In this document: positions 1-64,000 of the stretch, one piece after another
How the letters are laid out: each line of letters starts with the position of its first letter
Numbering within the stretch: the stretch's first letter is position 1
Assembly (NCBI GenBank): GCA_024413595.1
Contig: JAKSUC010000005.1
Span: 1 to 64,000 of the forward strand
Length of the DNA stretch: 64,000 nt
From: Bacteroidales bacterium
GTDB taxonomy: Bacteria; Bacteroidota; Bacteroidia; Bacteroidales; UBA3824
Direction of reading: 5' to 3'
Notes under the pieces: model-generated
Told to the model about the DNA's origin: nothing
The model's database searches: none
The model's input: only the letters and a program-made list of their open reading frames with translations
Program-made: the position numbers and the translations under genes

Positions 1-338
1 CTCAAAAGTTCAAAAATATTACTATATTTATTTTTATTGTTAAAAATAATATTGTTAAAATTTATATTTTCTGTATTTTTAGATAAATCGTTATTGTATA
101 ATCCATTAACAAAAACTAAAATAATAGAATTATTGTCGTTATTAATAATATTATCTATTAATTTTTTATCAACAGAAAAATCATTAGCCTTAACAAATTC
201 GCCATCAGCAAAATCGGCTGTATTTTTTAGATATTCGTCTTTTTCGGTAGGAAATTGACATTTTTCTAAAATACTTAAAGCCTTATTTTGTGAACCTGTA
301 AGAGTTTCTATTAGCTGTATATAATTGTGTTTTTGCAT
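1..338 (-). CDS. sufD: SufD, Fe-S cluster assembly scaffold subunit (N-terminal part)
   Basis: Reading the minus strand from the ATG at 336-338 gives an open frame of 112 codons that runs off the left edge. It begins MQKHNYIQLIETLTG and carries FPTEKDEYLKNTADF, which resembles the FPT-K-E-W segment near the N-terminus of SufD proteins. SufD forms a complex with SufB and SufC in which Fe-S clusters are built in the cytoplasm. The call rests mainly on position: it directly follows sufB and sufC on the same strand, 18 bp after the sufC stop, which is the usual sufBCD order. The C-terminal two thirds, where SufD similarity is strongest, lies outside the window. Confidence 0.75.
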   Translation of the reverse strand, partial: MQKHNYIQLIETLTGSQNKALSILEKCQFPTEKDEYLKNTADFADGEFVKANDFSVDKKLIDNIINNDNNSIILVFVNGLYNNDLSKNTENINFNNIIFNNKNKYSNIFELL

Positions 339-356
339 AATATTCAGCTTAATTGA

Positions 357-1121
357 TTAGTTGTATAACGCGTCAGCTTCTTTTTTAAGTTGATCATATC
401 CGCTTTTTTCTAGTTCTAAAGCAAGATTTTTATCACCTGTTTTAATAATTCGTCCATTATACAAAACATGAACAATATCAGGAGTTATATAATCTAAAAG
501 ACGTTGATAGTGAGTAATAACAACAAAAGCATTGTCTTTAGTTCTAAGTTTATTAACACCCGAAGCAACTATTCTTAAAGCGTCGATATCTAATCCAGAG
601 TCGGTTTCGTCTAAAATACCAAGTTTTGGATTTAACATAGCCATTTGATAAACTTCAAGTTTCTTTTTTTCACCGCCCGAAAATCCTTGATTTACTGAAC
701 GATTATCTAATTTACTATCAAGTTCAACAAATTTTTTCTTTTCAGCACTAAGTTTTAAAAATTCAGTTGCACTCATTGGTTGTTCACCACGATATTTTCT
801 TTGTTCGTTTATAGCTGTTCGCATAAAACTATTAATGCCCACTCCAGGAATTTCTACGGGATATTGAAAAGCAAGAAATACGCCTTCGGCAGCGCGTTCT
901 TCAGGTTTTAAACTCAATAAATCTTTGCCATTGAGAGTTACACTTCCTTCGGTTACTTTAAATAGTTCATTTCCTGTTAAAACCGAAGCTAATGTACTTT
1001 TGCCAGAACCATTGGGTCCCATAATTGCGTGAACCTCACCAGCATTTATTGTTAGGTTTATACCTTTTAATATTTCTTTGTCGTTGATCGACGCATGTAA
1101 ATTCTTTATTTCGAGCATCAT
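357..1121 (-). CDS. sufC: SufC, Fe-S assembly ATPase
   Basis: A 254-aa ABC-type ATPase of the usual SufC length. Walker A is GPNGSGKS (residues 35-42), the Q-loop lies at LAFQYP (83-88), the signature is FSGGE (147-151), Walker B leads into the SufC-typical DETDSGLDID (171-180), and the H-loop His is near 204. SufC hydrolyses ATP to drive shape changes in the SufBC2D scaffold. Two Met codons stand at the start (MMLEI); the second, at 1118, is an equally good start. sufB lies 61 bp upstream and sufD 18 bp downstream, so the three genes form one operon. Confidence 0.96.
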   Translation of the reverse strand: MMLEIKNLHASINDKEILKGINLTINAGEVHAIMGPNGSGKSTLASVLTGNELFKVTEGSVTLNGKDLLSLKPEERAAEGVFLAFQYPVEIPGVGINSFMRTAINEQRKYRGEQPMSATEFLKLSAEKKKFVELDSKLDNRSVNQGFSGGEKKKLEVYQMAMLNPKLGILDETDSGLDIDALRIVASGVNKLRTKDNAFVVITHYQRLLDYITPDIVHVLYNGRIIKTGDKNLALELEKSGYDQLKKEADALYN

Positions 1122-1182
1122 ATATTGTTAATTATGAATTCTGTATTTTTTATACGAAATTCTAATTTTAAATTTTCATAAA

Positions 1183-2634
1183 TTATTGAGCGCAACCTTC
1201 TAATGTTATTGATAGCAATTTGCGTGCTTCAACTGCAAATTCCATAGGCAGTTTGTTTAATACATCTTTAGCAAAGCCATTTACTATTAAACTTATTGCA
1301 TTTTCAGTTGAAATTCCACGTTGACGACAATAAAATAATTGTTCGTCTGATATTTTAGAAGTTGTGGCTTCATGTTCAAGTGTTGCTGTATTGTTAGAAC
1401 ATTCTACGTATGGAAATGTATGTGCACCACAATTACTTCCAATCAATAAACTATCACATTGTGAATAATTTCTTGCATTGTCGGCGCCTTTGGTCACTTT
1501 TACAAGACCACGATACGAATTACTACTTTTTCCTAGTGAAATTCCTTTTGAAATTATAGTACTTTTGGTGTTTTTGCCAATGTGAACCATTTTTGTTCCT
1601 GTGTCGGCTTGTTGATAATTGTTGGTTACCGCCACTGAATAAAATTCTGATGTGGAATTATCGCCAACCAAAACTGTTGAAGGATATTTCCAAGTGATTG
1701 CAGAACCTGTTTCTACTTGTGTCCACGAAATTTTTGAATTAACACCGCGACACATTCCACGTTTGGTTACAAAATTATAAATTCCACCTTTTCCCTCTTT
1801 ATCTCCAGGATACCAGTTTTGAACGGTTGAATATTTTATTTCAGCATTGTTTCCTGCAATTAATTCTACAACAGCTGCATGCAATTGACTTTCGTCGCGC
1901 ATTGGTGCTGTACAGCCTTCAAGATAAGATACATAACTATCATCATCGGCTATAATTAATGTTCGTTCAAATTGTCCTGATTTTGCTGCATTTATTCTAA
2001 AATATGTTGACAATTCCATTGGACAACGAACTCCTTTGGGAATATAAACAAATGATCCATCGGTAAATACAGCAGAATTTAAAGCTGCATAAAAATTATC
2101 AGCAGGTGGAACAACTGAGCCTAAATATTTTTTTATTAGTTCTGGATAATTTATAATTGCTTCACTTATTGGACAAAAAATTACACCTACTTCTGCCAAT
2201 TTTTCTTTCATGGTAGTATGAACCGACATACTATCAAAAACTGCATCTACAGCAACTCCTGCTAATACCTTTTGCTCTTCTAATTTGATACCTAGTTTTT
2301 CGTAAGTCTTTAATAATTCAGGATCTACTTCGCTGATATCATTATATTTGGGTTTATTTTTAGGAACTGAATAATATATTAAATCTTGATAATTAGGTTC
2401 TTCAAAATTTAATTTTGCCCAATGAGGCATTTTCATATTTTTCCAAATATCAAAAGCCTTGAGTCTAAAATTGAGCATTTCTTCAGGTTCGTTTCTTAGT
2501 GAAGACAAACGTCGAATAATATCTTCGTTTAAACCTTTTGGAAACTCTTCCATTTCAATGTCGGTAACAAATCCGGCATTATATTCGCTATCTTCCAGCT
2601 CCTTAATTATTTTATTATCGTTGTTTTCCGCCAT
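1183..2634 (-). CDS. sufB: SufB, Fe-S cluster scaffold protein
   Basis: A 483-aa protein with the full SufB pattern: [20 protein letters not shown] in the middle, then the beta-helix core with [29 protein letters not shown] and the C-terminal block [20 protein letters not shown]. SufB is the subunit on which the cluster is assembled from cysteine-derived sulfur and iron. It is the first gene of the suf operon seen here. A -7 box (2673-2680) stands about 40 bp upstream of the ATG. sufS and sufE are not in this window. Confidence 0.97.
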
Positions 2635-2672
2635 TATTTAAGGGAAAAATTTGTGTTCTTTATTTTAAACCG

Positions 2673-2680
2673 CAAAATTA
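2673..2680 (-). promoter_or_regulatory. -7 promoter box of the suf operon
   Basis: On the minus strand this reads TAATTTTG, an exact match to the Bacteroidetes -7 consensus TAnnTTTG, 38 bp upstream of the sufB ATG. No convincing -33 TTTG was found at the expected distance. Confidence 0.5.
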
Positions 2681-3029
2681 TAAATAACTTTTTAACTTTT
2701 AAACTTAATAATGTTTTTTTTCGTAATAGATAATATAGACGAAATCTAAAGGATAAAAACGCATTTTTGACATTTTTGAGCGTGTGTTTATATACTTTAC
2801 ACAATAAAAAATATTGATAAAATTATAATTTTATTCAAAAAATATTATAAATATAAAATATTGAAAATTAATAATTTAATCTAAATTCCAAATGATAAAT
2901 AACTCCATTCACAAAATGCACAAAATGAATGAGAGGAATTTTTTTACAAAATCAGTATATTAGCATTGAAATTAGTAATGAAAGCTAATAACAGGTAATT
3001 GGAATACAAAAATAAAAAATTGAGGGATT
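2681..3029. other. AT-rich divergent intergenic region between sufB and rpoD
   Basis: About 350 bp between divergent genes. It must hold the rpoD promoter, but no clean TAnnTTTG box with a -33 TTTG was found on the plus strand. No open frame, RNA gene or strong hairpin was seen. Confidence 0.5.
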
Positions 3030-3884
3030 ATGCGACAGTTGAAAATTACCAAACAGGTTACAAATCGTGAGTCAGCATCGCTTGACAAATATTTGCAAGA
3101 AATAGCACGAATTAGTTTATTAGAAGGCGACGAAGAAGTAGATTTAGCCATCAAAATTAAAAAAGGTGACAGACGAGCTTTGGAACGCTTAATTAAAACA
3201 AATCTTAGATTTGTAGTTTCAGTGGCAAAACAATATCAAAATCAAGGATTAAGTTTGCCAGACCTTATTAACGAAGGTAACGTTGGACTTATTAAAGCTG
3301 CACAACGTTTTGATGAAACTAAAGGTTTTAAATTTATTTCATACGCTGTTTGGTGGATTAGACAGTCAATTTTACAAGCCCTTGCTGAACAATCAAGAAT
3401 GGTTCGATTACCTTTAAACAAAATTGGGGCTTTGTCTAAAATTAATCAAACTTATAGCAAACTTCTTTACGAATTTCAACGTGAACCTAGTGCTGAAGAA
3501 ATTGCTAAAGAACTTGATTTATTACCAGATGAAGTTAGAAGCGCATTATTAAATTCAAGTCATCATGCTAGTATTGATGCTCCTATTGGTGACGACGAAG
3601 ACTCTTGTGTTGTAGATTTTATGCAAAATAGTGAGTCTACAATACCTGACAAAACACTTATGAACGACTCTTTGAAAATCGAAATTAAACGTATGCTTAG
3701 CACTCTTGGCGAACGTGAAGCTGACATTGTTAGACTTTATTTCGGAATTGACGAGCCACATTCTTTTACACTTGAAGAAATTGGAGAACGTTTTGGACTT
3801 ACACGTGAACGTGTTCGCCAAATCAAGAGTAAAACTATCAAAGCTCTTAAACAAAGAAGTTGTTTAATTAAACAGTATTTGTAG
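3030..3884 (+). CDS. rpoD: Primary sigma factor RpoD (Bacteroidetes type)
   Basis: A 284-aa sigma-70 factor, the short form lacking region 1.1 that serves as the housekeeping sigma factor in Bacteroidetes. Region 1.2 is around [18 protein letters not shown] (20-37). Region 2 holds the core-binding and -10 recognition stretch [16 protein letters not shown], the [13 protein letters not shown] segment and the [15 protein letters not shown] helix. Region 3 contains LPLNKI, and region 4 ends with the -35 helix-turn-helix [20 protein letters not shown]. It recognises the unusual TTTG / TAnnTTTG promoters that occur throughout this window. The gene stands alone; a perfect inverted repeat followed by a T-run lies just downstream. 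Confidence 0.96.
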
Positions 3885-3905
3885 CAAGTAGTAATATATT
3901 TTTTT

Positions 3906-4021
3906 AATTGTCTCTGCGAGTAATATATTAGATTTTTCTTTTTCATTTTTTTATTTTTCTCCTCTATATTTCCCTTTATATAGTGCAAACAAAAATTAGA
4001 ACGCAGAGACAATTTTTTTTT
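3906..4021 (+). terminator. Long-loop inverted repeat with T-run downstream of rpoD
   Basis: Perfect 13-bp arms at 3906-3918 (AATTGTCTCTGCG) and 4002-4014 are separated by 83 nt and followed by a run of nine T. In RNA the arms would close a large loop, which is unusual for an intrinsic terminator, but the T-run suggests termination of rpoD. It could also be a decayed insertion end or a small structured RNA. Confidence 0.4.
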
Positions 4022-4516
4022 ATGTTTTATTTCTTTTTTTCAAAATTTTTAATGTGTCGTAAACTATCTTCGTAATTCAATTTATTAGATTTTTATTTGT
4101 TAAAACATAACACTTTTTTAGATTTTTGAGACTATTTCTCACGGTTATTTCATTTAAAAACTTTTGCAAAAGCCAAAATAAATTACTATCTTTATATTTT
4201 TTTAGCCTTTGTTGGCATTTTTTTAATTCTTATTCATATTAAAAAAAATATAGGCGGAAGACAAAGAATATTAGTTGGCTTTTGCCTTTTGTTTTATGAT
4301 GTAAATTTAATAACTAAATCTCAGTCTACTAAATATTTAACGATATGTTTTTTGAAAAAATCATTTCTTTTAACATAATACTCCTTTTTACTATCAGAAA
4401 AGCCACTAGGCAAAATCTTGCCATTGGTTCAAAATTGAGAGTGACTATAAATTCAGTAGTCGATTTTAGAAGATTTTCTAAAGGAATTATTATCTGTAAT
4501 TTATTTAATATTTAGA
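4022..4516. other. Gene-poor AT-rich stretch between rpoD and a lipoprotein gene
   Basis: No gene could be supported. It holds an 11-bp inverted repeat (4166-4176 and 4275-4285) and a 56-codon plus-strand frame (4345-4515) that has no recognisable features. It may be degraded sequence. Confidence 0.5.
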
Positions 4517-5647
4517 TTACCAATATTCAATAGTTCTAGTTTGGCTTTCATTTCCAAATTTACGTGAAATCCAATTACCATGACTATCTTTTTTAATATC
4601 AGAAATTTTGATTTTTTCGTCAGGATCTTCCGAAAAATCAGGTTCAGAACCTTCGCCCATATCGTCCCAAGAATAAACACTTATTTCATTTGAATAAGTA
4701 TCCAAAATTTCTAAAGTACAAACAGCACCTTCATGCCAATATTGTTTTTTGATTGGTAATCCATCATACCAATAAATTTCTTCAAAAAGATATGGCGTTT
4801 CAATTTTAGCAATTTTACCAATAGAGTCTCGTGTAAAATATATTCTGTCAATATTTTCGTCCCAAACTTCAGGTGTTTTTTCAAAAGGATTATAGCCATT
4901 TAATTTTGTTAAATTACCTAATTTGTCAAATTCATAAACTTCATCATCTTGTGTAATTTTTTTGATATTTCCACAAACTTCAAAAAATGCAAGATCATAC
5001 GATGCACAACTATCTGGTAAATATTCATCTTCATCGTAATATACAATAAATCTGTTGTTTAAAATAAAATTACCATGTTTATCTTTAGGAGTTTTTGAAT
5101 AATCAACTTTTGTAGTTTGCCATCCATCTTTAGGAACGTCGTCCCAAGGTTCAAATTCAACATAATCGGTCGACTCTAAAATTCCATCATTATTGTAATG
5201 ATATGCAGTTTGACAGCAATAACCTTCGCTTCCATTTAATGTTGAGTCTATTTGTCCATTTTTCCAAACGTATTCTGTTACCCAAGAAACAGTACCTTCA
5301 CTTTCAATATAACCCTGATCGTTTCTTTTCATATAGTAATTTTCTAACCAAATAGAACCATAAATTTCTCTATTACAATCAACAAAAGGATTATTACCAT
5401 TAACACTAACAAGATTTCCATTTTTATCAAAATCCACACGCGAATAACTTCCAAAATAGATAGTTTTTACAGGACCTTTAACACTATAAAATTGTAAATC
5501 AGGTGTATTCTTTTCAAAAACTACAGATTTTTTTTCTGTTGAAATTTGTGTTTTTGTTGTGTCAGAATTGTTATTCTGATTATTTGAATTACTTGTACAA
5601 GATGCTAAAATAGCAATAGGCATAATTAATAATAAGCTACGTTTCAT
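4517..5647 (-). CDS. Lipoprotein of unknown function with an internal repeat
   Basis: A 376-aa protein starting at the ATG whose product begins MKRSLLLIMPIAILASC. This has a signal peptide and a lipobox (ILAS-C) with Cys at about residue 17, so it is a predicted lipoprotein. This start lies 2 bp after the upstream gene's stop and is preferred over an in-frame start 33 bp earlier, which would lack a proper signal. The mature part contains two related blocks, VDFDKNGNLVSVNGNNPF and YEFDKLGNLTKLNGYNPF, which look like the loose DxxGN repeats of RHS-like and other Bacteroidetes surface lipoproteins. It ends in a G-N-WISRKFGNE...TRTIEYW block. It is probably co-transcribed with the lipoprotein gene upstream. 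Function unknown. Confidence 0.75.
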   Translation of the reverse strand: MKRSLLLIMPIAILASCTSNSNNQNNNSDTTKTQISTEKKSVVFEKNTPDLQFYSVKGPVKTIYFGSYSRVDFDKNGNLVSVNGNNPFVDCNREIYGSIWLENYYMKRNDQGYIESEGTVSWVTEYVWKNGQIDSTLNGSEGYCCQTAYHYNNDGILESTDYVEFEPWDDVPKDGWQTTKVDYSKTPKDKHGNFILNNRFIVYYDEDEYLPDSCASYDLAFFEVCGNIKKITQDDEVYEFDKLGNLTKLNGYNPFEKTPEVWDENIDRIYFTRDSIGKIAKIETPYLFEEIYWYDGLPIKKQYWHEGAVCTLEILDTYSNEISVYSWDDMGEGSEPDFSEDPDEKIKISDIKKDSHGNWISRKFGNESQTRTIEYW

Positions 5648-5649
5648 TT

Positions 5650-7005
5650 TTATTTTACTTTTATATTTAATGATTTCCAATAATTCGCTTTTTGATATTT
5701 TTCTAAATAAGTTTTTTTGACAAATATAGTAGTTTTTGTCCCAGTATTAAAAGCATTAGAATTATTAAGAGTTGGAGGAGCACCTTCCATATAAACTTTT
5801 GAAAGATCTCTACAATCTGTAAAGGCATTATCTCCTATTTTTGATATTGACGATGGTATTGTAATTTCATCTAAATCAGAACATTCATAAAATGCTTTTT
5901 CTCCAATTTCTCTTAAATTACTTGGTAATTTTACATATTCCAAAGATTTTAAACCAGCAAAAGCTTCTTTCCCTATATTTGATCCTGTATTTATCTCTAC
6001 TGAAACTATTGAATTATTATTATTATATCCTGAACCAAAAGCATTATTAGGAATTTTGTTAAAATTACCATTCAATATCAATTTTATTTTTATGTTAGAC
6101 AATTCATTCAAAAAGTTTTTGATTGAATCAAAACTATTATTAGAAGCATCAAGAATAGATATTGTTCTTTCATAAAAATAATCACTATTTTTTATTTCTT
6201 CCAAATAATCAGACAATTCTGACATATAAATTCCATAATCAAAATATCCTCTCATTTCAATATCTTGATTAAATGTGTAATAGTTACCAACTTTATAATA
6301 ACTCCAAAATCCATTTTGTTTAAATCCTTGCCAATATAATTTCATACCCAATTTATGCAAGCCAAAATCTGTAATTAAAACAGTATCTTCTATGTTATAT
6401 TTTTGTGAGTCAATAAGTTCTCCATTAATCCAAAAATTTATTTGATAAGGATTAGAAAAATATGTTGTATCATTATATAAATTCTTTAAACTATCAATAT
6501 AACGATCTAAATAATCGTCTTCGCTATCGTTATCAACATTCTGATTATTATAAACATTTGAAAAATCATCAGTTTTTACATAAAGTTGAAAAGCCTTTTT
6601 AATACTATCTATATAATTATTGTAATATTCATTATTATACTTATTAGAATCATATATTAAAAAGTCGTTTTTTACAGTCACTTTAAAAGTGTCGATATTT
6701 GATATTATTAATGTGTCATAATTGTTTATTTTACAAGTGTCAACAACTCTAAATATAATTGTATCATGATTGTTGGTTATAAGATAATCAGAAACATTTA
6801 CGGTTAAAGTATCATTATTTACAACAACATTATAAGAGTTATTATTGATAATTGTAGTATCTTTATTATTGTTGTTATTATTGTTTTGATTTTGAGAATG
6901 GTTATAATATGTTAGATAATTATTTCTAATCCAATCATCTTCTTCGTAATAATCACACGAATTGAAAAATAAAATCATTAATAATGAGATAAATAGCTTG
7001 TTCAT
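5650..7005 (-). CDS. Lipoprotein with BspA-like leucine-rich repeats
   Basis: A 451-aa protein starting MNKLFISLLMILFFNSC, a lipoprotein signal with Cys at about residue 17. The first part is rich in Asn, with a run of consecutive Asn, and is followed by about 200 residues without a recognised fold. The C-terminal 120 residues hold BspA-type (LRR_5) repeats such as IGEKAFYECSDLDEITIPSS and IGDNAFTDCRDLSKVYMEG, then a typical closing segment. Such proteins act in adhesion or protein binding at the cell surface in Bacteroidetes. The start at 7005 is chosen over one 66 bp upstream because only this one gives a signal peptide. A 104-bp element repeated at 11742 begins 21 bp upstream. Confidence 0.8.
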   Translation of the reverse strand: MNKLFISLLMILFFNSCDYYEEDDWIRNNYLTYYNHSQNQNNNNNNNKDTTIINNNSYNVVVNNDTLTVNVSDYLITNNHDTIIFRVVDTCKINNYDTLIISNIDTFKVTVKNDFLIYDSNKYNNEYYNNYIDSIKKAFQLYVKTDDFSNVYNNQNVDNDSEDDYLDRYIDSLKNLYNDTTYFSNPYQINFWINGELIDSQKYNIEDTVLITDFGLHKLGMKLYWQGFKQNGFWSYYKVGNYYTFNQDIEMRGYFDYGIYMSELSDYLEEIKNSDYFYERTISILDASNNSFDSIKNFLNELSNIKIKLILNGNFNKIPNNAFGSGYNNNNSIVSVEINTGSNIGKEAFAGLKSLEYVKLPSNLREIGEKAFYECSDLDEITIPSSISKIGDNAFTDCRDLSKVYMEGAPPTLNNSNAFNTGTKTTIFVKKTYLEKYQKANYWKSLNIKVK

Positions 7006-7026
7006 AATATAAATTTTAGTTTTTAA

Positions 7027-7130
7027 TAGTAAAGCTACAAAAATTATGCTAATTTTATATACTACAATCAATTACAATAATATTATTTAGAATACCAACC
7101 AAAACTAACAAAAAATACGAGATTTGGTTG
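7027..7130. repeat. Left copy of a 104-bp direct repeat
   Basis: Matches 11742-11845 at 98 of 104 positions with no gaps. The first 52 nt differ at a single base. It begins TAGTAAAGC and ends in the right arm of a stem-loop. The two copies bracket the ATPase/RhuM island and the IS remnant. The left copy also forms the upstream region of the lipoprotein gene. Confidence 0.9.
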
Positions 7131-7131
7131 G
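7095..7131. repeat. Stem-loop repeat, copy a
   Basis: Arms CCAACCAAA (7095-7103) and TTTGGTTGG (7123-7131), extended by CT/AG after one A-A mismatch. One of five copies of the same stem-loop in 7.0-13.5 kb; no other copy was noticed in the rest of the window. Confidence 0.85.
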
Positions 7132-7355
7132 AGATAATGTTATTATTACAATTAATTTAATAACATTTTTTTTGTAAAATATAATATAATATAATTTTAT
7201 TAGCTTCCGTCAGAAATTCTTTGAAAAATTTTGAACACTGACCTACGAGATATAGTTGTTGGAGACATAAATTCGAACCTTATCCACCGCTGAGGATTTT
7301 TTCAGACCTCACAAGTGGAGAGTGATAATAAGGACGGGAGGATATTTTGATGTCG
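7132..7355. other. Intergenic edge of the GC-richer block
   Basis: The first 65 bp are very AT-rich. From about 7205 the composition rises and continues into the ATPase gene, so the edge of acquired DNA probably lies near 7200. No gene was seen. A T-arm-like stretch around 7272-7290 on the minus strand does not belong to a tRNA. Confidence 0.5.
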
Positions 7356-8774
7356 CTAAATGACCACGAACAGATCCTCCAATGTTACTTGAAACATAAT
7401 CTGTTTTGAGTACATATTATCCTCCAGTCCTTGCGTTGTTATGAATACAGGCCAAATGGCAAAGCCTTGCGCTGACGACTCCTGGAAACGGCTGATGCGG
7501 TTTGTGAGTTTATCGTGCTCGGCTTTGGAGATGGCGTACTTAGTGTTGGAGTATTTTATCTCGCAGAGTTCTATTATGCGATCCTTGCGCTCAAGTATCA
7601 AGTCTATCTGTACGTCGGAGCCACGCCACGAATAATATTCCACCGACATATAGTCGATATGCAGTTTCCTCTTTATTTGAGAAATGTGTGTCATAGCCAC
7701 CTTCTCGAAACTCAGTCCATACCAAGTGTTGAGTTCGGGATTGTTGATGTTGTTGGTCCAAAAACTTGAGTCAACCGAATTTTTGTTTATGAATGTTAGG
7801 TAAAAGATGGAATAGAAGTCCGTAAGTTGGTAAATGCCGTTCTTGGCGGTGATTTTCTTGTCTTTTGTGTTGTAGAACCTTACAAAATCGCAGTTAATCA
7901 GGTCTTCCAGTTTCTCTGAGAGATGTCCGTTGTTGGCCTTGCCCAACTTGGCTGATAGTTCGGTTTTTGTCAGTCCTGATTTCTTGCTTGCAAGAGCCTT
8001 TACAATCTCCATATACGAGTCTGCTGAACTGAAAAGAGTCTTGAACAACCTTGAAAACTCACGCCTCAGTTCACCGTTTTGGCAGAAAAACAGGTCGTCG
8101 ATATTTTGAGAAAGGTTTTTCCTATTGTTTATCAAACTTAGGTAATAAGGTATGCCACCAAGTATCATATACGCCTGAAGATATTGCATATCGTCCCATC
8201 CAACGTTTTGGCTTTTAAGGTATTCTCTGGTTTCTCCCAGACAGAATGGCCTTAGGTGTATCTCGTGGGTTATTCTGTTGTGCAGACCGCCCCTTGAGTC
8301 TATGATATTGCTTATCATCCAAGATGTTGCTGAACCGCACACTATTAGTTTTATATTATCTTGCTTGGAAGCCCAACTGTTCCAAAAATAACCTAATGCC
8401 TCCACCAATCCCGAGCCCTTGTAGTCGAGACAGGGAAGTTCGTCGATAAATATGATGCAAGGCTTTCCTTCTGATATTTTGTTGGAAAGGAATTTCCTGA
8501 GCAGCGAAAAAGCGTCGAGCCAATCAGCAGGAGTTTTCTCTATTTCCAGTCCGTATTGCTCAAAGGCGTCTGACATTGCCTTAAACTGCATTTTCTTGTT
8601 GCCGTCGATAATTCCAGTGAAAGAGAAAGCATACTGGCTCTTGAAAAGTTGGTCTATAAGATAAGTCTTGCCGATGCGTCGTCTGCCATAAACCGCTATG
8701 AATTCGGCTTTCGACGAGTTGATGTATTGGTTGAGCAATTCAATTTCCTCGGTTCTTCCTATAAGGTTTTCCAT
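7356..8774 (-). CDS. AAA-type ATPase with C-terminal DUF234/PD-(D/E)XK-like domain, GC-rich copy
   Basis: A 472-aa ATP-binding protein of the ATPase_2 plus DUF234 family common in Bacteroidetes and archaea. Walker A is GRRRIGKT (30-37) and Walker B IFIDELP (108-114), followed by a sensor-like GSATSWM. A winged-helix region follows around GLTKTELSAKLGKANNGHLS. The C-terminus has VQIDLI...LCEIKYS with D391, E405 and K407, the arrangement of a PD-(D/E)XK nuclease core. The role of the family is unsettled. The start at 8774 (MENLIGR) is chosen because a -7 box at 8799-8806 covers the earlier possible start. Its sequence is clearly GC-richer than the surroundings (28 G/C in 7681-7740). An AT-rich paralogue sits at 11919-13322. 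Confidence 0.88.
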   Translation of the reverse strand: MENLIGRTEEIELLNQYINSSKAEFIAVYGRRRIGKTYLIDQLFKSQYAFSFTGIIDGNKKMQFKAMSDAFEQYGLEIEKTPADWLDAFSLLRKFLSNKISEGKPCIIFIDELPCLDYKGSGLVEALGYFWNSWASKQDNIKLIVCGSATSWMISNIIDSRGGLHNRITHEIHLRPFCLGETREYLKSQNVGWDDMQYLQAYMILGGIPYYLSLINNRKNLSQNIDDLFFCQNGELRREFSRLFKTLFSSADSYMEIVKALASKKSGLTKTELSAKLGKANNGHLSEKLEDLINCDFVRFYNTKDKKITAKNGIYQLTDFYSIFYLTFINKNSVDSSFWTNNINNPELNTWYGLSFEKVAMTHISQIKRKLHIDYMSVEYYSWRGSDVQIDLILERKDRIIELCEIKYSNTKYAISKAEHDKLTNRISRFQESSAQGFAIWPVFITTQGLEDNMYSKQIMFQVTLEDLFVVI

Positions 8775-8798
8775 ATCTTGTCGGTAAAAAAACTGATG

Positions 8799-8806
8799 CA
8801 AATATA
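8799..8806 (-). promoter_or_regulatory. -7 promoter box of the GC-rich ATPase gene
   Basis: Minus strand reads TATATTTG, matching TAnnTTTG, 24 bp upstream of the ATG at 8774. The expected -33 position, about 8825-8829, coincides with the left arm of the first palindrome. Confidence 0.55.
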
Positions 8807-8826
8807 ATATATAAAAACGATAATTC

Positions 8827-8914
8827 GGGCGAAATCGATGAAAATTTTGTCGATTTCGCCCAGATTGTTAATAATTCGGGCGAAATCAAAGGAAAAAACA
8901 AGCGATTTCGCCCG
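8827..8914. promoter_or_regulatory. Two tandem palindromes between the divergent ATPase and RhuM genes
   Basis: Palindrome 1 has perfect 12-bp arms GGGCGAAATCGA (8827-8838) and 8850-8861 with an 11-nt loop. Palindrome 2 has perfect 11-bp arms CGGGCGAAATC (8877-8887) and 8904-8914 with a 16-nt loop. All four half-sites share GGGCGAAATC. Lying between divergent promoters, they look like operators for a regulator that could control both genes. Stem-loops in RNA are the alternative. Neither palindrome has the T-run of a terminator. Confidence 0.6.
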
Positions 8915-8965
8915 TTTTCTCAGGTTGCCTTTCCATTTCTTCCGACGTTAACCTTCTAATAAACA

Positions 8966-8997
8966 TTGCTCCAATTTCGCGAATTTTACTATTTTTG
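8966..8997 (+). promoter_or_regulatory. Promoter of the RhuM-like gene
   Basis: TATTTTTG at 8990-8997 matches the -7 consensus. A TTG at 8966-8968 stands 21 bp upstream as a possible -33. The predicted start of transcription near 9004 rules out the upstream ATG at 8966 and supports translation from 9026. Confidence 0.55.
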
Positions 8998-9025
8998 CAA
9001 TCGTAAAACCCAAATCGAAAATGAT

Positions 9026-10057
9026 ATGAGCGATGAAAACAAAGTGTCTCAGGGAGATATAGTAATATATCAATTGGACGATGGCAAGATGCAGATTGAT
9101 GTCAGGTTCTCTGACGATACTGTCTGGCTTACCCAACAGCAAATGGCAGACTTGTTTCAGTCGAGTAGGACGAATGTGGTAGAGCATATAAAGAATATCT
9201 ATGAAGAGGAAGAACTTGATGAGAATTCAACTTGTCGGAAATTCCGACAAGTTCGATTAGAGGGAGGACGTCAAGTGGAAAGGAATATGCCTTTCTATAA
9301 TCTAGATATGATAATCTCTCTTGGATATAGAATTAAAAGTGCTATTGCCACAAAGTTTCGCCGTTGGGCCACTGAAAAACTCAAGGAGTATCTTATAAAA
9401 GGTTTCGCAATCGACGACCAGAGGCTTAAGGGACTTGGCGGTGGCAATTACTGGCGCGAACTCCTGGATCGTATCCGCGACATTCGTTCCAGCGAGAAGG
9501 TTATGTATCGTCAGGTGCTGGATTTGTATGCCACAAGTGCCGACTATGATCCTAAGAGCCGTGAGTCCATAGCGTTCTTCAAGATGGTGCAGAATAAATT
9601 CCATTTTGCGGTGCACGGCAATACCGCCGCCGAGTTGATTTACAACCGCGCCGACTCCGATAAGGAGTTTATGGGACTCACCACTTTTAGTGGCGATTTC
9701 CCGACAAAGAAAGACGTAGTGATTGCCAAAAACTATCTTGAGGAGAATGAACTTAAGGTCTTGAACAATCTTGTGTCGGCATATTTCGATTTGGCCGAGA
9801 TTAACGCCATAGAGCATAATACTATGTATATGAGTGATTATGTTGCAGAGTTGGACCGTATTTTGTCCAGCACGGGCAAGCAGGTTCTCGATAATGTAGG
9901 CTCTGTAAGCCATAAGCAGGCTGTAGAGAAGGCGGAAGCAGAATATCAGAAATTCATTCAGAAAAACCTTTCGCCAGTAGAGCGTGACTATCTGAATGCA
10001 ATTAAGGAATTGGAACAAACCGCCAAAGAGCAATCAAAAATCAAAAATCGAAAATGA
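9026..10057 (+). CDS. RhuM family protein
   Basis: A 343-aa protein starting MSDENKVSQGDIVIYQ. The N-terminal half matches the RhuM family: VWLTQQQMADLFQSSRTNV, the HTH-like VVEHIKNIYEEEEL, then the NLDMIISLGYRIKS and FRRWATEKLKEYLIKGF segments. The C-terminal half includes FHFAVHGNTAAELIYNRAD and the helical MYMSDYVAELDRIL. RhuM was named in Salmonella pathogenicity island 3; the family is frequent on accessory DNA and its biochemical role is not established. The gene is GC-rich (35 of 60 bases in 9421-9480), unlike the host genes. It is divergent from the ATPase gene and ends 1 bp before the next start. Its last codons and the following leader repeat the motif found before its own start. 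Confidence 0.85.
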   Translation: MSDENKVSQGDIVIYQLDDGKMQIDVRFSDDTVWLTQQQMADLFQSSRTNVVEHIKNIYEEEELDENSTCRKFRQVRLEGGRQVERNMPFYNLDMIISLGYRIKSAIATKFRRWATEKLKEYLIKGFAIDDQRLKGLGGGNYWRELLDRIRDIRSSEKVMYRQVLDLYATSADYDPKSRESIAFFKMVQNKFHFAVHGNTAAELIYNRADSDKEFMGLTTFSGDFPTKKDVVIAKNYLEENELKVLNNLVSAYFDLAEINAIEHNTMYMSDYVAELDRILSSTGKQVLDNVGSVSHKQAVEKAEAEYQKFIQKNLSPVERDYLNAIKELEQTAKEQSKIKNRK

Positions 10058-10058
10058 T

Positions 10059-10535
10059 ATGAGCGACCTCGACTACATAAATTTTATCCGCAAGGGTGAC
10101 AACACCGTCATCGCTAGGCTTTATCAGAGGCTGAGGGCGTCGGTGCTCAGGTTTATGTCCAAGAGCGGGAGCCTCAGCAACGACAATCTCCAGGATATTT
10201 TCCAGGAGTCGATAGTGTGCCTTGTCACCAACGCAAGGAAAGACGGTTTCAGCCTCAACTGCAAACTGGAGACCTCCGTGATATCCATTTACAAGAATTT
10301 GGTCAGCAGATATTTGCGTAAGTAGTTGCGTCTCACTTATGCTAACCTTGTCTTTAACACAGACCTTGATGTCAAGGCGTAAGAATTCTACTTGTTGAAT
10401 ATGAACTATTTCGAGGCTCTTGCTCATCTTAGTGATAACTATTTTGATAAGGTCGAGTCATTGCAGAGAAAGGTGTCTGAAAGCAATTGCAAATACGCCG
10501 AGAAGACTATGAGGTATTGGAGATGTAGTATTTAA
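10059..10535 (+). pseudogene. ECF-type sigma factor interrupted by two in-frame stops
   Basis: From the ATG at 10059 the frame reads MSDLDYINFIRKGDNTVIAR then the region-2-like NDNLQDIFQESIVCLVTNAR, resembling Bacteroidetes ECF sigma factors. It stops at TAG 10323-10325. The same frame continues through TAA 10380-10382 to a stop at 10533-10535. The last part (ALAHLSDN ... SESNCKYAEKTMRYWRC) resembles the end of such factors (LSDNCR..., NA..AKTMKYRC). The frame is thus kept while two stop codons interrupt it, and the middle of region 4 seems shortened. An ECF sigma factor would need both regions 2 and 4, so this copy is probably inactive. It lies 1 bp after the RhuM gene in the same GC-rich block. 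Confidence 0.65.
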
Positions 10536-10695
10536 TTATCAAACTAAAATAGAATGAAAAATAATAATATTATTTACAGTGATAATCATAACTAGTTAAT
10601 TTATAAAAACATTTTTTGTAATTTCAAAATCTTGATTTTTAAATAATTTAGCAAGAGGTAAACTTACGGATGTTAATAAAATTATATTATAATTA

Positions 10696-11717
10696 TTCAA
10701 CTTTCGCAAGTTGATTAAATAATTGACAATCAATAAAAAAAAGTAATATTTATTTCGCTAATATACTAGAAAATAGTATATTTGAGTACCAAATAAATAC
10801 ATTAAATCTCAAAGAAACAGCAACTTTTTTTGATAAAAAATCATCAAAAGCACTTAATTTAATTATTGATATTGTTAAATACTTACATATTGATAATAGA
10901 AAAATCATAATATCAAATAAATGCAATGCAAAATATTCCAATATTGATAAATTGGTAGCATTATTATTATTTTCATTTTTTTTGACATTAATAATGTAGT
11001 TAATTATTGTAAGTCAATATTATATAAATATTCATCATTTGGTAAAGATGCTTTTTATCGTTTAAAAAAGACACGAAGCTCAACTTTAGACATATTAATT
11101 ATTTGATTACCCAAAAACTATATAATATTTTAAAACAATATAACTCTAAAAATGAGGCATCTAAATGTTTTATCTTAGATGATACAGATATAAAAAAAGA
11201 GGTATTTGTATTGAAACAAGTAAGTCAAATATTTTACATATAACACATAAATTTATATTTGTTTATAAGATATTAACTCTTGGTTTTCATGATGGGAAAA
11301 ATTTTTTTAGGGGGGCGATTATTCTCTTCACGGCGAAAAAGGTAAAAATACTATGGGGTAAATAAAACATAGCAAAGACAATAATTTAAGAAAAGTCGTA
11401 ACGAAAATAGTCAACATATTGATGAGTACTGTAATGATTAGATTATTAAAATAGATACGATAAAAAGAGCCATAAAATGCGGATTTAAATTTGATTACTT
11501 TTTAGTTGATAGTTGGTTTATTTGTGAAACATTAATAAAATTTATATTAAGTCGACGTTTTGGATGTCATTATTTAGGTATGGTAAAAAAATGGGAAAAT
11601 AGATATGATTATAATGGTAAATTATTGACATGATTATTGATAATCAATACTTAAAAAAAAATCTTAATATTATTTCTTGTATATTATCAGATAATTAGAG
11701 AACTTGCGAAACTTGAA
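10696..11717 (+). mobile_element. Decayed insertion sequence, about 1.02 kb
   Basis: The ends are imperfect inverted repeats: TTCAACTTTCGCAAGTTG at 10696-10713, and at 11700-11717 a sequence whose complement is TTCAAGTTTCGCAAGTTC (16 of 18 identical). The inside is a transposase wreck. No clear target duplication was seen next to the ends. It is AT-rich like the host and unlike the block just to its left. The right end lies 24 bp from the right copy of the 104-bp direct repeat. Confidence 0.75.
10779..11660 (+). pseudogene. Remnant of a DDE transposase (IS4-like)
   Basis: Fragments of an IS4-type transposase can be read in shifting frames: FGKDAFYRLKK near 11040, LDDTD near 11178, GFHDGKNFF near 11285, SLHGEKGKN near 11326, and FKFDYFLVDSWF followed by RRFGCHYLGM between 11490 and 11590. 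Conserved order (DDTD, LVDSW) fits the DDE acidic residues. Many frameshifts and stops separate them, so no active protein can be made. Borders are approximate. Confidence 0.75.
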
Positions 11718-11741
11718 AAATATACTATTTTAGATTTTCAG

Positions 11742-11845
11742 TAGTAAAGCCACAAAAATTATGCTAATTTTATATACTACAATCAATTACAATAAAATTA
11801 TTTATAACATCAACCAAAACTAACAAAAAAAACGAGATTTGGTTG
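11742..11845. repeat. Right copy of the 104-bp direct repeat
   Basis: See the copy at 7027-7130: 98 of 104 positions agree. The six differences are spread over the right two thirds, apart from one near the start. Together with the left copy it bounds a 4.6-kb interval. Confidence 0.9.
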
Positions 11846-11898
11846 TAGTTATTTTATGATTATCAACCAAAACTAATAAAAATATTGAGTTTTGGTTG
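11811..11898. repeat. Stem-loop repeats, copies b and c
   Basis: Copy b: CAACCAAA (11811-11818) and TTTGGTTG (11838-11845). Copy c: perfect 11-bp arms CAACCAAAACT (11864-11874) and 11888-11898. They lie just after the stop of the AT-rich ATPase gene and could serve as its terminators. Confidence 0.85.
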
Positions 11899-11918
11899 CT
11901 GATTGAATTAACTATTTA

Positions 11919-13322
11919 TTAATCAAACAGATTATCCATGTTAATTTCTGATTGACAAATAGAGTAGTTTTTATTTTGATGTATACCGTAAGTTGTTATA
12001 AATGTGTTTACTAAAGTTTTTTTGACCTTAATTTTTTCACGAAATTGCGCCATACGAGTTCTTAATTTTTCTGCATAATCATTTGTAATTGTATATTTAT
12101 CAGTAGAAAATTTAATTTCGCAAAGATTTATTATTCTATCAGCTCTATCAATTATTAAATCAATTTGAAAATCTTTTGTACGGCAAGTTGTTGAATTTGT
12201 TGAAATTACAGAAAGACCAAGAGCTTTTTTTATTTGATCTAAATGTTTTAGGCATATCAATTCAAAAGAAAATCCTTGCCAAGTATTTATCGAAGGTTGA
12301 TTTATGTTTTTAGACCAAAAGTTTTTTTCTTTACTATTATTTTGTATAAAATTAAAATAAAAAAGAGTATAAAAATCAGATAATCTGTAAATTGAATCTT
12401 TTATAGATTTTTCATATTGAGTATAATTGATAATAAAATCGCATTTTTCAAGATTAGACAACATTCTTGTAAGAGTACTACCTTGAATCTTAGTTTTTTT
12501 GATAATTTCATTTCTTGTTAATCCCTTATCTTTAACACTCAGAGCTTTAACAATAGATATATATTTATCAGCATTACTAAAAAGTGCATTATATAATTCA
12601 TCAAACTCGTTTTTTAGCAATCCATTTTTCGAAAAACACAATTCATCAATATTTTGAGCAAGACTTAATTGATTATTTAATAAAGTTAAATAAAAAGGAA
12701 CGCCTCCAAGTATCATATAAGTTTGTAAAATCATGTAGCGATCCCATTTAAAATTATTTTTCTCTAAAAACTCTTCAGTTTCTTTAAGATTAAAAGGTTC
12801 AAGAAAAATTTGACATGTAATTCTGTTATGTAATCCTCCTTGATTATCAATAAGTTTGTCGTTAATCCAAGAAGTTGCCGAACCGCTTGCTATTAGCATT
12901 ATATCATTCCTAAGCGAAGCCCATGCGTTCCAAAAATATTCTAATGCTTTTACAAATTTAGAATTATGAGAATCAATCCATGGCATTTCGTCAAAAAAAA
13001 TAATTTTTCTACTTTTTGAAGGAAGTGAATCTATATAGTTTCTTAATTGTTCAAAAGCATCAAACCAATCTTTTAGTTTAATATTAAAAATTGATTTTGA
13101 ATAATGTTTTAAACAATCAGAAAACCTTGCAAGTTGTTCTGTATTAGTTAAATTATGTCCACCAGTATAATAAAAAGCATATTTATCAGAATATAATTGA
13201 TTTATAAGAAAAGTTTTTCCCACGCGTCGTCTACCTGAAATAATAACAAATTCAGACCTTGACGATTTTAAACATTTATTTAGTTTATTAATTTCTTCTT
13301 TTCTGCCAATTAATTTATTCAT
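11919..13322 (-). CDS. AAA-type ATPase with C-terminal DUF234/PD-(D/E)XK-like domain, AT-rich copy
   Basis: A 467-aa paralogue of the ATPase at 7356-8774 with the same domain order. Walker A is GRRRVGKT (30-37), Walker B IIFFDEMPW near 107-115, and GSATSW follows. A winged-helix part has GLTRNEIIKKTKIQGSTLTR. The C-terminus carries FQIDLIIDR...LCEIKFS with D388, E402 and K404. Both genes start with M-N-LIGR-EEI-LN. Its base composition is that of the host (18 G/C in 12241-12300), so it is either resident or a much older arrival than its paralogue. A -7 box stands 28 bp upstream. Pairs of stem-loops flank the gene on both sides. Confidence 0.9.
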   Translation of the reverse strand: MNKLIGRKEEINKLNKCLKSSRSEFVIISGRRRVGKTFLINQLYSDKYAFYYTGGHNLTNTEQLARFSDCLKHYSKSIFNIKLKDWFDAFEQLRNYIDSLPSKSRKIIFFDEMPWIDSHNSKFVKALEYFWNAWASLRNDIMLIASGSATSWINDKLIDNQGGLHNRITCQIFLEPFNLKETEEFLEKNNFKWDRYMILQTYMILGGVPFYLTLLNNQLSLAQNIDELCFSKNGLLKNEFDELYNALFSNADKYISIVKALSVKDKGLTRNEIIKKTKIQGSTLTRMLSNLEKCDFIINYTQYEKSIKDSIYRLSDFYTLFYFNFIQNNSKEKNFWSKNINQPSINTWQGFSFELICLKHLDQIKKALGLSVISTNSTTCRTKDFQIDLIIDRADRIINLCEIKFSTDKYTITNDYAEKLRTRMAQFREKIKVKKTLVNTFITTYGIHQNKNYSICQSEINMDNLFD

Positions 13323-13349
13323 AGAATTTTACTTTTTATATTTACACCA

Positions 13350-13357
13350 CAAAGATA
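13350..13357 (-). promoter_or_regulatory. -7 promoter box of the AT-rich ATPase gene
   Basis: Minus strand reads TATCTTTG, matching TAnnTTTG, 28 bp upstream of the ATG. The region where a -33 box would lie runs into stem-loop copy d. Confidence 0.55.
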
Positions 13358-13372
13358 TGAATTATAAATTAT

Positions 13373-13467
13373 AACTGCAACCAAATCTTAAAAAAAAAAT
13401 GAGATTTGGTTACAGTTGTTTTATTAATACCAACCAAATCTAATAAAACAATTGAGATTTGGTTGGT
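13373..13467. repeat. Stem-loop repeats, copies d and e
   Basis: Copy d has 16-bp arms at 13373-13388 and 13402-13417 with one mismatch. Copy e has perfect 13-bp arms ACCAACCAAATCT (13429-13441) and 13455-13467. They mirror copies b and c on the other side of the ATPase gene and share the core CAACCAAA. Confidence 0.85.
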
Positions 13468-13522
13468 GATAATTAAATTAAATAATAACAATTAAACATT
13501 AAAAAATAAGAGTAAAAAAATT

Positions 13523-13552
13523 TTTGTATTATCGAAAATTGATATAAATTTG
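13523..13552 (+). promoter_or_regulatory. Promoter of the attenuated aromatic operon
   Basis: TTTG at 13523-13526 and TAAATTTG at 13545-13552 are both exact consensus boxes, spaced by 18 bp. Transcription would begin near 13559, giving a leader of about 155 nt before pheA. Confidence 0.75.
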
Positions 13553-13572
13553 CAACGAAAAAATAAGAAACA

Positions 13573-13635
13573 ATGGTATTATACAACAAAGCATATTATT
13601 ATTATTACTTTTACTTCAGCAATAAGGTGAGGTAA
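13573..13635 (+). CDS. Tyr/Phe-rich leader peptide of the pheA operon
   Basis: A 20-codon frame encodes MVLYNKAYYYYYFYFSNKVR and ends in TAA. Nine of 20 residues are Tyr (7) or Phe (2), with a run of eight aromatic codons. It starts about 14 nt after the predicted transcription start and precedes a terminator and then the prephenate dehydratase gene. This is the design of amino-acid attenuators, in which the ribosome stalls at codons for the scarce end product. The last codons (AAG GTG AGG) contain GGTGAGG, which can pair with part of the terminator. Confidence 0.85.
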   Translation: MVLYNKAYYYYYFYFSNKVR

Positions 13636-13669
13636 TAGTTTTTTTGTTGTATATAAAAAATAAAAAGAT

Positions 13670-13704
13670 AAAGCCTCACCAAATATTTCGGTGAGGCTTT
13701 TTTA
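13670..13704 (+). terminator. Attenuator terminator upstream of pheA
   Basis: Perfect 11-bp arms AAAGCCTCACC (13670-13680) and GGTGAGGCTTT (13690-13700), a 9-nt loop and a short T-run, ending 10 nt before the pheA ATG. CCTCACC of the left arm can instead pair with GGTGAGG at 13626-13632 inside the leader peptide gene. That pairing is possible only if no ribosome covers the leader's end. Stalling on Tyr/Phe codons would therefore allow read-through, and completed translation would favour termination. Confidence 0.85.
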
Positions 13705-13714
13705 TTACAAAAAA

Positions 13715-14557
13715 ATGAGAATAGCAATTCAAGGCGTAAAAGGAGCATTTCACGAAGTGGCTGCTCGAGAATATTTTGCAAATAGAGAAATTGAAATAAT
13801 AGAAAAAATCTCTTTTGACGATGTTATGCAATCAGTAATAGGTTTTGAAAGTGATTTTGGAATTATTGCAATTGAAAATACTATTAGCGGAACAATTCAT
13901 GCCAATTTAAAGCTATTAAAACAATATGACGTAAAAATTTGTGGTGAAATATTTATTCGTATACAACAAAATTTAGCAGTATTACCAGGCGTAAACATAG
14001 AAAATCTTACAGAAGTTAGAAGCCATTATATGGCAATAAATCAAACAAGACAATTTTTTAAACATTATCCTAAAATACGTCTTGTAGAAAGCGAAAGTAC
14101 AGCTGTAAGTTTTCGTCAAATATCAGAAGAAAAATTAACAACAGTAGGTGCAATAGGAAGCAAACTTGCAGCTCAAATGTACAATCTTGAAATAATATCT
14201 TCAGGAATAGAAACCAACAAAAAAAATTATACTCGATTTTTAATAGTAGAGCCAAGTACAGGCAATGGTTCAAATATTTGCAATAAATCTTCGTTGAGTA
14301 TTATTTTACAAAATCATCAGGGAAGTTTATCACAAATATTAAGCATAATATCATTTTATGGAGTAGATTTAACAAAAATAGAATCCATTCCAATAATAGG
14401 CCAACCACTTCATTATATGTTTTATATCGATATAAAATATCAAGATTATCAACGATATAAAGAAATGTTAAATGCCATTCGACCCTTACTCAAAGAATTA
14501 ACAGTTTTGGGCGAATATAGGGCAGGAGAGGAGTCTTGGAATGCAGTAATAATGTAA
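13715..14557 (+). CDS. pheA: Prephenate dehydratase with ACT domain
   Basis: A 280-aa monofunctional prephenate dehydratase, which converts prephenate to phenylpyruvate. It has AIQGVKGAFHEVAA at the N-terminus, IAIENTISGTIHAN, and the catalytic TRF motif in NYTRFLIVE. The C-terminal ACT domain (about 190-270) starts SLSIILQNHQGSLSQILSII and normally binds Phe for feedback inhibition. The start at 13715 lies just after the attenuator; an earlier frame start at 13691 falls inside the terminator stem and is rejected. First structural gene of the operon; no chorismate mutase domain is attached, that activity being supplied two genes downstream. Confidence 0.95.
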   Translation: MRIAIQGVKGAFHEVAAREYFANREIEIIEKISFDDVMQSVIGFESDFGIIAIENTISGTIHANLKLLKQYDVKICGEIFIRIQQNLAVLPGVNIENLTEVRSHYMAINQTRQFFKHYPKIRLVESESTAVSFRQISEEKLTTVGAIGSKLAAQMYNLEIISSGIETNKKNYTRFLIVEPSTGNGSNICNKSSLSIILQNHQGSLSQILSIISFYGVDLTKIESIPIIGQPLHYMFYIDIKYQDYQRYKEMLNAIRPLLKELTVLGEYRAGEESWNAVIM

Positions 14558-14586
14558 ATAATGAAATAATTAAAAAATAAAAAAAA

Positions 14587-15432
14587 ATGAAACTATCGGT
14601 TATTGGATTAGGTTTGCTAGGCGGATCTTTAGCATTAGATTTAAGAAAAAGAAAATTTGCAGATCGAATATTAGGTTATGATAAAAGTTTAGTACATTCA
14701 TCATACGCCAAAGAAGTAGGATTAATAGATGAAGCAGTAACATTTGACGAAGCAATTTCGCAAGGCGACATAATAATTGTTGCAGTTCCAGTAAGCGCAG
14801 TAATAAAATTAATGCCAAAAATATTAGATAAAATTACAGAAAATCAAATAGTTGTAGATGTAGCAAGTACAAAAGGAACAATTTGTGAACGAGTAAAATA
14901 TCATACAAATCGCAAAAGATATGTTGCTTGTCACCCAATGGCAGGAACCGAAAAATCAGGACCTTGGTCTGCAATTTCTGGAATGTTTGATGGTAAAGCA
15001 ATAATAATGTGCGATACAGAAGATAGCGACGAAAAAGCTGTTCAAACAGTAAAACAAATGTTTGAAGTATTAAACATGAATACCATGTTTTTTAATTCAT
15101 TTAATCATGATGTTCACGTAGCATACGTATCACACATGCCACACGTTTGTTCATTTGCATTGGCATTAACAGTTTTAGAAAAAGAAAAAAACGAAAAAAA
15201 TATTTTTAATTTAGCATCAGGAGGTTTTGGTAGTACAGTTCGTTTAGCAAAAAGTGGTGCTGATATGTGGGTGCCAATTTTTGATGACAATAAAGATAAT
15301 GTAATGACTGTATTAAACACATATATCGAAAAACTACAAGATTTTAAACGTCTTTTAGAAAATGACGATATTGCAGGTATGGAAGATTATATAAATCAGG
15401 CAAATAGAGTTAAAAAAGTATTAAATAAATAG
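14587..15432 (+). CDS. tyrA: Prephenate dehydrogenase
   Basis: A 281-aa NAD(P)-dependent dehydrogenase that converts prephenate to 4-hydroxyphenylpyruvate on the way to Tyr. The Rossmann motif GLGLLGGSLA is at residues 6-15. Further hallmarks are IIVAVPVSAV, VVDVASTKGTICE, the substrate-site CHPMAGTEKSGP and the helical FNLASGGFGSTVRLAKSGADMW. It starts 29 bp after pheA, so Phe and Tyr branches are co-transcribed under the same leader peptide. Confidence 0.95.
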   Translation: MKLSVIGLGLLGGSLALDLRKRKFADRILGYDKSLVHSSYAKEVGLIDEAVTFDEAISQGDIIIVAVPVSAVIKLMPKILDKITENQIVVDVASTKGTICERVKYHTNRKRYVACHPMAGTEKSGPWSAISGMFDGKAIIMCDTEDSDEKAVQTVKQMFEVLNMNTMFFNSFNHDVHVAYVSHMPHVCSFALALTVLEKEKNEKNIFNLASGGFGSTVRLAKSGADMWVPIFDDNKDNVMTVLNTYIEKLQDFKRLLENDDIAGMEDYINQANRVKKVLNK

Positions 15433-15569
15433 ATATTAAAAGTAAGTAGTAATAAATATAAATCAATAATTTTAATATTTATACTTATAGTCTGATTTAA
15501 GATAAATAATTAATTTAATAAATTGAAAGTCAAAAATATACAATAATAAATAGGTAAAAATTAAAAATC

Positions 15570-16634
15570 ATGATAGATTTTAAACAACTTTTTGGATCAC
15601 GACCATGGATTATAGCAGGTCCATGTAGCGCAGAAACACAAGAACAAACATTAAAAACAGCTAAAGAATTAGCAGCAAATGGAATAAAAGTATTTAGAGC
15701 TGGAATTTGGAAACCAAGAACACGACCTGGAAATTTTGAAGGAGTAGGAAGCGAAGGTTTAGATTGGCTAAGAACCGTAAAAAATGAAACAGGTATGTTG
15801 GTTTCAACAGAAGTAGCAAATGTAAAACACGTTTACGAATCATTAAAAGCAGGAATTGATATAATTTGGATTGGCGCAAGAACATCAGCCAATCCATTTG
15901 CAATGCAAGAATTAGCAGATAGTTTAAAAGGAGTTGATATACCTGTATTTGTAAAAAATCCAGTAAATCCAGATGTAGATTTATGGGTTGGCGCAATAGA
16001 ACGTCTTGAAGATGCAGGAATTAAACAATTAGGACTTATTCATAGAGGATTTTCAAGTTATGAAAAAATTTTATATCGCAATGCACCAATATGGCAAATG
16101 CCAATTGAAATAAAACGTCGTCGTCCTGATTTACCATTAATTTGTGATCCAAGTCACATTGCTGGCAAACGTGAATATTTATTAGAAATATCACAAAAAG
16201 CACTTGATTTAAATGTTGATGGATTAATGATAGAATCACATTGTGATCCAGAAAATGCTTGGAGTGATGCCAAACAACAATTAACACCTCAAGCATTAAA
16301 AGAAATGTTAGAACAACTTGTTGTTCGTGAAATATCACCAGAAGGAATTTCTCCAAAATTACTTGATGAATTACGTGCCAAAATCGACGTTTTAGATGAT
16401 ATGTTGATTGATTTATTGAAAAAACGTATGAATATTTCTGAAAAAATTGGTTTATACAAAAAAGAAAATCAAATGGCAGTTTTGCAACCACATCGTTGGG
16501 ATACTATAATAAACAAATATATGATGATGGCTGGTGAAAATAATCTTAGTCGTGAATTAATAACCAAAATATTTCAAGCAATTCACCAAGAATCAATCAA
16601 TATTCAAGATAAAATCATAAACCCTAAAAAGTGA
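15570..16634 (+). CDS. aroF: DAHP synthase fused to chorismate mutase
   Basis: A 354-aa bifunctional enzyme typical of Bacteroidetes. Residues 1-260 are a type I beta/KDO8P-like DAHP synthase with IIAGPCSAET, FRAGIWKPRTRPGNFEGVG, VKNPVNPDVDLWVGA and CDPSHIAGKREY. Residues about 265-354 are an AroQ-type chorismate mutase with LLDELRAKIDVLDDMLIDLL and KRMNISEKIGLYKKEN. It thus carries both the first step of the shikimate pathway and the branch step to prephenate. The 137-bp gap before it holds no clear terminator or leader peptide, so it is probably part of the same operon; aroD follows 4 bp later. Confidence 0.95.
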   Translation: MIDFKQLFGSRPWIIAGPCSAETQEQTLKTAKELAANGIKVFRAGIWKPRTRPGNFEGVGSEGLDWLRTVKNETGMLVSTEVANVKHVYESLKAGIDIIWIGARTSANPFAMQELADSLKGVDIPVFVKNPVNPDVDLWVGAIERLEDAGIKQLGLIHRGFSSYEKILYRNAPIWQMPIEIKRRRPDLPLICDPSHIAGKREYLLEISQKALDLNVDGLMIESHCDPENAWSDAKQQLTPQALKEMLEQLVVREISPEGISPKLLDELRAKIDVLDDMLIDLLKKRMNISEKIGLYKKENQMAVLQPHRWDTIINKYMMMAGENNLSRELITKIFQAIHQESINIQDKIINPKK

Positions 16635-16638
16635 TAAA

Positions 16639-17277
16639 ATGTTATATTTATGTTTATCAGCCCAAGGTGTAGAAAATGCTTTATTACAATTAGGTGATTA
16701 TAAATATGCAGAATGGCGTTCTGATTTGATAGGCTCTGATATACCACAACTTACAGAAGTATTAAAAAACAAGAATCATAATTTTATAGTAACATGTCGT
16801 CCTGGAGTATTTACTGAAGATTATGATATTAAGATGTTGTATACAGCAGCATTATCGGGAGCAGAATATGTTGATCTTGAAATAGAACGTGCAGAAAATA
16901 ATGCTCATTTTATTAAAGATGCTTGCATTAAAAGTAAAAAATGCAAACTGATAATTTCTTATCACAATTATGACGAAACACCAGATGTTGAAACTTTAAA
17001 CAATATAATTTTAAAATGTAGATTATATGGTGCTGATATAGTAAAAATTGCATGTAAAGCAAATAATAAGAATGATTGCTCAAGAATATTATCACTTTAT
17101 CAAGAAAATAAAGATATTGTAGCCTTTTGTATGGGAGAATTTGGAAAAATAACACGTGTAGCATCTTTATATTTGGGAGCAAAATTTACATACGTGGCTA
17201 GTTCTCAAGAAGGAAATACAGCACCTGGACAATTAACATTAAATCAGACTTCTCAAATTTTAGATATTTTAAAATAA
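16639..17277 (+). CDS. aroD: Type I 3-dehydroquinate dehydratase
   Basis: A 212-aa class I dehydroquinase, the third step of the shikimate pathway. Motifs are EWRSDL (25-30), CRPGVFTEDY, VDLEIE, the catalytic His109 in ISYHNYDET, the Schiff-base Lys136 in DIVKIACK, and the C-terminal SQEGNTAPGQLT. Begins 4 bp after the DAHP synthase gene and is followed by a strong bidirectional terminator. Confidence 0.93.
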   Translation: MLYLCLSAQGVENALLQLGDYKYAEWRSDLIGSDIPQLTEVLKNKNHNFIVTCRPGVFTEDYDIKMLYTAALSGAEYVDLEIERAENNAHFIKDACIKSKKCKLIISYHNYDETPDVETLNNIILKCRLYGADIVKIACKANNKNDCSRILSLYQENKDIVAFCMGEFGKITRVASLYLGAKFTYVASSQEGNTAPGQLTLNQTSQILDILK

Positions 17278-17290
17278 TAATTTGAAAAAT

Positions 17291-17325
17291 AAAAACGGAA
17301 GTGTGTTTTCACTTCCGTTTTTTAT
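17291..17325. terminator. Bidirectional terminator between aroD and the hsp20 gene
   Basis: Perfect 13-bp arms AAAAACGGAAGTG (17291-17303) and CACTTCCGTTTTT (17310-17322) with a 6-nt loop. The A-rich left flank and T-rich right flank allow use by both convergent genes. Confidence 0.9.
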
Positions 17326-17340
17326 TTAAATATTTATAAC

Positions 17341-17745
17341 TTATTTAATAACAATCTCGGTTTTTAAATCTTGTAGAGCAGCTTTGGGAATATTTACATT
17401 TAAAATTCCATTAGTATATTCAGCCGAAATAGCATTAGCATCAACACCTTGAGGAAGAGTAAACGATCTACGGAAATTGCCATAAGAAAATTCTCTTCTA
17501 TAAACATTAGTTTTGTTTTCAGAATCGTTTTGTAATTCTTTTTCAACCTTGATTGTTAGTTCGTTGTGAATAATACTAATTTTAAAATCATTTTTTTCGT
17601 ATCCTGGAGCAGCCATACTGATAACAAAATTGTTGTCTGTTTCGCTTATATTAACAGCAGGAATGCAAAACATTTTTTTTCTTAAAAAATTAGGATAGAA
17701 ATCATTATTAAAAATAACGTCGTTGTTAAATAAATTTTGTAACAT
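17341..17745 (-). CDS. Small heat-shock protein (Hsp20/alpha-crystallin)
   Basis: A 134-aa ATP-independent chaperone. The alpha-crystallin domain runs from about PAVNISETDNNFVISMAAPG through FRRSFTLPQGVDANAISAEY to the conserved NGILNVNIPK. The start at 17745 (MLQNLFNN) is chosen because a perfect GGAGG (17751-17755 on the minus strand) stands 5 nt before it. An earlier in-frame ATG at 17781 has none. Such a strong Shine-Dalgarno site is unusual in this window and suggests high expression. Confidence 0.93.
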   Translation of the reverse strand: MLQNLFNNDVIFNNDFYPNFLRKKMFCIPAVNISETDNNFVISMAAPGYEKNDFKISIIHNELTIKVEKELQNDSENKTNVYRREFSYGNFRRSFTLPQGVDANAISAEYTNGILNVNIPKAALQDLKTEIVIK

Positions 17746-17781
17746 ATTAGCCTCCTTATTAAAAATATTATTTGTTCTCAT

Positions 17782-18126
17782 TTTTTTATTTATTTTAAAA
17801 GTTAATAATTATTAGAACTTGCATTATCATTAGCGCATCAGATAAATACTGTTCTGAAACCATATTTTCAAACCGAATGCCAATACCAAAAAAAGGAAAA
17901 AATAACGACAAAATGTCATGTTGGTGTCAAAATATGCTGTCAAAATTACACTAAATATATTTAAGTATTAGATATTGATAAAATATAATAAAAAAATACA
18001 ATAATTTAGAATCGAAAATTGACAAAACACAAAAAAATAATCTAAAAAAACAAAAAAAGGCACAAAAATAGTTGAAATAAATAAAAAAAAATTGTATTTT
18101 TATGATTTATAAATATAATATCCTGA
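17782..18126. promoter_or_regulatory. Divergent regulatory region with repeated TGTCA
   Basis: Between the divergent hsp20 and sensor-phosphatase genes. TGTCA occurs at 17914-17918, 17925-17929 and 17938-17942, preceded by GACA, so that GACAAAATGTC (17907-17917) is palindromic. On the minus strand the cluster reads as three TGACA copies. This may be a stress-response control site for hsp20. On the plus side TATTTTTA (18095-18102) is a near-consensus -7 box for the gene at 18127. Nothing else seen. Confidence 0.4.
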
Positions 18127-21100
18127 ATGAAAATTATATCAAAAATATTAACTCTTTTGCTCATATTTCTAAATACAATAGAAATACAAGCACAATCGTC
18201 GATGAGAATTTATAGTTTAGACGAGTCTGATGGATTGTGCAGTAATATAATTAACGTAGTAGAAGAAGATGGTTATGGTTTTATTTGGGTTGGTACATCT
18301 TCAGGATTATCAAAATACGATGGACAAAAATTTTATAAATTTATCGACAAATCAGATTCTGTAAGTTTAAAAGGAAGTAATATATTAGATTTAAAATCCG
18401 ATAGAGACGGAAATATTTGGATTTCAACAGAAGTAGGAGTATCAGAATACGATATAAAATCAGAAATATTTACATATTATTATGTAGAAACAGGAGAAGG
18501 GTGTATTTCAAATTACCAAGCAGATAAATTAATCTATTTAAATAAAAGTGATGAATTATTGGCATTTTCGTCAAGTGGAGTATTATATAAATTTAATAAC
18601 GAAGACAAAGTATTTAATCGAGTTGCCAATAAATTTTTTAATAAATATTCAATTATAAATTGTTTTAGCGATATAGACGAAACATTATGGTGTGTATTAA
18701 ACGATTCAAGAACAATATATCAAATAAATCTATCAGGAGAAATATTAAATAAATATGAGTGTGAATCAGTAAATACAGCACCATTATTATCAACAACTTC
18801 GTTTTTAAATAATCAAGACGGTACATATTGGCTAGGTTCTTCAGTAGGAATTTTTGAAATAAATGTTCAAAACGAAACATTTTCAGAGATAACAAATTTG
18901 GGTAAAAATAAATTACCAACACAAATAAAATCATTTTATCAACGAGCCAATGGCGACATTTGGATAGGAACCAATGCAGAAGAACTTCATATCGTGAATC
19001 GTAATCTTAAAACAGTAGAAATAATAGAATCAAATAAAAATAATGTATCATCACGACAATTAAATAGTTTAACAATAAATTCTATTAAAGAAGATCATAA
19101 TGGATTGTTATGGTTATCAACATGGCGAGGACTTAGTTATGTAGATCTAAATCCATCGGTATCGTTTGGAGCTATAAATTATCCAGAAAATAGTGAAATT
19201 TTACCACAAAATTTAATATCATCATTGGCTATAGCACCAGATGGAACGTTGGTTTTAGGAACTGATGGAAGTGGAATAGTTTTTTGGGACGGAGTAAGTT
19301 CAAAACGTAAAGGAATTTATAGTAAAAATACAATTACAAACACCCAAATGACAAATTCTTCAATATTAACATTAGTGTATGATAAAGAAGGAAATATATG
19401 GAATGGAGGCTACCATCATCCATTAAATAAAATATCAAAAGATTTAACATCAGATGAATCGTTTAGTTATCAAAAAATAAAAAAAGGTGGTACAGCAACA
19501 GATTTTGTTGTAGATATTTTAATCGATAAAAAAGATAGATTATGGGTATTGACCAATGGATCAGGATTGTTTCAATTTGATCCAAAAACTCAAAAATATA
19601 CGCATATAGAAAAAGATTCTCGTGATATTTCACCATGTTGTGAAAGTGGAACATGTTTATGTGAAGGTTATAATGGCGAAATATTAGTAGGAACTTATCA
19701 AGGAATGTATGTTTATTTTCCTGACGAAAATATTATAGAAAACTATATGTATAGCAGAGATATAGAATATAGTATTTCTCATAATTGGATAAATGATATT
19801 TATAGAGATAGTCATCAAAAAATTTGGGTTGCTACACCAGCAGGATTAAATAAATTTGAAGTTTCAACAGGTAAATTTTCAAAATATGGAGAAGCAAATG
19901 GTTTTACCAATTTGGTATGTACTAATATAATTGCAGATAATACCAATGTTTTGTGGATAACAACCGACAATGGAATAGTAAAATATAATTCAGAATCAAA
20001 TGTTGTAGTAAGAACTTATGGAATAGATGATGGAGTATTGTCGACAAATTTTGAAAAAAATTCGTCGATGATGGATAAAAATGGAGTAATATACTTTGGA
20101 TCAAACGATGGGTTAGTATATTTTCATCCTAATAATATAAAAACTATAATTTCTAATCCAAAACCTATAATAACCAATTTATTAATAAGATTCCAAAATA
20201 TATATCCATATTCAGAAAAATCTCCATTAAAACAATCAATTTCTTGTACAGATAAAATAGATATATTGTATGAAGATGCTACATTTTCACTTCAATTTGC
20301 ATCTTTAGATTATATAAATGCCAAAAATAATAAATTTTTATATAAATTAGAAGGTTACGATAAACAATGGAATGACATAGGTTCAAGAAATGAAGTAGGA
20401 TTTACAAACCTTTCACCAGGAAAATATAAATTTAGATTAGTTTCAGAAAATACTGATAGAATTAGAAGTGAAGAAAGAATATTAGAAATAAATATATTAC
20501 CACCATGGTATAAAACAAAAACGTTTATAATAGTATTAATTCTTTTTTCAATATTATTCTTTTTAGGACTTCATAGATTAAGAGTAAAAAAGTTACGTCA
20601 AGAGAGTCAAGAATTAGAGAAAAAAGTTTTACAACGAACATCTGAATTATTAGATTTAAATTCAGTATTAGAATCACGTAATGAAGAGATGAAACAGCAA
20701 AGTGAAGAAATTCAAGCACAACGAGATGAATTGTTTGAAAAAAATAATCAATTATTACAAAGTAGACAAGCAATACAAAAATCATACGAAAATTTACAAG
20801 TGCTAAGTTCGTTAGGAAAACAAATTTCATCATCATTTGATGTTGATGCAATGGCAAACAAAATCTATAAAAATAAAGTAGTAGAATTAGATAATTGTGG
20901 TTTTGGTATATGCAAAAGAAGTAAAAAATTTGAGATGGTTGAATATTCACCGTATTATGAAAAAACAAGTATCACAAAAATACCAGAAGAAGAAATTAAA
21001 GATATCCAAGATATATTAACAGTACAGTGTATAAAAAAAAGACAGGAAATAATAGTAGATGATTCATCAGGACAGCCAATTCCTCCCGAATTACAGGCAA

Positions 21101-22119
21101 AAGGAATAAAAACATGTGTTAGATTACCATTGTTTAATGGTAATTATGTTTGTGGAGTGATGATTATCAATAGTTTTGATAGTAATGCTTTTACCAAAAA
21201 TGATATAGCAAGTTTAAAAGTAATAGCTTCATACTCCGAGGCAGTTATTGAAAAATCTGATGCATATTCAATATTGAAATCAAAAAATATAGCAATAAAT
21301 GGAAGTATCAATTATGCACAAACAATACAACACGCATTATTAGCACAAAAAGAAGATTTTGAACAATATTTTGATACATTAGTGATATATAAACCGAAAG
21401 ATATTGTATCTGGCGACTTTTTGTGGCAATATGTTGTTGAAGATAAAAAAATGTTGTTTGCATCAGTAATTGATTGTACAGGACATGGCGTACCTGGAGC
21501 ATTTATGAGTTTAATAGCAAATACCGTTTTGAATGAGATTGTAGGAACATCACAGATCTATAATCCCTCAGAAATATTATCAGAATTATCATCGCGAATA
21601 TCAAGATTATTAAAACAAGATACTAGTGATAATAAAGATGGAATGGATATGTCTTTGTGTCGTTTTGATGTTGATCAAAATGGTTTTATAAATAAGTTGA
21701 TATTCTCAGGAGCTAAAAATTCGGTATTTTATAAATCGATAAATATGCCCAAATATCAGATGCTGGTAGCCGATAGAATATCAATAGCAGGAGGTGTAAG
21801 AAGAGCAGGATTAAAATATACATTGCAATTTACCCAAACAGAAATAAATATAAATCCTGGAGACATTATTTATCTTTTTTCAGATGGTGTTATAGATCAA
21901 AATAATTTTGACCGAAAACGATTTGGTCGTCAGCGTTTCGAACTATTGCTTAATGAAATTTCGTCTTATTCTTTAGATAATCAAAAGACAGAAATAGAAC
22001 GAAGTATATCAGAATTTTCACAAGAAGGTGAACAAAGAGATGATATTTCAATATTGGCATTAAAAATTAGGAATAAAGCTATAGATTTTACTAATAATTA
22101 TAGTCACGAAAACGAATAA
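18127..22119 (+). CDS. Propeller-Y_Y_Y-GAF-SpoIIE sensor phosphatase
   Basis: A 1330-aa membrane sensor. A signal peptide (1-22, cleaved after IEIQAQ) is followed by two-component-type propeller repeats to about 690 (WVGTSSGLSKYDGQKF, IWISTEVGVSEYD and others). A Y_Y_Y domain (about 700-795) ends in FTNLSPGKYKFRL. One membrane helix spans about 798-816. A coiled coil (820-895), a GAF domain (about 895-1050) and a PP2C-type SpoIIE phosphatase follow, with DIVSGDFLW near 1089, DCTGHGVPGAFMS, DGMDMSLC and LFSDGVIDQ. The layout resembles hybrid two-component sensors with the kinase replaced by a Ser/Thr phosphatase. A periplasmic signal would thus control dephosphorylation of a cytoplasmic partner, perhaps an anti-sigma antagonist. 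No such partner is adjacent. A similar protein is at 39200-42418. Confidence 0.9.
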   Translation: MKIISKILTLLLIFLNTIEIQAQSSMRIYSLDESDGLCSNIINVVEEDGYGFIWVGTSSGLSKYDGQKFYKFIDKSDSVSLKGSNILDLKSDRDGNIWISTEVGVSEYDIKSEIFTYYYVETGEGCISNYQADKLIYLNKSDELLAFSSSGVLYKFNNEDKVFNRVANKFFNKYSIINCFSDIDETLWCVLNDSRTIYQINLSGEILNKYECESVNTAPLLSTTSFLNNQDGTYWLGSSVGIFEINVQNETFSEITNLGKNKLPTQIKSFYQRANGDIWIGTNAEELHIVNRNLKTVEIIESNKNNVSSRQLNSLTINSIKEDHNGLLWLSTWRGLSYVDLNPSVSFGAINYPENSEILPQNLISSLAIAPDGTLVLGTDGSGIVFWDGVSSKRKGIYSKNTITNTQMTNSSILTLVYDKEGNIWNGGYHHPLNKISKDLTSDESFSYQKIKKGGTATDFVVDILIDKKDRLWVLTNGSGLFQFDPKTQKYTHIEKDSRDISPCCESGTCLCEGYNGEILVGTYQGMYVYFPDENIIENYMYSRDIEYSISHNWINDIYRDSHQKIWVATPAGLNKFEVSTGKFSKYGEANGFTNLVCTNIIADNTNVLWITTDNGIVKYNSESNVVVRTYGIDDGVLSTNFEKNSSMMDKNGVIYFGSNDGLVYFHPNNIKTIISNPKPIITNLLIRFQNIYPYSEKSPLKQSISCTDKIDILYEDATFSLQFASLDYINAKNNKFLYKLEGYDKQWNDIGSRNEVGFTNLSPGKYKFRLVSENTDRIRSEERILEINILPPWYKTKTFIIVLILFSILFFLGLHRLRVKKLRQESQELEKKVLQRTSELLDLNSVLESRNEEMKQQSEEIQAQRDELFEKNNQLLQSRQAIQKSYENLQVLSSLGKQISSSFDVDAMANKIYKNKVVELDNCGFGICKRSKKFEMVEYSPYYEKTSITKIPEEEIKDIQDILTVQCIKKRQEIIVDDSSGQPIPPELQAKGIKTCVRLPLFNGNYVCGVMIINSFDSNAFTKNDIASLKVIASYSEAVIEKSDAYSILKSKNIAINGSINYAQTIQHALLAQKEDFEQYFDTLVIYKPKDIVSGDFLWQYVVEDKKMLFASVIDCTGHGVPGAFMSLIANTVLNEIVGTSQIYNPSEILSELSSRISRLLKQDTSDNKDGMDMSLCRFDVDQNGFINKLIFSGAKNSVFYKSINMPKYQMLVADRISIAGGVRRAGLKYTLQFTQTEININPGDIIYLFSDGVIDQNNFDRKRFGRQRFELLLNEISSYSLDNQKTEIERSISEFSQEGEQRDDISILALKIRNKAIDFTNNYSHENE

Positions 22120-22249
22120 ATTTTGTTTAAATATTAAATAATTATTGAAAAATATAAGCTTATAAATCATTATAACCACTTTTTTTATGAATTTTATATT
22201 TTTTTCGAAAAAAATTATTAAAATATAAGCAATATTCAAAAAATAGTAT

Positions 22250-22257
22250 TATCTTTG
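22250..22257 (+). promoter_or_regulatory. -7 promoter box of the HTH gene
   Basis: TATCTTTG matches TAnnTTTG. It lies 36 bp upstream of the ATG at 22294 and overlaps the earlier possible start at 22255, which it therefore rules out. Confidence 0.6.
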
Positions 22258-22293
22258 TTCAGAAAAAATATAATTCATTTAATAAGTAAAATC

Positions 22294-22500
22294 ATGGATA
22301 ATACAATTAGAGTAGAAAGAGCCAAAAAAAGAATTACACAAGGTGATTTGGCTGAAAAAATTGGAGTTTCAAGACAAACAATTCATGCAATTGAAACAAA
22401 TAAATTTACTCCATCAACATTGTTAGCGTTAAAAATAGCACGCTATTTTTCAGTAACAGTTGAAGATATTTTTATTTTAGAAGATTCTGATTTGGCATAA
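22294..22500 (+). CDS. Small XRE-type helix-turn-helix regulator
   Basis: A 68-aa DNA-binding protein made only of a Cro/C1-type HTH: RVERAKKRITQGDLAEKIGV, SRQTIHAIETNKFTPSTLLA, then FSVTVEDIF. It belongs to the short YozG-like regulators often found next to membrane protein genes, but no such gene is adjacent. It stands between the sensor phosphatase and the rodA operon, with its own promoter and a terminator behind it. Target unknown. Confidence 0.9.
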   Translation: MDNTIRVERAKKRITQGDLAEKIGVSRQTIHAIETNKFTPSTLLALKIARYFSVTVEDIFILEDSDLA

Positions 22501-22520
22501 GTTTAGAATTTTATTGAATT

Positions 22521-22554
22521 AAAAAGGGTAAGATAGACTTACTCTTTTTTTTTT
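22521..22554. terminator. Terminator shared by the HTH gene and the rodA operon
   Basis: Arms of 12 bp at 22521-22532 and 22538-22549 (one G-U pair) with a 5-nt loop. A T-run follows on the plus strand and an A-run precedes, so it can end both convergent transcripts. Confidence 0.8.
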
Positions 22555-23998
22555 ATAATTGTTCGTCTCTAGAAGCGTCTAATCTTATAAAAATAAATAG
22601 TAGTGTTGTAAACGACCATAACGAACTTCCTCCATAGCTAAAAAAAGGCAGAGGAATGCCAATAACAGGAACCATTCCAATAGTCATACCTACATTTATG
22701 GCAAGGTGTAAAAATAGAATTGATGCAACGCAATATCCATAAATTCGAGAAAAAGCCGAACGTTGTTGTTCTGCTAGATACATAATTCTGATTATTAAAC
22801 CCAAGAATAATAAAATAATAGTTGTACAACCAACAAATCCCCATTCTTCTCCAACAGTGCAAAATATAAAGTCTGTAGCTTGTTCTGGCACAAAATTAAA
22901 TTTAGTTTGAGTTCCATCTAAAAATCCTTTTCCTGTTAATCCGCCAGAACCAATGGCAATTTTACTTTGATTAACGTTATATTCTGTTCCTTGAGGATCG
23001 TTTTCTACTCCTAAAAACACATTAATTAATGTTTGTTGATGTGCTGTCATTACATTATGGAAAATGAAATCAACAGAAAAAACTAATAGAAGTGATCCTA
23101 TTAATATTATTAATGAGTATTTTAATGGATTATGTCTTTTAACGAATGAATATCCTAATAAAACAAAAGAAACTAACATAATAGACGCTAACATAATATA
23201 ATGAAGCTGATATTTATCTTGAAGTCCCCAATGATTTATTATAAAAAATATAGCAAATGTAAATAAATATAGACCTAGTCCAATAAGAGAACTTACAATT
23301 TTTTGTTTATAAAGAGTATACCCAATAAAAGTTAATATAAATAATCCTCCAATAACAAAATTTAGTGAAAATATTAAAGTAGAAACAAAAATTAATACCG
23401 CTAAAACAATTAACCAAAGCCAAAATCCAGGGAGACCTTCACGATAAAAAACAAAAATTAAACTTGTATATACTAAAACCGACCCCATATCAGGTTGACA
23501 CAGAATAAGTCCTGCAGGAATAGCAAGAATTAAAATAGCTTTAAATAAATTGTTGACACATTGAGAATTAAACGATGATATGTCAAAATCAAAATTACTC
23601 ATAAATTTAGATAGAGCCAAAGCTGTAGCAAATTTTGCAAATTCTGCGGGTTGAAATTTAAAATTGCTTGTTATTTCAAACCATGATCTAGCACCGTTTG
23701 TTTTTGTTCCTAAAAACAATACTAGGAATAATGCAAGTATGGCTATTCCATAAACAATATAAGCAAATATTGAATATACTCTAGCTTGAATAACCATCAC
23801 TAAGGTTATAATAATAAACGAAATACCAATCCAAATTAGTTGTTTTCCATAACGTTGCGACATTGACAAAATACTACTATGGCTTTCGTCATAAACTGCT
23901 GAATAAATATTTAGCCAACCTAAAAAGACTAAAAGTAAATATAAAAAAACTGTTAGCCAATCTATTGATAAAAATATGTTTCCTCCTCTATGTTTCAT
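22553..23998 (-). CDS. rodA: RodA, peptidoglycan glycosyltransferase of the elongasome
   Basis: A 481-aa SEDS-family integral membrane protein. It begins in SIDWLTVFLYLLLVFLGWLN. It has the conserved FKFQPAEFAKFATAL segment, a large insert between central helices, and the signature GLTGKGFLDGTQTKFNFVPE, TDFIFCTVGEEWGF and PLPFFSYGGSS. RodA polymerises glycan strands with PBP2 during lateral growth. At 481 aa it is longer than the roughly 370 aa of E. coli RodA; extra membrane segments lie in the middle, as in other Bacteroidetes. The gene starts 10 bp after mrdA. Confidence 0.95.
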   Translation of the reverse strand: MKHRGGNIFLSIDWLTVFLYLLLVFLGWLNIYSAVYDESHSSILSMSQRYGKQLIWIGISFIIITLVMVIQARVYSIFAYIVYGIAILALFLVLFLGTKTNGARSWFEITSNFKFQPAEFAKFATALALSKFMSNFDFDISSFNSQCVNNLFKAILILAIPAGLILCQPDMGSVLVYTSLIFVFYREGLPGFWLWLIVLAVLIFVSTLIFSLNFVIGGLFILTFIGYTLYKQKIVSSLIGLGLYLFTFAIFFIINHWGLQDKYQLHYIMLASIMLVSFVLLGYSFVKRHNPLKYSLIILIGSLLLVFSVDFIFHNVMTAHQQTLINVFLGVENDPQGTEYNVNQSKIAIGSGGLTGKGFLDGTQTKFNFVPEQATDFIFCTVGEEWGFVGCTTIILLFLGLIIRIMYLAEQQRSAFSRIYGYCVASILFLHLAINVGMTIGMVPVIGIPLPFFSYGGSSLWSFTTLLFIFIRLDASRDEQL

Positions 23999-24008
23999 TT
24001 TTAAGTGA

Positions 24009-25880
24009 TTAATTTTGAGGTGTTAAAAGATTTGCATTAAACATTCTTGCTTCAACATCTTTTCGTGATATTGTGTCGTTAAGATATTTTTCAATCATTA
24101 ACCCTGCTATAGGAGCTGCGTATTGAGATCCAAATCCTCCATTTTCTACATAAACTGCAATTGCTATTTTAGGATTATCCATTGGTGCAAATGCTTCAAA
24201 AATTGAGTGATCTTTTCCATGTGGATTTTGTGCTGTTCCAGTTTTTCCACAAACAATTACTCCTGGTACTTGAGCTGCGCGTCCTGTTCCTAATTCACAA
24301 ACTTCGCGCATTCCTTGAATTACAGGAGCAAAATATTTTTGTTCAATACCTGTTTCTTGATGTTCAATAAATCTTGAGTCAATTTGTTGCTGTCCTTCTA
24401 TTTTTTTTACAATATGCGGTATTACATAATATCCTCGATTTGCGATTGTTGCGCAAGCGTTACAAATTTGAAGTGGGGTAAAACTTAATTCACCTTGACC
24501 TATTGATAGTGAAATAATTGTGAAAGCACTCCAACGACCTTCTCCATAAAATTTATTGTAATAATCTTTAGAGTATATAATACCTTGTTTTTCTTGTGGT
24601 AAATCACTGTTAAGTTTTATACCTAATCCAAAAGCTTGAACTCTTCTTCTCCAATTTGAATATGCACTATCGGCACGATGATATTTTTTATCGCTAATTA
24701 GTTTTGAAAATTCGTAACAAAAATAAGCATTACAAGAATGCTGAATTGCAGTAGTTAAATCTAAACTTCCTGCATGGTGACATTTAACAACATGACTACC
24801 AATACTAAATCCTCCATTACATGGAAATGCTGTATTTGCTGATATTATTCCTTCTTGTAATCCTATTAAAGCATTTATTGGTTTAAATGTAGACCCTGGG
24901 GGATAATATGCCATAATTGCACGATTATACATTGGTTTATATTTGTCGGCAAGTAAAGCTGGATAATTTATTGATATATCACTGCCAACTAATAAATTAG
25001 GATCATAACCAGGCGAACTGATTAATGCAAGAATTTCTCCTGTTGAAGGTTCTATTGCAACAATACTACCAATTTTATTTTGCATTAGTTTTTCGCCATA
25101 CATTTGAAGATCTATATCGAGTGTGGACATTATATTTTTTCCTACAATTGCAGCTGTGTCAAAACTTCCATTCATATAACTTCCTTGAATTCTGTTTTTT
25201 ACGTCAACAACATAAATTTTTTGTCCTTTTTTACCTCTTAAAACTTCTTCGTAAGATTGTTCTATGCCAGCAATTCCAACGTAATCTCCAGGTTTATAAT
25301 AAGAATTTTTTTCGATTAAATCTTTACCTGCTTCTCTAACATATCCAAGTACATGAGCTGCTGCATTGTATTCATATCTACGAGCTGAACGTTCTTGAAC
25401 ACTAAATCCAACAAATTTGTACATTTTTTCTTGAAGATATGAATATCTTTGTTTTGTTATTTGTTTATGAATAACACTTTCTTTATAAGGAGCATAACTA
25501 ATAGCTTTTTTAAATTCAGCACGAAAAGTTTCTAATGAAATACCAAGTATATTGCATAAATCAGTAGTGTCAAATGGCGGAACTTTGTTTGGAATAGCAA
25601 CTAAATCGTATGATGATTCATTATATACTAATAATTTTTCGTTTCTGTCAAAAACTAATCCTCTTGCTGGATAATCAATGACATGACGAAATACATTATT
25701 ATCAGCAGACATTTTATATTTTGTATCAATTACTTGAATATAAAATAGTTTGCAAATGTATATCAATCCAATTACAATAAAAATTGCACTAATATTATAT
25801 ATTTTATGTGAATTATATTGTTTCAATTTTATAAATTTGTTTATAAAAATATTTGTTTTGACATATAAAAGTGGTCCCAA
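24009..25880 (-). CDS. mrdA: Penicillin-binding protein 2 (elongasome transpeptidase)
   Basis: A 623-aa class B PBP. One membrane anchor (about 28-48) is followed by the dimerisation domain with DYPARGLVFDRN and the transpeptidase domain. The latter has the active-site Ser in GSTFKP (about residue 330), an SCN motif in HSCNAYFCYEF, and GKTGTAQNPHGKDHS (about 545). Paired with RodA it cross-links new wall during elongation. The N-terminus before the anchor has an ordinary cytoplasmic tail. Its ATG lies 40 bp inside the end of aroA; no other Met precedes the anchor, though a non-ATG start nearer the anchor cannot be excluded. Confidence 0.94.
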   Translation of the reverse strand: MGPLLYVKTNIFINKFIKLKQYNSHKIYNISAIFIVIGLIYICKLFYIQVIDTKYKMSADNNVFRHVIDYPARGLVFDRNEKLLVYNESSYDLVAIPNKVPPFDTTDLCNILGISLETFRAEFKKAISYAPYKESVIHKQITKQRYSYLQEKMYKFVGFSVQERSARRYEYNAAAHVLGYVREAGKDLIEKNSYYKPGDYVGIAGIEQSYEEVLRGKKGQKIYVVDVKNRIQGSYMNGSFDTAAIVGKNIMSTLDIDLQMYGEKLMQNKIGSIVAIEPSTGEILALISSPGYDPNLLVGSDISINYPALLADKYKPMYNRAIMAYYPPGSTFKPINALIGLQEGIISANTAFPCNGGFSIGSHVVKCHHAGSLDLTTAIQHSCNAYFCYEFSKLISDKKYHRADSAYSNWRRRVQAFGLGIKLNSDLPQEKQGIIYSKDYYNKFYGEGRWSAFTIISLSIGQGELSFTPLQICNACATIANRGYYVIPHIVKKIEGQQQIDSRFIEHQETGIEQKYFAPVIQGMREVCELGTGRAAQVPGVIVCGKTGTAQNPHGKDHSIFEAFAPMDNPKIAIAVYVENGGFGSQYAAPIAGLMIEKYLNDTISRKDVEARMFNANLLTPQN

Positions 25881-27088
25881 AATTTAGGATATGATTTGCT
25901 AACAGAGTCAGCATCATCAACTTGAACTGCGTTTTCAGAAACAAGTCCGCAAATTGCCAAAGCCATTGCCATTCGATGATCTTTATGACTCCATACTCTT
26001 CCTCCTAAGATTTTTCCATTAGTAATGTGCATATAATCATCTTTTAATTCTATTTTTATTCCAAGTTTTTGAAATTCTTCTTGAATAGATAAAGCACGAT
26101 TACTTTCTTTATGAGCTAATCTTTTAATACCTTTTATAATAGAAGTTCCTTTGCATTGAGAAGCTAAACTTGCTAAAACAGGAAATAAATCAGGACAATT
26201 TGAAGCGTCAAATTTAAATGCTTGTAAGTCAGCTTTTACAACTTTGATTTGTTTGTAATCAATTTCAACATGAGCACCGCAACTCATTAAAACTTCTAAA
26301 ATAGCTTTGTCGGCTTGAAGTGACGCAGGATTTAGTCCATAAATTGTTGCAGAACCAGCAATAGCACCTGCTACTAAATGACTTGCAGCACTACTCCAAT
26401 CACCTTCTACTGTATAATTTATTCCTTGATATTTTTGATTTCCTTTTATTTTAAATATTTCATAATTCTCGTTTTCGATTTCGCCACCAAATTTTTTTAT
26501 AATATCAAGTGTCATTTCAACATATGGAATACTTTTAAGATTTTTTACTTTAATAACAGAATTGTTTTCTGCTTTTGGTAATGAAATTAGTAATCCTGTT
26601 AAAAATTGCGAACTTTCACTTCCGTCAATTTCAGTGTTTCCGCCAACAAGTTTTCCTGAAATATTAATAGGAATGAAGCCATTAGCTGTTGAAATTGTAA
26701 CCCCTAATTCTTTTAATGGTTTTTCCATTGAGTCCATAGGACGTTTAAGTAATGTTCCATATCCACCAATAATAATATCCCGATTAAAAAGTCCGCAAAC
26801 TGGGGTAAATAATCTTAATCCAAGTCCTGCTTCTCCAACTGATAGTTTAGTTTCTTTGATAGATTTAAAAGTTCTAATAGAAACTTGATCTGTGCTATTT
26901 TGAACACTACATCCTAATTTTCGTGCAATTTCGAGTACTGCTAAAGAGTCGTTGCTAAAATCAGGATTATATAAAATTGTTTTACCTTCTGACAAAATAG
27001 CCAACGCAACAGCACGTTGCATATAACTTTTTGATGATGGAATTGTTAAATCAGCTCTATATGCCGAATGTTCTATTAATTTGTTCAT
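25841..27088 (-). CDS. aroA: EPSP synthase (3-phosphoshikimate 1-carboxyvinyltransferase)
   Basis: A 415-aa enzyme of the sixth shikimate step, joining shikimate-3-phosphate and phosphoenolpyruvate. Recognisable parts are IPSSKSYMQRAVALAILSEG at the N-terminus, SSQFLTGLLISLP, GDWSSAASHLVAGA, ASNCPDLFPVLASLA, RLAHKESNRA and the C-terminal DHRMAMALAICGL. It overlaps the fused aroE-aroK gene upstream by 32 bp and mrdA downstream by 40 bp, so translation of the three is probably coupled. Confidence 0.95.
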   Translation of the reverse strand: MNKLIEHSAYRADLTIPSSKSYMQRAVALAILSEGKTILYNPDFSNDSLAVLEIARKLGCSVQNSTDQVSIRTFKSIKETKLSVGEAGLGLRLFTPVCGLFNRDIIIGGYGTLLKRPMDSMEKPLKELGVTISTANGFIPINISGKLVGGNTEIDGSESSQFLTGLLISLPKAENNSVIKVKNLKSIPYVEMTLDIIKKFGGEIENENYEIFKIKGNQKYQGINYTVEGDWSSAASHLVAGAIAGSATIYGLNPASLQADKAILEVLMSCGAHVEIDYKQIKVVKADLQAFKFDASNCPDLFPVLASLASQCKGTSIIKGIKRLAHKESNRALSIQEEFQKLGIKIELKDDYMHITNGKILGGRVWSHKDHRMAMALAICGLVSENAVQVDDADSVSKSYPKFWDHFYMSKQIFL

Positions 27089-28361
27089 AAATTTTTTCTG
27101 CTATTTGTTGACTATGAAGATTTTCTACATTTAATACAGAATATGCTGAGTTTGCATAATATGGTATGCGTTCTTGTAACATTTTTTCTGCTTTTTCAGC
27201 TTTGTTTTCACATTGAAGAAGTGGTCGATTGCTAACATCTAATCCTTCTATACAATATTTTGATGTTGCATATAGCCAAATTGTTAAAAAGTTATTGTTT
27301 AATAATTTTTGATTGCTTTTATTTTTAACTGTACCACCTCCACAAGAAAGTATAATATTCTGCATATTAGAATATTCACTTAATTTTTTTTGTTCTATAT
27401 CACGAAAATAATCTTCGCCTTTTTTATTAAATATTTCAGAAATTTTCATTCCTTCTTGAAGTTCAATTTCGTCGTCAAGATCTATGAATTTATATCCAAA
27501 TTTTTCTGCTAGTATTTTACCAGAAGTGGTTTTGCCAACCCCCATAAATCCAACTAATGCAATTCGTTTTTGATATTTAAAATTATATTTTTCTAAGGCT
27601 TTATACATTATGTCGGCAGATGTGTTTTCTTCTGTAAATCTATTAAATGCGGGAACAGCTTGGTTTACTAACCAATTTTTTCCTGACAAAAATTTATAGC
27701 CTATTGTGTTTGATAATTTTTCAAAAATTGAGTCTTTGTAATTGGCGTCTAAAATAAGTCTTCCAGATTTTAATATTGTAGGGTCAAAAACTTTAACTCC
27801 TGAAGGTAATGCTTGAACTATTATTTTAAAGTTGTTTACACAATTTGGTAATTCTGTTAAAGGTATAGTTTTGACATTAAATTTTAGTTTAAGTTGATTT
27901 AAAACTTCAATATTTCTAGCTGCAACTGTAACATCAAGATTAAGATTTTGACCAGCAATAATAACAGCAGGAGTTGCACCACCGCTACCAATAACCAACA
28001 TTTTTCCATCTTTTAAAAAATCAGGATATTGTTTAATTGATAATTCTACACCAGTGATATCGGTATTATCGCCCCAAAGTTGATTGTTTTTAATAAAAAC
28101 GCAATTTACAGCATTTGCTTTTTTTGCATTTTCCGTTAAATTATCAAGATATTGAATAATGTCTTGTTTAAAAGGAGCTGTTACATTCATTCCTTTTAAA
28201 TTCAACATCTTAAATGAAGTAATGGCTTCTAAAGCAGTGTTGGCATGTAAACGTAAATAACGGTAATCTAAATTTTTATTTTCGCAAGCAGCATTTATCA
28301 ATACAGGACTTAAACTATGAAGTATTGGATTTCCTACTACTGCTAGTATGTTAGTGTTCAT
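27057..28361 (-). CDS. Shikimate dehydrogenase-shikimate kinase fusion (AroE-AroK)
   Basis: A 434-aa bifunctional protein for steps four and five of the shikimate pathway. Residues 1-256 are AroE: HSLSPVLINA (shikimate site), NVTAPFKQDI with catalytic Lys65, NTD with Asp101, the nucleotide-binding GSGGATPAV (126-134), and the closing GKNWLVNQAVPAF. Residues about 264-434 are AroK: P-loop GFMGVGKTT (271-279), DLDDEIE (295-301), YFRDIE with Arg320, and SCGGGTV (339-345). A short linker (256-264) joins them without a stop or frameshift. Both halves look complete. The two activities are usually separate proteins; the order here, dehydrogenase then kinase, is the order of the reactions. It heads an operon with aroA, mrdA and rodA. 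Confidence 0.93.
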   Translation of the reverse strand: MNTNILAVVGNPILHSLSPVLINAACENKNLDYRYLRLHANTALEAITSFKMLNLKGMNVTAPFKQDIIQYLDNLTENAKKANAVNCVFIKNNQLWGDNTDITGVELSIKQYPDFLKDGKMLVIGSGGATPAVIIAGQNLNLDVTVAARNIEVLNQLKLKFNVKTIPLTELPNCVNNFKIIVQALPSGVKVFDPTILKSGRLILDANYKDSIFEKLSNTIGYKFLSGKNWLVNQAVPAFNRFTEENTSADIMYKALEKYNFKYQKRIALVGFMGVGKTTSGKILAEKFGYKFIDLDDEIELQEGMKISEIFNKKGEDYFRDIEQKKLSEYSNMQNIILSCGGGTVKNKSNQKLLNNNFLTIWLYATSKYCIEGLDVSNRPLLQCENKAEKAEKMLQERIPYYANSAYSVLNVENLHSQQIAEKIYEQINRTFGI

Positions 28362-28490
28362 TGTAAAATATATTCATTGTTAATTTTGCAAAATTGCAAA
28401 AAAAAGTGGAGTTTTTTATAATTTTTGGAAGTTTGTTTTTATGTTTTTTTTTTACTATGTTTTTTATTTATTTTGAATGTAAAATTCTAG

Positions 28491-28525
28491 ATAAAAAAAA
28501 AGAGGACTTTTTAGTCCTCTTTTTT
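28491..28525 (-). terminator. Terminator of the chemosensory operon
   Basis: Arms at 28496-28508 and 28513-28525 (core AGAGGACT) with a 4-nt loop. On the minus strand the stem is followed by a T-run (complement of the A-run at 28493-28500), just after the stop of the methyl-accepting protein gene. Confidence 0.85.
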
Positions 28526-28540
28526 AAAAAAAATGACAAA

Positions 28541-30550
28541 TTATTTACTTATTTTTTTGTCGATTTGTTTTAAAATTTCAGTAGCTTGTTTGTTAAGAAG
28601 CGAAATTTCAGATTCGTCTGTAATTTTTTCAAATCTAAAAAATGACATTGTATTGTCGAGAGATTCTGCTTGAGATTGAGATTCGTCGGCACTAGTAGAT
28701 AATTCTTCTGCAGTTGCTGCATTTTGTTGTGTAATGCTGTTGAGTTGTTGTAGAGCATTGTTTACTTGCGAAGCATTACTATTTTGTTCAACAGTAGAAG
28801 CTGTAATTTCGTGAATTAATTGTGAAGTTTTATTAATTTCAGGAACTAATAAATCTAATAAATTGCCAGAATTTTCAGCTTGTTTAACACCGTTAATTGT
28901 AAGTTCGTCAATTTCTTTTGCTGCAATTTGACTTTTTTCAGCAAGTTTGCGAATTTCAGAAGCAACAACGGCAAAACCTTTTCCTAATTCGCCAACTCTA
29001 GCAGCTTCGATAGCTGCATTTACAGCAAGTAAGTCTGTTCTGCCAACAATTTCGTTTATAATTCCAATTTTATTAGTAATGTTTTTCATTGCATCAACAG
29101 TTTTTCCTACTGATTTGTTGGCAATTAAAACACTTTGAACCACTTTATTAGTTATTATTTCTGTTTGGTTGGCGTTTGTTGCATTTTTTTGAATAGAAGA
29201 AGTCATTTCTTCCATAGCTGATGAAACTTGTTCAGAAGCAGATGCTTGTTCGTTTGCACCTGATGCCATTAATGATGCAGATTTTGATAATTCACGACCT
29301 GCGCTATTTACATTTTGTGCTGATTGTTTAACGTCCATGACGATTTTTTTAAGTTTTTCTGCCATGTCATTAAATGCAATAAAAAGTTGAGATATTTCGT
29401 CTTTGCCTATATATTTTTGTTTAAAAGAAACATTTAAGTTGCCAGATGCTAATTGTTTGCAACCTATAAGCATTGCCGAAATTGGTCGTCCTATGCTATA
29501 TCCAACGAATGTGGATAGTATGAAAGCTAATGAAAATAAAACTATGCAAATAATTGCTAAACTTTTGATTAATTGTCCTATTCCATTTGTAAAATTGTTA
29601 GAAGCTGTTTTAAAAACTATTAACCATTTAGTTTCATTGTTGCCTATATTTAGAAATGTTGAATGAAATGAGTAATCGTCAATTTTAAATTGAGATTTTT
29701 TTTGATTAAATAATTCTGGATTGTTAGAAAAATTAGTATATAATTCTTCAATGTTTTTACCTTCAGATCCTTCGGTTTCGGTGTTAGCTATAATTTTTTT
29801 ATTGTTGTCAAAGATAATAGCATTAGTTTGAAAAGAAATACTATCATTATATTTTTTTGCAATTTCAGCAAAAGATTTGAGTGAAATGTAAGAAATTAAA
29901 GCACCTAACATTTTGTGTTGGTTTTCTTTGTTGGTTTTAATATCTAAAATAGGAACAGCAAAAGGGAAAGCCAACGTTTTTTTGCCATTAATTGTAATAA
30001 ATTCAGGAGAAAAAGCTTTAGGAATTGGATTTTTACAAATTTCTTCGTAAATACTATTTTCAAATTTGAAACCGTTGTCGTTTAAAACTTCTCCATCTTT
30101 GTTTCTATAGAAATAGCAATTAAATTCACCATTATAACTTTCAAAAAGATTTGAATTTTGAAATTTGGCATCACGATGATCAAAAGCGTTTTTGTCCCAT
30201 TTCATTCCCATCATTATGAAATTTTCAGCGTTTATAAAAGCATTTTTAAGTAGAAGCATAGTTGCTTCACGCGAAATAGAGTCGTTTTTAGAAAGAGATA
30301 AAATTTGCGAAGTGTATTGAGCTAATTTAATGTAATTATCCATTGTTAGTTCAATTTCTTTAGAACATTGTGCAGTGATATCATTCATTTGTTTTGTACC
30401 ATTGTTTCTCATTAACATTCTGGTATACAAAATAAAACCAGTAATAAAAACAATGGTCATAGTTAAAGCTAACGACAAAAATAGTCGTCGAATGATAATA
30501 CCAATTTTACTATTGGTAAAATACTTTTTGTATGTGTTTAAAATATTCAT
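28541..30550 (-). CDS. Methyl-accepting chemotaxis protein
   Basis: A 669-aa transmembrane receptor. One helix near residues 20-45, a periplasmic sensor of about 280 residues with a Cache-like look ([19 protein letters not shown]), a second helix near 325-350, a HAMP domain ([20 protein letters not shown]), and the cytoplasmic signalling rod. The hairpin tip is [20 protein letters not shown], followed by [20 protein letters not shown]. Signals are passed to CheA through CheW. The ATG overlaps the cheW stop by 4 bp. No cheR or cheB gene is in the window for adaptation. Confidence 0.94.
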
Positions 30551-31038
30551 GATAATTGATTTTGGGAATGTTTTTGATTTTTATTGTTTAATGAAAAAAT
30601 TTTATCGATATTAAGAATAGTAATAAAATTGTTTTCATTTTTAAAAATACCGTCGGTATATTCAGAATTAATTATAGTATTAAAATCTGGTACCAACATA
30701 ATGTCTAGAGGTTTAACGTCGACAACGTTTTTTACACTATCGGCAATAGTGCCAACAAGAAGTTTGTTTTCGTTGTCGTCTTGGTTTATTTCAAGAACAA
30801 TGATAACATTGTTTGATTTGTTTTGGTTTTCAATCATGTTAAATTTTAGACGAGTATCAATAACGGGTAAAATTTCGCCACGAAAATTAATAACCCCTCT
30901 AATATATTTAGGCGTTTTTGGAATAGGTATAATTTTTTGCATTTCAAGTACTTCTAATACATTTTGTATTTTAACCGCAAAATATTCTTCATTTATTAAA
31001 AATGAAAGATATGAAGTTGAGTCTGAGGTTGTTTCCAT
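30547..31038 (-). CDS. cheW: CheW, receptor-kinase coupling protein
   Basis: A 163-aa CheW-domain protein: [20 protein letters not shown], then [20 protein letters not shown], with the family's RG-INLRG element, and DSVKNVVDV later. It links the receptor encoded just downstream to CheA encoded 51 bp upstream. About 20 extra residues rich in Asn and Lys close the protein. Confidence 0.94.
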
Positions 31039-31089
31039 TTTGCTATCAGGTTTTGCTTTTATTATGTTGTTTAATTATTTAGTTATATT

Positions 31090-33147
31090 TTATTTTTTTT
31101 CAATAAGTTTGATAAGTTTGTTAGTATCAAGAACTAAGGCAATACCTCCATCGCCTAAAATACTTCCACCTGAAATATATTCTTGATCAGCAAAATATTT
31201 ACCAAGAGATTTTAATACAGCTTGGTGTTCACCAATAACTTTGTCAACAGTTAGTCCAATTCTACCGTCTTTATATTTAACTAAAATAACATTGGTTTCT
31301 TCAGGATTATTACCTTCAATTTCTAAAAGTTGACGTAAATTAATTATTGGTAAAGGTTCGTTTTCGAAAATGAAATGTCCATTTTCACTGAACAATTCTG
31401 TTGTTTTCACTTGAATGCAACTATCAATAACATAAAGAGGTATTAATAGAAAAGTTTCTTCGATAGAAACTAAAAGTGCATCAACAATACTAAGAGTTAA
31501 TGGAAGTTTAATGGTTGTAATTGTACCTAAATTAATTTCGCTGTCCATTTCAATTTCCCCACGAAGTTTTACAATATTTTGTTTTACCACGTCCATTCCA
31601 ACACCTCTGCCCGAAATACCAGTGATTTTTTGAGCAGTGGAAAATCCAGGAAGAAAAACCAAATCATATAATTGACGGTCGGTAACCACTTGATCTGGTT
31701 TAATAAAACCTTTTTCTATGGCTTTTTTTCTTAGATATTCAGGATTCATGCCTGCACCATCGTCTTGAACTTGAATAAATACATTAGCACCTGAATAAAA
31801 AGCCGTAAATTTGATTATTCCATGATCTGTTTTTTTGAGTTCCCGTCTACGTTCAACAGGTTCAATTCCATGGTCAATGCTGTTTCTAATGATGTGCATA
31901 AGAGGAACAGCAAGATTGTCGATAATTGTTTTGTCGAGTTCTGTATCAGTGCCTTCTGTAATAAAATCAATTTGTTTGTTTAATTCTTTAGATAAATCAC
32001 GAACCAAACGTTCAAATCTAAGCATCATACTTTCGATAGGAACAAGACGAATAGATAAAGCGTTATCTTTAAATTTGTTAGAGAGTTTGTCAATTTTTTC
32101 ACAAATTGTAGAAAGTTCAGGAATGTTGTATTTGTCAGCTAATAAAAGCATTTCAGCTTTAGTTGTAACTAGTTCGCTAACAAGATTCATAAGTTCGTCT
32201 AGTTTGTCGGAGTCAACTTTAATGCTGTTAGCTTTGTTGTCTAAAGCGTCAAGATTTTTTACAAAGCTTTTTTCTTCGTTGTTTTGATTTTCTTGATTTT
32301 TGTTAGAGTTAATTTCTTGATTTTTATTATTGTTTGATAAAATTTTGCAACATCCGCCAGTAATTTTATTAGCCAAATTAGCTAAATCTTCAATTTTGAT
32401 AGGAGTTTCGTTAGCTTGACTTTTTTGAATTTCTTCAACAAATTGCTCATTAGCAATTAAATCAGCGTCAGCAATTTTAGTAATTTTAACTTCGTCAGGA
32501 ACAAAAATAAAAATTTCTTGAAGCTCATTGTATGTTTTTTCAGTAGAATAAATAGCTTCCCAATACATATAAAATTTATTTGCGTATTGTTCATCTTCAG
32601 GCCAGGATCTAGGAATAATTATCCCGTTACCTAATTTATCAATATCGTCAAGAATATTTTTAATGTTTATTCCTCTGTTAGTAATGTCTGCTTCAGGAAT
32701 AAATTGAATATAATAGGTTGCAATGTTATTGTTTTCAAAAATATTATTATTGTTAGAATTTTCACTTAGAGTTAAAGGTTCATCACAAATTGTAGCTAAA
32801 TGAGTTGTAAAAATATCAACATCGTTTTGGTCGTTGTTAGAAGGTTGATTTAATAAACGACGAATAAGATCAACGCCTTCAAGAGTTATAGTAATAATAT
32901 CTTTATTCACTGATTCGTGATTGTCACGAATTTTTCCATAAATGCTTTCGATATCGTGAGTAAGTTTTTCAACAATTTTAAAATCATACATGCCACTAGT
33001 ACCTTTTATGGTATGCATCACTCTAAAAACCTTGTTGATATCTTCTTCGTCACTAGGTTTTTGTTCAAGTTCAAGAAGTGTACTTTCTAATTCGTTAAGA
33101 AGGTCGTTAACTTCTTCAAGATATTTTTGTTTAAATTGTTCGAGCAT
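31090..33147 (-). CDS. cheA: CheA, chemosensory histidine kinase
   Basis: A 685-aa kinase. The Hpt domain carries phospho-His45 in VFRVMHTIKGTSGMYD. A linker of about 200 residues follows and includes a stretch rich in Asn and Gln. The dimerisation domain begins KVDSDKLDELMNLVSELVTT, and the ATPase has HIIRNSIDHGIE, DDGAGM and GISGRGVGMDVVK. A CheW-like regulatory domain occupies the C-terminal 140 residues. CheA passes phosphate from His45 to receiver domains; the nearest candidates are the double receiver and hybrid kinase genes upstream, not a single-domain CheY. Confidence 0.95.
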   Translation of the reverse strand: MLEQFKQKYLEEVNDLLNELESTLLELEQKPSDEEDINKVFRVMHTIKGTSGMYDFKIVEKLTHDIESIYGKIRDNHESVNKDIITITLEGVDLIRRLLNQPSNNDQNDVDIFTTHLATICDEPLTLSENSNNNNIFENNNIATYYIQFIPEADITNRGINIKNILDDIDKLGNGIIIPRSWPEDEQYANKFYMYWEAIYSTEKTYNELQEIFIFVPDEVKITKIADADLIANEQFVEEIQKSQANETPIKIEDLANLANKITGGCCKILSNNNKNQEINSNKNQENQNNEEKSFVKNLDALDNKANSIKVDSDKLDELMNLVSELVTTKAEMLLLADKYNIPELSTICEKIDKLSNKFKDNALSIRLVPIESMMLRFERLVRDLSKELNKQIDFITEGTDTELDKTIIDNLAVPLMHIIRNSIDHGIEPVERRRELKKTDHGIIKFTAFYSGANVFIQVQDDGAGMNPEYLRKKAIEKGFIKPDQVVTDRQLYDLVFLPGFSTAQKITGISGRGVGMDVVKQNIVKLRGEIEMDSEINLGTITTIKLPLTLSIVDALLVSIEETFLLIPLYVIDSCIQVKTTELFSENGHFIFENEPLPIINLRQLLEIEGNNPEETNVILVKYKDGRIGLTVDKVIGEHQAVLKSLGKYFADQEYISGGSILGDGGIALVLDTNKLIKLIEKK

Positions 33148-33177
33148 GTTAGTTTGTTGTTATTTATTAGGTAAAGT

Positions 33178-33963
33178 TTATTGAAGAGCTTTTTTTATAA
33201 ACATTAAAAATTTGTCAATAACAAAAGGTTTTTGTATCCAACCTGTGATACCAATTTGTTTGGCTTTAACTTTTTTCTCTTCGTTAATTTCAGTAGTTAA
33301 TAAAAGAATAGGTATACTTTTGTAGGCAGGAATTCGTTTTACAGCTTCAGCTAATTCTAGCCCGTCTTTTTTAGGCATGTTTAAATCAGTTACAAGTAAA
33401 TCAATTTTTCTTCCATCAAAATAATTAAGAGCGTTTAGTCCATCGGTGGCTTTAATAACTTCGTATCCAGCTTGTTTTAATGTAAATTCAATTACAAAAC
33501 GAGTATTTTCAAAGTCGTCGGCAATCAATATAGTTTTTTTGAGGTTGTCTTCAGCTTCTTTGTTTGGTGAAATGTCTTTAGAGAAGAACACTTGAGCTTT
33601 TGGATTTCTAAGAATTTGTCTAAAAATTTGAGCGTTGTCGCTTAGTTTTAGTAAATAACCTCTTGCACCTGCTTCAATAAGGTCGTTTACATATTTTTTG
33701 TTGTCATACATTGAAAGTCCAATAATAACAAGAGAAGGATTAATTTTTAGAGCAGCTTTTGTGGCTTCGATGCCGTTCATTTCAGGCATTTCGATGTCGA
33801 TAAAAACTAAATCAGGATTATTATATCCTAGTAATTTAAGAAATTCAGCACCATTAGAAGCTTCTGCAATAATGTCTACGTCACCTAGTTTTTGAAGCAA
33901 TGTTTTAATTGCATTACGATAAACTACTTTGTCGTCAACAAGAATGATTTTAATTTTACCCAT
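33178..33963 (-). CDS. Double-receiver response regulator
   Basis: A 261-aa protein made of two receiver domains and no output domain. Receiver 1 (4-125) has the acidic pair at residues 10-11 and the phospho-acceptor Asp56 in FIDIEMPEMNG, and resembles NarL-type receivers. Receiver 2 (143-261) has IADD and Asp193 in VTDLNMPKKDG, followed by the Thr-rich LLLTTE and Lys in IQKPF, and resembles CheY. The start at 33963 is chosen because the 23 residues encoded upstream are not receiver sequence. It could be a phosphate relay or sink between CheA and the hybrid kinase gene 52 bp upstream. Confidence 0.9.
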   Translation of the reverse strand: MGKIKIILVDDKVVYRNAIKTLLQKLGDVDIIAEASNGAEFLKLLGYNNPDLVFIDIEMPEMNGIEATKAALKINPSLVIIGLSMYDNKKYVNDLIEAGARGYLLKLSDNAQIFRQILRNPKAQVFFSKDISPNKEAEDNLKKTILIADDFENTRFVIEFTLKQAGYEVIKATDGLNALNYFDGRKIDLLVTDLNMPKKDGLELAEAVKRIPAYKSIPILLLTTEINEEKKVKAKQIGITGWIQKPFVIDKFLMFIKKALQ

Positions 33964-34015
33964 TATAATTAAATTTATTGTTATTTTATCTATATTAACT
34001 ACAATTTTATCTATT

Positions 34016-36340
34016 TTAGCTTTGAGTTGCAATATACGGAATTTCTATGAAAACACGAAATCCTTTTTGATATTTAGTAATAAAATTACATGTTCCGTTT
34101 AAAGCTTTTATTCTGCCTTCAATATTTGAAAGACCCATTCCTAAAGATTCTGATTTTATTTTGTTGATATCTAAGCCTTTACCATCGTCGGCATATTCTA
34201 ATTGTATGCTTGTTGGTTGTGTTGATAAACTTATAGCAACATTTTTTGCTTGAGCATATTTTAAAGTATTGTTAATTAATTCGCAAAGAATTCTGTATAA
34301 AGTAAGTTCAAGGTCTTTGTTTTTTAGGTTTTGAAATTCAGAATAAGTGAAGCCGAATTTAATAATTTTTGTAGATTCAAGTTGTTCGATATATGCTTTA
34401 ATAGTTTCAACAAGTCCAAAACGTGTTAGAATTACAGGATGAAGATTGTTAGCGATTTCTTTTACATTTTGAATTGCTTCGCCCACAAGAGATTTTGTAA
34501 GAGATAAAGTGTTTAAAATTTCTTCTTTTTCCATTGTGTCTGACAAAACAAGATTTATGTAAATATTAATGCTCGACAATAAAGCACCAAGTCCATCATG
34601 AAGTTCTCGAGCCATTCTAGTTCGTTCTTTTTCTTCGGTGCTAGTTATTGTGCTAAATATTGTTTTGTCCATGTCTTTTAGTTTTGTGATGTCGGTAATC
34701 AACAAAAGACAAACTGTTTGAGTGTTAGATAAATTTATTTTAGATGCTGTTATTTCATAAAATTTTTTGATTCCTTGAGGATTTAGAAAAGGTATTTCTA
34801 CTGTTTCGTATTTTGAATTATTTAAAGTTTCGTCTAATAATTTTGTAATTCGTTTTAGAATATCACCTTTTAAAATAGATGATATTTTTTGTGAAGATAA
34901 ATTATTTTGTTGAAAACCAAACATTTCGATAAATCTACTATTGTGACGTTCAATAACATAATTGCTGTCAACAATAACAATAGCATTTGCACTACTTTCA
35001 AATAATTGGCGAAGTTGAAGTTCTTTGCTAGAAATTTTTTGTTCAAAATTTATTTTGTTTATACAACTTTTTAATAAAGATGTTATTGTTATAACTGAAT
35101 ATACAGCATTTGGTTGTATACTTTTTTTACTATTTTTACCTAAGTAAAAAATACCAATAAGTTTGTTATCAATAATTATAGGATATATAATATATCTTCT
35201 ATTTCGTTGCGAAATTTGTTTTGGAATAAAAGGTTCATGAATATTGCAAACAATTTCGTTGTTGTTGTTTTTTAATATTTTAATAAAATCAGAATATTCA
35301 TTTTCTCCACGAGGAATAATGCCATATTTTATATTTTTTTTACCATTAATATAATAAAATTCATTATTATTATCAGAACGACCTAAAAGTAAAATTAATT
35401 CATCTGCATTTGTTAAATCAGAAAGCGATTCAACAAGATAAATAAATTTTTTTCTGATTTGGTTAATATGTGCAAGATTTGCTGTAATAAGACGAAGATT
35501 GTTTTGAAGTTTTGTGCTTTTTTTAAATCTTAAAGTTGCTTTTACACGAGTTGTGATATCGTTTGTATCAAACATAATCATGCTAATTTCGCCATTTGCT
35601 TTATATACCACAGTTCCTTTGCTTTCTAAAACAATATATTTATTATCTTTAGAATTGTGGAACACAAAACGAGTTTTTGTTTTTGTTCCGTTTAAAACGT
35701 CGTTAAAAAAGTTGTGAATATTATTTTTTTCATTATTGTTTTGAGCTAAATCCCAAATCGGTTTACCTATGATATTAGCGATTTCAGTTCTGAATATTTT
35801 TTTGGAAGAAGGCGACGCTAAAATAATGTAACCTTGATTGTTGCAAATTGTAACAGCATCGCTTATATTGTCGGTAACTAAAGATAAAAGTTTGGTTTTG
35901 TCGGCAAGTTGATTTTTTGCAATTATGCGTTGATGAAGTTCAAATTCAAGTTTTTTTTGAGTTTGAATAAGTTTTAAATGATTTTTAATTCTAATATTTA
36001 ATTCATCACGGTCAAAAGGTTTGCAAATATAATCAACAGCACCAGCTTGAAGACCTTCTATAATGCTGTTTTTGTCGGTTCGTGCAGTTAAAAAAATTAC
36101 AGGGATATTTTTAGTTTCAAGATTTTCTTTTAAAATTTTACAAGCAGTAAAACCATCCATAATAGGCATCATAACGTCTAACAAAATTAGATCAGGTTTT
36201 TGTTCTAATGCTATTTTGATTGCATCTTTTCCATTATTAGCTGTAATAATTGAATATTCGTTATTCAGCATTCCTTGTAATAATTGCAGATTAACTTGAA
36301 AATCGTCAACAGCTAATATAGTTTCTTTATTGCTTGTCAT
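34016..36340 (-). CDS. Soluble hybrid histidine kinase, REC-PAS-GAF-PAS-HisKA_3
   Basis: A 774-aa kinase without membrane helices. An N-terminal receiver (8-125) holds Asp55 in LILLDVMMPIMDG. A PAS domain (about 145-270), a GAF-like region (about 290-420) and a second PAS (about 440-555) follow. The kinase core is of the NarX/LiaS type: His581 in RMARELHDGLGALLSS, and the ATPase ends with YADDGKGLDI and LGMGLSNIEGRI. The partner would typically be a NarL-type regulator; the first receiver of the next gene fits that class but lacks a DNA-binding domain. It starts 10 bp after recX. Confidence 0.88.
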   Translation of the reverse strand: MTSNKETILAVDDFQVNLQLLQGMLNNEYSIITANNGKDAIKIALEQKPDLILLDVMMPIMDGFTACKILKENLETKNIPVIFLTARTDKNSIIEGLQAGAVDYICKPFDRDELNIRIKNHLKLIQTQKKLEFELHQRIIAKNQLADKTKLLSLVTDNISDAVTICNNQGYIILASPSSKKIFRTEIANIIGKPIWDLAQNNNEKNNIHNFFNDVLNGTKTKTRFVFHNSKDNKYIVLESKGTVVYKANGEISMIMFDTNDITTRVKATLRFKKSTKLQNNLRLITANLAHINQIRKKFIYLVESLSDLTNADELILLLGRSDNNNEFYYINGKKNIKYGIIPRGENEYSDFIKILKNNNNEIVCNIHEPFIPKQISQRNRRYIIYPIIIDNKLIGIFYLGKNSKKSIQPNAVYSVITITSLLKSCINKINFEQKISSKELQLRQLFESSANAIVIVDSNYVIERHNSRFIEMFGFQQNNLSSQKISSILKGDILKRITKLLDETLNNSKYETVEIPFLNPQGIKKFYEITASKINLSNTQTVCLLLITDITKLKDMDKTIFSTITSTEEKERTRMARELHDGLGALLSSINIYINLVLSDTMEKEEILNTLSLTKSLVGEAIQNVKEIANNLHPVILTRFGLVETIKAYIEQLESTKIIKFGFTYSEFQNLKNKDLELTLYRILCELINNTLKYAQAKNVAISLSTQPTSIQLEYADDGKGLDINKIKSESLGMGLSNIEGRIKALNGTCNFITKYQKGFRVFIEIPYIATQS

Positions 36341-36350
36341 TTGGATATTA

Positions 36351-36842
36351 TTAATTGTTATATTTTTCTAATAATCTGTTAATAGCTACAAAAGATTTTT
36401 CTATAGAATAGCCTCTACTTGCGCAAAATCTAAGAAGTTTTGCTCTAGCTTCTTTTGAATATATGTTATCTTTAATTGATTTTGCTTTTTTTTCAACTTG
36501 TTCATAAATAATATCAGATTCGTTGAGTTCTGCAAAATCAGCAATAGCGTTTTCAATAAGAGATTTAGAAATTTTTTTTTGCAACAAAGCCATTGCAATT
36601 TTTTTAGTACCCCATTTACTAAAACGTTGTTTGTCTTTTACAAAAGCTTCTACATATCTTTCATTGTTGATATAATTATTTTCAATTAAAAAATTTAAAG
36701 CACGATTACACTCATTTTGGGACAATCCTTTTTTTGTTAAATAATCAATTGCATCTTGTTCGCATTTTTCGGAACGAGAACATAAAGAAGCTAAGTTATT
36801 TAATACTTGACAATAGTATTGTTCGTTATTATTCAAATCCAT
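36351..36842 (-). CDS. recX: RecX, regulator of RecA
   Basis: A 163-aa helical protein with the RecX pattern: AIDYLTKKGLSQNECNRALN, then YINNERYVEAFVKDKQRFSKWG, then KIAMALLQKKISKSLIENAI, and a final three-helix repeat. RecX binds RecA filaments and modulates recombination. Its presence inside a chemosensory operon is odd; recA is not in this window. The gene overlaps the lipoprotein gene upstream by 14 bp. Confidence 0.85.
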   Translation of the reverse strand: MDLNNNEQYYCQVLNNLASLCSRSEKCEQDAIDYLTKKGLSQNECNRALNFLIENNYINNERYVEAFVKDKQRFSKWGTKKIAMALLQKKISKSLIENAIADFAELNESDIIYEQVEKKAKSIKDNIYSKEARAKLLRFCASRGYSIEKSFVAINRLLEKYNN

Positions 36843-37215
36843 AATATGTAATCTTATATTTGCCTTCGCGACAAATTAATTGAATTTTTTCAGTAGTTAT
36901 TTTATCTTCATATTTTACTTCGTAAATCAATTCAACACGGGTAATATTATTAATAGTGTCGGAATAGTAATTTTTTCGAGTAAAATTCAGAATTTTTCCA
37001 TTTTTTTGTTGAATTTTTGTTAAAGATTCAATCCAAGTGTTTCTAGAAGTTTGAATAAAAACGTCGTTGTCAATGAGCGAAACAGCAGTTTCAAAATCTT
37101 CGCATTTTAACATTTTATAAAAAAACTCAACCGTTTCGTCTGCATCTTTAACAGCGCATCCATTCACAAACGTTATCAATAACAACGAAATCAACAAAAT
37201 ACAATTCTTTTTCAT
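36829..37215 (-). CDS. Small lipoprotein of unknown function
   Basis: A 128-aa protein with a lipoprotein signal, MKKNCILLISLLLITFVNGC, Cys at residue 20. The mature part (AVKDADETVEFFYKMLKCED onwards) has the size and look of a small NTF2/DUF4878-like lipoprotein domain, but this is only an impression. First gene of the unit leading into recX and the chemosensory genes. Confidence 0.75.
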   Translation of the reverse strand: MKKNCILLISLLLITFVNGCAVKDADETVEFFYKMLKCEDFETAVSLIDNDVFIQTSRNTWIESLTKIQQKNGKILNFTRKNYYSDTINNITRVELIYEVKYEDKITTEKIQLICREGKYKITYYGFE

Positions 37216-37354
37216 TACAATTTTTATTTGACTGCAAGTTAATTCTTTTTATGTGTATAGTCAAGAAAAAAATAAATATTTTTTTGAGTAAAAAACATTT
37301 TGTATTTTTAATATATTATTTACAACTTTGCAGAGTATTCAATATAAATATAAA

Positions 37355-38161
37355 ATGAATATTTTTATAATCGGAACAGGAAATGTGGCATGGAGTTTAA
37401 TCCCAGCCTTAAAAGAAAGTGGACATAATATTGTTGGAGTTTATGGCAGAACAGCGCAAAATGTAACAAAAATTGCCGAAAATTTTAGAATAGCACCAGT
37501 GTTTGAATTGTCTAAAATAACACCATACGCAGATGCTTATTTTATATTAACAGCAGATAGTGGAATTATGCCAATGGCTTCGGCTTTAAAAACACAAAAA
37601 ATTGTTATTCACACAAGTGGAACCACAGATATAAATGTTTTAAAACGATATTTTAAAAATTGTGGAGTAATTTATCCAATTCAAACATTTTCAAAATCAG
37701 TAAAAGTTGATTTAAAAAACACTCCACTTTTAGTTGAATATAGTGATGAAATTACTGCACAAAAAATATTGTATATAGCACATTCATTGTCGCAAGATGT
37801 TAGAGAAATGACATCGGCTCAGCGACGTTGTTTGCATTTAAGTGCTGTTTTTGCATGTAATTTTACAAATCATATAATTGCAACTTCAAAAATGTTGATG
37901 AACGAAAATGAAGTTGATTTTTCGTTGTTGGAACCTCTTATAAAAGAAACAATTAGAAAAGCATTAACAAATGATCCTGTATTATGTCAAAGTGGACCTG
38001 CAGTTCGTCGCGACACAGGAATATTAAATTTGCATCTTGAAATGCTAAATTCGCATCCAACTTTAAAAAAAATATATAGTTTTGTAAGTGATAGTATTGT
38101 TGAATTTTCAGAAAAATATAAAAACGGACTCGACAATATAGAACAATCTAATTTTCAGTAG
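37355..38161 (+). CDS. Rossmann-fold and DUF2520 domain protein
   Basis: A 268-aa protein with a dinucleotide-binding start, MNIFIIGTGNVAWSLIPALK, and DUF2520 behind it (VIHTSGTTDINVLKRYFKNC, VIYPIQTFSKS, LHLSAVFACNFTNHI). The family is related to pyrroline-5-carboxylate reductase and ketopantoate reductase, but the reaction is not established. The start at 37355 is set by the Rossmann motif; a start 27 bp earlier would add residues not typical of the family. Probably co-transcribed with the prenyltransferase gene 3 bp downstream. Confidence 0.88.
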   Translation: MNIFIIGTGNVAWSLIPALKESGHNIVGVYGRTAQNVTKIAENFRIAPVFELSKITPYADAYFILTADSGIMPMASALKTQKIVIHTSGTTDINVLKRYFKNCGVIYPIQTFSKSVKVDLKNTPLLVEYSDEITAQKILYIAHSLSQDVREMTSAQRRCLHLSAVFACNFTNHIIATSKMLMNENEVDFSLLEPLIKETIRKALTNDPVLCQSGPAVRRDTGILNLHLEMLNSHPTLKKIYSFVSDSIVEFSEKYKNGLDNIEQSNFQ

Positions 38162-38164
38162 AAT

Positions 38165-39121
38165 ATGAACTCTTTTCTAAAAATGGTAAGGTATAAAAAC
38201 CTATTAATGATTGTATTATTACAAGTGTTAATAAATTGGTGTCTTGTGGTTCCAATCTTGAATTTATATGAATTAACGCCAACTTTTACAATACTTGATT
38301 TTATATTTATGACACTTGCAACAATAATGATAGCAGGTGGAGGTTATGTTATAAACGATTATTTTGATACAAAAGCCGATTTAATAAATCGACCTAATAA
38401 TGTGATTGTTGGAACAGATATTAGTAGAGGAAATGCTTTAACATGGCATTTAGCATTAAATATTATTGCTTGTATATTAGGAGCTTTGGTTTCTATAAGA
38501 ATTGGGGTTTGGATATTTGCATTTGCTTATCCTATTATTTCTGGATTATTATGGTTTTATTCTTCAACATATAAAAAAATGTTTCTTTTAGGAAACATTA
38601 TTGTAGCTTTTTTAATAAGTATAATTCCACTAATGCCTGTAGCTTATCAACTTCCAGGACAAATGAATACTGATAATCCAAATATAATAAATGGAGTTTT
38701 TGATTTAAATCTAATTTTTTATTGGTCGTTAGGATTTTCTATATTTTCATTTATTACAACACTATTTCGTGAAATAATAAAAGATATGGAAGATTATAAT
38801 GGAGACAAAGAAAGTGGAAGAAATACAATTCCTGTTGTTTTAGGATTTAAAGTTTCAAAAATAATTGTAATATCACTAATGGTAATTACAATTTTGGGTA
38901 TAATTTGGGTGTGGATAAATTTTTTAAATGATTTAATCTCAGCTACATATTTGTCAGTTTTAGTAATATTACCATTATTATTGTTAATTTATAAAACTTT
39001 AAAAATCAAAACTAAAGAAGATTGCCATTTTGTAAGTAGCTTATCAAAAATTATTATGTTGTTAGGTATTCTTTATTTGTTTGTAGTTAGATATAATTTG
39101 TATTTGGTGGGTAATGAGTAA
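38165..39121 (+). CDS. UbiA family prenyltransferase
   Basis: A 318-aa membrane protein with about eight or nine helices. The first aspartate-rich motif is NDYFDTKADLINRPN, which binds the prenyl diphosphate through Mg; the second region is REIIKDMEDYNGDKESGRNT. The family moves prenyl chains onto aromatic or glycerol-phosphate acceptors. Bacteroidetes versions are often labelled geranylgeranylglycerol-phosphate geranylgeranyltransferase; substrate cannot be told from the sequence. Confidence 0.88.
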   Translation: MNSFLKMVRYKNLLMIVLLQVLINWCLVVPILNLYELTPTFTILDFIFMTLATIMIAGGGYVINDYFDTKADLINRPNNVIVGTDISRGNALTWHLALNIIACILGALVSIRIGVWIFAFAYPIISGLLWFYSSTYKKMFLLGNIIVAFLISIIPLMPVAYQLPGQMNTDNPNIINGVFDLNLIFYWSLGFSIFSFITTLFREIIKDMEDYNGDKESGRNTIPVVLGFKVSKIIVISLMVITILGIIWVWINFLNDLISATYLSVLVILPLLLLIYKTLKIKTKEDCHFVSSLSKIIMLLGILYLFVVRYNLYLVGNE

Positions 39122-39168
39122 AAAGATTAGTATATATTATATATCTATAAATAAATCCAAAAAATTTG

Positions 39169-39176
39169 TATTTTTG
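39169..39176 (+). promoter_or_regulatory. -7 promoter box of the second sensor phosphatase
   Basis: TATTTTTG matches TAnnTTTG, 23 bp upstream of the ATG at 39200. No -33 TTTG at the usual distance. Confidence 0.5.
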
Positions 39177-39199
39177 AAATTTGAATCAAAATATCATTT

Positions 39200-42100
39200 A
39201 TGAAAAAACATATAATAATATTATTGTTATCTATTATATTTCTATCTTTTACAGCTAAAGCTCAAATAAAGATTGCAGGGAATCCATATATCAAAAATTA
39301 TTCATTAATAGATTATGCTGGACATAAACATAATTGGTGTGCAGTTCAAGATTTTAGAGGAATAATGTATTTTGCCAATGAATTAGGAGTATTTGAGTAT
39401 GATGGAACCAATTTTAGGAGAATAGAAACATCAAAAAAATCTTCAGTATTATCATTAGCAATAAGTAATGATAAAAGAACAATATACGTAGGAGGAAATT
39501 CAGATTTAGGATATTTAGCACCTGATAAAAGTGGCTTTATGCAATATGTGTCGATATTAGACAAAGTTCCAGAACAATATCGTGTAAATATAAGAATTAG
39601 AGGAATTATAACAACCAACAATAATGAAGTAATATATTTTTCAGATTCTCAAATATTTAAATATAAAAATGATACAATATCAGTATTGTCTTTTGATGAT
39701 AATCAGAAATTATCATTTATGAGTCAATGCGATGGAAAAATATATGTACATTATGGAATTCGAGGATATTATGAATTGACCAATAAACAAGATTCACCTT
39801 TAGAATATATCAAAGAATCAAAAGACATGCAAATTGTAACAGCAATTCATTCAGAAACAGGTCCTGTTTTCGTTTCTAGAATAAAAGGTCTTTTGACAAT
39901 ACAAAATGGAGAGTTGCTAGAAATAAATGCAGAGGTAAATAATTTATTAATAGGAGAAGTATATTGTGCAAAAGAATTAAAAGGTGGATATTATGCATTT
40001 GGATTACTAACACAAGGTTTGATTATAACCGATAAAAATTTTAAACCAATAAAAATATTAAGAGAGCGAAATGGTTTATGCAATAATCAAATAATGTCAA
40101 TTTATCAAATAGAAAATAATTGCATATGGTTATCAACCCTAAATGGTATTAGTTACATAGATTTATATTCACCAATATCAACATTCCCAAATATTAATAA
40201 CATTTCATTTGTTTATCAGAAAGATAAAAAATTATTCTTAGGAGGAAATAGTTTATATTCTATTCCAATTGATAGTATCAATTTAGGAGTTGTAAATCGA
40301 AATATGTATCAAAAACAATTAGCAGATAAAGAATATGGTGCAATTTCGTTAATTGATACTATAAATAATCAAATTGTGTGTTGTACAACAAATGGATTAG
40401 TAGTTGAACAAAATAATGTGTTTTATTTAGTGGATAATGATAAACGAAAACTAAACACAATAATAAGTCCTATAGAACGTCCAGATTTATTAATAGGAGG
40501 TTGTGTCGGTGGACTTTGTGTATATTCTTATCAAAATGGAAAATGGCAATTTAGAAATACAATAAATGATGGTTTTGATGTAGAAACAAATTATATTGTT
40601 GAAGATGAAGATTATAATTTTTGGGTTTCTAAAAAGGAAACTGGAATATTTAAATTAAAATTTGATTCTGATTTTCAAGTAGTTATTGATACAACATTAT
40701 ATGATAATGCAAAAGGATTACCTGATTATAGAGGAAACTATATTTATAAAGTAAATAATGATATAGTTGTTGCAACAAAAGAAGGATTTTATGAATATGA
40801 CAAATCGCAAGATAAATTTGTAGAATCTTTAAAATATAATAAATATTTTGCTAATCATAAATATGAAATAAACAAAATATATGCAGATAAATATGGAAAC
40901 AAATGGTCATTTTATAAACCTAGTCACAAAAGTGAGAAATATAATTTAGCATGTTTAAAATCAATTTCTGATTCAGTTTATGTAGATTTGGGTAATATTT
41001 TTAACCCATTTAGTGGAAAATTCAAAAAATTTTGTGAATTAGAAGATAGTTGTTTTATTATTTGTTGCGCAGAAGAATTGGTTCATTATGATTCAAAAAT
41101 ATCAAACAATTATAATTTACCATATCGAGCATACATTCGTGCTATGAAAAATATAGAAAGCGATTCTGTTATATTTGGAGGAACATTTTTTGATAATAAT
41201 ACAATAATAGATAGTGTACAAACAGAAAACAACTCATTTAATTTACCATATTCACAAAATGGAATTAAATTTGAATTTGGAGCTAATACTTTTGAATATT
41301 CAGAAAATATAATATTTAAATATTTCTTAGAAAATAATGATAATACATGGAGCGATTGGAAATCAGATAATTTTAAAGAATTTACAAACCTTTCGCCAGG
41401 AAAATATATATTTCATATCAAAGCACTAAATATTTGGGGAATAGAAAGTCAAGAAGCAACTTTAACATTTACTATTTTAGCTCCTTGGTATTTAACTATT
41501 TGGGCTAAGATTATATATTTCTTATTATTAGTTACCTTAATTTTTGGAATAGTAAAACTAAATTTAAGACGATTAGAACAAAAAAATCAAGAACTTGAAC
41601 GAATTGTCAGCGAACGAACCGCTGAAATAATGGAAAAAAACAAAGAAATTACAGAAAAAAATAAAAGTATAACAGATAGTATAAATTACGCCAAACGCAT
41701 TCAAGACGCAATGTTGCCTTTCGAAGACAACATAAAAAAAGCATTACCAGAACATTTTATATTATTTCGTCCTCGTGATATTGTTAGTGGAGATTTTTAT
41801 TGGTTTGCCGAAACTCCTGAAAGAATTATTATTACAGCAGTAGATTGTACAGGACACGGTGTTCCTGGTGCTTTTATGAGTATGATTGGTGCTGAAATTC
41901 TTACCACCTTGGTTAACAAAGGAATTGTAGAATCCGATAATATTCTTACTCACCAAAATAGATATATTAGAAAAGCATTAAAACAAGATTTAACAGACAA
42001 TCAAGATGGAATGGATATGGCATTATGTTCAATTGATAAAAAAAGAAATGTACTTGAATATTCGGGGGCAAAAAATCCATTAGTTTATATTAAAAACGAT

Positions 42101-42418
42101 GAATTAGTTACTATCAAAGCTGACAAACAAGGTATTGGTGGAAATCAATATGAAACTAATTTTAAATATACTAAACACGAAATTCCAATTGAACCTGGTA
42201 CATGGTATTATATGTTTTCTGATGGTTTTCCCGATCAATTTGGAGGCGTTGAACATCGTAAATTTATGATTAAATATTTTAGAAATTTATTATTTGATAT
42301 TCATGATAAACCAGCAGATGTTCAGAAAAAAGTTTTGAACGATACTATAGAAAAATGGATGGTTGACGGTCAAACAGAACAAACCGATGATATTATAGTT
42401 ATTGGATTTAAATTGTAA
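39200..42418 (+). CDS. Propeller-Y_Y_Y-SpoIIE sensor phosphatase
   Basis: A 1072-aa relative of the protein at 18127-22119 without the GAF domain. A signal peptide (1-21) is followed by a propeller-type periplasmic region and a Y_Y_Y domain (about 688-760, ending LSPGKYIFHIKALNIWG). One membrane helix spans about 768-790. A coiled coil then leads into the SpoIIE phosphatase: RPRDIVSGDFYW near 855, DCTGHGVPGAFMSMIGAE, DGMDMALCSID, YMFSDGFPDQFGG and QTDDIIVIG. All metal-binding acidic residues expected for PP2C-type phosphatases are present. The M18 peptidase gene begins 23 bp downstream. Confidence 0.92.
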   Translation: MKKHIIILLLSIIFLSFTAKAQIKIAGNPYIKNYSLIDYAGHKHNWCAVQDFRGIMYFANELGVFEYDGTNFRRIETSKKSSVLSLAISNDKRTIYVGGNSDLGYLAPDKSGFMQYVSILDKVPEQYRVNIRIRGIITTNNNEVIYFSDSQIFKYKNDTISVLSFDDNQKLSFMSQCDGKIYVHYGIRGYYELTNKQDSPLEYIKESKDMQIVTAIHSETGPVFVSRIKGLLTIQNGELLEINAEVNNLLIGEVYCAKELKGGYYAFGLLTQGLIITDKNFKPIKILRERNGLCNNQIMSIYQIENNCIWLSTLNGISYIDLYSPISTFPNINNISFVYQKDKKLFLGGNSLYSIPIDSINLGVVNRNMYQKQLADKEYGAISLIDTINNQIVCCTTNGLVVEQNNVFYLVDNDKRKLNTIISPIERPDLLIGGCVGGLCVYSYQNGKWQFRNTINDGFDVETNYIVEDEDYNFWVSKKETGIFKLKFDSDFQVVIDTTLYDNAKGLPDYRGNYIYKVNNDIVVATKEGFYEYDKSQDKFVESLKYNKYFANHKYEINKIYADKYGNKWSFYKPSHKSEKYNLACLKSISDSVYVDLGNIFNPFSGKFKKFCELEDSCFIICCAEELVHYDSKISNNYNLPYRAYIRAMKNIESDSVIFGGTFFDNNTIIDSVQTENNSFNLPYSQNGIKFEFGANTFEYSENIIFKYFLENNDNTWSDWKSDNFKEFTNLSPGKYIFHIKALNIWGIESQEATLTFTILAPWYLTIWAKIIYFLLLVTLIFGIVKLNLRRLEQKNQELERIVSERTAEIMEKNKEITEKNKSITDSINYAKRIQDAMLPFEDNIKKALPEHFILFRPRDIVSGDFYWFAETPERIIITAVDCTGHGVPGAFMSMIGAEILTTLVNKGIVESDNILTHQNRYIRKALKQDLTDNQDGMDMALCSIDKKRNVLEYSGAKNPLVYIKNDELVTIKADKQGIGGNQYETNFKYTKHEIPIEPGTWYYMFSDGFPDQFGGVEHRKFMIKYFRNLLFDIHDKPADVQKKVLNDTIEKWMVDGQTEQTDDIIVIGFKL

Positions 42419-42441
42419 AACAATTAAATTACTAAATAAAG

Positions 42442-43764
42442 ATGAAAAAGAAATTAGACGAACCTCAAGAATTTGCTAACGACTTAATTGATTTTATATC
42501 TTATAGTCCTAGTACATTTCATACTACACGAAATATAAAAGCAGCCTTGTTACGTAAAGGATTTAGCGAACTTAACTTAACTGACAATTGGCAAATTGAA
42601 AAGGAAGGGAAATATTTTGTATCTCAAAACGAATCTTCATTAGCAGCATTTATAGTAGGAATGGGTAATCCTGAAACAAATGGATTTAGAATTATAGCAG
42701 CTCATACAGATTCTCCTACTATCAAAATTAAACCATCGCCAGAAATATTAGTTGCAAATGGATATATAAAACTAAATGTAGAAGTTTATGGAGGCGCTAT
42801 TTTAAATACATGGTTTGACCGTCCTCTTTCAATAGCAGGTCGCGTTGCAATCAAAAGTAAAAATCCATTTAAACCCGAAATTAGACATTTTAATGCAAAA
42901 CGCCCTTTATTAACAATTCCAAATTTGGCAATACACTTTAATCGTAATGTAAATGAAGGTGTAAAAATTAATCCACAACAACATTTGTTACCATTAATAG
43001 CTTGCATAAAATCACCACTAGAAAATAGTAATTATCTTATTGATATCATAGCTTCAGAACTAAATATTTCTGCAGATAACATTTTAGATTTTGATTTAAA
43101 TCTTTACGATACAGAAAAAGGCTGTTTATTAGGAGCAAATAATGAATTTATATCATCACCGAAACTAGATAATCTTTCGATGATTCATGCAGGTATGGAA
43201 AGCTTATTTACAAGCAATAATATCAATGCAACCCAAATGATGGTTTGTTTCGACAATGAAGAAGTAGGCAGTAGAACTCGTCAAGGAGCAGCTTCGCCAT
43301 TCTTAAAAAATGTTTTAGAACGAATAATATACAAACTAAATGGCGACAAAGAAGAATATATGCGAGCAATATATAATTCATTTTTAATATCAGCAGATCC
43401 TGCTCATGCACTTCATCCAAATTATCCTGAAATGTCGTGCTATACAAATCATCCAATAATTAATAAAGGTCCTGTCATAAAATATAATGCAGATCAAAAA
43501 TACACAACTGATGCAGAAAGTGCAGCTGTTTTTGCCGCTTTAGCAGAAATTGCAAATTCGCCAATTCAGCGTTTTACAAATCGTTCTGATTTAGCTGGAG
43601 GTTCAACTCTTGGTAGCATATCTAACACTCAAGTTGACATAAAATCTGTAGACGTAGGAACACCAATTTTAGCTATGCACTCAATTAGAGAATTATGTGG
43701 TGTATATGATCACTTTAATATAAAAAATATTTTTAAAGAATTTTTCACTTTGGGTGATTTTTAG
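42442..43764 (+). CDS. M18 family aminopeptidase
   Basis: A 440-aa metallopeptidase of the aspartyl aminopeptidase family, removing acidic residues from peptide N-termini. Metal-binding and catalytic parts seen are IIAAHTDSPTIKIKPSP, FDNEEVGSRTRQGA, ADPAHALHPNYPE and the C-terminal SDLAGGSTLG with HSIRELCGV. No signal peptide, so cytoplasmic. Confidence 0.94.
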   Translation: MKKKLDEPQEFANDLIDFISYSPSTFHTTRNIKAALLRKGFSELNLTDNWQIEKEGKYFVSQNESSLAAFIVGMGNPETNGFRIIAAHTDSPTIKIKPSPEILVANGYIKLNVEVYGGAILNTWFDRPLSIAGRVAIKSKNPFKPEIRHFNAKRPLLTIPNLAIHFNRNVNEGVKINPQQHLLPLIACIKSPLENSNYLIDIIASELNISADNILDFDLNLYDTEKGCLLGANNEFISSPKLDNLSMIHAGMESLFTSNNINATQMMVCFDNEEVGSRTRQGAASPFLKNVLERIIYKLNGDKEEYMRAIYNSFLISADPAHALHPNYPEMSCYTNHPIINKGPVIKYNADQKYTTDAESAAVFAALAEIANSPIQRFTNRSDLAGGSTLGSISNTQVDIKSVDVGTPILAMHSIRELCGVYDHFNIKNIFKEFFTLGDF

Positions 43765-43827
43765 AAACAATATATCAAAAAAAAAGCGTATATTGCAATA
43801 AATTATTAAGATGCAAAACAATTTATT

Positions 43828-44883
43828 ATGGAAGTAAAAAATAATAGACTTGTAGGTGATAATGTTACATACGTTCAAGCTACAAAATTCAACAAAACTG
43901 TTGATATGAAGCCCGACGCAATAATAATTCACTATACAGCAGGTGCAAGTGGAGCTGCCACTGTAAAACTATTTTCTGCAAAATCTGCTACAACTTCTGC
44001 TCACTTAGTTGTTAGCGAAGATGGTTCTGTTACTCAAATGGTTGATTTTAATAGAAAAGCTGTTCACGCAGGAACAAGTTCATATGGCGGACGCTCTTCG
44101 TACAACAATTTTTCTATTGGAATTGAAATCTCTAATCCAGGCTATTTGCAAAAAATTGATGGTAAATATTACACTTGGTGGGAAGCAAAAAAAGATAAAA
44201 AAACAGCAACTGCAACAAGTAAAGTTTTTACAGGAAAACATCGTAATAGTGTTACCAAAATGACCTATTGGCATACTTATACCGATGCACAAATAAAAAC
44301 TGTAAAAGAAATTTGCCAAGCAATTTGTAATGCTTATGAAATTAAAGAAATTCTAGGTCACGAAGAAATTGCGCCAGGTCGTAAATGTGATCCAGGACCA
44401 GCTTTCCCTCTTGACGATATGAGAACTGAAGTTCTTGCTAAAAAGAATATTAGCATTAACGATTTGTTTAAAAATGCAATGGCTGAATCAGCAACTTCGG
44501 CTCTTGTTATAGGCAAAGTTTCTGCTAAACTTAATTTTAGAACAGAACCAAGCACTACAGCTCCTTTAAAATCAAGTCCTATTCCAAAAGATACTTTTAT
44601 ATACATTATTGGAGAAAAAGGTGATTGGTATAATATTTTACGTGAAATAACAGGTTGGATTGATAAAGAATTTATTGAACAAGACAATTCTGATAGCGAC
44701 TATGATGGCGAATTATTAACCGACAATGCAATGCTTTATAGCGACGAAAAAAAGACAAAACGTCTTGTAAGTAGTTTAAATGCTGGTACAAAATTCAACA
44801 TACTTGAACAACAAGAAAATATGTTCAGAATTAAAGCTGTAGTTGCAGGATGGGCTTGTGCTCAATATATTAAAAAACAATAG
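43828..44883 (+). CDS. N-acetylmuramoyl-L-alanine amidase with two SH3-like domains
   Basis: A 351-aa amidase_2 (AmpD/PGRP type) enzyme that cuts between muramic acid and the stem peptide. Zn ligands are likely His in AIIIHYTAG and His and Asp in LGHEEIAPGRKCDPGP. Two SH3-like wall-binding domains follow, at about 230-290 (KLNFRTEPSTTAPLK) and about 295-350. No signal peptide is seen, so it is either cytoplasmic (wall recycling) or leaves by lysis, as phage endolysins do. No other phage genes are near. Confidence 0.9.
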   Translation: MEVKNNRLVGDNVTYVQATKFNKTVDMKPDAIIIHYTAGASGAATVKLFSAKSATTSAHLVVSEDGSVTQMVDFNRKAVHAGTSSYGGRSSYNNFSIGIEISNPGYLQKIDGKYYTWWEAKKDKKTATATSKVFTGKHRNSVTKMTYWHTYTDAQIKTVKEICQAICNAYEIKEILGHEEIAPGRKCDPGPAFPLDDMRTEVLAKKNISINDLFKNAMAESATSALVIGKVSAKLNFRTEPSTTAPLKSSPIPKDTFIYIIGEKGDWYNILREITGWIDKEFIEQDNSDSDYDGELLTDNAMLYSDEKKTKRLVSSLNAGTKFNILEQQENMFRIKAVVAGWACAQYIKKQ

Positions 44884-44903
44884 TTTTTTTAGATTTTGAT
44901 ATT

Positions 44904-44951
44904 AAGTCTTTAGATTCTTGAATAATTTTCAAGAATTTAAAGACTTTTTTT
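44904..44951 (+). terminator. Strong terminator after the amidase gene
   Basis: 19-bp arms at 44904-44922 and 44928-44946 with a single G-U pair and a 5-nt loop, then a T-run. Confidence 0.93.
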
Positions 44952-44998
44952 GTTAGTGTTATTTTCTATAAATTAGTCTTTTGTATTCTAAAAAAATA

Positions 44999-45006
44999 TA
45001 TATTTG
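44999..45006 (+). promoter_or_regulatory. -7 promoter box of the RecQ-UvrD fusion gene
   Basis: TATATTTG matches TAnnTTTG; a TTTG stands at 44980-44983, 15 bp upstream. It lies 20 bp before the ATG at 45027. Confidence 0.55.
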
Positions 45007-45026
45007 TAATATAATATTTTGAGAAT

Positions 45027-48000
45027 ATGCAAAAAGTTGTCTTTGTAGATTTAGAAGTTAATCCACAGAATAATAATGTTTTAGATTTTGGAATAATCAA
45101 TTCTGAAGGAATTTCTTTGCACAATGGACAAAAAACTGATTTTCAAAATTTTATTAAAGATTATGATTTTATTTGTGGTCATAATATTATAAATCATGAT
45201 TCTAAATATTTTGATATTTTAGCAAATCAATGTTTAATTGATACTCTTTATTTTTCACCTTTACTATTTGCCGAAAAACCTTATCATAATTTATTAAAAG
45301 ATGATAAAATCATATCTGACGAATTAAATAATCCTTTAAATGATTCAATAAAAGCTCAAAATCTATTTTATGATGAAATTAATGCTTTTAAAAATTTGGA
45401 TGAATATTTTCGTCAAATATTGATAAATCTACTATATGATATACCTGAATTTTATGGATTTTTTAAATTTTTAGAATGTAAAAAAAACGGTAATACTTAT
45501 AATCTTTTGATAGATAATTTAAAAGAAGAACTTTGTATAAATGCACCATTAAACCAAATAATAGAAAATAATCCAATAGAATTAGCATATACACTGGCCA
45601 TAATTTCAACTAAAGATAGATATTCAATAATTCCACATTGGGTACATAAAAAATTTCCATTAGTAGAAACAATAATAAGAATTTTAAGAAATACCCCATG
45701 TAACAATTGTGAATATTGTCGCAATATGCTAAATCCACATATTCATCTAAAAAATATCTTTGGATATGATGATTTTAGAAAATACGAAGGAGAACCATTG
45801 CAAGAATTAGCAGTAAAATCCGCAGTAAACAATAAGTCTTTACTTGCAATATTTCCAACAGGAGGAGGTAAAAGTTTAACATTTCAATTGCCTGCGTTAA
45901 TTGCAGGAATAACAGAACGAGCATTGACTGTTGTAATCTCGCCTTTGCAGTCGCTTATGAAAGATCAAGTTGATAATCTAGAAAAACGTGGAATTGTTGA
46001 TGCTGTTACTATAAATGGACTATTAAATCCAATTGAGCGACAAGAAGCAATAGAACGTGTAGAAAATGGAATTGCAACATTACTATACATATCTCCAGAA
46101 TCGTTACGAAGTAAAACTATTGAAAAACTTTTTTTGTCAAGACAAATTGCTAGATTTGTTATTGACGAAGCGCATTGTTTTAGTGCTTGGGGGCAAGATT
46201 TTCGTGTTGATTATCTTTATATTGGAGATTATATCAAAGAATTATGTATTAAAAAAGGAGTAAATCAAATACCTGTTTCCTGTTTTACTGCTACTGCAAA
46301 ACAAAAGGTTGTTTCGGATATAAAAGATTATTTTAAAGAAAAATTGAATATTGATCTTGAATTATATTCATCAAATGCCACACGAACAAATTTACATTAT
46401 CAAGTTCTTTTTAAAGAAACAGAGGATGAAAAATATGCAACATTACGCGATTTGATAACAACAAAAAATTGTCCAACAATAGTATATGTATCACGAACCA
46501 AAAGAACATTACAATTAGCTGAAAAACTTTGCTCTGATGGCATTAAAGCATTGGCATTTAATGGAAAAATGGAGTCGAAAGAAAAACAGAAAAATCAAGA
46601 TGATTTTATAAACGATAAAGTTCAAGTGATGGTGGCTACTTCGGCATTTGGAATGGGGGTTGATAAATCAAATGTAAAATTAGTTGTTCATTTTGATATT
46701 TCAGATTCTTTAGAAAATTATGTTCAAGAAGCAGGACGTGCAGGTCGAAATCCAAGTCTTGAAGCTGAATGTTATGTCCTTTATAATGATTCTGACTTAG
46801 ATAAACATTTTATACTAAATAATCAAACAAAACTTTCATTATCAGAAATAAATCAGATTTGGAAAGCAATAAAAAATCTTACAAGACGGCGTTCTAAAAT
46901 ATGTTCATCAGCACTAGAAATTGCACGAGAAGCAGGCTGGGACGATGAGGTTGGTGATATTGAAACTCGTGTTAAAACAGCATTACAAGCATTAGAAAAT
47001 GCTGGATATATTCAGCGTGGAAAAAATTCACCTCACGTATATGCAACTTCTATTCTTGTTAAAAATTTTGATGAAGCATCTAAAAAAATTGATTCTTCAA
47101 GTCTTTTTTATGATAAAGATTTAAAAGATAAAGCAAAACGTGTTATAAAATCATTAATATCAAGCAAATATATTGCAAACGCAGGAAATCAAGAAGCAGA
47201 GTCACGTGTCGATTATATTGCTGATATACTAGGAATTGAAAAACGAGATGTTATCAGTGTCGTTGAAACCATGCGTCAAGAAAAAATATTAAAAGACGAT
47301 AGAGATATTTCTGCATATATTGATAATCCAAAAGATTCACATAAAACCCTAAAAATTTTTAAAGATTTAGATGCTTTTTTACTTGATAATTTAAAAGAAG
47401 ATGGTATTTGTGTAAATTTAAAACAATTAAATGAAAACGCCGAAAAACTTGGTTTAAAGTCAAATATAAAAAGTATAAAGACAATTCTTCTCTTTTGGAA
47501 AATAAAATCATATATAAAACTTTCGCAAGATTCAACCGATTCAGTTATTATCGAAATGGAGTTGCCATTGAGTTTGCTACGTGAAAAACAGAATAAAATG
47601 TTTTCTGTTGCAAGTTACATTGTAAATTTTTTGATTGAGCGTTATTCTGTTTCAACAAAAAATGAAGATAATTTGATTTTATTTTCTATTATTGAATTAT
47701 TAAATGGATATAATTCATCACTATATAGAGATTCAGAAATTGATATTTATGATATTGAAGAAGCTCTATTGTTTTTGGCAAAAATCAATTCAATGAAAAT
47801 TGAAGGAGGATTTATTGTTCTTTATATGGGATTAAATATTGATAGACTTAACAAGAATAATCGCCAGCAGTATACAAAAGAAGATTATAAGCAATTAAAT
47901 GAATTTTATCAGCATAAAATCCAACAAATTCATATAGTTGGAGAATTTGCAAATATGATGGTAAAGAACTATGATTCTGCTTTAAAATTTGTTAAAGATT

Positions 48001-49763
48001 ATTTTCAACTTGATTATAAAAAATTCTTAGCTACATATTTTAAAGGTGAACGATTAAAAGAAATTCAAAACAATATTACACCACAAAAATATAATGAACT
48101 TTTTGGAACATTATCAGAAAAACAAACAGAAATTATAAAAGATGATGATTCTCAATATATTGTAGTTGCAGCAGGTCCTGGAAGTGGAAAAACACGAGTT
48201 CTTGTACATAAACTTGCATCATTACTTCTTTTAGAAGATATAAAACATGAACAACTATTGATGTTAACATTCTCTCGTGCAGCAGCGTTAGAATTTAAAC
48301 AAAGATTATTTAAATTGATAGGTAATGCTGCATCTTTTGTAGAAATCAAAACTTTTCATTCTTATTGTTTTGATCTTATTGGTCAGATAGGAAAACTTGA
48401 AGATGCAAAAACTGTTGTAAAAAAAGCTTCTGAAATGATTTTGGCAAAAGAAGTTGAAATTAGTAAGATTACCAAAACTGTTCTTGTTATTGATGAGGCT
48501 CAAGATATGGATACTGATGAATTTAATTTAGTTGAGTCATTAATCGAAATTAATGATAATTTGAGAATTATAGCAGTTGGAGATGATGACCAAAATATTT
48601 ATGAATTTAGAGGTTCTTCTTCAAAGAATTTTCAGCAATTGATAACAAAATACAATGCAAAACAATATGATTTGATTGATAATTATCGCTCAACATTAGA
48701 AATTGTTAAAATAGCAAATACGTTTTCTATGACAATTTCAGATAGAATGAAATCGAGTGAAATTGTTTCTAAATCTAAAGAAAAAGGGAATGTCGTTTTA
48801 ATTAAACATAACAATTCAATATTTGAAAATGGTCTTGTTGATGATTTAATAAAAAATTATAAAACAGGAAGTTGTTGTGTATTAACAAGTACTAATCAAG
48901 AAGCATTAACTTTTCTTGGAATTCTTAATCATAAGAAAATTAAAGCGAAACTTATTCAGTCTAACGATAGTTTTGATTTATATAATATTGTCGAATTAAG
49001 ATTCTTTATGAAAGCAATTTCAAAACATTCTTCATCTCCTAAAATTAGTGATTCTCTTTGGGAATATTGTAAAAAAGAATTGATTGAAAAATATTCAAAT
49101 AGTAAATGTATAAATTTAATAATAAGTATTTTAGATGCTTTTGAATTAAATTATAAATATAAATATTTGTCAGATTTGAATACATTTTTACATGAATCAA
49201 AACTTGAAGATTTTTTAAAAACAGAACAATCAACAATAATGATTTCTACAATTCATAAGTCTAAAGGTCGTGAATTTGATAATGTTTATATGTATTTGAA
49301 TAATACACAAATAAATAACGATGAAGATAAGCGAAGACTTTATGTAGGAATGACACGTACAAAATCACAGCTTCACATTCATTATAATTTAGACAATCTT
49401 GATTTTCTGAGAAATTCAGCAACTGAATTATATAATGACAACAATATTTATGAAAAACCTGCCGAGTTGATTGTTGACTTAACACATAAGGATATTGCAT
49501 TGGGATTTTTTAAGGATAAAAAGCAAAATATTCTTAAATTATTAAGTGGTCAAGAATTAGAAATTTATCAAGATATGTTGTTGTATAACAATATGCCTGT
49601 TTTAAAATTTTCAAAATTATTTTCATCAAAACTTATAGAATATAAAAATATTGGATATAAACCATCAAAAGCTATCATTAAATTTATACTTTCATGGTTT
49701 TGTGACGATGATAATCAAGAATATGCAATTATTTTACCACGATTGATTTTTGATAAGATATAA
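45027..49763 (+). CDS. Exonuclease-RecQ helicase-UvrD helicase fusion
   Basis: A 1578-aa protein with three enzymatic parts. Residues 1-125 look like a DnaQ-type DEDD exonuclease: Asp8 and Glu10 in FVDLEVNP, GHNIINHD with Asp58, and a third motif with Asp106 in NPLNDSIKA. Residues about 260-610 are a RecQ helicase: Walker A FPTGGGKS (near 280), DEAH in FVIDEAHCFSAWGQDF, FTATAK, and QEAGRAGR. A winged-helix-like region follows (to about 720), then a central part of unknown fold. From about 1030 a UvrD/PcrA-type helicase begins: AAGPGSGKTRVL near 1050, LTFSRAAALEF, VIDEAQDMD, GDDDQNIYEFRGSS, HKSKGREFDNVY and RRLYVGMTRTK. The SF2 and SF1 helicase motifs all look intact. Repair or replication-fork processing is a reasonable guess. 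The gene stands alone between a terminator and a new promoter. Confidence 0.9.
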   Translation: MQKVVFVDLEVNPQNNNVLDFGIINSEGISLHNGQKTDFQNFIKDYDFICGHNIINHDSKYFDILANQCLIDTLYFSPLLFAEKPYHNLLKDDKIISDELNNPLNDSIKAQNLFYDEINAFKNLDEYFRQILINLLYDIPEFYGFFKFLECKKNGNTYNLLIDNLKEELCINAPLNQIIENNPIELAYTLAIISTKDRYSIIPHWVHKKFPLVETIIRILRNTPCNNCEYCRNMLNPHIHLKNIFGYDDFRKYEGEPLQELAVKSAVNNKSLLAIFPTGGGKSLTFQLPALIAGITERALTVVISPLQSLMKDQVDNLEKRGIVDAVTINGLLNPIERQEAIERVENGIATLLYISPESLRSKTIEKLFLSRQIARFVIDEAHCFSAWGQDFRVDYLYIGDYIKELCIKKGVNQIPVSCFTATAKQKVVSDIKDYFKEKLNIDLELYSSNATRTNLHYQVLFKETEDEKYATLRDLITTKNCPTIVYVSRTKRTLQLAEKLCSDGIKALAFNGKMESKEKQKNQDDFINDKVQVMVATSAFGMGVDKSNVKLVVHFDISDSLENYVQEAGRAGRNPSLEAECYVLYNDSDLDKHFILNNQTKLSLSEINQIWKAIKNLTRRRSKICSSALEIAREAGWDDEVGDIETRVKTALQALENAGYIQRGKNSPHVYATSILVKNFDEASKKIDSSSLFYDKDLKDKAKRVIKSLISSKYIANAGNQEAESRVDYIADILGIEKRDVISVVETMRQEKILKDDRDISAYIDNPKDSHKTLKIFKDLDAFLLDNLKEDGICVNLKQLNENAEKLGLKSNIKSIKTILLFWKIKSYIKLSQDSTDSVIIEMELPLSLLREKQNKMFSVASYIVNFLIERYSVSTKNEDNLILFSIIELLNGYNSSLYRDSEIDIYDIEEALLFLAKINSMKIEGGFIVLYMGLNIDRLNKNNRQQYTKEDYKQLNEFYQHKIQQIHIVGEFANMMVKNYDSALKFVKDYFQLDYKKFLATYFKGERLKEIQNNITPQKYNELFGTLSEKQTEIIKDDDSQYIVVAAGPGSGKTRVLVHKLASLLLLEDIKHEQLLMLTFSRAAALEFKQRLFKLIGNAASFVEIKTFHSYCFDLIGQIGKLEDAKTVVKKASEMILAKEVEISKITKTVLVIDEAQDMDTDEFNLVESLIEINDNLRIIAVGDDDQNIYEFRGSSSKNFQQLITKYNAKQYDLIDNYRSTLEIVKIANTFSMTISDRMKSSEIVSKSKEKGNVVLIKHNNSIFENGLVDDLIKNYKTGSCCVLTSTNQEALTFLGILNHKKIKAKLIQSNDSFDLYNIVELRFFMKAISKHSSSPKISDSLWEYCKKELIEKYSNSKCINLIISILDAFELNYKYKYLSDLNTFLHESKLEDFLKTEQSTIMISTIHKSKGREFDNVYMYLNNTQINNDEDKRRLYVGMTRTKSQLHIHYNLDNLDFLRNSATELYNDNNIYEKPAELIVDLTHKDIALGFFKDKKQNILKLLSGQELEIYQDMLLYNNMPVLKFSKLFSSKLIEYKNIGYKPSKAIIKFILSWFCDDDNQEYAIILPRLIFDKI

Positions 49764-49788
49764 TTTTTAGATACTCAACAATTTAATA

Positions 49789-49796
49789 TAAATTTG
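49789..49796 (+). promoter_or_regulatory. -7 promoter box of the giant BspA-like gene
   Basis: TAAATTTG matches TAnnTTTG. It lies 30 bp before the ATG at 49827 and overlaps a TTG codon at 49794 that would otherwise extend the frame. Confidence 0.6.
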
Positions 49797-49826
49797 CGTT
49801 TAATACAAAAAATAATATTAAAAACT

Positions 49827-52800
49827 ATGGAAATAAGATTAAAAAGCATATTATTAATATTGTTTGTAACATTTTATTCAAACATATTTGCTCAAGAAAG
49901 AAACTATACAAGTGGTGATTTATCATACATTTTAAATGATTTAACAAAAACTGCTGTAGTAGTAAAAAATGCTAATACATTGGGTATTGTTAATATTCCA
50001 ACAACAATAATATACAATGATATTACCTATTCTGTAACATCAATTGGAGATAATGTTTTTTATGGAGATAAAAACATTTCATCCATAAATATTCCAGAAT
50101 CAATTGTTTCAATAGGAGAAAATGCTTTTTGTAATTGTTCTTCATTGTCACAAATTTCGTTTCCTTCAAATTTGAAAGAAATAAAGAAAAATGCTTTTAA
50201 TAATTGTATAGAATTAAAAACTATTTCGTTACCAGAAAATATCGAAAAAATTGGAGAATATTGTTTCGCAAATTGTACTGGATTAACAAAATTTACAATT
50301 CCATCAAAAATCACAGAAATAGAAAAAGGAATGTTTTATGGTTGTAAAAATCTTTCTGAAGTTAATTTTCATGATAATGTGACAATAATTGGCGAATCTG
50401 TTTTCACAAAATGTGGTTTAACTTCAATAAAATTACCTGCAAGTATAACTACTATTTCTGCAAGTTCATTTTCATTATTATCAAAATTAACCTCTGTAAC
50501 AATTCCTGAAAATGTTCAATCGATTGGATCACAAGCATTTTATGGATGTGGGTATTTGTCTAAAATTATTATTGAATCAGGTAATTTAAAACTAAGTTCA
50601 GAAGTTTTTGATGCTATTGACAATAGTTGTAAAATTTATGTTCCTGACAATAGACTTACTTATTACTCAGAAGCAACAGATTGGAAACCTTACAAATCTA
50701 TTCTTTTGTCGATTTCATCTTTGTCTGATATAATAACTATTAGCCAATTAAATTACCAAATAATAGATAAAGTAAATAAGACTGTAAAATTAGTAGGATT
50801 TGCTTCAATGTCAGAAAATGTTGAAATACCAGAAACAATACAAATAGAAAATGTTGCTTATACAGTTGTTGCCATTGGTACACATGCTTTTGATGGCAAT
50901 AAAGGATTAATATCAATAACAATTCCAGCAACAATCAAAAATATTGCAGATAATGCATTTTTTAATTGTTCAAATCTAAATAGTGTAACTTTTTTATGTA
51001 ATATTTCAGCAATTCGACAACAAACATTTAGTGGATGTAGTTCATTAACAGAAATTATATTGCCTAAATCTTTAAATATAATAGAAAAAGGAGCTTTTAA
51101 TAATTGTATTTCTTTAAAAAATATAGAAATACCATCTTCAGTAACATCTATTAGTAATAATTTGTTTGAAGGTTGTGAAAATCTTGAATCTATATCTATG
51201 CCAAATACAATTACATATTTAGGAGACAATGCTTTTTATAATTGTCAGAAATTAAAAACTATTACAATACCTTCTTCCACAAAAACAATTGGAGCAAATT
51301 CTTTTTATAATTGTATATTAATTGAAAAAATTCAAATTCCACAATATGTAGAATCAATATCAGACAATGCCTTTAATGGCTGTTCATTATTAAACGAAAT
51401 AATAGTTTTAGCACAAAATACAACATTAGGGAAAAATGTTTTTGAAAATTTACCAGAAGAATTTTCTATAACAGTTCCTATTTCAAGATATAGTGGATAC
51501 AAATCTGCTACAAATTGGAAAAATTATGCATCTCATATCAAAGCTAACGGTTCTCAGTCTGATTTATATTTAGTTGATGGATTATATTATGAAATAATTG
51601 ATAATACATTACAAACTGTAAAATTAGTAGGATTTGATACAGAGGTTGAAGATATTGAACTGCCTGAAAAAGTTACAATAAATGATAAAGATTATACATT
51701 AGTGTATATATCAGGAAATACTTTTGAAGGAACAACAATAATAAAATCCATAAAAGTTTCAGAAACAGTATCCGAAATAAGTGAAACTGCATTTGATGGA
51801 ATGCCTGAAAATGTTGTTATTAATGTTTATGAAACAAAATATCCGTATTATTGTGCAGATCCAAATTGGGCAAAATATTTATCACAATTAAATGTTATTG
51901 CTTCTATTAAAGAATTTGTTGATAATGGGTTAAAATATAGAGTTGTTGGAACAGAAAAAAAGGATGTGTATATTTATGGTTTTGATAATAATATTCCTTC
52001 TGATTTAACAATAAATCAGGTAGTTAATTATAAAGAAAAACAATATTCTATAATCGGAATTGATATAAATGGACTAAAAGGTTGTACAAAATTAGTATCT
52101 GTAACAATACCCAATAATATTGTTTTTATTGGAGATGCTTCATTTTCAGGATGTAGTTCATTAACAACAATAAAATTTCCTTCAAATATAACAGCATTAC
52201 CTGATAGTATGTTTTGTGGATGTGAATCTTTAACTTCAATAAATATTCCATCAACAATTTCATCATTAGGAGATTATGTATTTGCAAATTGCAAAAAATT
52301 AACATCGCTTGAATTACCAAATACTATAACATCAATTGGTAAATTTGCTTTTTTGGGATGTATAAAACTCAAAAAAGTAAATATTCCAAATAATATAGTT
52401 GAAATTTTAGAAGGGACATGTCAAAATTGTTACTTATTAGACACAATTATTTTTCCTCAAAATTTAGTTATAATTGGAAATAAAGCATTTAATAATTGTA
52501 AACAGATTAAAGCTGTTGAAATACCAGAAAAAGTAACATCTATTGGAAATGAAGCTTTTAGTGGATGTGAAAATCTTAAATTGATTTTGGTTTATGGCGA
52601 AAATACAACTTTAGGAAGTAATGCTTTATTAAATTTGCCAGTTCCTTTTACAATTTATGTACTTGAAAGTTTACTTGAAAGTTATAAATCAGCAACTAAT
52701 TGGAGTGATTTTGCTAAATATATTAAACCTTTGAAATATTCAGGTTCAAGCTTCTTATATAATGGTATATATTATAGAATAACCGATTTTGAAAACAATG

Positions 52801-55124
52801 AAGTTCAAATATTCGGCTATGAGTCAGCTAGTTCTAAATTAACGATTCCTGAAAAAGTTACTTATCAAGATAAAGAATATACAGTTACTTCAATTTGTGA
52901 AAATGCTTTTGAAAATTGTGTAATACCAACTTCAATAACATTGCCTCAATCAATAAAATATATTGGAAAAAAAGCATTTTATGGATGTACAAAACTCACA
53001 ACAATTAATATTCCTGAAAACGTTTCTGAAATTTTAGAAAATACTTTTTCTGAATGTTATCAATTGAAAGAAATTACAATTCCTTCAAATGTTAAATCAA
53101 TTGGAAACTATGCTTTTGCAAATTGTAAAATGTTACGAACTGCTCGTATTCCAAATAGTTTAACATATATTTCATTAGGAACATTTCAAGGTTGTCATAA
53201 ACTTAATAGCATAAATATTCCCGAAAAATTGGATTCTATTGCTAATAATGCTTTTACAGATTGTCATGCGTTAAAAGAACTAGTTTTTTCAGATTCTGTA
53301 AGAATTATTGGTCAATATGCTTTTTCAAATTGTACTAGTTTAACTTTAATTCATTTTCCTAAAAAAATAGAAAAACTTGATATTGAGTCTTTTTCAGGAT
53401 GTTTAATCATAGAAAAAATTATTGTAGAATCTCCAAATTTAGCTTTAGAAGACAATGTTTTTAAAGATTGTCCAAGCAATATGATAATTTATGTTCCAAA
53501 TACAAATTATCAAACATATATTTCTGCTAAAGATTGGTCTTCTTATAAAAATATTATAAAACCATTTTATTATGCTGATATTTTAACAGATTTTGGATGT
53601 ACTGCAAGTGAACAAAATTCTATTATTTTAAATAATTCAATAACCTTTTCAGTTGAATCAGATTTTTCAATTCAAGTATTTGTTAATGGAATAGATGTAA
53701 CCAATCAATTAACCGTAGAATACAATAATTATACATTACAATTAACAGATTTAGAATCATTAAAAACAATTTATGCCGAAACAACATTAAATACAAAAGA
53801 TGGAAATGTTTATAAAATTTCAAAACCAAGTCAATTATATTGGTTTTTAGAATATATAAGTAAAGGTGGTGAATATCAAAAAGCTAATGCAGAACTAATT
53901 ACAGATATTGTTGTTAACGATAAGTTGAATCAAAAAGTAGCAGTTAATGCGTTTGAAGATGTTACACAGTGGTATCCTATTAATAAAAAAACGAATAATA
54001 GAAATTCTTGTTTTGCTGGAACATTTGATGGAAATGGACATGTAATTAAAGGACTTTATTTAGAAGATTCAACATTAAATAATGCAGGACTTTTTCAACA
54101 ATTAACAGGAACAATTAAAAATTTAGCACTTGAAGATGTTTATATTAATGCTTCTAAAAATGTCGGTGTTATTTGTGGTAAAAATAATGGAACAATTTCA
54201 AATTGTAGCGTTGATGTTAATATTTTTGGTGGCGAAAATGTTGGAGCAATTGCAGGATATAATGAAAATGGAACAATTTCAAATTGCTTTGTAAAAGGAA
54301 ATATCTCTGGTAATAATAATGTTGGAGCTGTATGTGGAAATAATTCTGGTAAAATATCTGAATGTATTTCTTCTGCTACAATAAATTGTGAAAAAACTGC
54401 TGGAAATATTTGTGGTACAAGTAGTGGTAACATTTCTAATGCTTTTTATTTAGATTATAAATCTTCGCTAAAAGCAATTAGTGGTGTAAATGATACTAAT
54501 AATGTAAGAAGAATTTCTTTTATTGAATTATGTAGTTCTTCTCTTCCTCAAGGTTTTAGTGATGAAATTTGGACTGCAGGAACAACAAAATCAGTTTCTA
54601 ATTTAGTTGAAATGTATTCACTATATCTTTCAAAAATAGGGGATAGGCATCAATTATTTTTGTCAGCTGAAGCAAAAATTGAACAATTTACAAAAACATA
54701 TTTTACTGGTCGTAATTTAATTAAAGATGGAGTTTTAACTATTGAATACGAAAATTATACAAAAGATGTATTTAATATTTCAGATTCTTTAATAATAATA
54801 ACATCTCCAAATATGTATGAAGCAGGAAAAGCTAATGTTTATGGAAAAATATTTGATTTAGAATTTATTTATAGTATTTATTTAAATTTAGATCCAACCG
54901 TAGGTGTTTTAGACATTAAAGATGAATATAATATTAATGTTTGGGGATATGATAAAACAATTTTTATAGAAAATGCAGAAAACTTTGATGTGTATATTTC
55001 AAATTTGTCTGGACAAATTATTAAACAAGTAAAAATTCAAAATTATTTAGAAGAAATAAAATTATCAAAAGGAGGAATTTATATAGTTAGAATTAAAAAT
55101 AAAAAATATAAAATTGTAATATAA
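49827..55124 (+). CDS. Giant BspA-like LRR surface protein with T9SS tail
   Basis: A 1765-aa secreted protein. The signal peptide is about 22 residues (MEIRLKSILLILFVTFYSN). The body is built from BspA-type LRR_5 repeats (SIGENAFCNCSSLSQISFP and many like it), arranged in five super-blocks. Each opens with a Y-x-I-x-D...V-x-L-x-GF element and most close with a YVP...Y-x-x-A-x-x-W-x-x-Y element. Between about 1300 and 1380 a linker follows, then GLUG-type repeats (GVICGKNNGTISNCSV, GAIAGYNENGTISNC, GAVCGNNSGKISEC). The last 70 residues (VWGYDKTIFIENAENFDVYI ... GGIYIVRIKNKKYKIVI) form a type A sorting domain of the type IX secretion system, so the protein is exported and attached to the cell surface. 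Likely adhesion or host/polymer binding. Confidence 0.92.
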   Translation: MEIRLKSILLILFVTFYSNIFAQERNYTSGDLSYILNDLTKTAVVVKNANTLGIVNIPTTIIYNDITYSVTSIGDNVFYGDKNISSINIPESIVSIGENAFCNCSSLSQISFPSNLKEIKKNAFNNCIELKTISLPENIEKIGEYCFANCTGLTKFTIPSKITEIEKGMFYGCKNLSEVNFHDNVTIIGESVFTKCGLTSIKLPASITTISASSFSLLSKLTSVTIPENVQSIGSQAFYGCGYLSKIIIESGNLKLSSEVFDAIDNSCKIYVPDNRLTYYSEATDWKPYKSILLSISSLSDIITISQLNYQIIDKVNKTVKLVGFASMSENVEIPETIQIENVAYTVVAIGTHAFDGNKGLISITIPATIKNIADNAFFNCSNLNSVTFLCNISAIRQQTFSGCSSLTEIILPKSLNIIEKGAFNNCISLKNIEIPSSVTSISNNLFEGCENLESISMPNTITYLGDNAFYNCQKLKTITIPSSTKTIGANSFYNCILIEKIQIPQYVESISDNAFNGCSLLNEIIVLAQNTTLGKNVFENLPEEFSITVPISRYSGYKSATNWKNYASHIKANGSQSDLYLVDGLYYEIIDNTLQTVKLVGFDTEVEDIELPEKVTINDKDYTLVYISGNTFEGTTIIKSIKVSETVSEISETAFDGMPENVVINVYETKYPYYCADPNWAKYLSQLNVIASIKEFVDNGLKYRVVGTEKKDVYIYGFDNNIPSDLTINQVVNYKEKQYSIIGIDINGLKGCTKLVSVTIPNNIVFIGDASFSGCSSLTTIKFPSNITALPDSMFCGCESLTSINIPSTISSLGDYVFANCKKLTSLELPNTITSIGKFAFLGCIKLKKVNIPNNIVEILEGTCQNCYLLDTIIFPQNLVIIGNKAFNNCKQIKAVEIPEKVTSIGNEAFSGCENLKLILVYGENTTLGSNALLNLPVPFTIYVLESLLESYKSATNWSDFAKYIKPLKYSGSSFLYNGIYYRITDFENNEVQIFGYESASSKLTIPEKVTYQDKEYTVTSICENAFENCVIPTSITLPQSIKYIGKKAFYGCTKLTTINIPENVSEILENTFSECYQLKEITIPSNVKSIGNYAFANCKMLRTARIPNSLTYISLGTFQGCHKLNSINIPEKLDSIANNAFTDCHALKELVFSDSVRIIGQYAFSNCTSLTLIHFPKKIEKLDIESFSGCLIIEKIIVESPNLALEDNVFKDCPSNMIIYVPNTNYQTYISAKDWSSYKNIIKPFYYADILTDFGCTASEQNSIILNNSITFSVESDFSIQVFVNGIDVTNQLTVEYNNYTLQLTDLESLKTIYAETTLNTKDGNVYKISKPSQLYWFLEYISKGGEYQKANAELITDIVVNDKLNQKVAVNAFEDVTQWYPINKKTNNRNSCFAGTFDGNGHVIKGLYLEDSTLNNAGLFQQLTGTIKNLALEDVYINASKNVGVICGKNNGTISNCSVDVNIFGGENVGAIAGYNENGTISNCFVKGNISGNNNVGAVCGNNSGKISECISSATINCEKTAGNICGTSSGNISNAFYLDYKSSLKAISGVNDTNNVRRISFIELCSSSLPQGFSDEIWTAGTTKSVSNLVEMYSLYLSKIGDRHQLFLSAEAKIEQFTKTYFTGRNLIKDGVLTIEYENYTKDVFNISDSLIIITSPNMYEAGKANVYGKIFDLEFIYSIYLNLDPTVGVLDIKDEYNINVWGYDKTIFIENAENFDVYISNLSGQIIKQVKIQNYLEEIKLSKGGIYIVRIKNKKYKIVI

Positions 55125-55153
55125 TAAAAATTGTTATTATTAAAATATAAATT

Positions 55154-55188
55154 TTCGAAAATGCTATAAATATTATAGCGTTTTCGAA
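55154..55188 (+). terminator. Stem-loop after the BspA-like gene
   Basis: 16-bp arms at 55154-55169 and 55173-55188 with one G-U-type mismatch and a 3-nt loop. No T-run follows, so termination is less sure than for the next hairpin. Confidence 0.55.
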
Positions 55189-55210
55189 TATATAAGATTA
55201 ATAAAAAGAA

Positions 55211-55237
55211 AAGAGCTGTTATTTTATAACAGCTCTT
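55211..55237 (-). terminator. Terminator after the PspA gene
   Basis: Perfect 12-bp arms AAGAGCTGTTAT (55211-55222) and 55226-55237 with a 3-nt loop; the minus strand continues with a T-rich stretch. Confidence 0.75.
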
Positions 55238-55259
55238 AATTTATATTATATAAGAAAAA

Positions 55260-56120
55260 TTATTCTTGAGTCATGCTATCGGCTTGTTGTTGAGGAGTTG
55301 AAATGTTTTTATCAACGCCTTCAGGTTGAGCCATTTGTTGTTTAAGTAAATCTAAATCAGATACTGAAGAATTAGAAATTGCTTTATTGCCTTCAACCTT
55401 AGTTTCAATAGCATTTGCAGAATTCATTTTAGCCTTTAAAGCCATCAATTCAGAAGATGCAGCTAATGATCCGCCTGTACTTTCTAAAGCATTATCAATA
55501 GCCATATCATCGCCAACTTTATGTTCTGCAATTTCAAGATAAGAGTCTGACAAAGCTTCTTGTTGTTCAACTTTTTCTTTCATTCTTTCAAGCATTGCAA
55601 TTGTATCAGAAGAGTCAATACCAGCAAGTTGTTTGTTAACATTTGCTGTTGCTTCACTAACTTTTGCACGAGCTTTCAACATTTTAGCTTCGTTTTTCCA
55701 TTTTGAAATATTAGTCTGCAATTTTTTTACAGACTCCTCAAGTTTTGCAACGGCTGCACAATATTTATCGTAGTTTGCTTGTAGAACAGGAATATTCTGT
55801 ACGTTTTCACTTTTTTTCTGAAGAGCCATTGTGGCAAGACGATCAGCTTCGCTATTTGATATTACTCCAGACTCTGCTCTTTTTAAGAGCATTATCGCTT
55901 TGTTTTCATAATCTGTAGCGTTTTGTTTTGCTGCATCTAATTCATTTTTTGCACGAACACAAGTTGCTCTTACTTCTGCTAAAGCACGAATACTTTTATC
56001 TAAATCAACTTCCATATCACGAATTCCCTGTTCTGTCATTTTGATAGGGTCTTCTAATTTTTCGATAGCATCGTTAACTTCAGCCTTTCCTATTCTGAAT
56101 AATCTCTTGAAAAATCCCAT
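55260..56120 (-). CDS. PspA/IM30 family membrane-stress protein
   Basis: A 286-aa coiled-coil protein. It starts MGFFKRLFRIGKAEVNDAIE, the amphipathic first helix and following DPIKMTEQGIRDME segment of the PspA family, and then has long charged helices with many Ala and Lys. Members assemble on the inner membrane to stabilise it under stress. The last 60 residues are low in helix-forming pattern and unlike E. coli PspA. A full promoter lies upstream; no pspBC or pspF is nearby. Confidence 0.92.
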   Translation of the reverse strand: MGFFKRLFRIGKAEVNDAIEKLEDPIKMTEQGIRDMEVDLDKSIRALAEVRATCVRAKNELDAAKQNATDYENKAIMLLKRAESGVISNSEADRLATMALQKKSENVQNIPVLQANYDKYCAAVAKLEESVKKLQTNISKWKNEAKMLKARAKVSEATANVNKQLAGIDSSDTIAMLERMKEKVEQQEALSDSYLEIAEHKVGDDMAIDNALESTGGSLAASSELMALKAKMNSANAIETKVEGNKAISNSSVSDLDLLKQQMAQPEGVDKNISTPQQQADSMTQE

Positions 56121-56166
56121 GTTATATGTTTTTTAAGGTCTTAGTTTTTACTTTATTTTATTTTCA

Positions 56167-56196
56167 CAAATATAACAAAAAAAGTGTAATTGCAAA
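56167..56196 (-). promoter_or_regulatory. Promoter of the PspA gene
   Basis: On the minus strand TTTG (56193-56196) and TATATTTG (56167-56174) are spaced by 18 bp, the same spacing as in the pheA operon promoter. Confidence 0.65.
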
Positions 56197-56238
56197 TAAT
56201 ATCGATTATTTTTTTTTATTTGTAATGATTTTTTTTTT

Positions 56239-57243
56239 TTATTTTGAATACAACAAATTACATCCTCGAATATCTGAATTATCTATTCGTCCTAAAACTT
56301 CAAATGTATTATCTGTATGTTTTATTCCTAAGTCTTTGGTTTCTATAAAACTACATGAATAAATATTTGCTAAATCTATAACATTTATTCCTCCGGCAAC
56401 ATTATTGTCTACTAATAGAAATGGATCTGTTGACTCTCGTATCAAAATTTTCATTGTTGACGAAGTTTGATAAATGCCATCTCCTTTTGAATATGCTTGT
56501 GATAATAATTCTGTCATTCCGTATTCTGAATGTATTTTTTTTAATCCAAGATTTGTTGTTAATATTTGATGAACTTGTTGTCGTACAATTTCTTTTTTGC
56601 GTCCTTTCATTCCTCCTGTTTCCATTACAATTAAATTATCTCCAAATTCGTTTTTAAATTGTTCTGCAAAATCGAGTAGCGCAAAGGTTACACCTATTAA
56701 TATTACTTTATGTTTTTTTTGTATTTCTTCTTTTATTTGAGTTTCAAGTTGTTGAAAATTATATAAATAAAATCCATCTGTTCCATTTTTCGACTCTTCC
56801 ATTAGTTTTTGAGCCATAACTACAAGTGATGAACCTGTTCGTTCTAAATATGCTGGTAATAATGCTAATATTCTATATTGTTGAATATCTCCATAAAATT
56901 CTTGAAATCCTTTTTTTAAACTTCTATAATAAATGTCCAAATTTTTAACATAATGTCTGCTTGTGTTAATACCAGTTGTTCCGCTACTTGTAAATACTGT
57001 TTCACATTGTTGTGGGGTTATATTTCCTGTTAATATTGTATGACTTTTAAAAAATTCTATTGGCATAAATGGTATTTGTTCAATAGAATTGATTTCGCTA
57101 ATATTTTTGTTGAGATATTTTAAATATTGTGAATATACTTGATTGTTTTGTGATTGATATTTAAAAACTTTTAATGCTGTTTTTTCAAAATCAGAATTTG
57201 AATTTATAGAAAAAATTTCTTCAATTAACGACCTAATATCCAT
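56239..57243 (-). CDS. LuxE-like acyl-protein synthetase / acyltransferase
   Basis: A 334-aa member of the LuxE family, distant relatives of adenylate-forming enzymes. It has IPFMPIEFFKSHTI, the phosphate-loop-like VFTSSGTTGINTSRHY, LPAYLERTGSSLVVMAQKLM, METGGMKGRKKEI and the SEYGMTELLSQAYSKG motif, with GRIDNSDIRGCN at the end. In bioluminescent bacteria LuxE activates fatty acids; in Bacteroidetes the substrate is not known. The gene is followed by pspA with about 120 bp between and may be transcribed alone. Confidence 0.88.
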   Translation of the reverse strand: MDIRSLIEEIFSINSNSDFEKTALKVFKYQSQNNQVYSQYLKYLNKNISEINSIEQIPFMPIEFFKSHTILTGNITPQQCETVFTSSGTTGINTSRHYVKNLDIYYRSLKKGFQEFYGDIQQYRILALLPAYLERTGSSLVVMAQKLMEESKNGTDGFYLYNFQQLETQIKEEIQKKHKVILIGVTFALLDFAEQFKNEFGDNLIVMETGGMKGRKKEIVRQQVHQILTTNLGLKKIHSEYGMTELLSQAYSKGDGIYQTSSTMKILIRESTDPFLLVDNNVAGGINVIDLANIYSCSFIETKDLGIKHTDNTFEVLGRIDNSDIRGCNLLYSK

Positions 57244-57295
57244 ATATATAAGAATTAATAATAAATAATTTAGAGCGAATATTAAAAAAAATTAT

Positions 57296-57342
57296 AACCG
57301 AGTACATTATAATGATATTTAATATTAAAAATGTACTCGGTT
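57296..57342 (-). terminator. Terminator of parC
   Basis: Perfect 13-bp arms AACCGAGTACATT (57296-57308) and 57330-57342 with a 21-nt loop. A T-run follows on either strand, so it can end parC on the minus strand and block stray plus-strand transcripts. Confidence 0.8.
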
Positions 57343-57419
57343 TTTTATAAATAATTTCGTCAAAATAATCTCATAATTTGTTTGATATGATATTTCGACG
57401 ATTTTAAAAATCTTATTAA

Positions 57420-60107
57420 CTAAATATTCAATGATGTTTGACCTTCTTCTCCTGGTCGAATAATTTCAAAATCTGGTTCACCGTCTTCACCTTCAATTAA
57501 TTCTACTGAAGTTCCATCTGGTAAATCAGAATTATCTTCAGGAGGAATTGCATCAGGATTATGTTCAAATTTCATATCTGCAATTTCGTAAATACTTACG
57601 CGTTTTCCTCTTGCTTTAAAACTTTTTGGAGCTATAAATTCTACTGCATCAATAGTTTCTTGTGGACGATTTGCATTTTTTCCACCAAATGTTACTATCA
57701 AATTTGGTCCATAATCGTCGGTTATATCAAAAAGTTGACTATCTGTATTGTCTCCTAATAAATAATTTTCTTTTTCTGAATATTCAAAATTAAATCTCTT
57801 TAAATAATAAGCACTTAAATCTGCATCGTAATAAGCTAATGAGAAGATTGTTTCAGGATTGAATTTTCTCATCATCAATATGTCATCATCAAAATGTAAA
57901 CTTAAATCAAATCCAGTGATGCGAGAATATCCGTTTTTGCGAATAGACACTATTTTATCTTCTCCTGAAAATTCTCCAATATATTCGCCTCGTCCATCAG
58001 TGTTTAATTTCATGATTGACTGATCAAACCAAATTTTTAAACCTCCTAATGTACTAATTCCAGATGTTACTTTAGTAATTTTATGAACAGGATATTTTGT
58101 AACAATATTTCCAAGAGATGCTCTATTTTTTACACCTAAAAGCCCAAAATCAAATTCCCAACAACGTTTTTTGAGTTTTGCTCGTGCTTTTAATAGTATT
58201 TTTACAGTTTCGGCTTCGCCATTGCTATTGGCTGAAAAATATGTAACTTCACTCATTTTTGTACCTTGAGTAACGTCATATTCTTTGTCGCGAGTGATAC
58301 CTTTTACAGAAAAACGTTTTGCATACGAAATTCCTGTTGAGCCATCACGATAAATTACATTATAAATTGTTCGTTCATCGTTTTTCTTAAAAACGTTAAC
58401 GTGAATAGCGTCTGTTCCAATAAAAAACTTGTCTGCAATTTTTGAAATTGTATATTTTCCATCGCGATGAAAAACTATAACATCGTCAAGATTAGAACAA
58501 TTACAGATAAATTCGTCTTTTTTAAGTCCCATACCTGCAAATCCATCTTCCCAATTTACATATAGTTTTTCGTTTGCAACAACAACTTCTTGAGCCACAA
58601 TATTATCAAAGTTTCTAACTTCGGTTTTTCTTATGCGATTAGCTCCGTATTTGTTTTTTATTGTTGTGTAATATTCTATAGAATAATCAATTATATGGTC
58701 AAGTTTATATTGAGTTTCTTCCATTTGACGTTCTAAACCTTTAATATAATTATCGGCTTTGAAAGCGTCATATTTAGAAATTCGTTTTATTTTTAGTTCT
58801 GTTAACCTAACAATGTCGTCGGTTGTAACTTCGCGTCTTAATTGTTTTTTGAATGGTTCTAAAGCAGTGTCGATGGTTTCAAGAATAGACTCCCATGTTT
58901 CGCAATCTTCAATAAGATTATAGATGTGATTTTCTATAAAAATCTTTTCGAGTGAAGCATCGTGCCAACTTTCTGCAAGTTCGTTTAATAAAATCTTGAG
59001 TTCTAATGTTAATAATTCAACCGTTTTATCTACCGAATGTTTAAGTATGTCGGTAGTATTCATAAATTTAGGTTTTTTATTTTCAATAACGCAAGAGTTT
59101 GCAGAAATAGAAATTTCACAATCTGTAAAAGCGTATAAAGCGTCAATTGTTACATCTGGTGAAACGTCATTGTTTAATGTTAGAACAATTTCAACATTTG
59201 CAGCTGTTTTGTCTTCAATTTTTTTGATTTTGATTTTTCCTTTATCGTTGGCAGAAACAATCGACTCCATCAAACTTTCTGTGGTTGTGCTAAATGGAAT
59301 TTCAGTAATAGCAAGAGTTCGTTTGTCGATTTTTTCGATTTTTGCTCTAACTCTTAATTTTCCGCCTCTTGCGCCATCGTTATATTTTGATACGTCGATT
59401 GAACCTCCTGTTGGAAAATCAGGATATAATTCAAATGGTTCGTTTTTTAAATACGAAATTGACGCATCCATCAATTCATTAAAATTGTGAGGAAGAATTT
59501 TTGAAGATAAACCAACGGCTATACCTTCAACTCCTTGTGCTAATAATAATGGAAATTTAACTGGTAAAGTTATTGGTTCTTTGTTTCTTCCATCATAACT
59601 TAATTTCCATTGTGTAGTTTTTGGATTAAAAACAACGTCAAGAGCAAGTTTAGAAAGACGAGCTTCAATATAACGAGGAGCCGCTGCGCTATCGCCTGTT
59701 AAAATATTACCCCAGTTTCCTTGGGTTTCTATCATCAAATCTTTTTGTCCTAATTGAACTAAAGCGTCGCCAATTGATGCGTCACCATGTGGGTGATATT
59801 GCATTGTGAAACCTACAACATTGGCAACTTTGTTAAAACGTCCATCATCTAAACGTTTCATTGCGTGCAAAATACGACGTTGTACTGGTTTTAAGCCATC
59901 GTCTATATCAGGTACTGCTCGTTCTAATATTACGTATGAAGCATAATCGATAAACCAGTTTTTAAACATTCCTGTTACCGATTTTAGGTGTAAATGGTTT
60001 TGAACTCCACCTCCTAAATGTTCTTCATTTTCAGATATATTTTCGTCTCCGTTTATATTTTCTTCAGGAGTATTGTTAATTTGTTCGTCCTTTGTTTCGT
60101 CTGACAT
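57420..60107 (-). CDS. parC: DNA topoisomerase IV subunit A (ParC)
   Basis: An 895-aa type II topoisomerase A subunit. An acidic, low-complexity head (1-35) precedes FKNWFIDYASYVILERAVPD and DDGLKPVQRRILHAMKRL. The DNA-cutting Tyr146 stands in AAPRYIEARLSKLA, and HPHGDASIGDALV carries the quinolone-region residues. The long C-terminus lacks a clear GyrA box (QRRGGKG), which favours ParC over GyrA. parE is not adjacent in this window. Confidence 0.85.
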   Translation of the reverse strand: MSDETKDEQINNTPEENINGDENISENEEHLGGGVQNHLHLKSVTGMFKNWFIDYASYVILERAVPDIDDGLKPVQRRILHAMKRLDDGRFNKVANVVGFTMQYHPHGDASIGDALVQLGQKDLMIETQGNWGNILTGDSAAAPRYIEARLSKLALDVVFNPKTTQWKLSYDGRNKEPITLPVKFPLLLAQGVEGIAVGLSSKILPHNFNELMDASISYLKNEPFELYPDFPTGGSIDVSKYNDGARGGKLRVRAKIEKIDKRTLAITEIPFSTTTESLMESIVSANDKGKIKIKKIEDKTAANVEIVLTLNNDVSPDVTIDALYAFTDCEISISANSCVIENKKPKFMNTTDILKHSVDKTVELLTLELKILLNELAESWHDASLEKIFIENHIYNLIEDCETWESILETIDTALEPFKKQLRREVTTDDIVRLTELKIKRISKYDAFKADNYIKGLERQMEETQYKLDHIIDYSIEYYTTIKNKYGANRIRKTEVRNFDNIVAQEVVVANEKLYVNWEDGFAGMGLKKDEFICNCSNLDDVIVFHRDGKYTISKIADKFFIGTDAIHVNVFKKNDERTIYNVIYRDGSTGISYAKRFSVKGITRDKEYDVTQGTKMSEVTYFSANSNGEAETVKILLKARAKLKKRCWEFDFGLLGVKNRASLGNIVTKYPVHKITKVTSGISTLGGLKIWFDQSIMKLNTDGRGEYIGEFSGEDKIVSIRKNGYSRITGFDLSLHFDDDILMMRKFNPETIFSLAYYDADLSAYYLKRFNFEYSEKENYLLGDNTDSQLFDITDDYGPNLIVTFGGKNANRPQETIDAVEFIAPKSFKARGKRVSIYEIADMKFEHNPDAIPPEDNSDLPDGTSVELIEGEDGEPDFEIIRPGEEGQTSLNI

Positions 60108-60151
60108 TTTTTATTAATTTTTATTCTAATTAAAGAATTTTTGAGTGTGTG

Positions 60152-60159
60152 CAAATTTA
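60152..60159 (-). promoter_or_regulatory. -7 promoter box of parC
   Basis: Minus strand reads TAAATTTG, matching TAnnTTTG, 44 bp upstream of the ATG. Confidence 0.45.
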
Positions 60160-60220
60160 GAAAAAAAATATTTTGTTATATACTTTTGTTGAAATGTTTT
60201 TTTATCATTTTTTTTGTTGG

Positions 60221-61381
60221 TTATTCTCCTATAAAAATATTTGTATTATCTCCTTCAAAATTTTTAAATATTGTTTTGCCTAAATGGTCTATTTCGATGC
60301 CTGTTTTTTCTATTTTGTAGGTTGCTTCTAATATTTTAAATGTGATTTCTATTGTTTTAAAATCAGATTTAACTAAAATATTTATTTCTCCATAATTTTC
60401 TCCTAATTTATTAATAAACAATGGAATAATTTCTTTTTCAGAAAAATACAAGTCCACATAGTTTGTTTTATTTTTATATTTATAGGAAAAAAACATTTGA
60501 CGTAATATAGATTTGTTTTTTATAACATTGTCAGGATTTAATGCTAAATATCGAATATAATATTCTCCATTTGTGAAATAGCACCTTTCGTTTTCTATAA
60601 CAGCATTTTTGTCTTCAAATTCTATATTGATTTTATAATTAAACCTTCTAAAATAAGTTTTCCACAATCCATGAGGAAAACCATTTTCACGATAATATTT
60701 TACACCAAAATAATAATCTTCGTCTTCTTTTTTTATGTTTTCTAATGATTTAAAATATTTACCTTGAAATGTTAATTCATCATAAAAATCGTCTATTGTA
60801 TCCCAAAATTTACCATCTGTATGAGCCCCACGCCAGGTTCCATGTAAAATTTTTTCGTCTAGTTCGTGAGTTTCTTTTCCTTGATAAGTAAATGGCAATA
60901 AAATTAATCTATCATAATTTTCACCATAAAGATAAAATTTTAATTCTCCTTCAGGTAAAAATCCAACTATAAACGAAGTGTATTTTCCTTTTATAAGTTT
61001 ATTATTAAAATCTACTGATGAATATTTAGTTTTTAAAAGATTAACAATCAAGTTTATTTCATCTTTTGTAAAATCGATTTCTGCAACATAAAATTTTCGT
61101 TCAAACATATTTGCCCAAACGGCATCAACTCCTTTTGGAGGGGTGTTTTTAATTGCTCGTTTTTTGTCATAAGTACAATCTGCTGTATTGCTTAGTCCAC
61201 AATGAAAATAATCTCGCATTATTGTACATGCTTTATCGTTTCCATATTTTATATAAAACCATTCTAAATCAGTAGGAAAATTTCTTGGTCCTGTTGCATT
61301 TGCTATCCAATAATATGTTTGACCAAATAATTTGAAAGCCATAATAATAAATATAGTAGTTAATAATAATTTATGTTTCAT
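60221..61381 (-). CDS. Exported protein of unknown function
   Basis: A 386-aa protein with a signal peptide (MKHKLLLTTIFIIMAFKLFG, cleavage near residue 21). The N-terminal part contains YYWIANATGPRNFPTDLEWF and a few Cys. The rest is rich in Tyr, Lys, Phe and Asn with likely beta structure, for example KSDFKTIEITFKILEATYKI. Nothing in it could be matched to a known family by eye. It has its own -7 box and stands alone between parC and the Rpn pseudogene. Confidence 0.75.
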   Translation of the reverse strand: MKHKLLLTTIFIIMAFKLFGQTYYWIANATGPRNFPTDLEWFYIKYGNDKACTIMRDYFHCGLSNTADCTYDKKRAIKNTPPKGVDAVWANMFERKFYVAEIDFTKDEINLIVNLLKTKYSSVDFNNKLIKGKYTSFIVGFLPEGELKFYLYGENYDRLILLPFTYQGKETHELDEKILHGTWRGAHTDGKFWDTIDDFYDELTFQGKYFKSLENIKKEDEDYYFGVKYYRENGFPHGLWKTYFRRFNYKINIEFEDKNAVIENERCYFTNGEYYIRYLALNPDNVIKNKSILRQMFFSYKYKNKTNYVDLYFSEKEIIPLFINKLGENYGEINILVKSDFKTIEITFKILEATYKIEKTGIEIDHLGKTIFKNFEGDNTNIFIGE

Positions 61382-61417
61382 ATTTATAAATCTTGACCAC
61401 TAAGATAATATTTTTCG

Positions 61418-61425
61418 CAAATGTA
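61418..61425 (-). promoter_or_regulatory. -7 promoter box of the exported unknown protein
   Basis: Minus strand reads TACATTTG, matching TAnnTTTG, 36 bp upstream of the ATG. Confidence 0.5.
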
Positions 61426-61530
61426 TTTTTGTTAAATTTTAATTTTTCTTTTTTGATGAATAATAAAGTAGTAATTATAAAATAATATTATGTGGAATAA
61501 AAATTAAATAGATATATATTAAATTATTGT

Positions 61531-62484
61531 TTATATTTTTTTTATTTCATCTATTGATAAACCTGTTACTATTGATATTTGTTCAATAGTCATATTCATA
61601 GCTTTCATTTTTTTTGCCATTTCAAGTTTTTCTTGATAGACCTTAGCTCGTTCTTCATTACGACCTTTTTCAAGACCTTCTGCAATTCCTTCTAATTTAC
61701 CTTCCACTTTTCCTTCTGCACGAGCGTAAGTTGTGGCGTCTTCTTCTCCAAAAACTGACTCTATGTGATTTAAATAACTTCGTTTTTCTTTTTCTGACAT
61801 TTGGTCGTAGAGTAATTTTTTCTTGGCTTCAACTAGTCCTGGAACTGTTGTATTATCTTTTATACTATTATCTTTTAAAAAACTCATCCATTCGTCAAGT
61901 GCTGTTTTTACTACATTTTTAAAGGCTTTTACTCTTATTATGTAATATTTTGGAAACAATTCTCCTACTTCTAAAGTTTTATATTTGAATTTTCGTTGAT
62001 CTCCTTTTGCTATTTCAGCAAAAGTTAATTCTTCTTTTCTTGTAATTTTTAGTTTATCATGTTTGTTTACTCCTATAAAATCATTGTTTATTTCTTAAAG
62101 ATAATCTTCGCCTTCGCCAAAATCATAATAAACTATTGATATTGAATATACTTTTCGAATTTTGCCATAAATATCGCCTGCATCTAATTGTTCTACAATA
62201 GCTTTTGATACACCATAAAGCAATCTTTCTAAAAAATATGTATAGCGTGTTGTTTGAACTTCTACTATAAAAATTTCGCCATCTTCGTCTTGGGCTTTTA
62301 TGTCAACGCGGTTAAATTTATCTTCTATATCGTTTTGATTGCCTTCACTTTCAAGTATTGATTGTATTTTACACTTTTTTCCCAAAAAAACTTCTATAAA
62401 ACCTTCAAGAATATCAAAATTTGCTTTGTTTCTTAAAAGTTTTTTCATTGCATAATCAAATCGTATTAATTGCTTTGATGCCAT
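61531..62484 (-). pseudogene. Rpn/PD-(D/E)XK transposase-like nuclease with one in-frame stop
   Basis: One continuous minus-strand frame of 318 codons is interrupted by a single TAA at 62095-62097. Before it: MASKQLIRFDYAMKKLLRN, then the nuclease core around FNRVDIKAQDEDGEIFIVEV with the E-V-Q motif. After it, in the same frame: NDFIGVNKHDKLKI, then ELFPKYYIIRVKAF and LDEWMSFLKD, and a helical tail with EGKVEGKLEGIAEGLEKGR repeats. Both sides align in order with the PD-(D/E)XK family transposase/Rpn proteins common in Bacteroidetes, related to recombination-promoting nucleases. As the sole defect is one stop, the loss is recent, or a sequencing error is possible. Confidence 0.85.
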
Positions 62485-62526
62485 GGCTTAATTATTTAAA
62501 AATTAAGTGTATAAACTTTCGTTTTG

Positions 62527-62534
62527 CAAATTTA
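62527..62534 (-). promoter_or_regulatory. -7 promoter box of the Rpn pseudogene
   Basis: Minus strand reads TAAATTTG, matching TAnnTTTG, 42 bp upstream of the ATG. Confidence 0.45.
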
Positions 62535-62641
62535 GTGATTTTTTGATGATTTACAATAAAAAGGAGTTTTTTATTTCTTATTTTAATGATTATATTTACC
62601 TTTTAGAATTTGTATATTAATAATTATAAATATTAGAACAC

Positions 62642-63280
62642 CTATAATTTATCAGTAAAAACTGTGACTAATAAAATAATAGAAGTTCCAAAAATACAAA
62701 CGCATGTACCTGTTATTCTATTAATCCATAAAATATGACGAAGGTGAACTTTTTTTCTAAAAATATTAATAATAGAAACTAACAAAAGCCACCACAACAT
62801 TGCTCCTAATATAACACCAGCTAAAGTGATTGTTGTTTCTAAATAGCTTATACTAACAGAACCCGCTGCCATAAACAATCCACTAAATGCAATGATAGTT
62901 AATGGATTAGAAACAGTTAGAGCAAAACTAGCCATAAAATCATTAAAAAATTTGTTTTTATAAGTTTTTGAACGTTGCTCACGCATTTGTTTTGCAGGGT
63001 GTGTTCTTATAATTTTTATTCCTAAACATATCATTAATATTCCACCAATGATACCTAATATAGTTCTATGAGAAGTTAAAAAATCAGAAATAAAAGAAAT
63101 ACTAAATCCTGTAATAATAGCATATACAAAATCGCCAAATGCAGAACCTATACCCATTACTAATCCTGGCCAAAAGCCATTACTAATAGTTCTGTGAATA
63201 CACAAAATTGCAACAGCACCTATTGGACATGCTGCCAAAAAACCTATTATTATACCTTTTATTACTAAAATTGGATCCAA
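62642..63280 (-). CDS. LysE/RhtB family exporter
   Basis: A 212-aa membrane protein with about six helices and the family start GIIIGFLAACPIGAVAILCI, followed by GLVMGIGSAFGDFVYAIITG. The middle has the charged loop THPAKQMREQRSKT, then FMASFALTVSNPLTIIAF. The family exports amino acids such as lysine, threonine or homoserine; the substrate here cannot be told. Confidence 0.9.
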   Translation of the reverse strand: MDPILVIKGIIIGFLAACPIGAVAILCIHRTISNGFWPGLVMGIGSAFGDFVYAIITGFSISFISDFLTSHRTILGIIGGILMICLGIKIIRTHPAKQMREQRSKTYKNKFFNDFMASFALTVSNPLTIIAFSGLFMAAGSVSISYLETTITLAGVILGAMLWWLLLVSIINIFRKKVHLRHILWINRITGTCVCIFGTSIILLVTVFTDKL

Positions 63281-63308
63281 TTTGTTTTATTATTTTTTCA
63301 AAGCGCGA

Positions 63309-63316
63309 CAAAAGTA
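63309..63316 (-). promoter_or_regulatory. -7 promoter box of the LysE-family gene
   Basis: Minus strand reads TACTTTTG, matching TAnnTTTG, 28 bp upstream of the ATG; a TTTG lies 15 bp further upstream. Confidence 0.5.
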
Positions 63317-63503
63317 ATCATACATTACGTTCAAAAAAAAATTAAAGTGTTATTTTTTTCTAAATGTTTTAATTTTGATATTAAAATATGTTAGAAAATA
63401 GATAATAAAAAAATTAAAGTATTTATTTTTATTTACATATCAGGCATAAAAATTGCAAATTCACATTCTTTATTTAATCAAATCTCACATAAAAATAATA
63501 ATT

Positions 63504-64000
63504 ATGAATACAAGAGAATTATTAAATGCACTTCATCAAGCAGAAAAATTAAAAGATACAACTCGACATTGTTATACCTCAAAAGGTCGGCACGAAAGCG
63601 TAGCCGAACATAGTTGGCGAATTTCGTTAATGGCTTTTATGATAAAAGATGAATTTCCAGATGCAGATATTAATAAAGTGATAAAAATGTGTTTAATTCA
63701 CGATTTGGGTGAAACTTTTACAGGAGATATACCAACTTTTGCAAAATCTGAGCAAGATGAAAATATCGAAGAAAAACTTTTGTATCAATGGATTGACACA
63801 TTACCCCAATCATTATCAACAGAAATGAAACAATTGTTTGACGAAATGAAACAACGTAAAACAACAGAAGCAAAAATATTTAAAGCATTAGACTCTTTAG
63901 AAGCATTAATACAACATAACGAGTCTGATATAAACACATGGTCAGAAAATGAATTTTCATTAAATTTAACTTACGCTTTTGATAAAGTAGAATTTTCTGA
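63504..64000 (+). CDS. HD-domain nucleotidase (YfbR-like), C-terminus cut by window end
   Basis: From the ATG at 63504 an open frame of 165 codons reaches the right edge. It begins MNTRELLNALHQAEKLKDTT and has the metal-binding motifs GRHESVAEHSWRIS (His36 likely a ligand) and IHDLGE (His66, Asp67), followed by ALDSLEALIQHN. This is the pattern of HD-domain 5'-deoxynucleotidases (YfbR/YGK1-like), which remove phosphate from deoxynucleoside monophosphates. Only a short end should be missing. No clean promoter box was found in the 220-bp divergent gap. Confidence 0.85.
   Translation, partial: MNTRELLNALHQAEKLKDTTRHCYTSKGRHESVAEHSWRISLMAFMIKDEFPDADINKVIKMCLIHDLGETFTGDIPTFAKSEQDENIEEKLLYQWIDTLPQSLSTEMKQLFDEMKQRKTTEAKIFKALDSLEALIQHNESDINTWSENEFSLNLTYAFDKVEFS

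Follow-up and report, generated by a model that had tools for sequence, protein, structure and literature searches.

A Tyr/Phe leader peptide and a predicted ribosome-mediated transcription attenuator in front of the pheA-tyrA operon of a rumen Bacteroidales bacterium

The leader of the Escherichia coli pheA gene (Rfam RF01859, Phe_leader) and the trp and his leaders of Enterobacteria each encode a short peptide with a run of codons for the amino acid whose synthesis is regulated, and the locus described here does likewise. Classical attenuators of amino-acid operons have been predicted on a genome scale (Vitreschak, 2004; Lopatovskaya, 2010; as cited in PMC10272879 and PMC4833913). For the phylum Bacteroidetes, a leader-peptide RNA is known in the form of Bacteroid-trp (RF01692; PMC2864571), 'strong clues' for leader-peptide attenuation in front of amino-acid biosynthesis operons have been reported from Flavobacterium psychrophilum (PMC9723704), and sORFs have been found in 5' UTRs of B. 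thetaiotaomicron (PMC7366714). The main-text passages of the latter two papers concern the same phylum and give neither the anatomy of a pheA leader nor a comparison across the phylum. An earlier note on the DNA studied here, made from the sequence alone, had stated that attenuators are little described in this phylum. With respect to pheA this stands, as we found no description of Bacteroidetes pheA (Tyr/Phe) leaders, of their spread in Bacteroidia or of tandem forms in the open-access literature; as a general statement it goes too far in view of RF01692 and of the passages in PMC9723704. The mechanism considered below is textbook knowledge and its trp case is already known in the phylum, while the pheA Tyr/Phe leaders appear undescribed within the open-access literature.

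The window analyzed here, a stretch of 64,000 nucleotides from a rumen Bacteroidales bacterium, contains an attenuator candidate directly 5' of the Tyr/Phe biosynthesis genes of this organism (Table 1). The operon pheA-tyrA-DAHP synthase/chorismate mutase-aroD covers the synthesis of the common aromatic precursor as well as of Phe and of Tyr, a gene content with which a joint Tyr/Phe signal fits. That the operon may answer to both amino acids had been surmised in the earlier note, and the presence of tyrA and of the DAHP synthase-chorismate mutase gene agrees with this; the same two genes dissolve the puzzle that the note had seen in a Tyr-dominated leader whose first downstream gene is for Phe. 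Considering its sequence and that of its relatives, we regard it as highly likely that the region in front of pheA acts as an attenuator of the classical, ribosome-mediated kind and would tune transcription of the whole operon to the levels of charged tRNA-Tyr and tRNA-Phe.

Table 1. Features of the pheA operon and of its leader region; positions refer to the window.
Feature	Position	Strand	Characteristics and evidence
Promoter, Bacteroidetes type	13523..13552	+	TTTG 13523-13526 (-33), 18-nt spacer, TAAATTTG 13545-13552 (-7)
Leader peptide gene, MVLYNKAYYYYYFYFSNKVR*	13573..13635	+	20 codons; aromatic-rich leader kept in 16/16 assessable same-genus genomes
Candidate protector (1:2) helix, 5' strand TATACAACAAA	13580..13590	+	Perfect 11-nt inverted repeat, inside leader gene
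Control codons, YYYYYFYF	13594..13617	+	Codons 8-15; sequence; 8 consecutive Tyr/Phe codons
Antiterminator 5' arm GGTGAGGT	13626..13633	+	Overlaps final leader codons and stop
A-U hairpin inside antiterminator	13638..13669	+	13638-13648 x 13659-13669
Candidate protector (1:2) helix, 3' strand TTTGTTGTATA	13643..13653	+	Folding; inverted repeat
Intrinsic terminator	13670..13703	+	Perfect 11-bp stem, AAAGCCTCACC 13670-13680 / GGTGAGGCTTT 13690-13700; conserved in genus
Antiterminator 3' arm GCCTCACC (terminator left arm)	13673..13680	+	Pairing and genus alignment
pheA, prephenate dehydratase; ACT-like region at the C terminus	13715..14557	+	PF00800, E 7.8e-51; ATG start codon at 13715
tyrA, prephenate dehydrogenase	14587..15432	+	PF02153, PF20463
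DAHP synthase-chorismate mutase fusion	15570..16634	+	PF00793, PF01817
aroD, type I 3-dehydroquinase	16639..17277	+	PF01487; final operon gene
Probable end-of-operon hairpin	17291..17322	.	Listed on the - strand by the hairpin scan; stem symmetric

The gene upstream of pheA (11919-13322) is divergent, being encoded on the minus strand, so that pheA opens its transcript. It codes for an ATPase_2/AAA protein of the archaeal-type ATPase family with weak similarity to DUF234. Between this gene and the pheA promoter lie two near-identical inverted repeats of the pattern AACCAAATCT-N13-AGATTTGGTT (13379-13411 and 13432-13464; spaced 53 bp). No other copy of this pattern is present in the 3.9-Mb genome; the repeats possibly represent operator sites or paired hairpins.

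The elements that the earlier note had listed were recovered when the region was re-inspected: the promoter matches the phylum consensus, and the 20-codon leader with its eight consecutive aromatic codons (7 Tyr and 2 Phe in the whole peptide) and the perfect 11-bp terminator ending 10 nt before pheA are exact to the base. According to PMC9723704, the −7 consensus of the phylum is TAnnTTTG, to which TAAATTTG conforms; this motif is also found 5' of 61 of the 97 first leaders in the comparative collection described below (6.0 in shuffles). The terminator stem has a predicted energy of −17.8 kcal/mol, and its T-run (13698-13703) starts within the right arm of the stem. GGTGAGG (13626-13632) pairs, as had been proposed, with CCTCACC in the left arm of the terminator (13674-13680), and a U13633-G13673 pair extends this helix to 8 bp. 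The resulting antiterminator (GGUGAGGU, 13626-13633, with GCCUCACC, 13673-13680) competes with the terminator and reaches a total energy of −20.5 kcal/mol when the enclosed A-U hairpin is included. The leader RNA as a whole, whose folding the note had advised, has an energy of −39.0 kcal/mol vs. −19.65 ± 3.57 kcal/mol in dinucleotide shuffles (z −5.4). The aromatic run by itself is unremarkable in this AT-rich genome, in which 71 Tyr/Phe runs of seven codons occur, a number below that of a reversed-pattern control (105). Its significance lies in the combination with the terminator, the antiterminator and their conservation. Among the 30 own-genome loci that we inspected, no other run lay in a short frame starting with ATG and also had a strong terminator.

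In the mechanism that we propose, RNA polymerase would start near position 13557 and a ribosome would begin to translate the 20-codon leader. Under a shortage of Tyr or Phe, this ribosome would stall in the eight aromatic codons with its front edge upstream of GGUGAGGU; the free GGUGAGGU could then pair with GCCUCACC before the right arm of the terminator exists, and the polymerase would continue into pheA. When Tyr and Phe are plentiful, the ribosome would reach the stop codon and cover GGUGAGGU, the 11-bp terminator would form, and the transcript would be expected to end in the cell at positions 13700-13704. The earlier note had assigned termination to a ribosome at the stop codon and antitermination to one stalled in the run, and both the comparative data given below and folding with ribosome footprints support this assignment. 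With a footprint in the aromatic run and the right arm of the terminator absent, the antiterminator forms with about 11 expected pairs; a footprint at the stop codon leaves 0.1 expected pairs of it. In the full-length RNA the terminator is the more stable structure in most states, even with a ribosome stalled early, so that antitermination must be kinetic, as it is in known attenuators.

Folding also points to a perfect inverted repeat, 13580-13590 x 13643-13653, as a candidate protector helix, which forms along with a pairing between the Tyr/Phe-codon region and GGUGAGG. If the leader were left untranslated, these two pairings would probably favor termination as well. The protector strands fit their own partners (−15.0 kcal/mol) better than partners swapped between loci (−10.0 kcal/mol); the alignment of the genus contains no covariation in this helix and does not support it there. 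The locus may not be the 'compact two-state' device that the earlier note had described, as the two pairings resemble a classical 1:2 protector.

An effect of the leader on pheA could be envisioned at the level of translation instead of transcription, with the leader acting as a translated uORF through translational coupling or reinitiation. Many structural genes of Bacteroidetes have a short leader gene close by, and reinitiation has been proposed as its mode of action (PMC4833913). The effect discussed in that paper, however, concerns distances of about 10-14 nt, whereas 79 nt separate the leader stop from the pheA start codon here, with the strong terminator hairpin placed in between. The conservation of a terminator together with a matched antiterminator likewise argues against such a translational role, and we judge this explanation to be extremely improbable.

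We collected PheA relatives from 98 related genomes, the public genome collection, and samples of the class and of the phylum, and applied a uniform leader detector, which required a frame that opens with ATG, has no more than 60 codons and contains 6 or more Tyr/Phe out of 8. Every one of the 16 same-genus genomes whose sequence extends upstream of pheA carries an aromatic leader there (two further ones, cut at a contig end, were left out). The close relative L034/L004 has the leader. Aromatic leaders precede pheA at 76 of the 95 loci of the broader first set and at 21 of the 40 loci of the class Bacteroidia sample; with the uniform detector, none was found at 20 loci from Bacteroidota outside Bacteroidia. 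Dinucleotide shuffles evaluated with a similar detector gave about 0.3 leaders per 95 and 0.1 per 40 loci, and the reverse strand gave 1 and 0, respectively. Taken together, the leader recurs at 97/135 Bacteroidia loci, with less than one expected. A terminator follows within 150 nt in 114 of 116 leaders. The leader sequences themselves diverge widely (e.g., MNHFSFTYFYFYFYFSNKVKRDFNV, MTKNTTYWFGYFYYYQ, and MKFNNAYFYGYYFYFTSKSRD), and the hairpin arms vary along with them. Leaders are absent before pheA in L038, whose PheA is 64% identical, in Prolixibacteraceae and in several other families. In at least one leaderless case (L093), a reading frame on the same strand stops about 100 nt before pheA, and to judge from the sequence its pheA may therefore lie inside a transcript.

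Within the genus, conservation extends to the pairing, and the loss of leader and GGTGAGG in relatives, which the earlier note had named as refuting its reading, was not observed there. In the same-genus alignment, 95.8% of the cells of the antiterminator helix are paired vs. at most 55% when the helix is slid, and a compensatory change from U-A to C-G is present in four sequences. The left arm of the terminator joins both pairings in this alignment. RNAalifold recovered the terminator only, an outcome that is to be expected for mutually exclusive structures.

We then asked for each leader how strongly the region around its stop codon pairs with the left terminator arm of the same locus. This pairing has a median energy of −14.3 kcal/mol, compared with −9.4 kcal/mol when the arms are swapped between loci, and 80 of 114 leaders score at p ≤ 0.05 against dinucleotide shuffles, while about 30% miss this threshold. 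The antiterminator arm keeps an almost constant distance from the midpoint of the aromatic run (median 25 nt, SD 3.9), which is the geometry needed for a ribosome that stalls there. Its distance from the stop codon, in contrast, is variable (SD 11.6 nt), with arm positions between the interior of the leader and a point shortly after its stop. With a ribosome simulated mid-run, 112 of the 114 leaders attain an antiterminator value of 0.5 or more; moving the ribosome to the stop codon reduces this number to 18. These data bear on the most trivial explanation, a constitutive terminator (an ordinary transcription end or an unregulated promoter-proximal pause) accompanied by a chance ORF. Phe and Tyr codons do arise easily in AT-rich sequence; however, chance accounts neither for the recurrence of the leader in Bacteroidia nor for an antiterminator complementarity that exceeds that of swapped pairs and is maintained by a compensatory change, so that we attach next to no probability to it.

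If such leaders sense the product of their operon, other operons should be preceded by other codon runs, and trpE and hisG are. Leaders with a WWW run such as MRNFNAYNNWWWRLRNKNS stand 5' of trpE in the same genus (L111-L125). One of these, MAYNNWWWRLRSKKS of L121, is a member of the Rfam family RF01692 (51.7 bits vs. a threshold of 49); the leaders L111 and L115 score under this threshold, and the model therefore looks narrow for the genus. The his operon of relatives is preceded by leaders with a His run such as MKYTECHTIHHHHHHYGGR. In the window's own genome, the leader MKLSLAHIKNHHHHHHLIGGNNCVR (HHHHHH) and a subsequent terminator precede hisG (L238:1178-1255; G000:C194), which makes it a second predicted attenuator of the same type. 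No convincing attenuator was found at the operons for Thr (homoserine dehydrogenase) and for Ilv (ilvD) in the genus. A chorismate-binding enzyme of the TrpE/PabB family was not found in the organism's own assembly (G000), as opposed to 15 of 17 congeners; either the organism is a Trp auxotroph or its assembly has a gap.

The codon runs of the Trp and His operons also speak against the notion that the aromatic ORF in front of pheA is incidental and that a protein or a metabolite controls the terminator through a riboswitch, an RNA-binding protein or a T-box. Another sensor could use the same terminator and antiterminator equally well, and chance runs of aromatic codons are common in an AT-rich genome. 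Yet no match to a riboswitch or T-box is found in Rfam at the window even at E ≤ 1, and none at the gathering level in the loci of 14 relatives. The aromatic ORF, moreover, recurs in most pheA loci of Bacteroidia, and its run keeps a fixed distance from the antiterminator despite diverging sequences. This explanation is consequently very unlikely. In terms of ribosome-mediated attenuation, the locus combines a leader ORF with the codons of the product, an intrinsic terminator, an exclusive antiterminator with compensated pairing and a footprint geometry appropriate for a stalled ribosome.

The pheA locus of the window has a single leader unit. At 20 leader-bearing loci from several lineages of Bacteroidia, two aromatic leaders are arranged in series, about 110-160 nt apart (among them L041-L048, L051, L054, L058-L060, L063, L064, L070, L080, L153, and L157; L046, L048, and L054 are from Ancylomarina). 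Nearly all of these tandem leaders have their own terminator downstream, and by our count both units pass the antiterminator test in nine loci. Trp is also present in 40 of 117 leaders, and the second leader of a tandem often contains Trp codons. We lean toward the view that Bacteroidia possess widespread, undescribed leader-peptide attenuators (Phe/Tyr, His, and Trp), of which the aromatic one is often doubled, in some cases with Trp codons, and could gate the common aromatic pathway in a graded or two-step manner.

Ribosome-mediated attenuation depends on a leading ribosome that is not outrun by RNA polymerase. A leader family that extends through the class therefore allows a direct test of transcription-translation coupling in Bacteroidia and, if the proposed spread of attenuators is true, coupling in this phylum would be tight. 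The predicted attenuator of the window is clearly delimited and open to testing, and it comes from a phylum with atypical expression signals, which has its own promoter type and, as stated in PMC9723704, does not rely on Shine-Dalgarno sequences for initiation. Nothing in Rfam scores above threshold at the window, RF01692 included, which has no match at the pheA leader; the aromatic leaders of pheA, tandem ones among them, are a family that is missing from this database.

Compared with the attenuators of pheA, trp, and his in Enterobacteria, the locus shares the exclusive antiterminator and terminator, the position of the stop codon near the antiterminator arm and the biosynthetic operon downstream. 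Against the Phe_leader model RF01859 the window scores 27.5 bits vs. a threshold of 55; the two leaders would work in a similar manner without belonging to the same sequence family. Unlike the E. coli pheA leader, the leader of the window is dominated by Tyr codons and a single operon serves both Tyr and Phe, and unlike the systems of Enterobacteria it is preceded by a Bacteroidetes promoter. Bacteroid-trp, the leader-peptide RNA from the same phylum, carries Trp codons in front of a trp operon, where the window combines Tyr and Phe codons with an operon for both of these amino acids.
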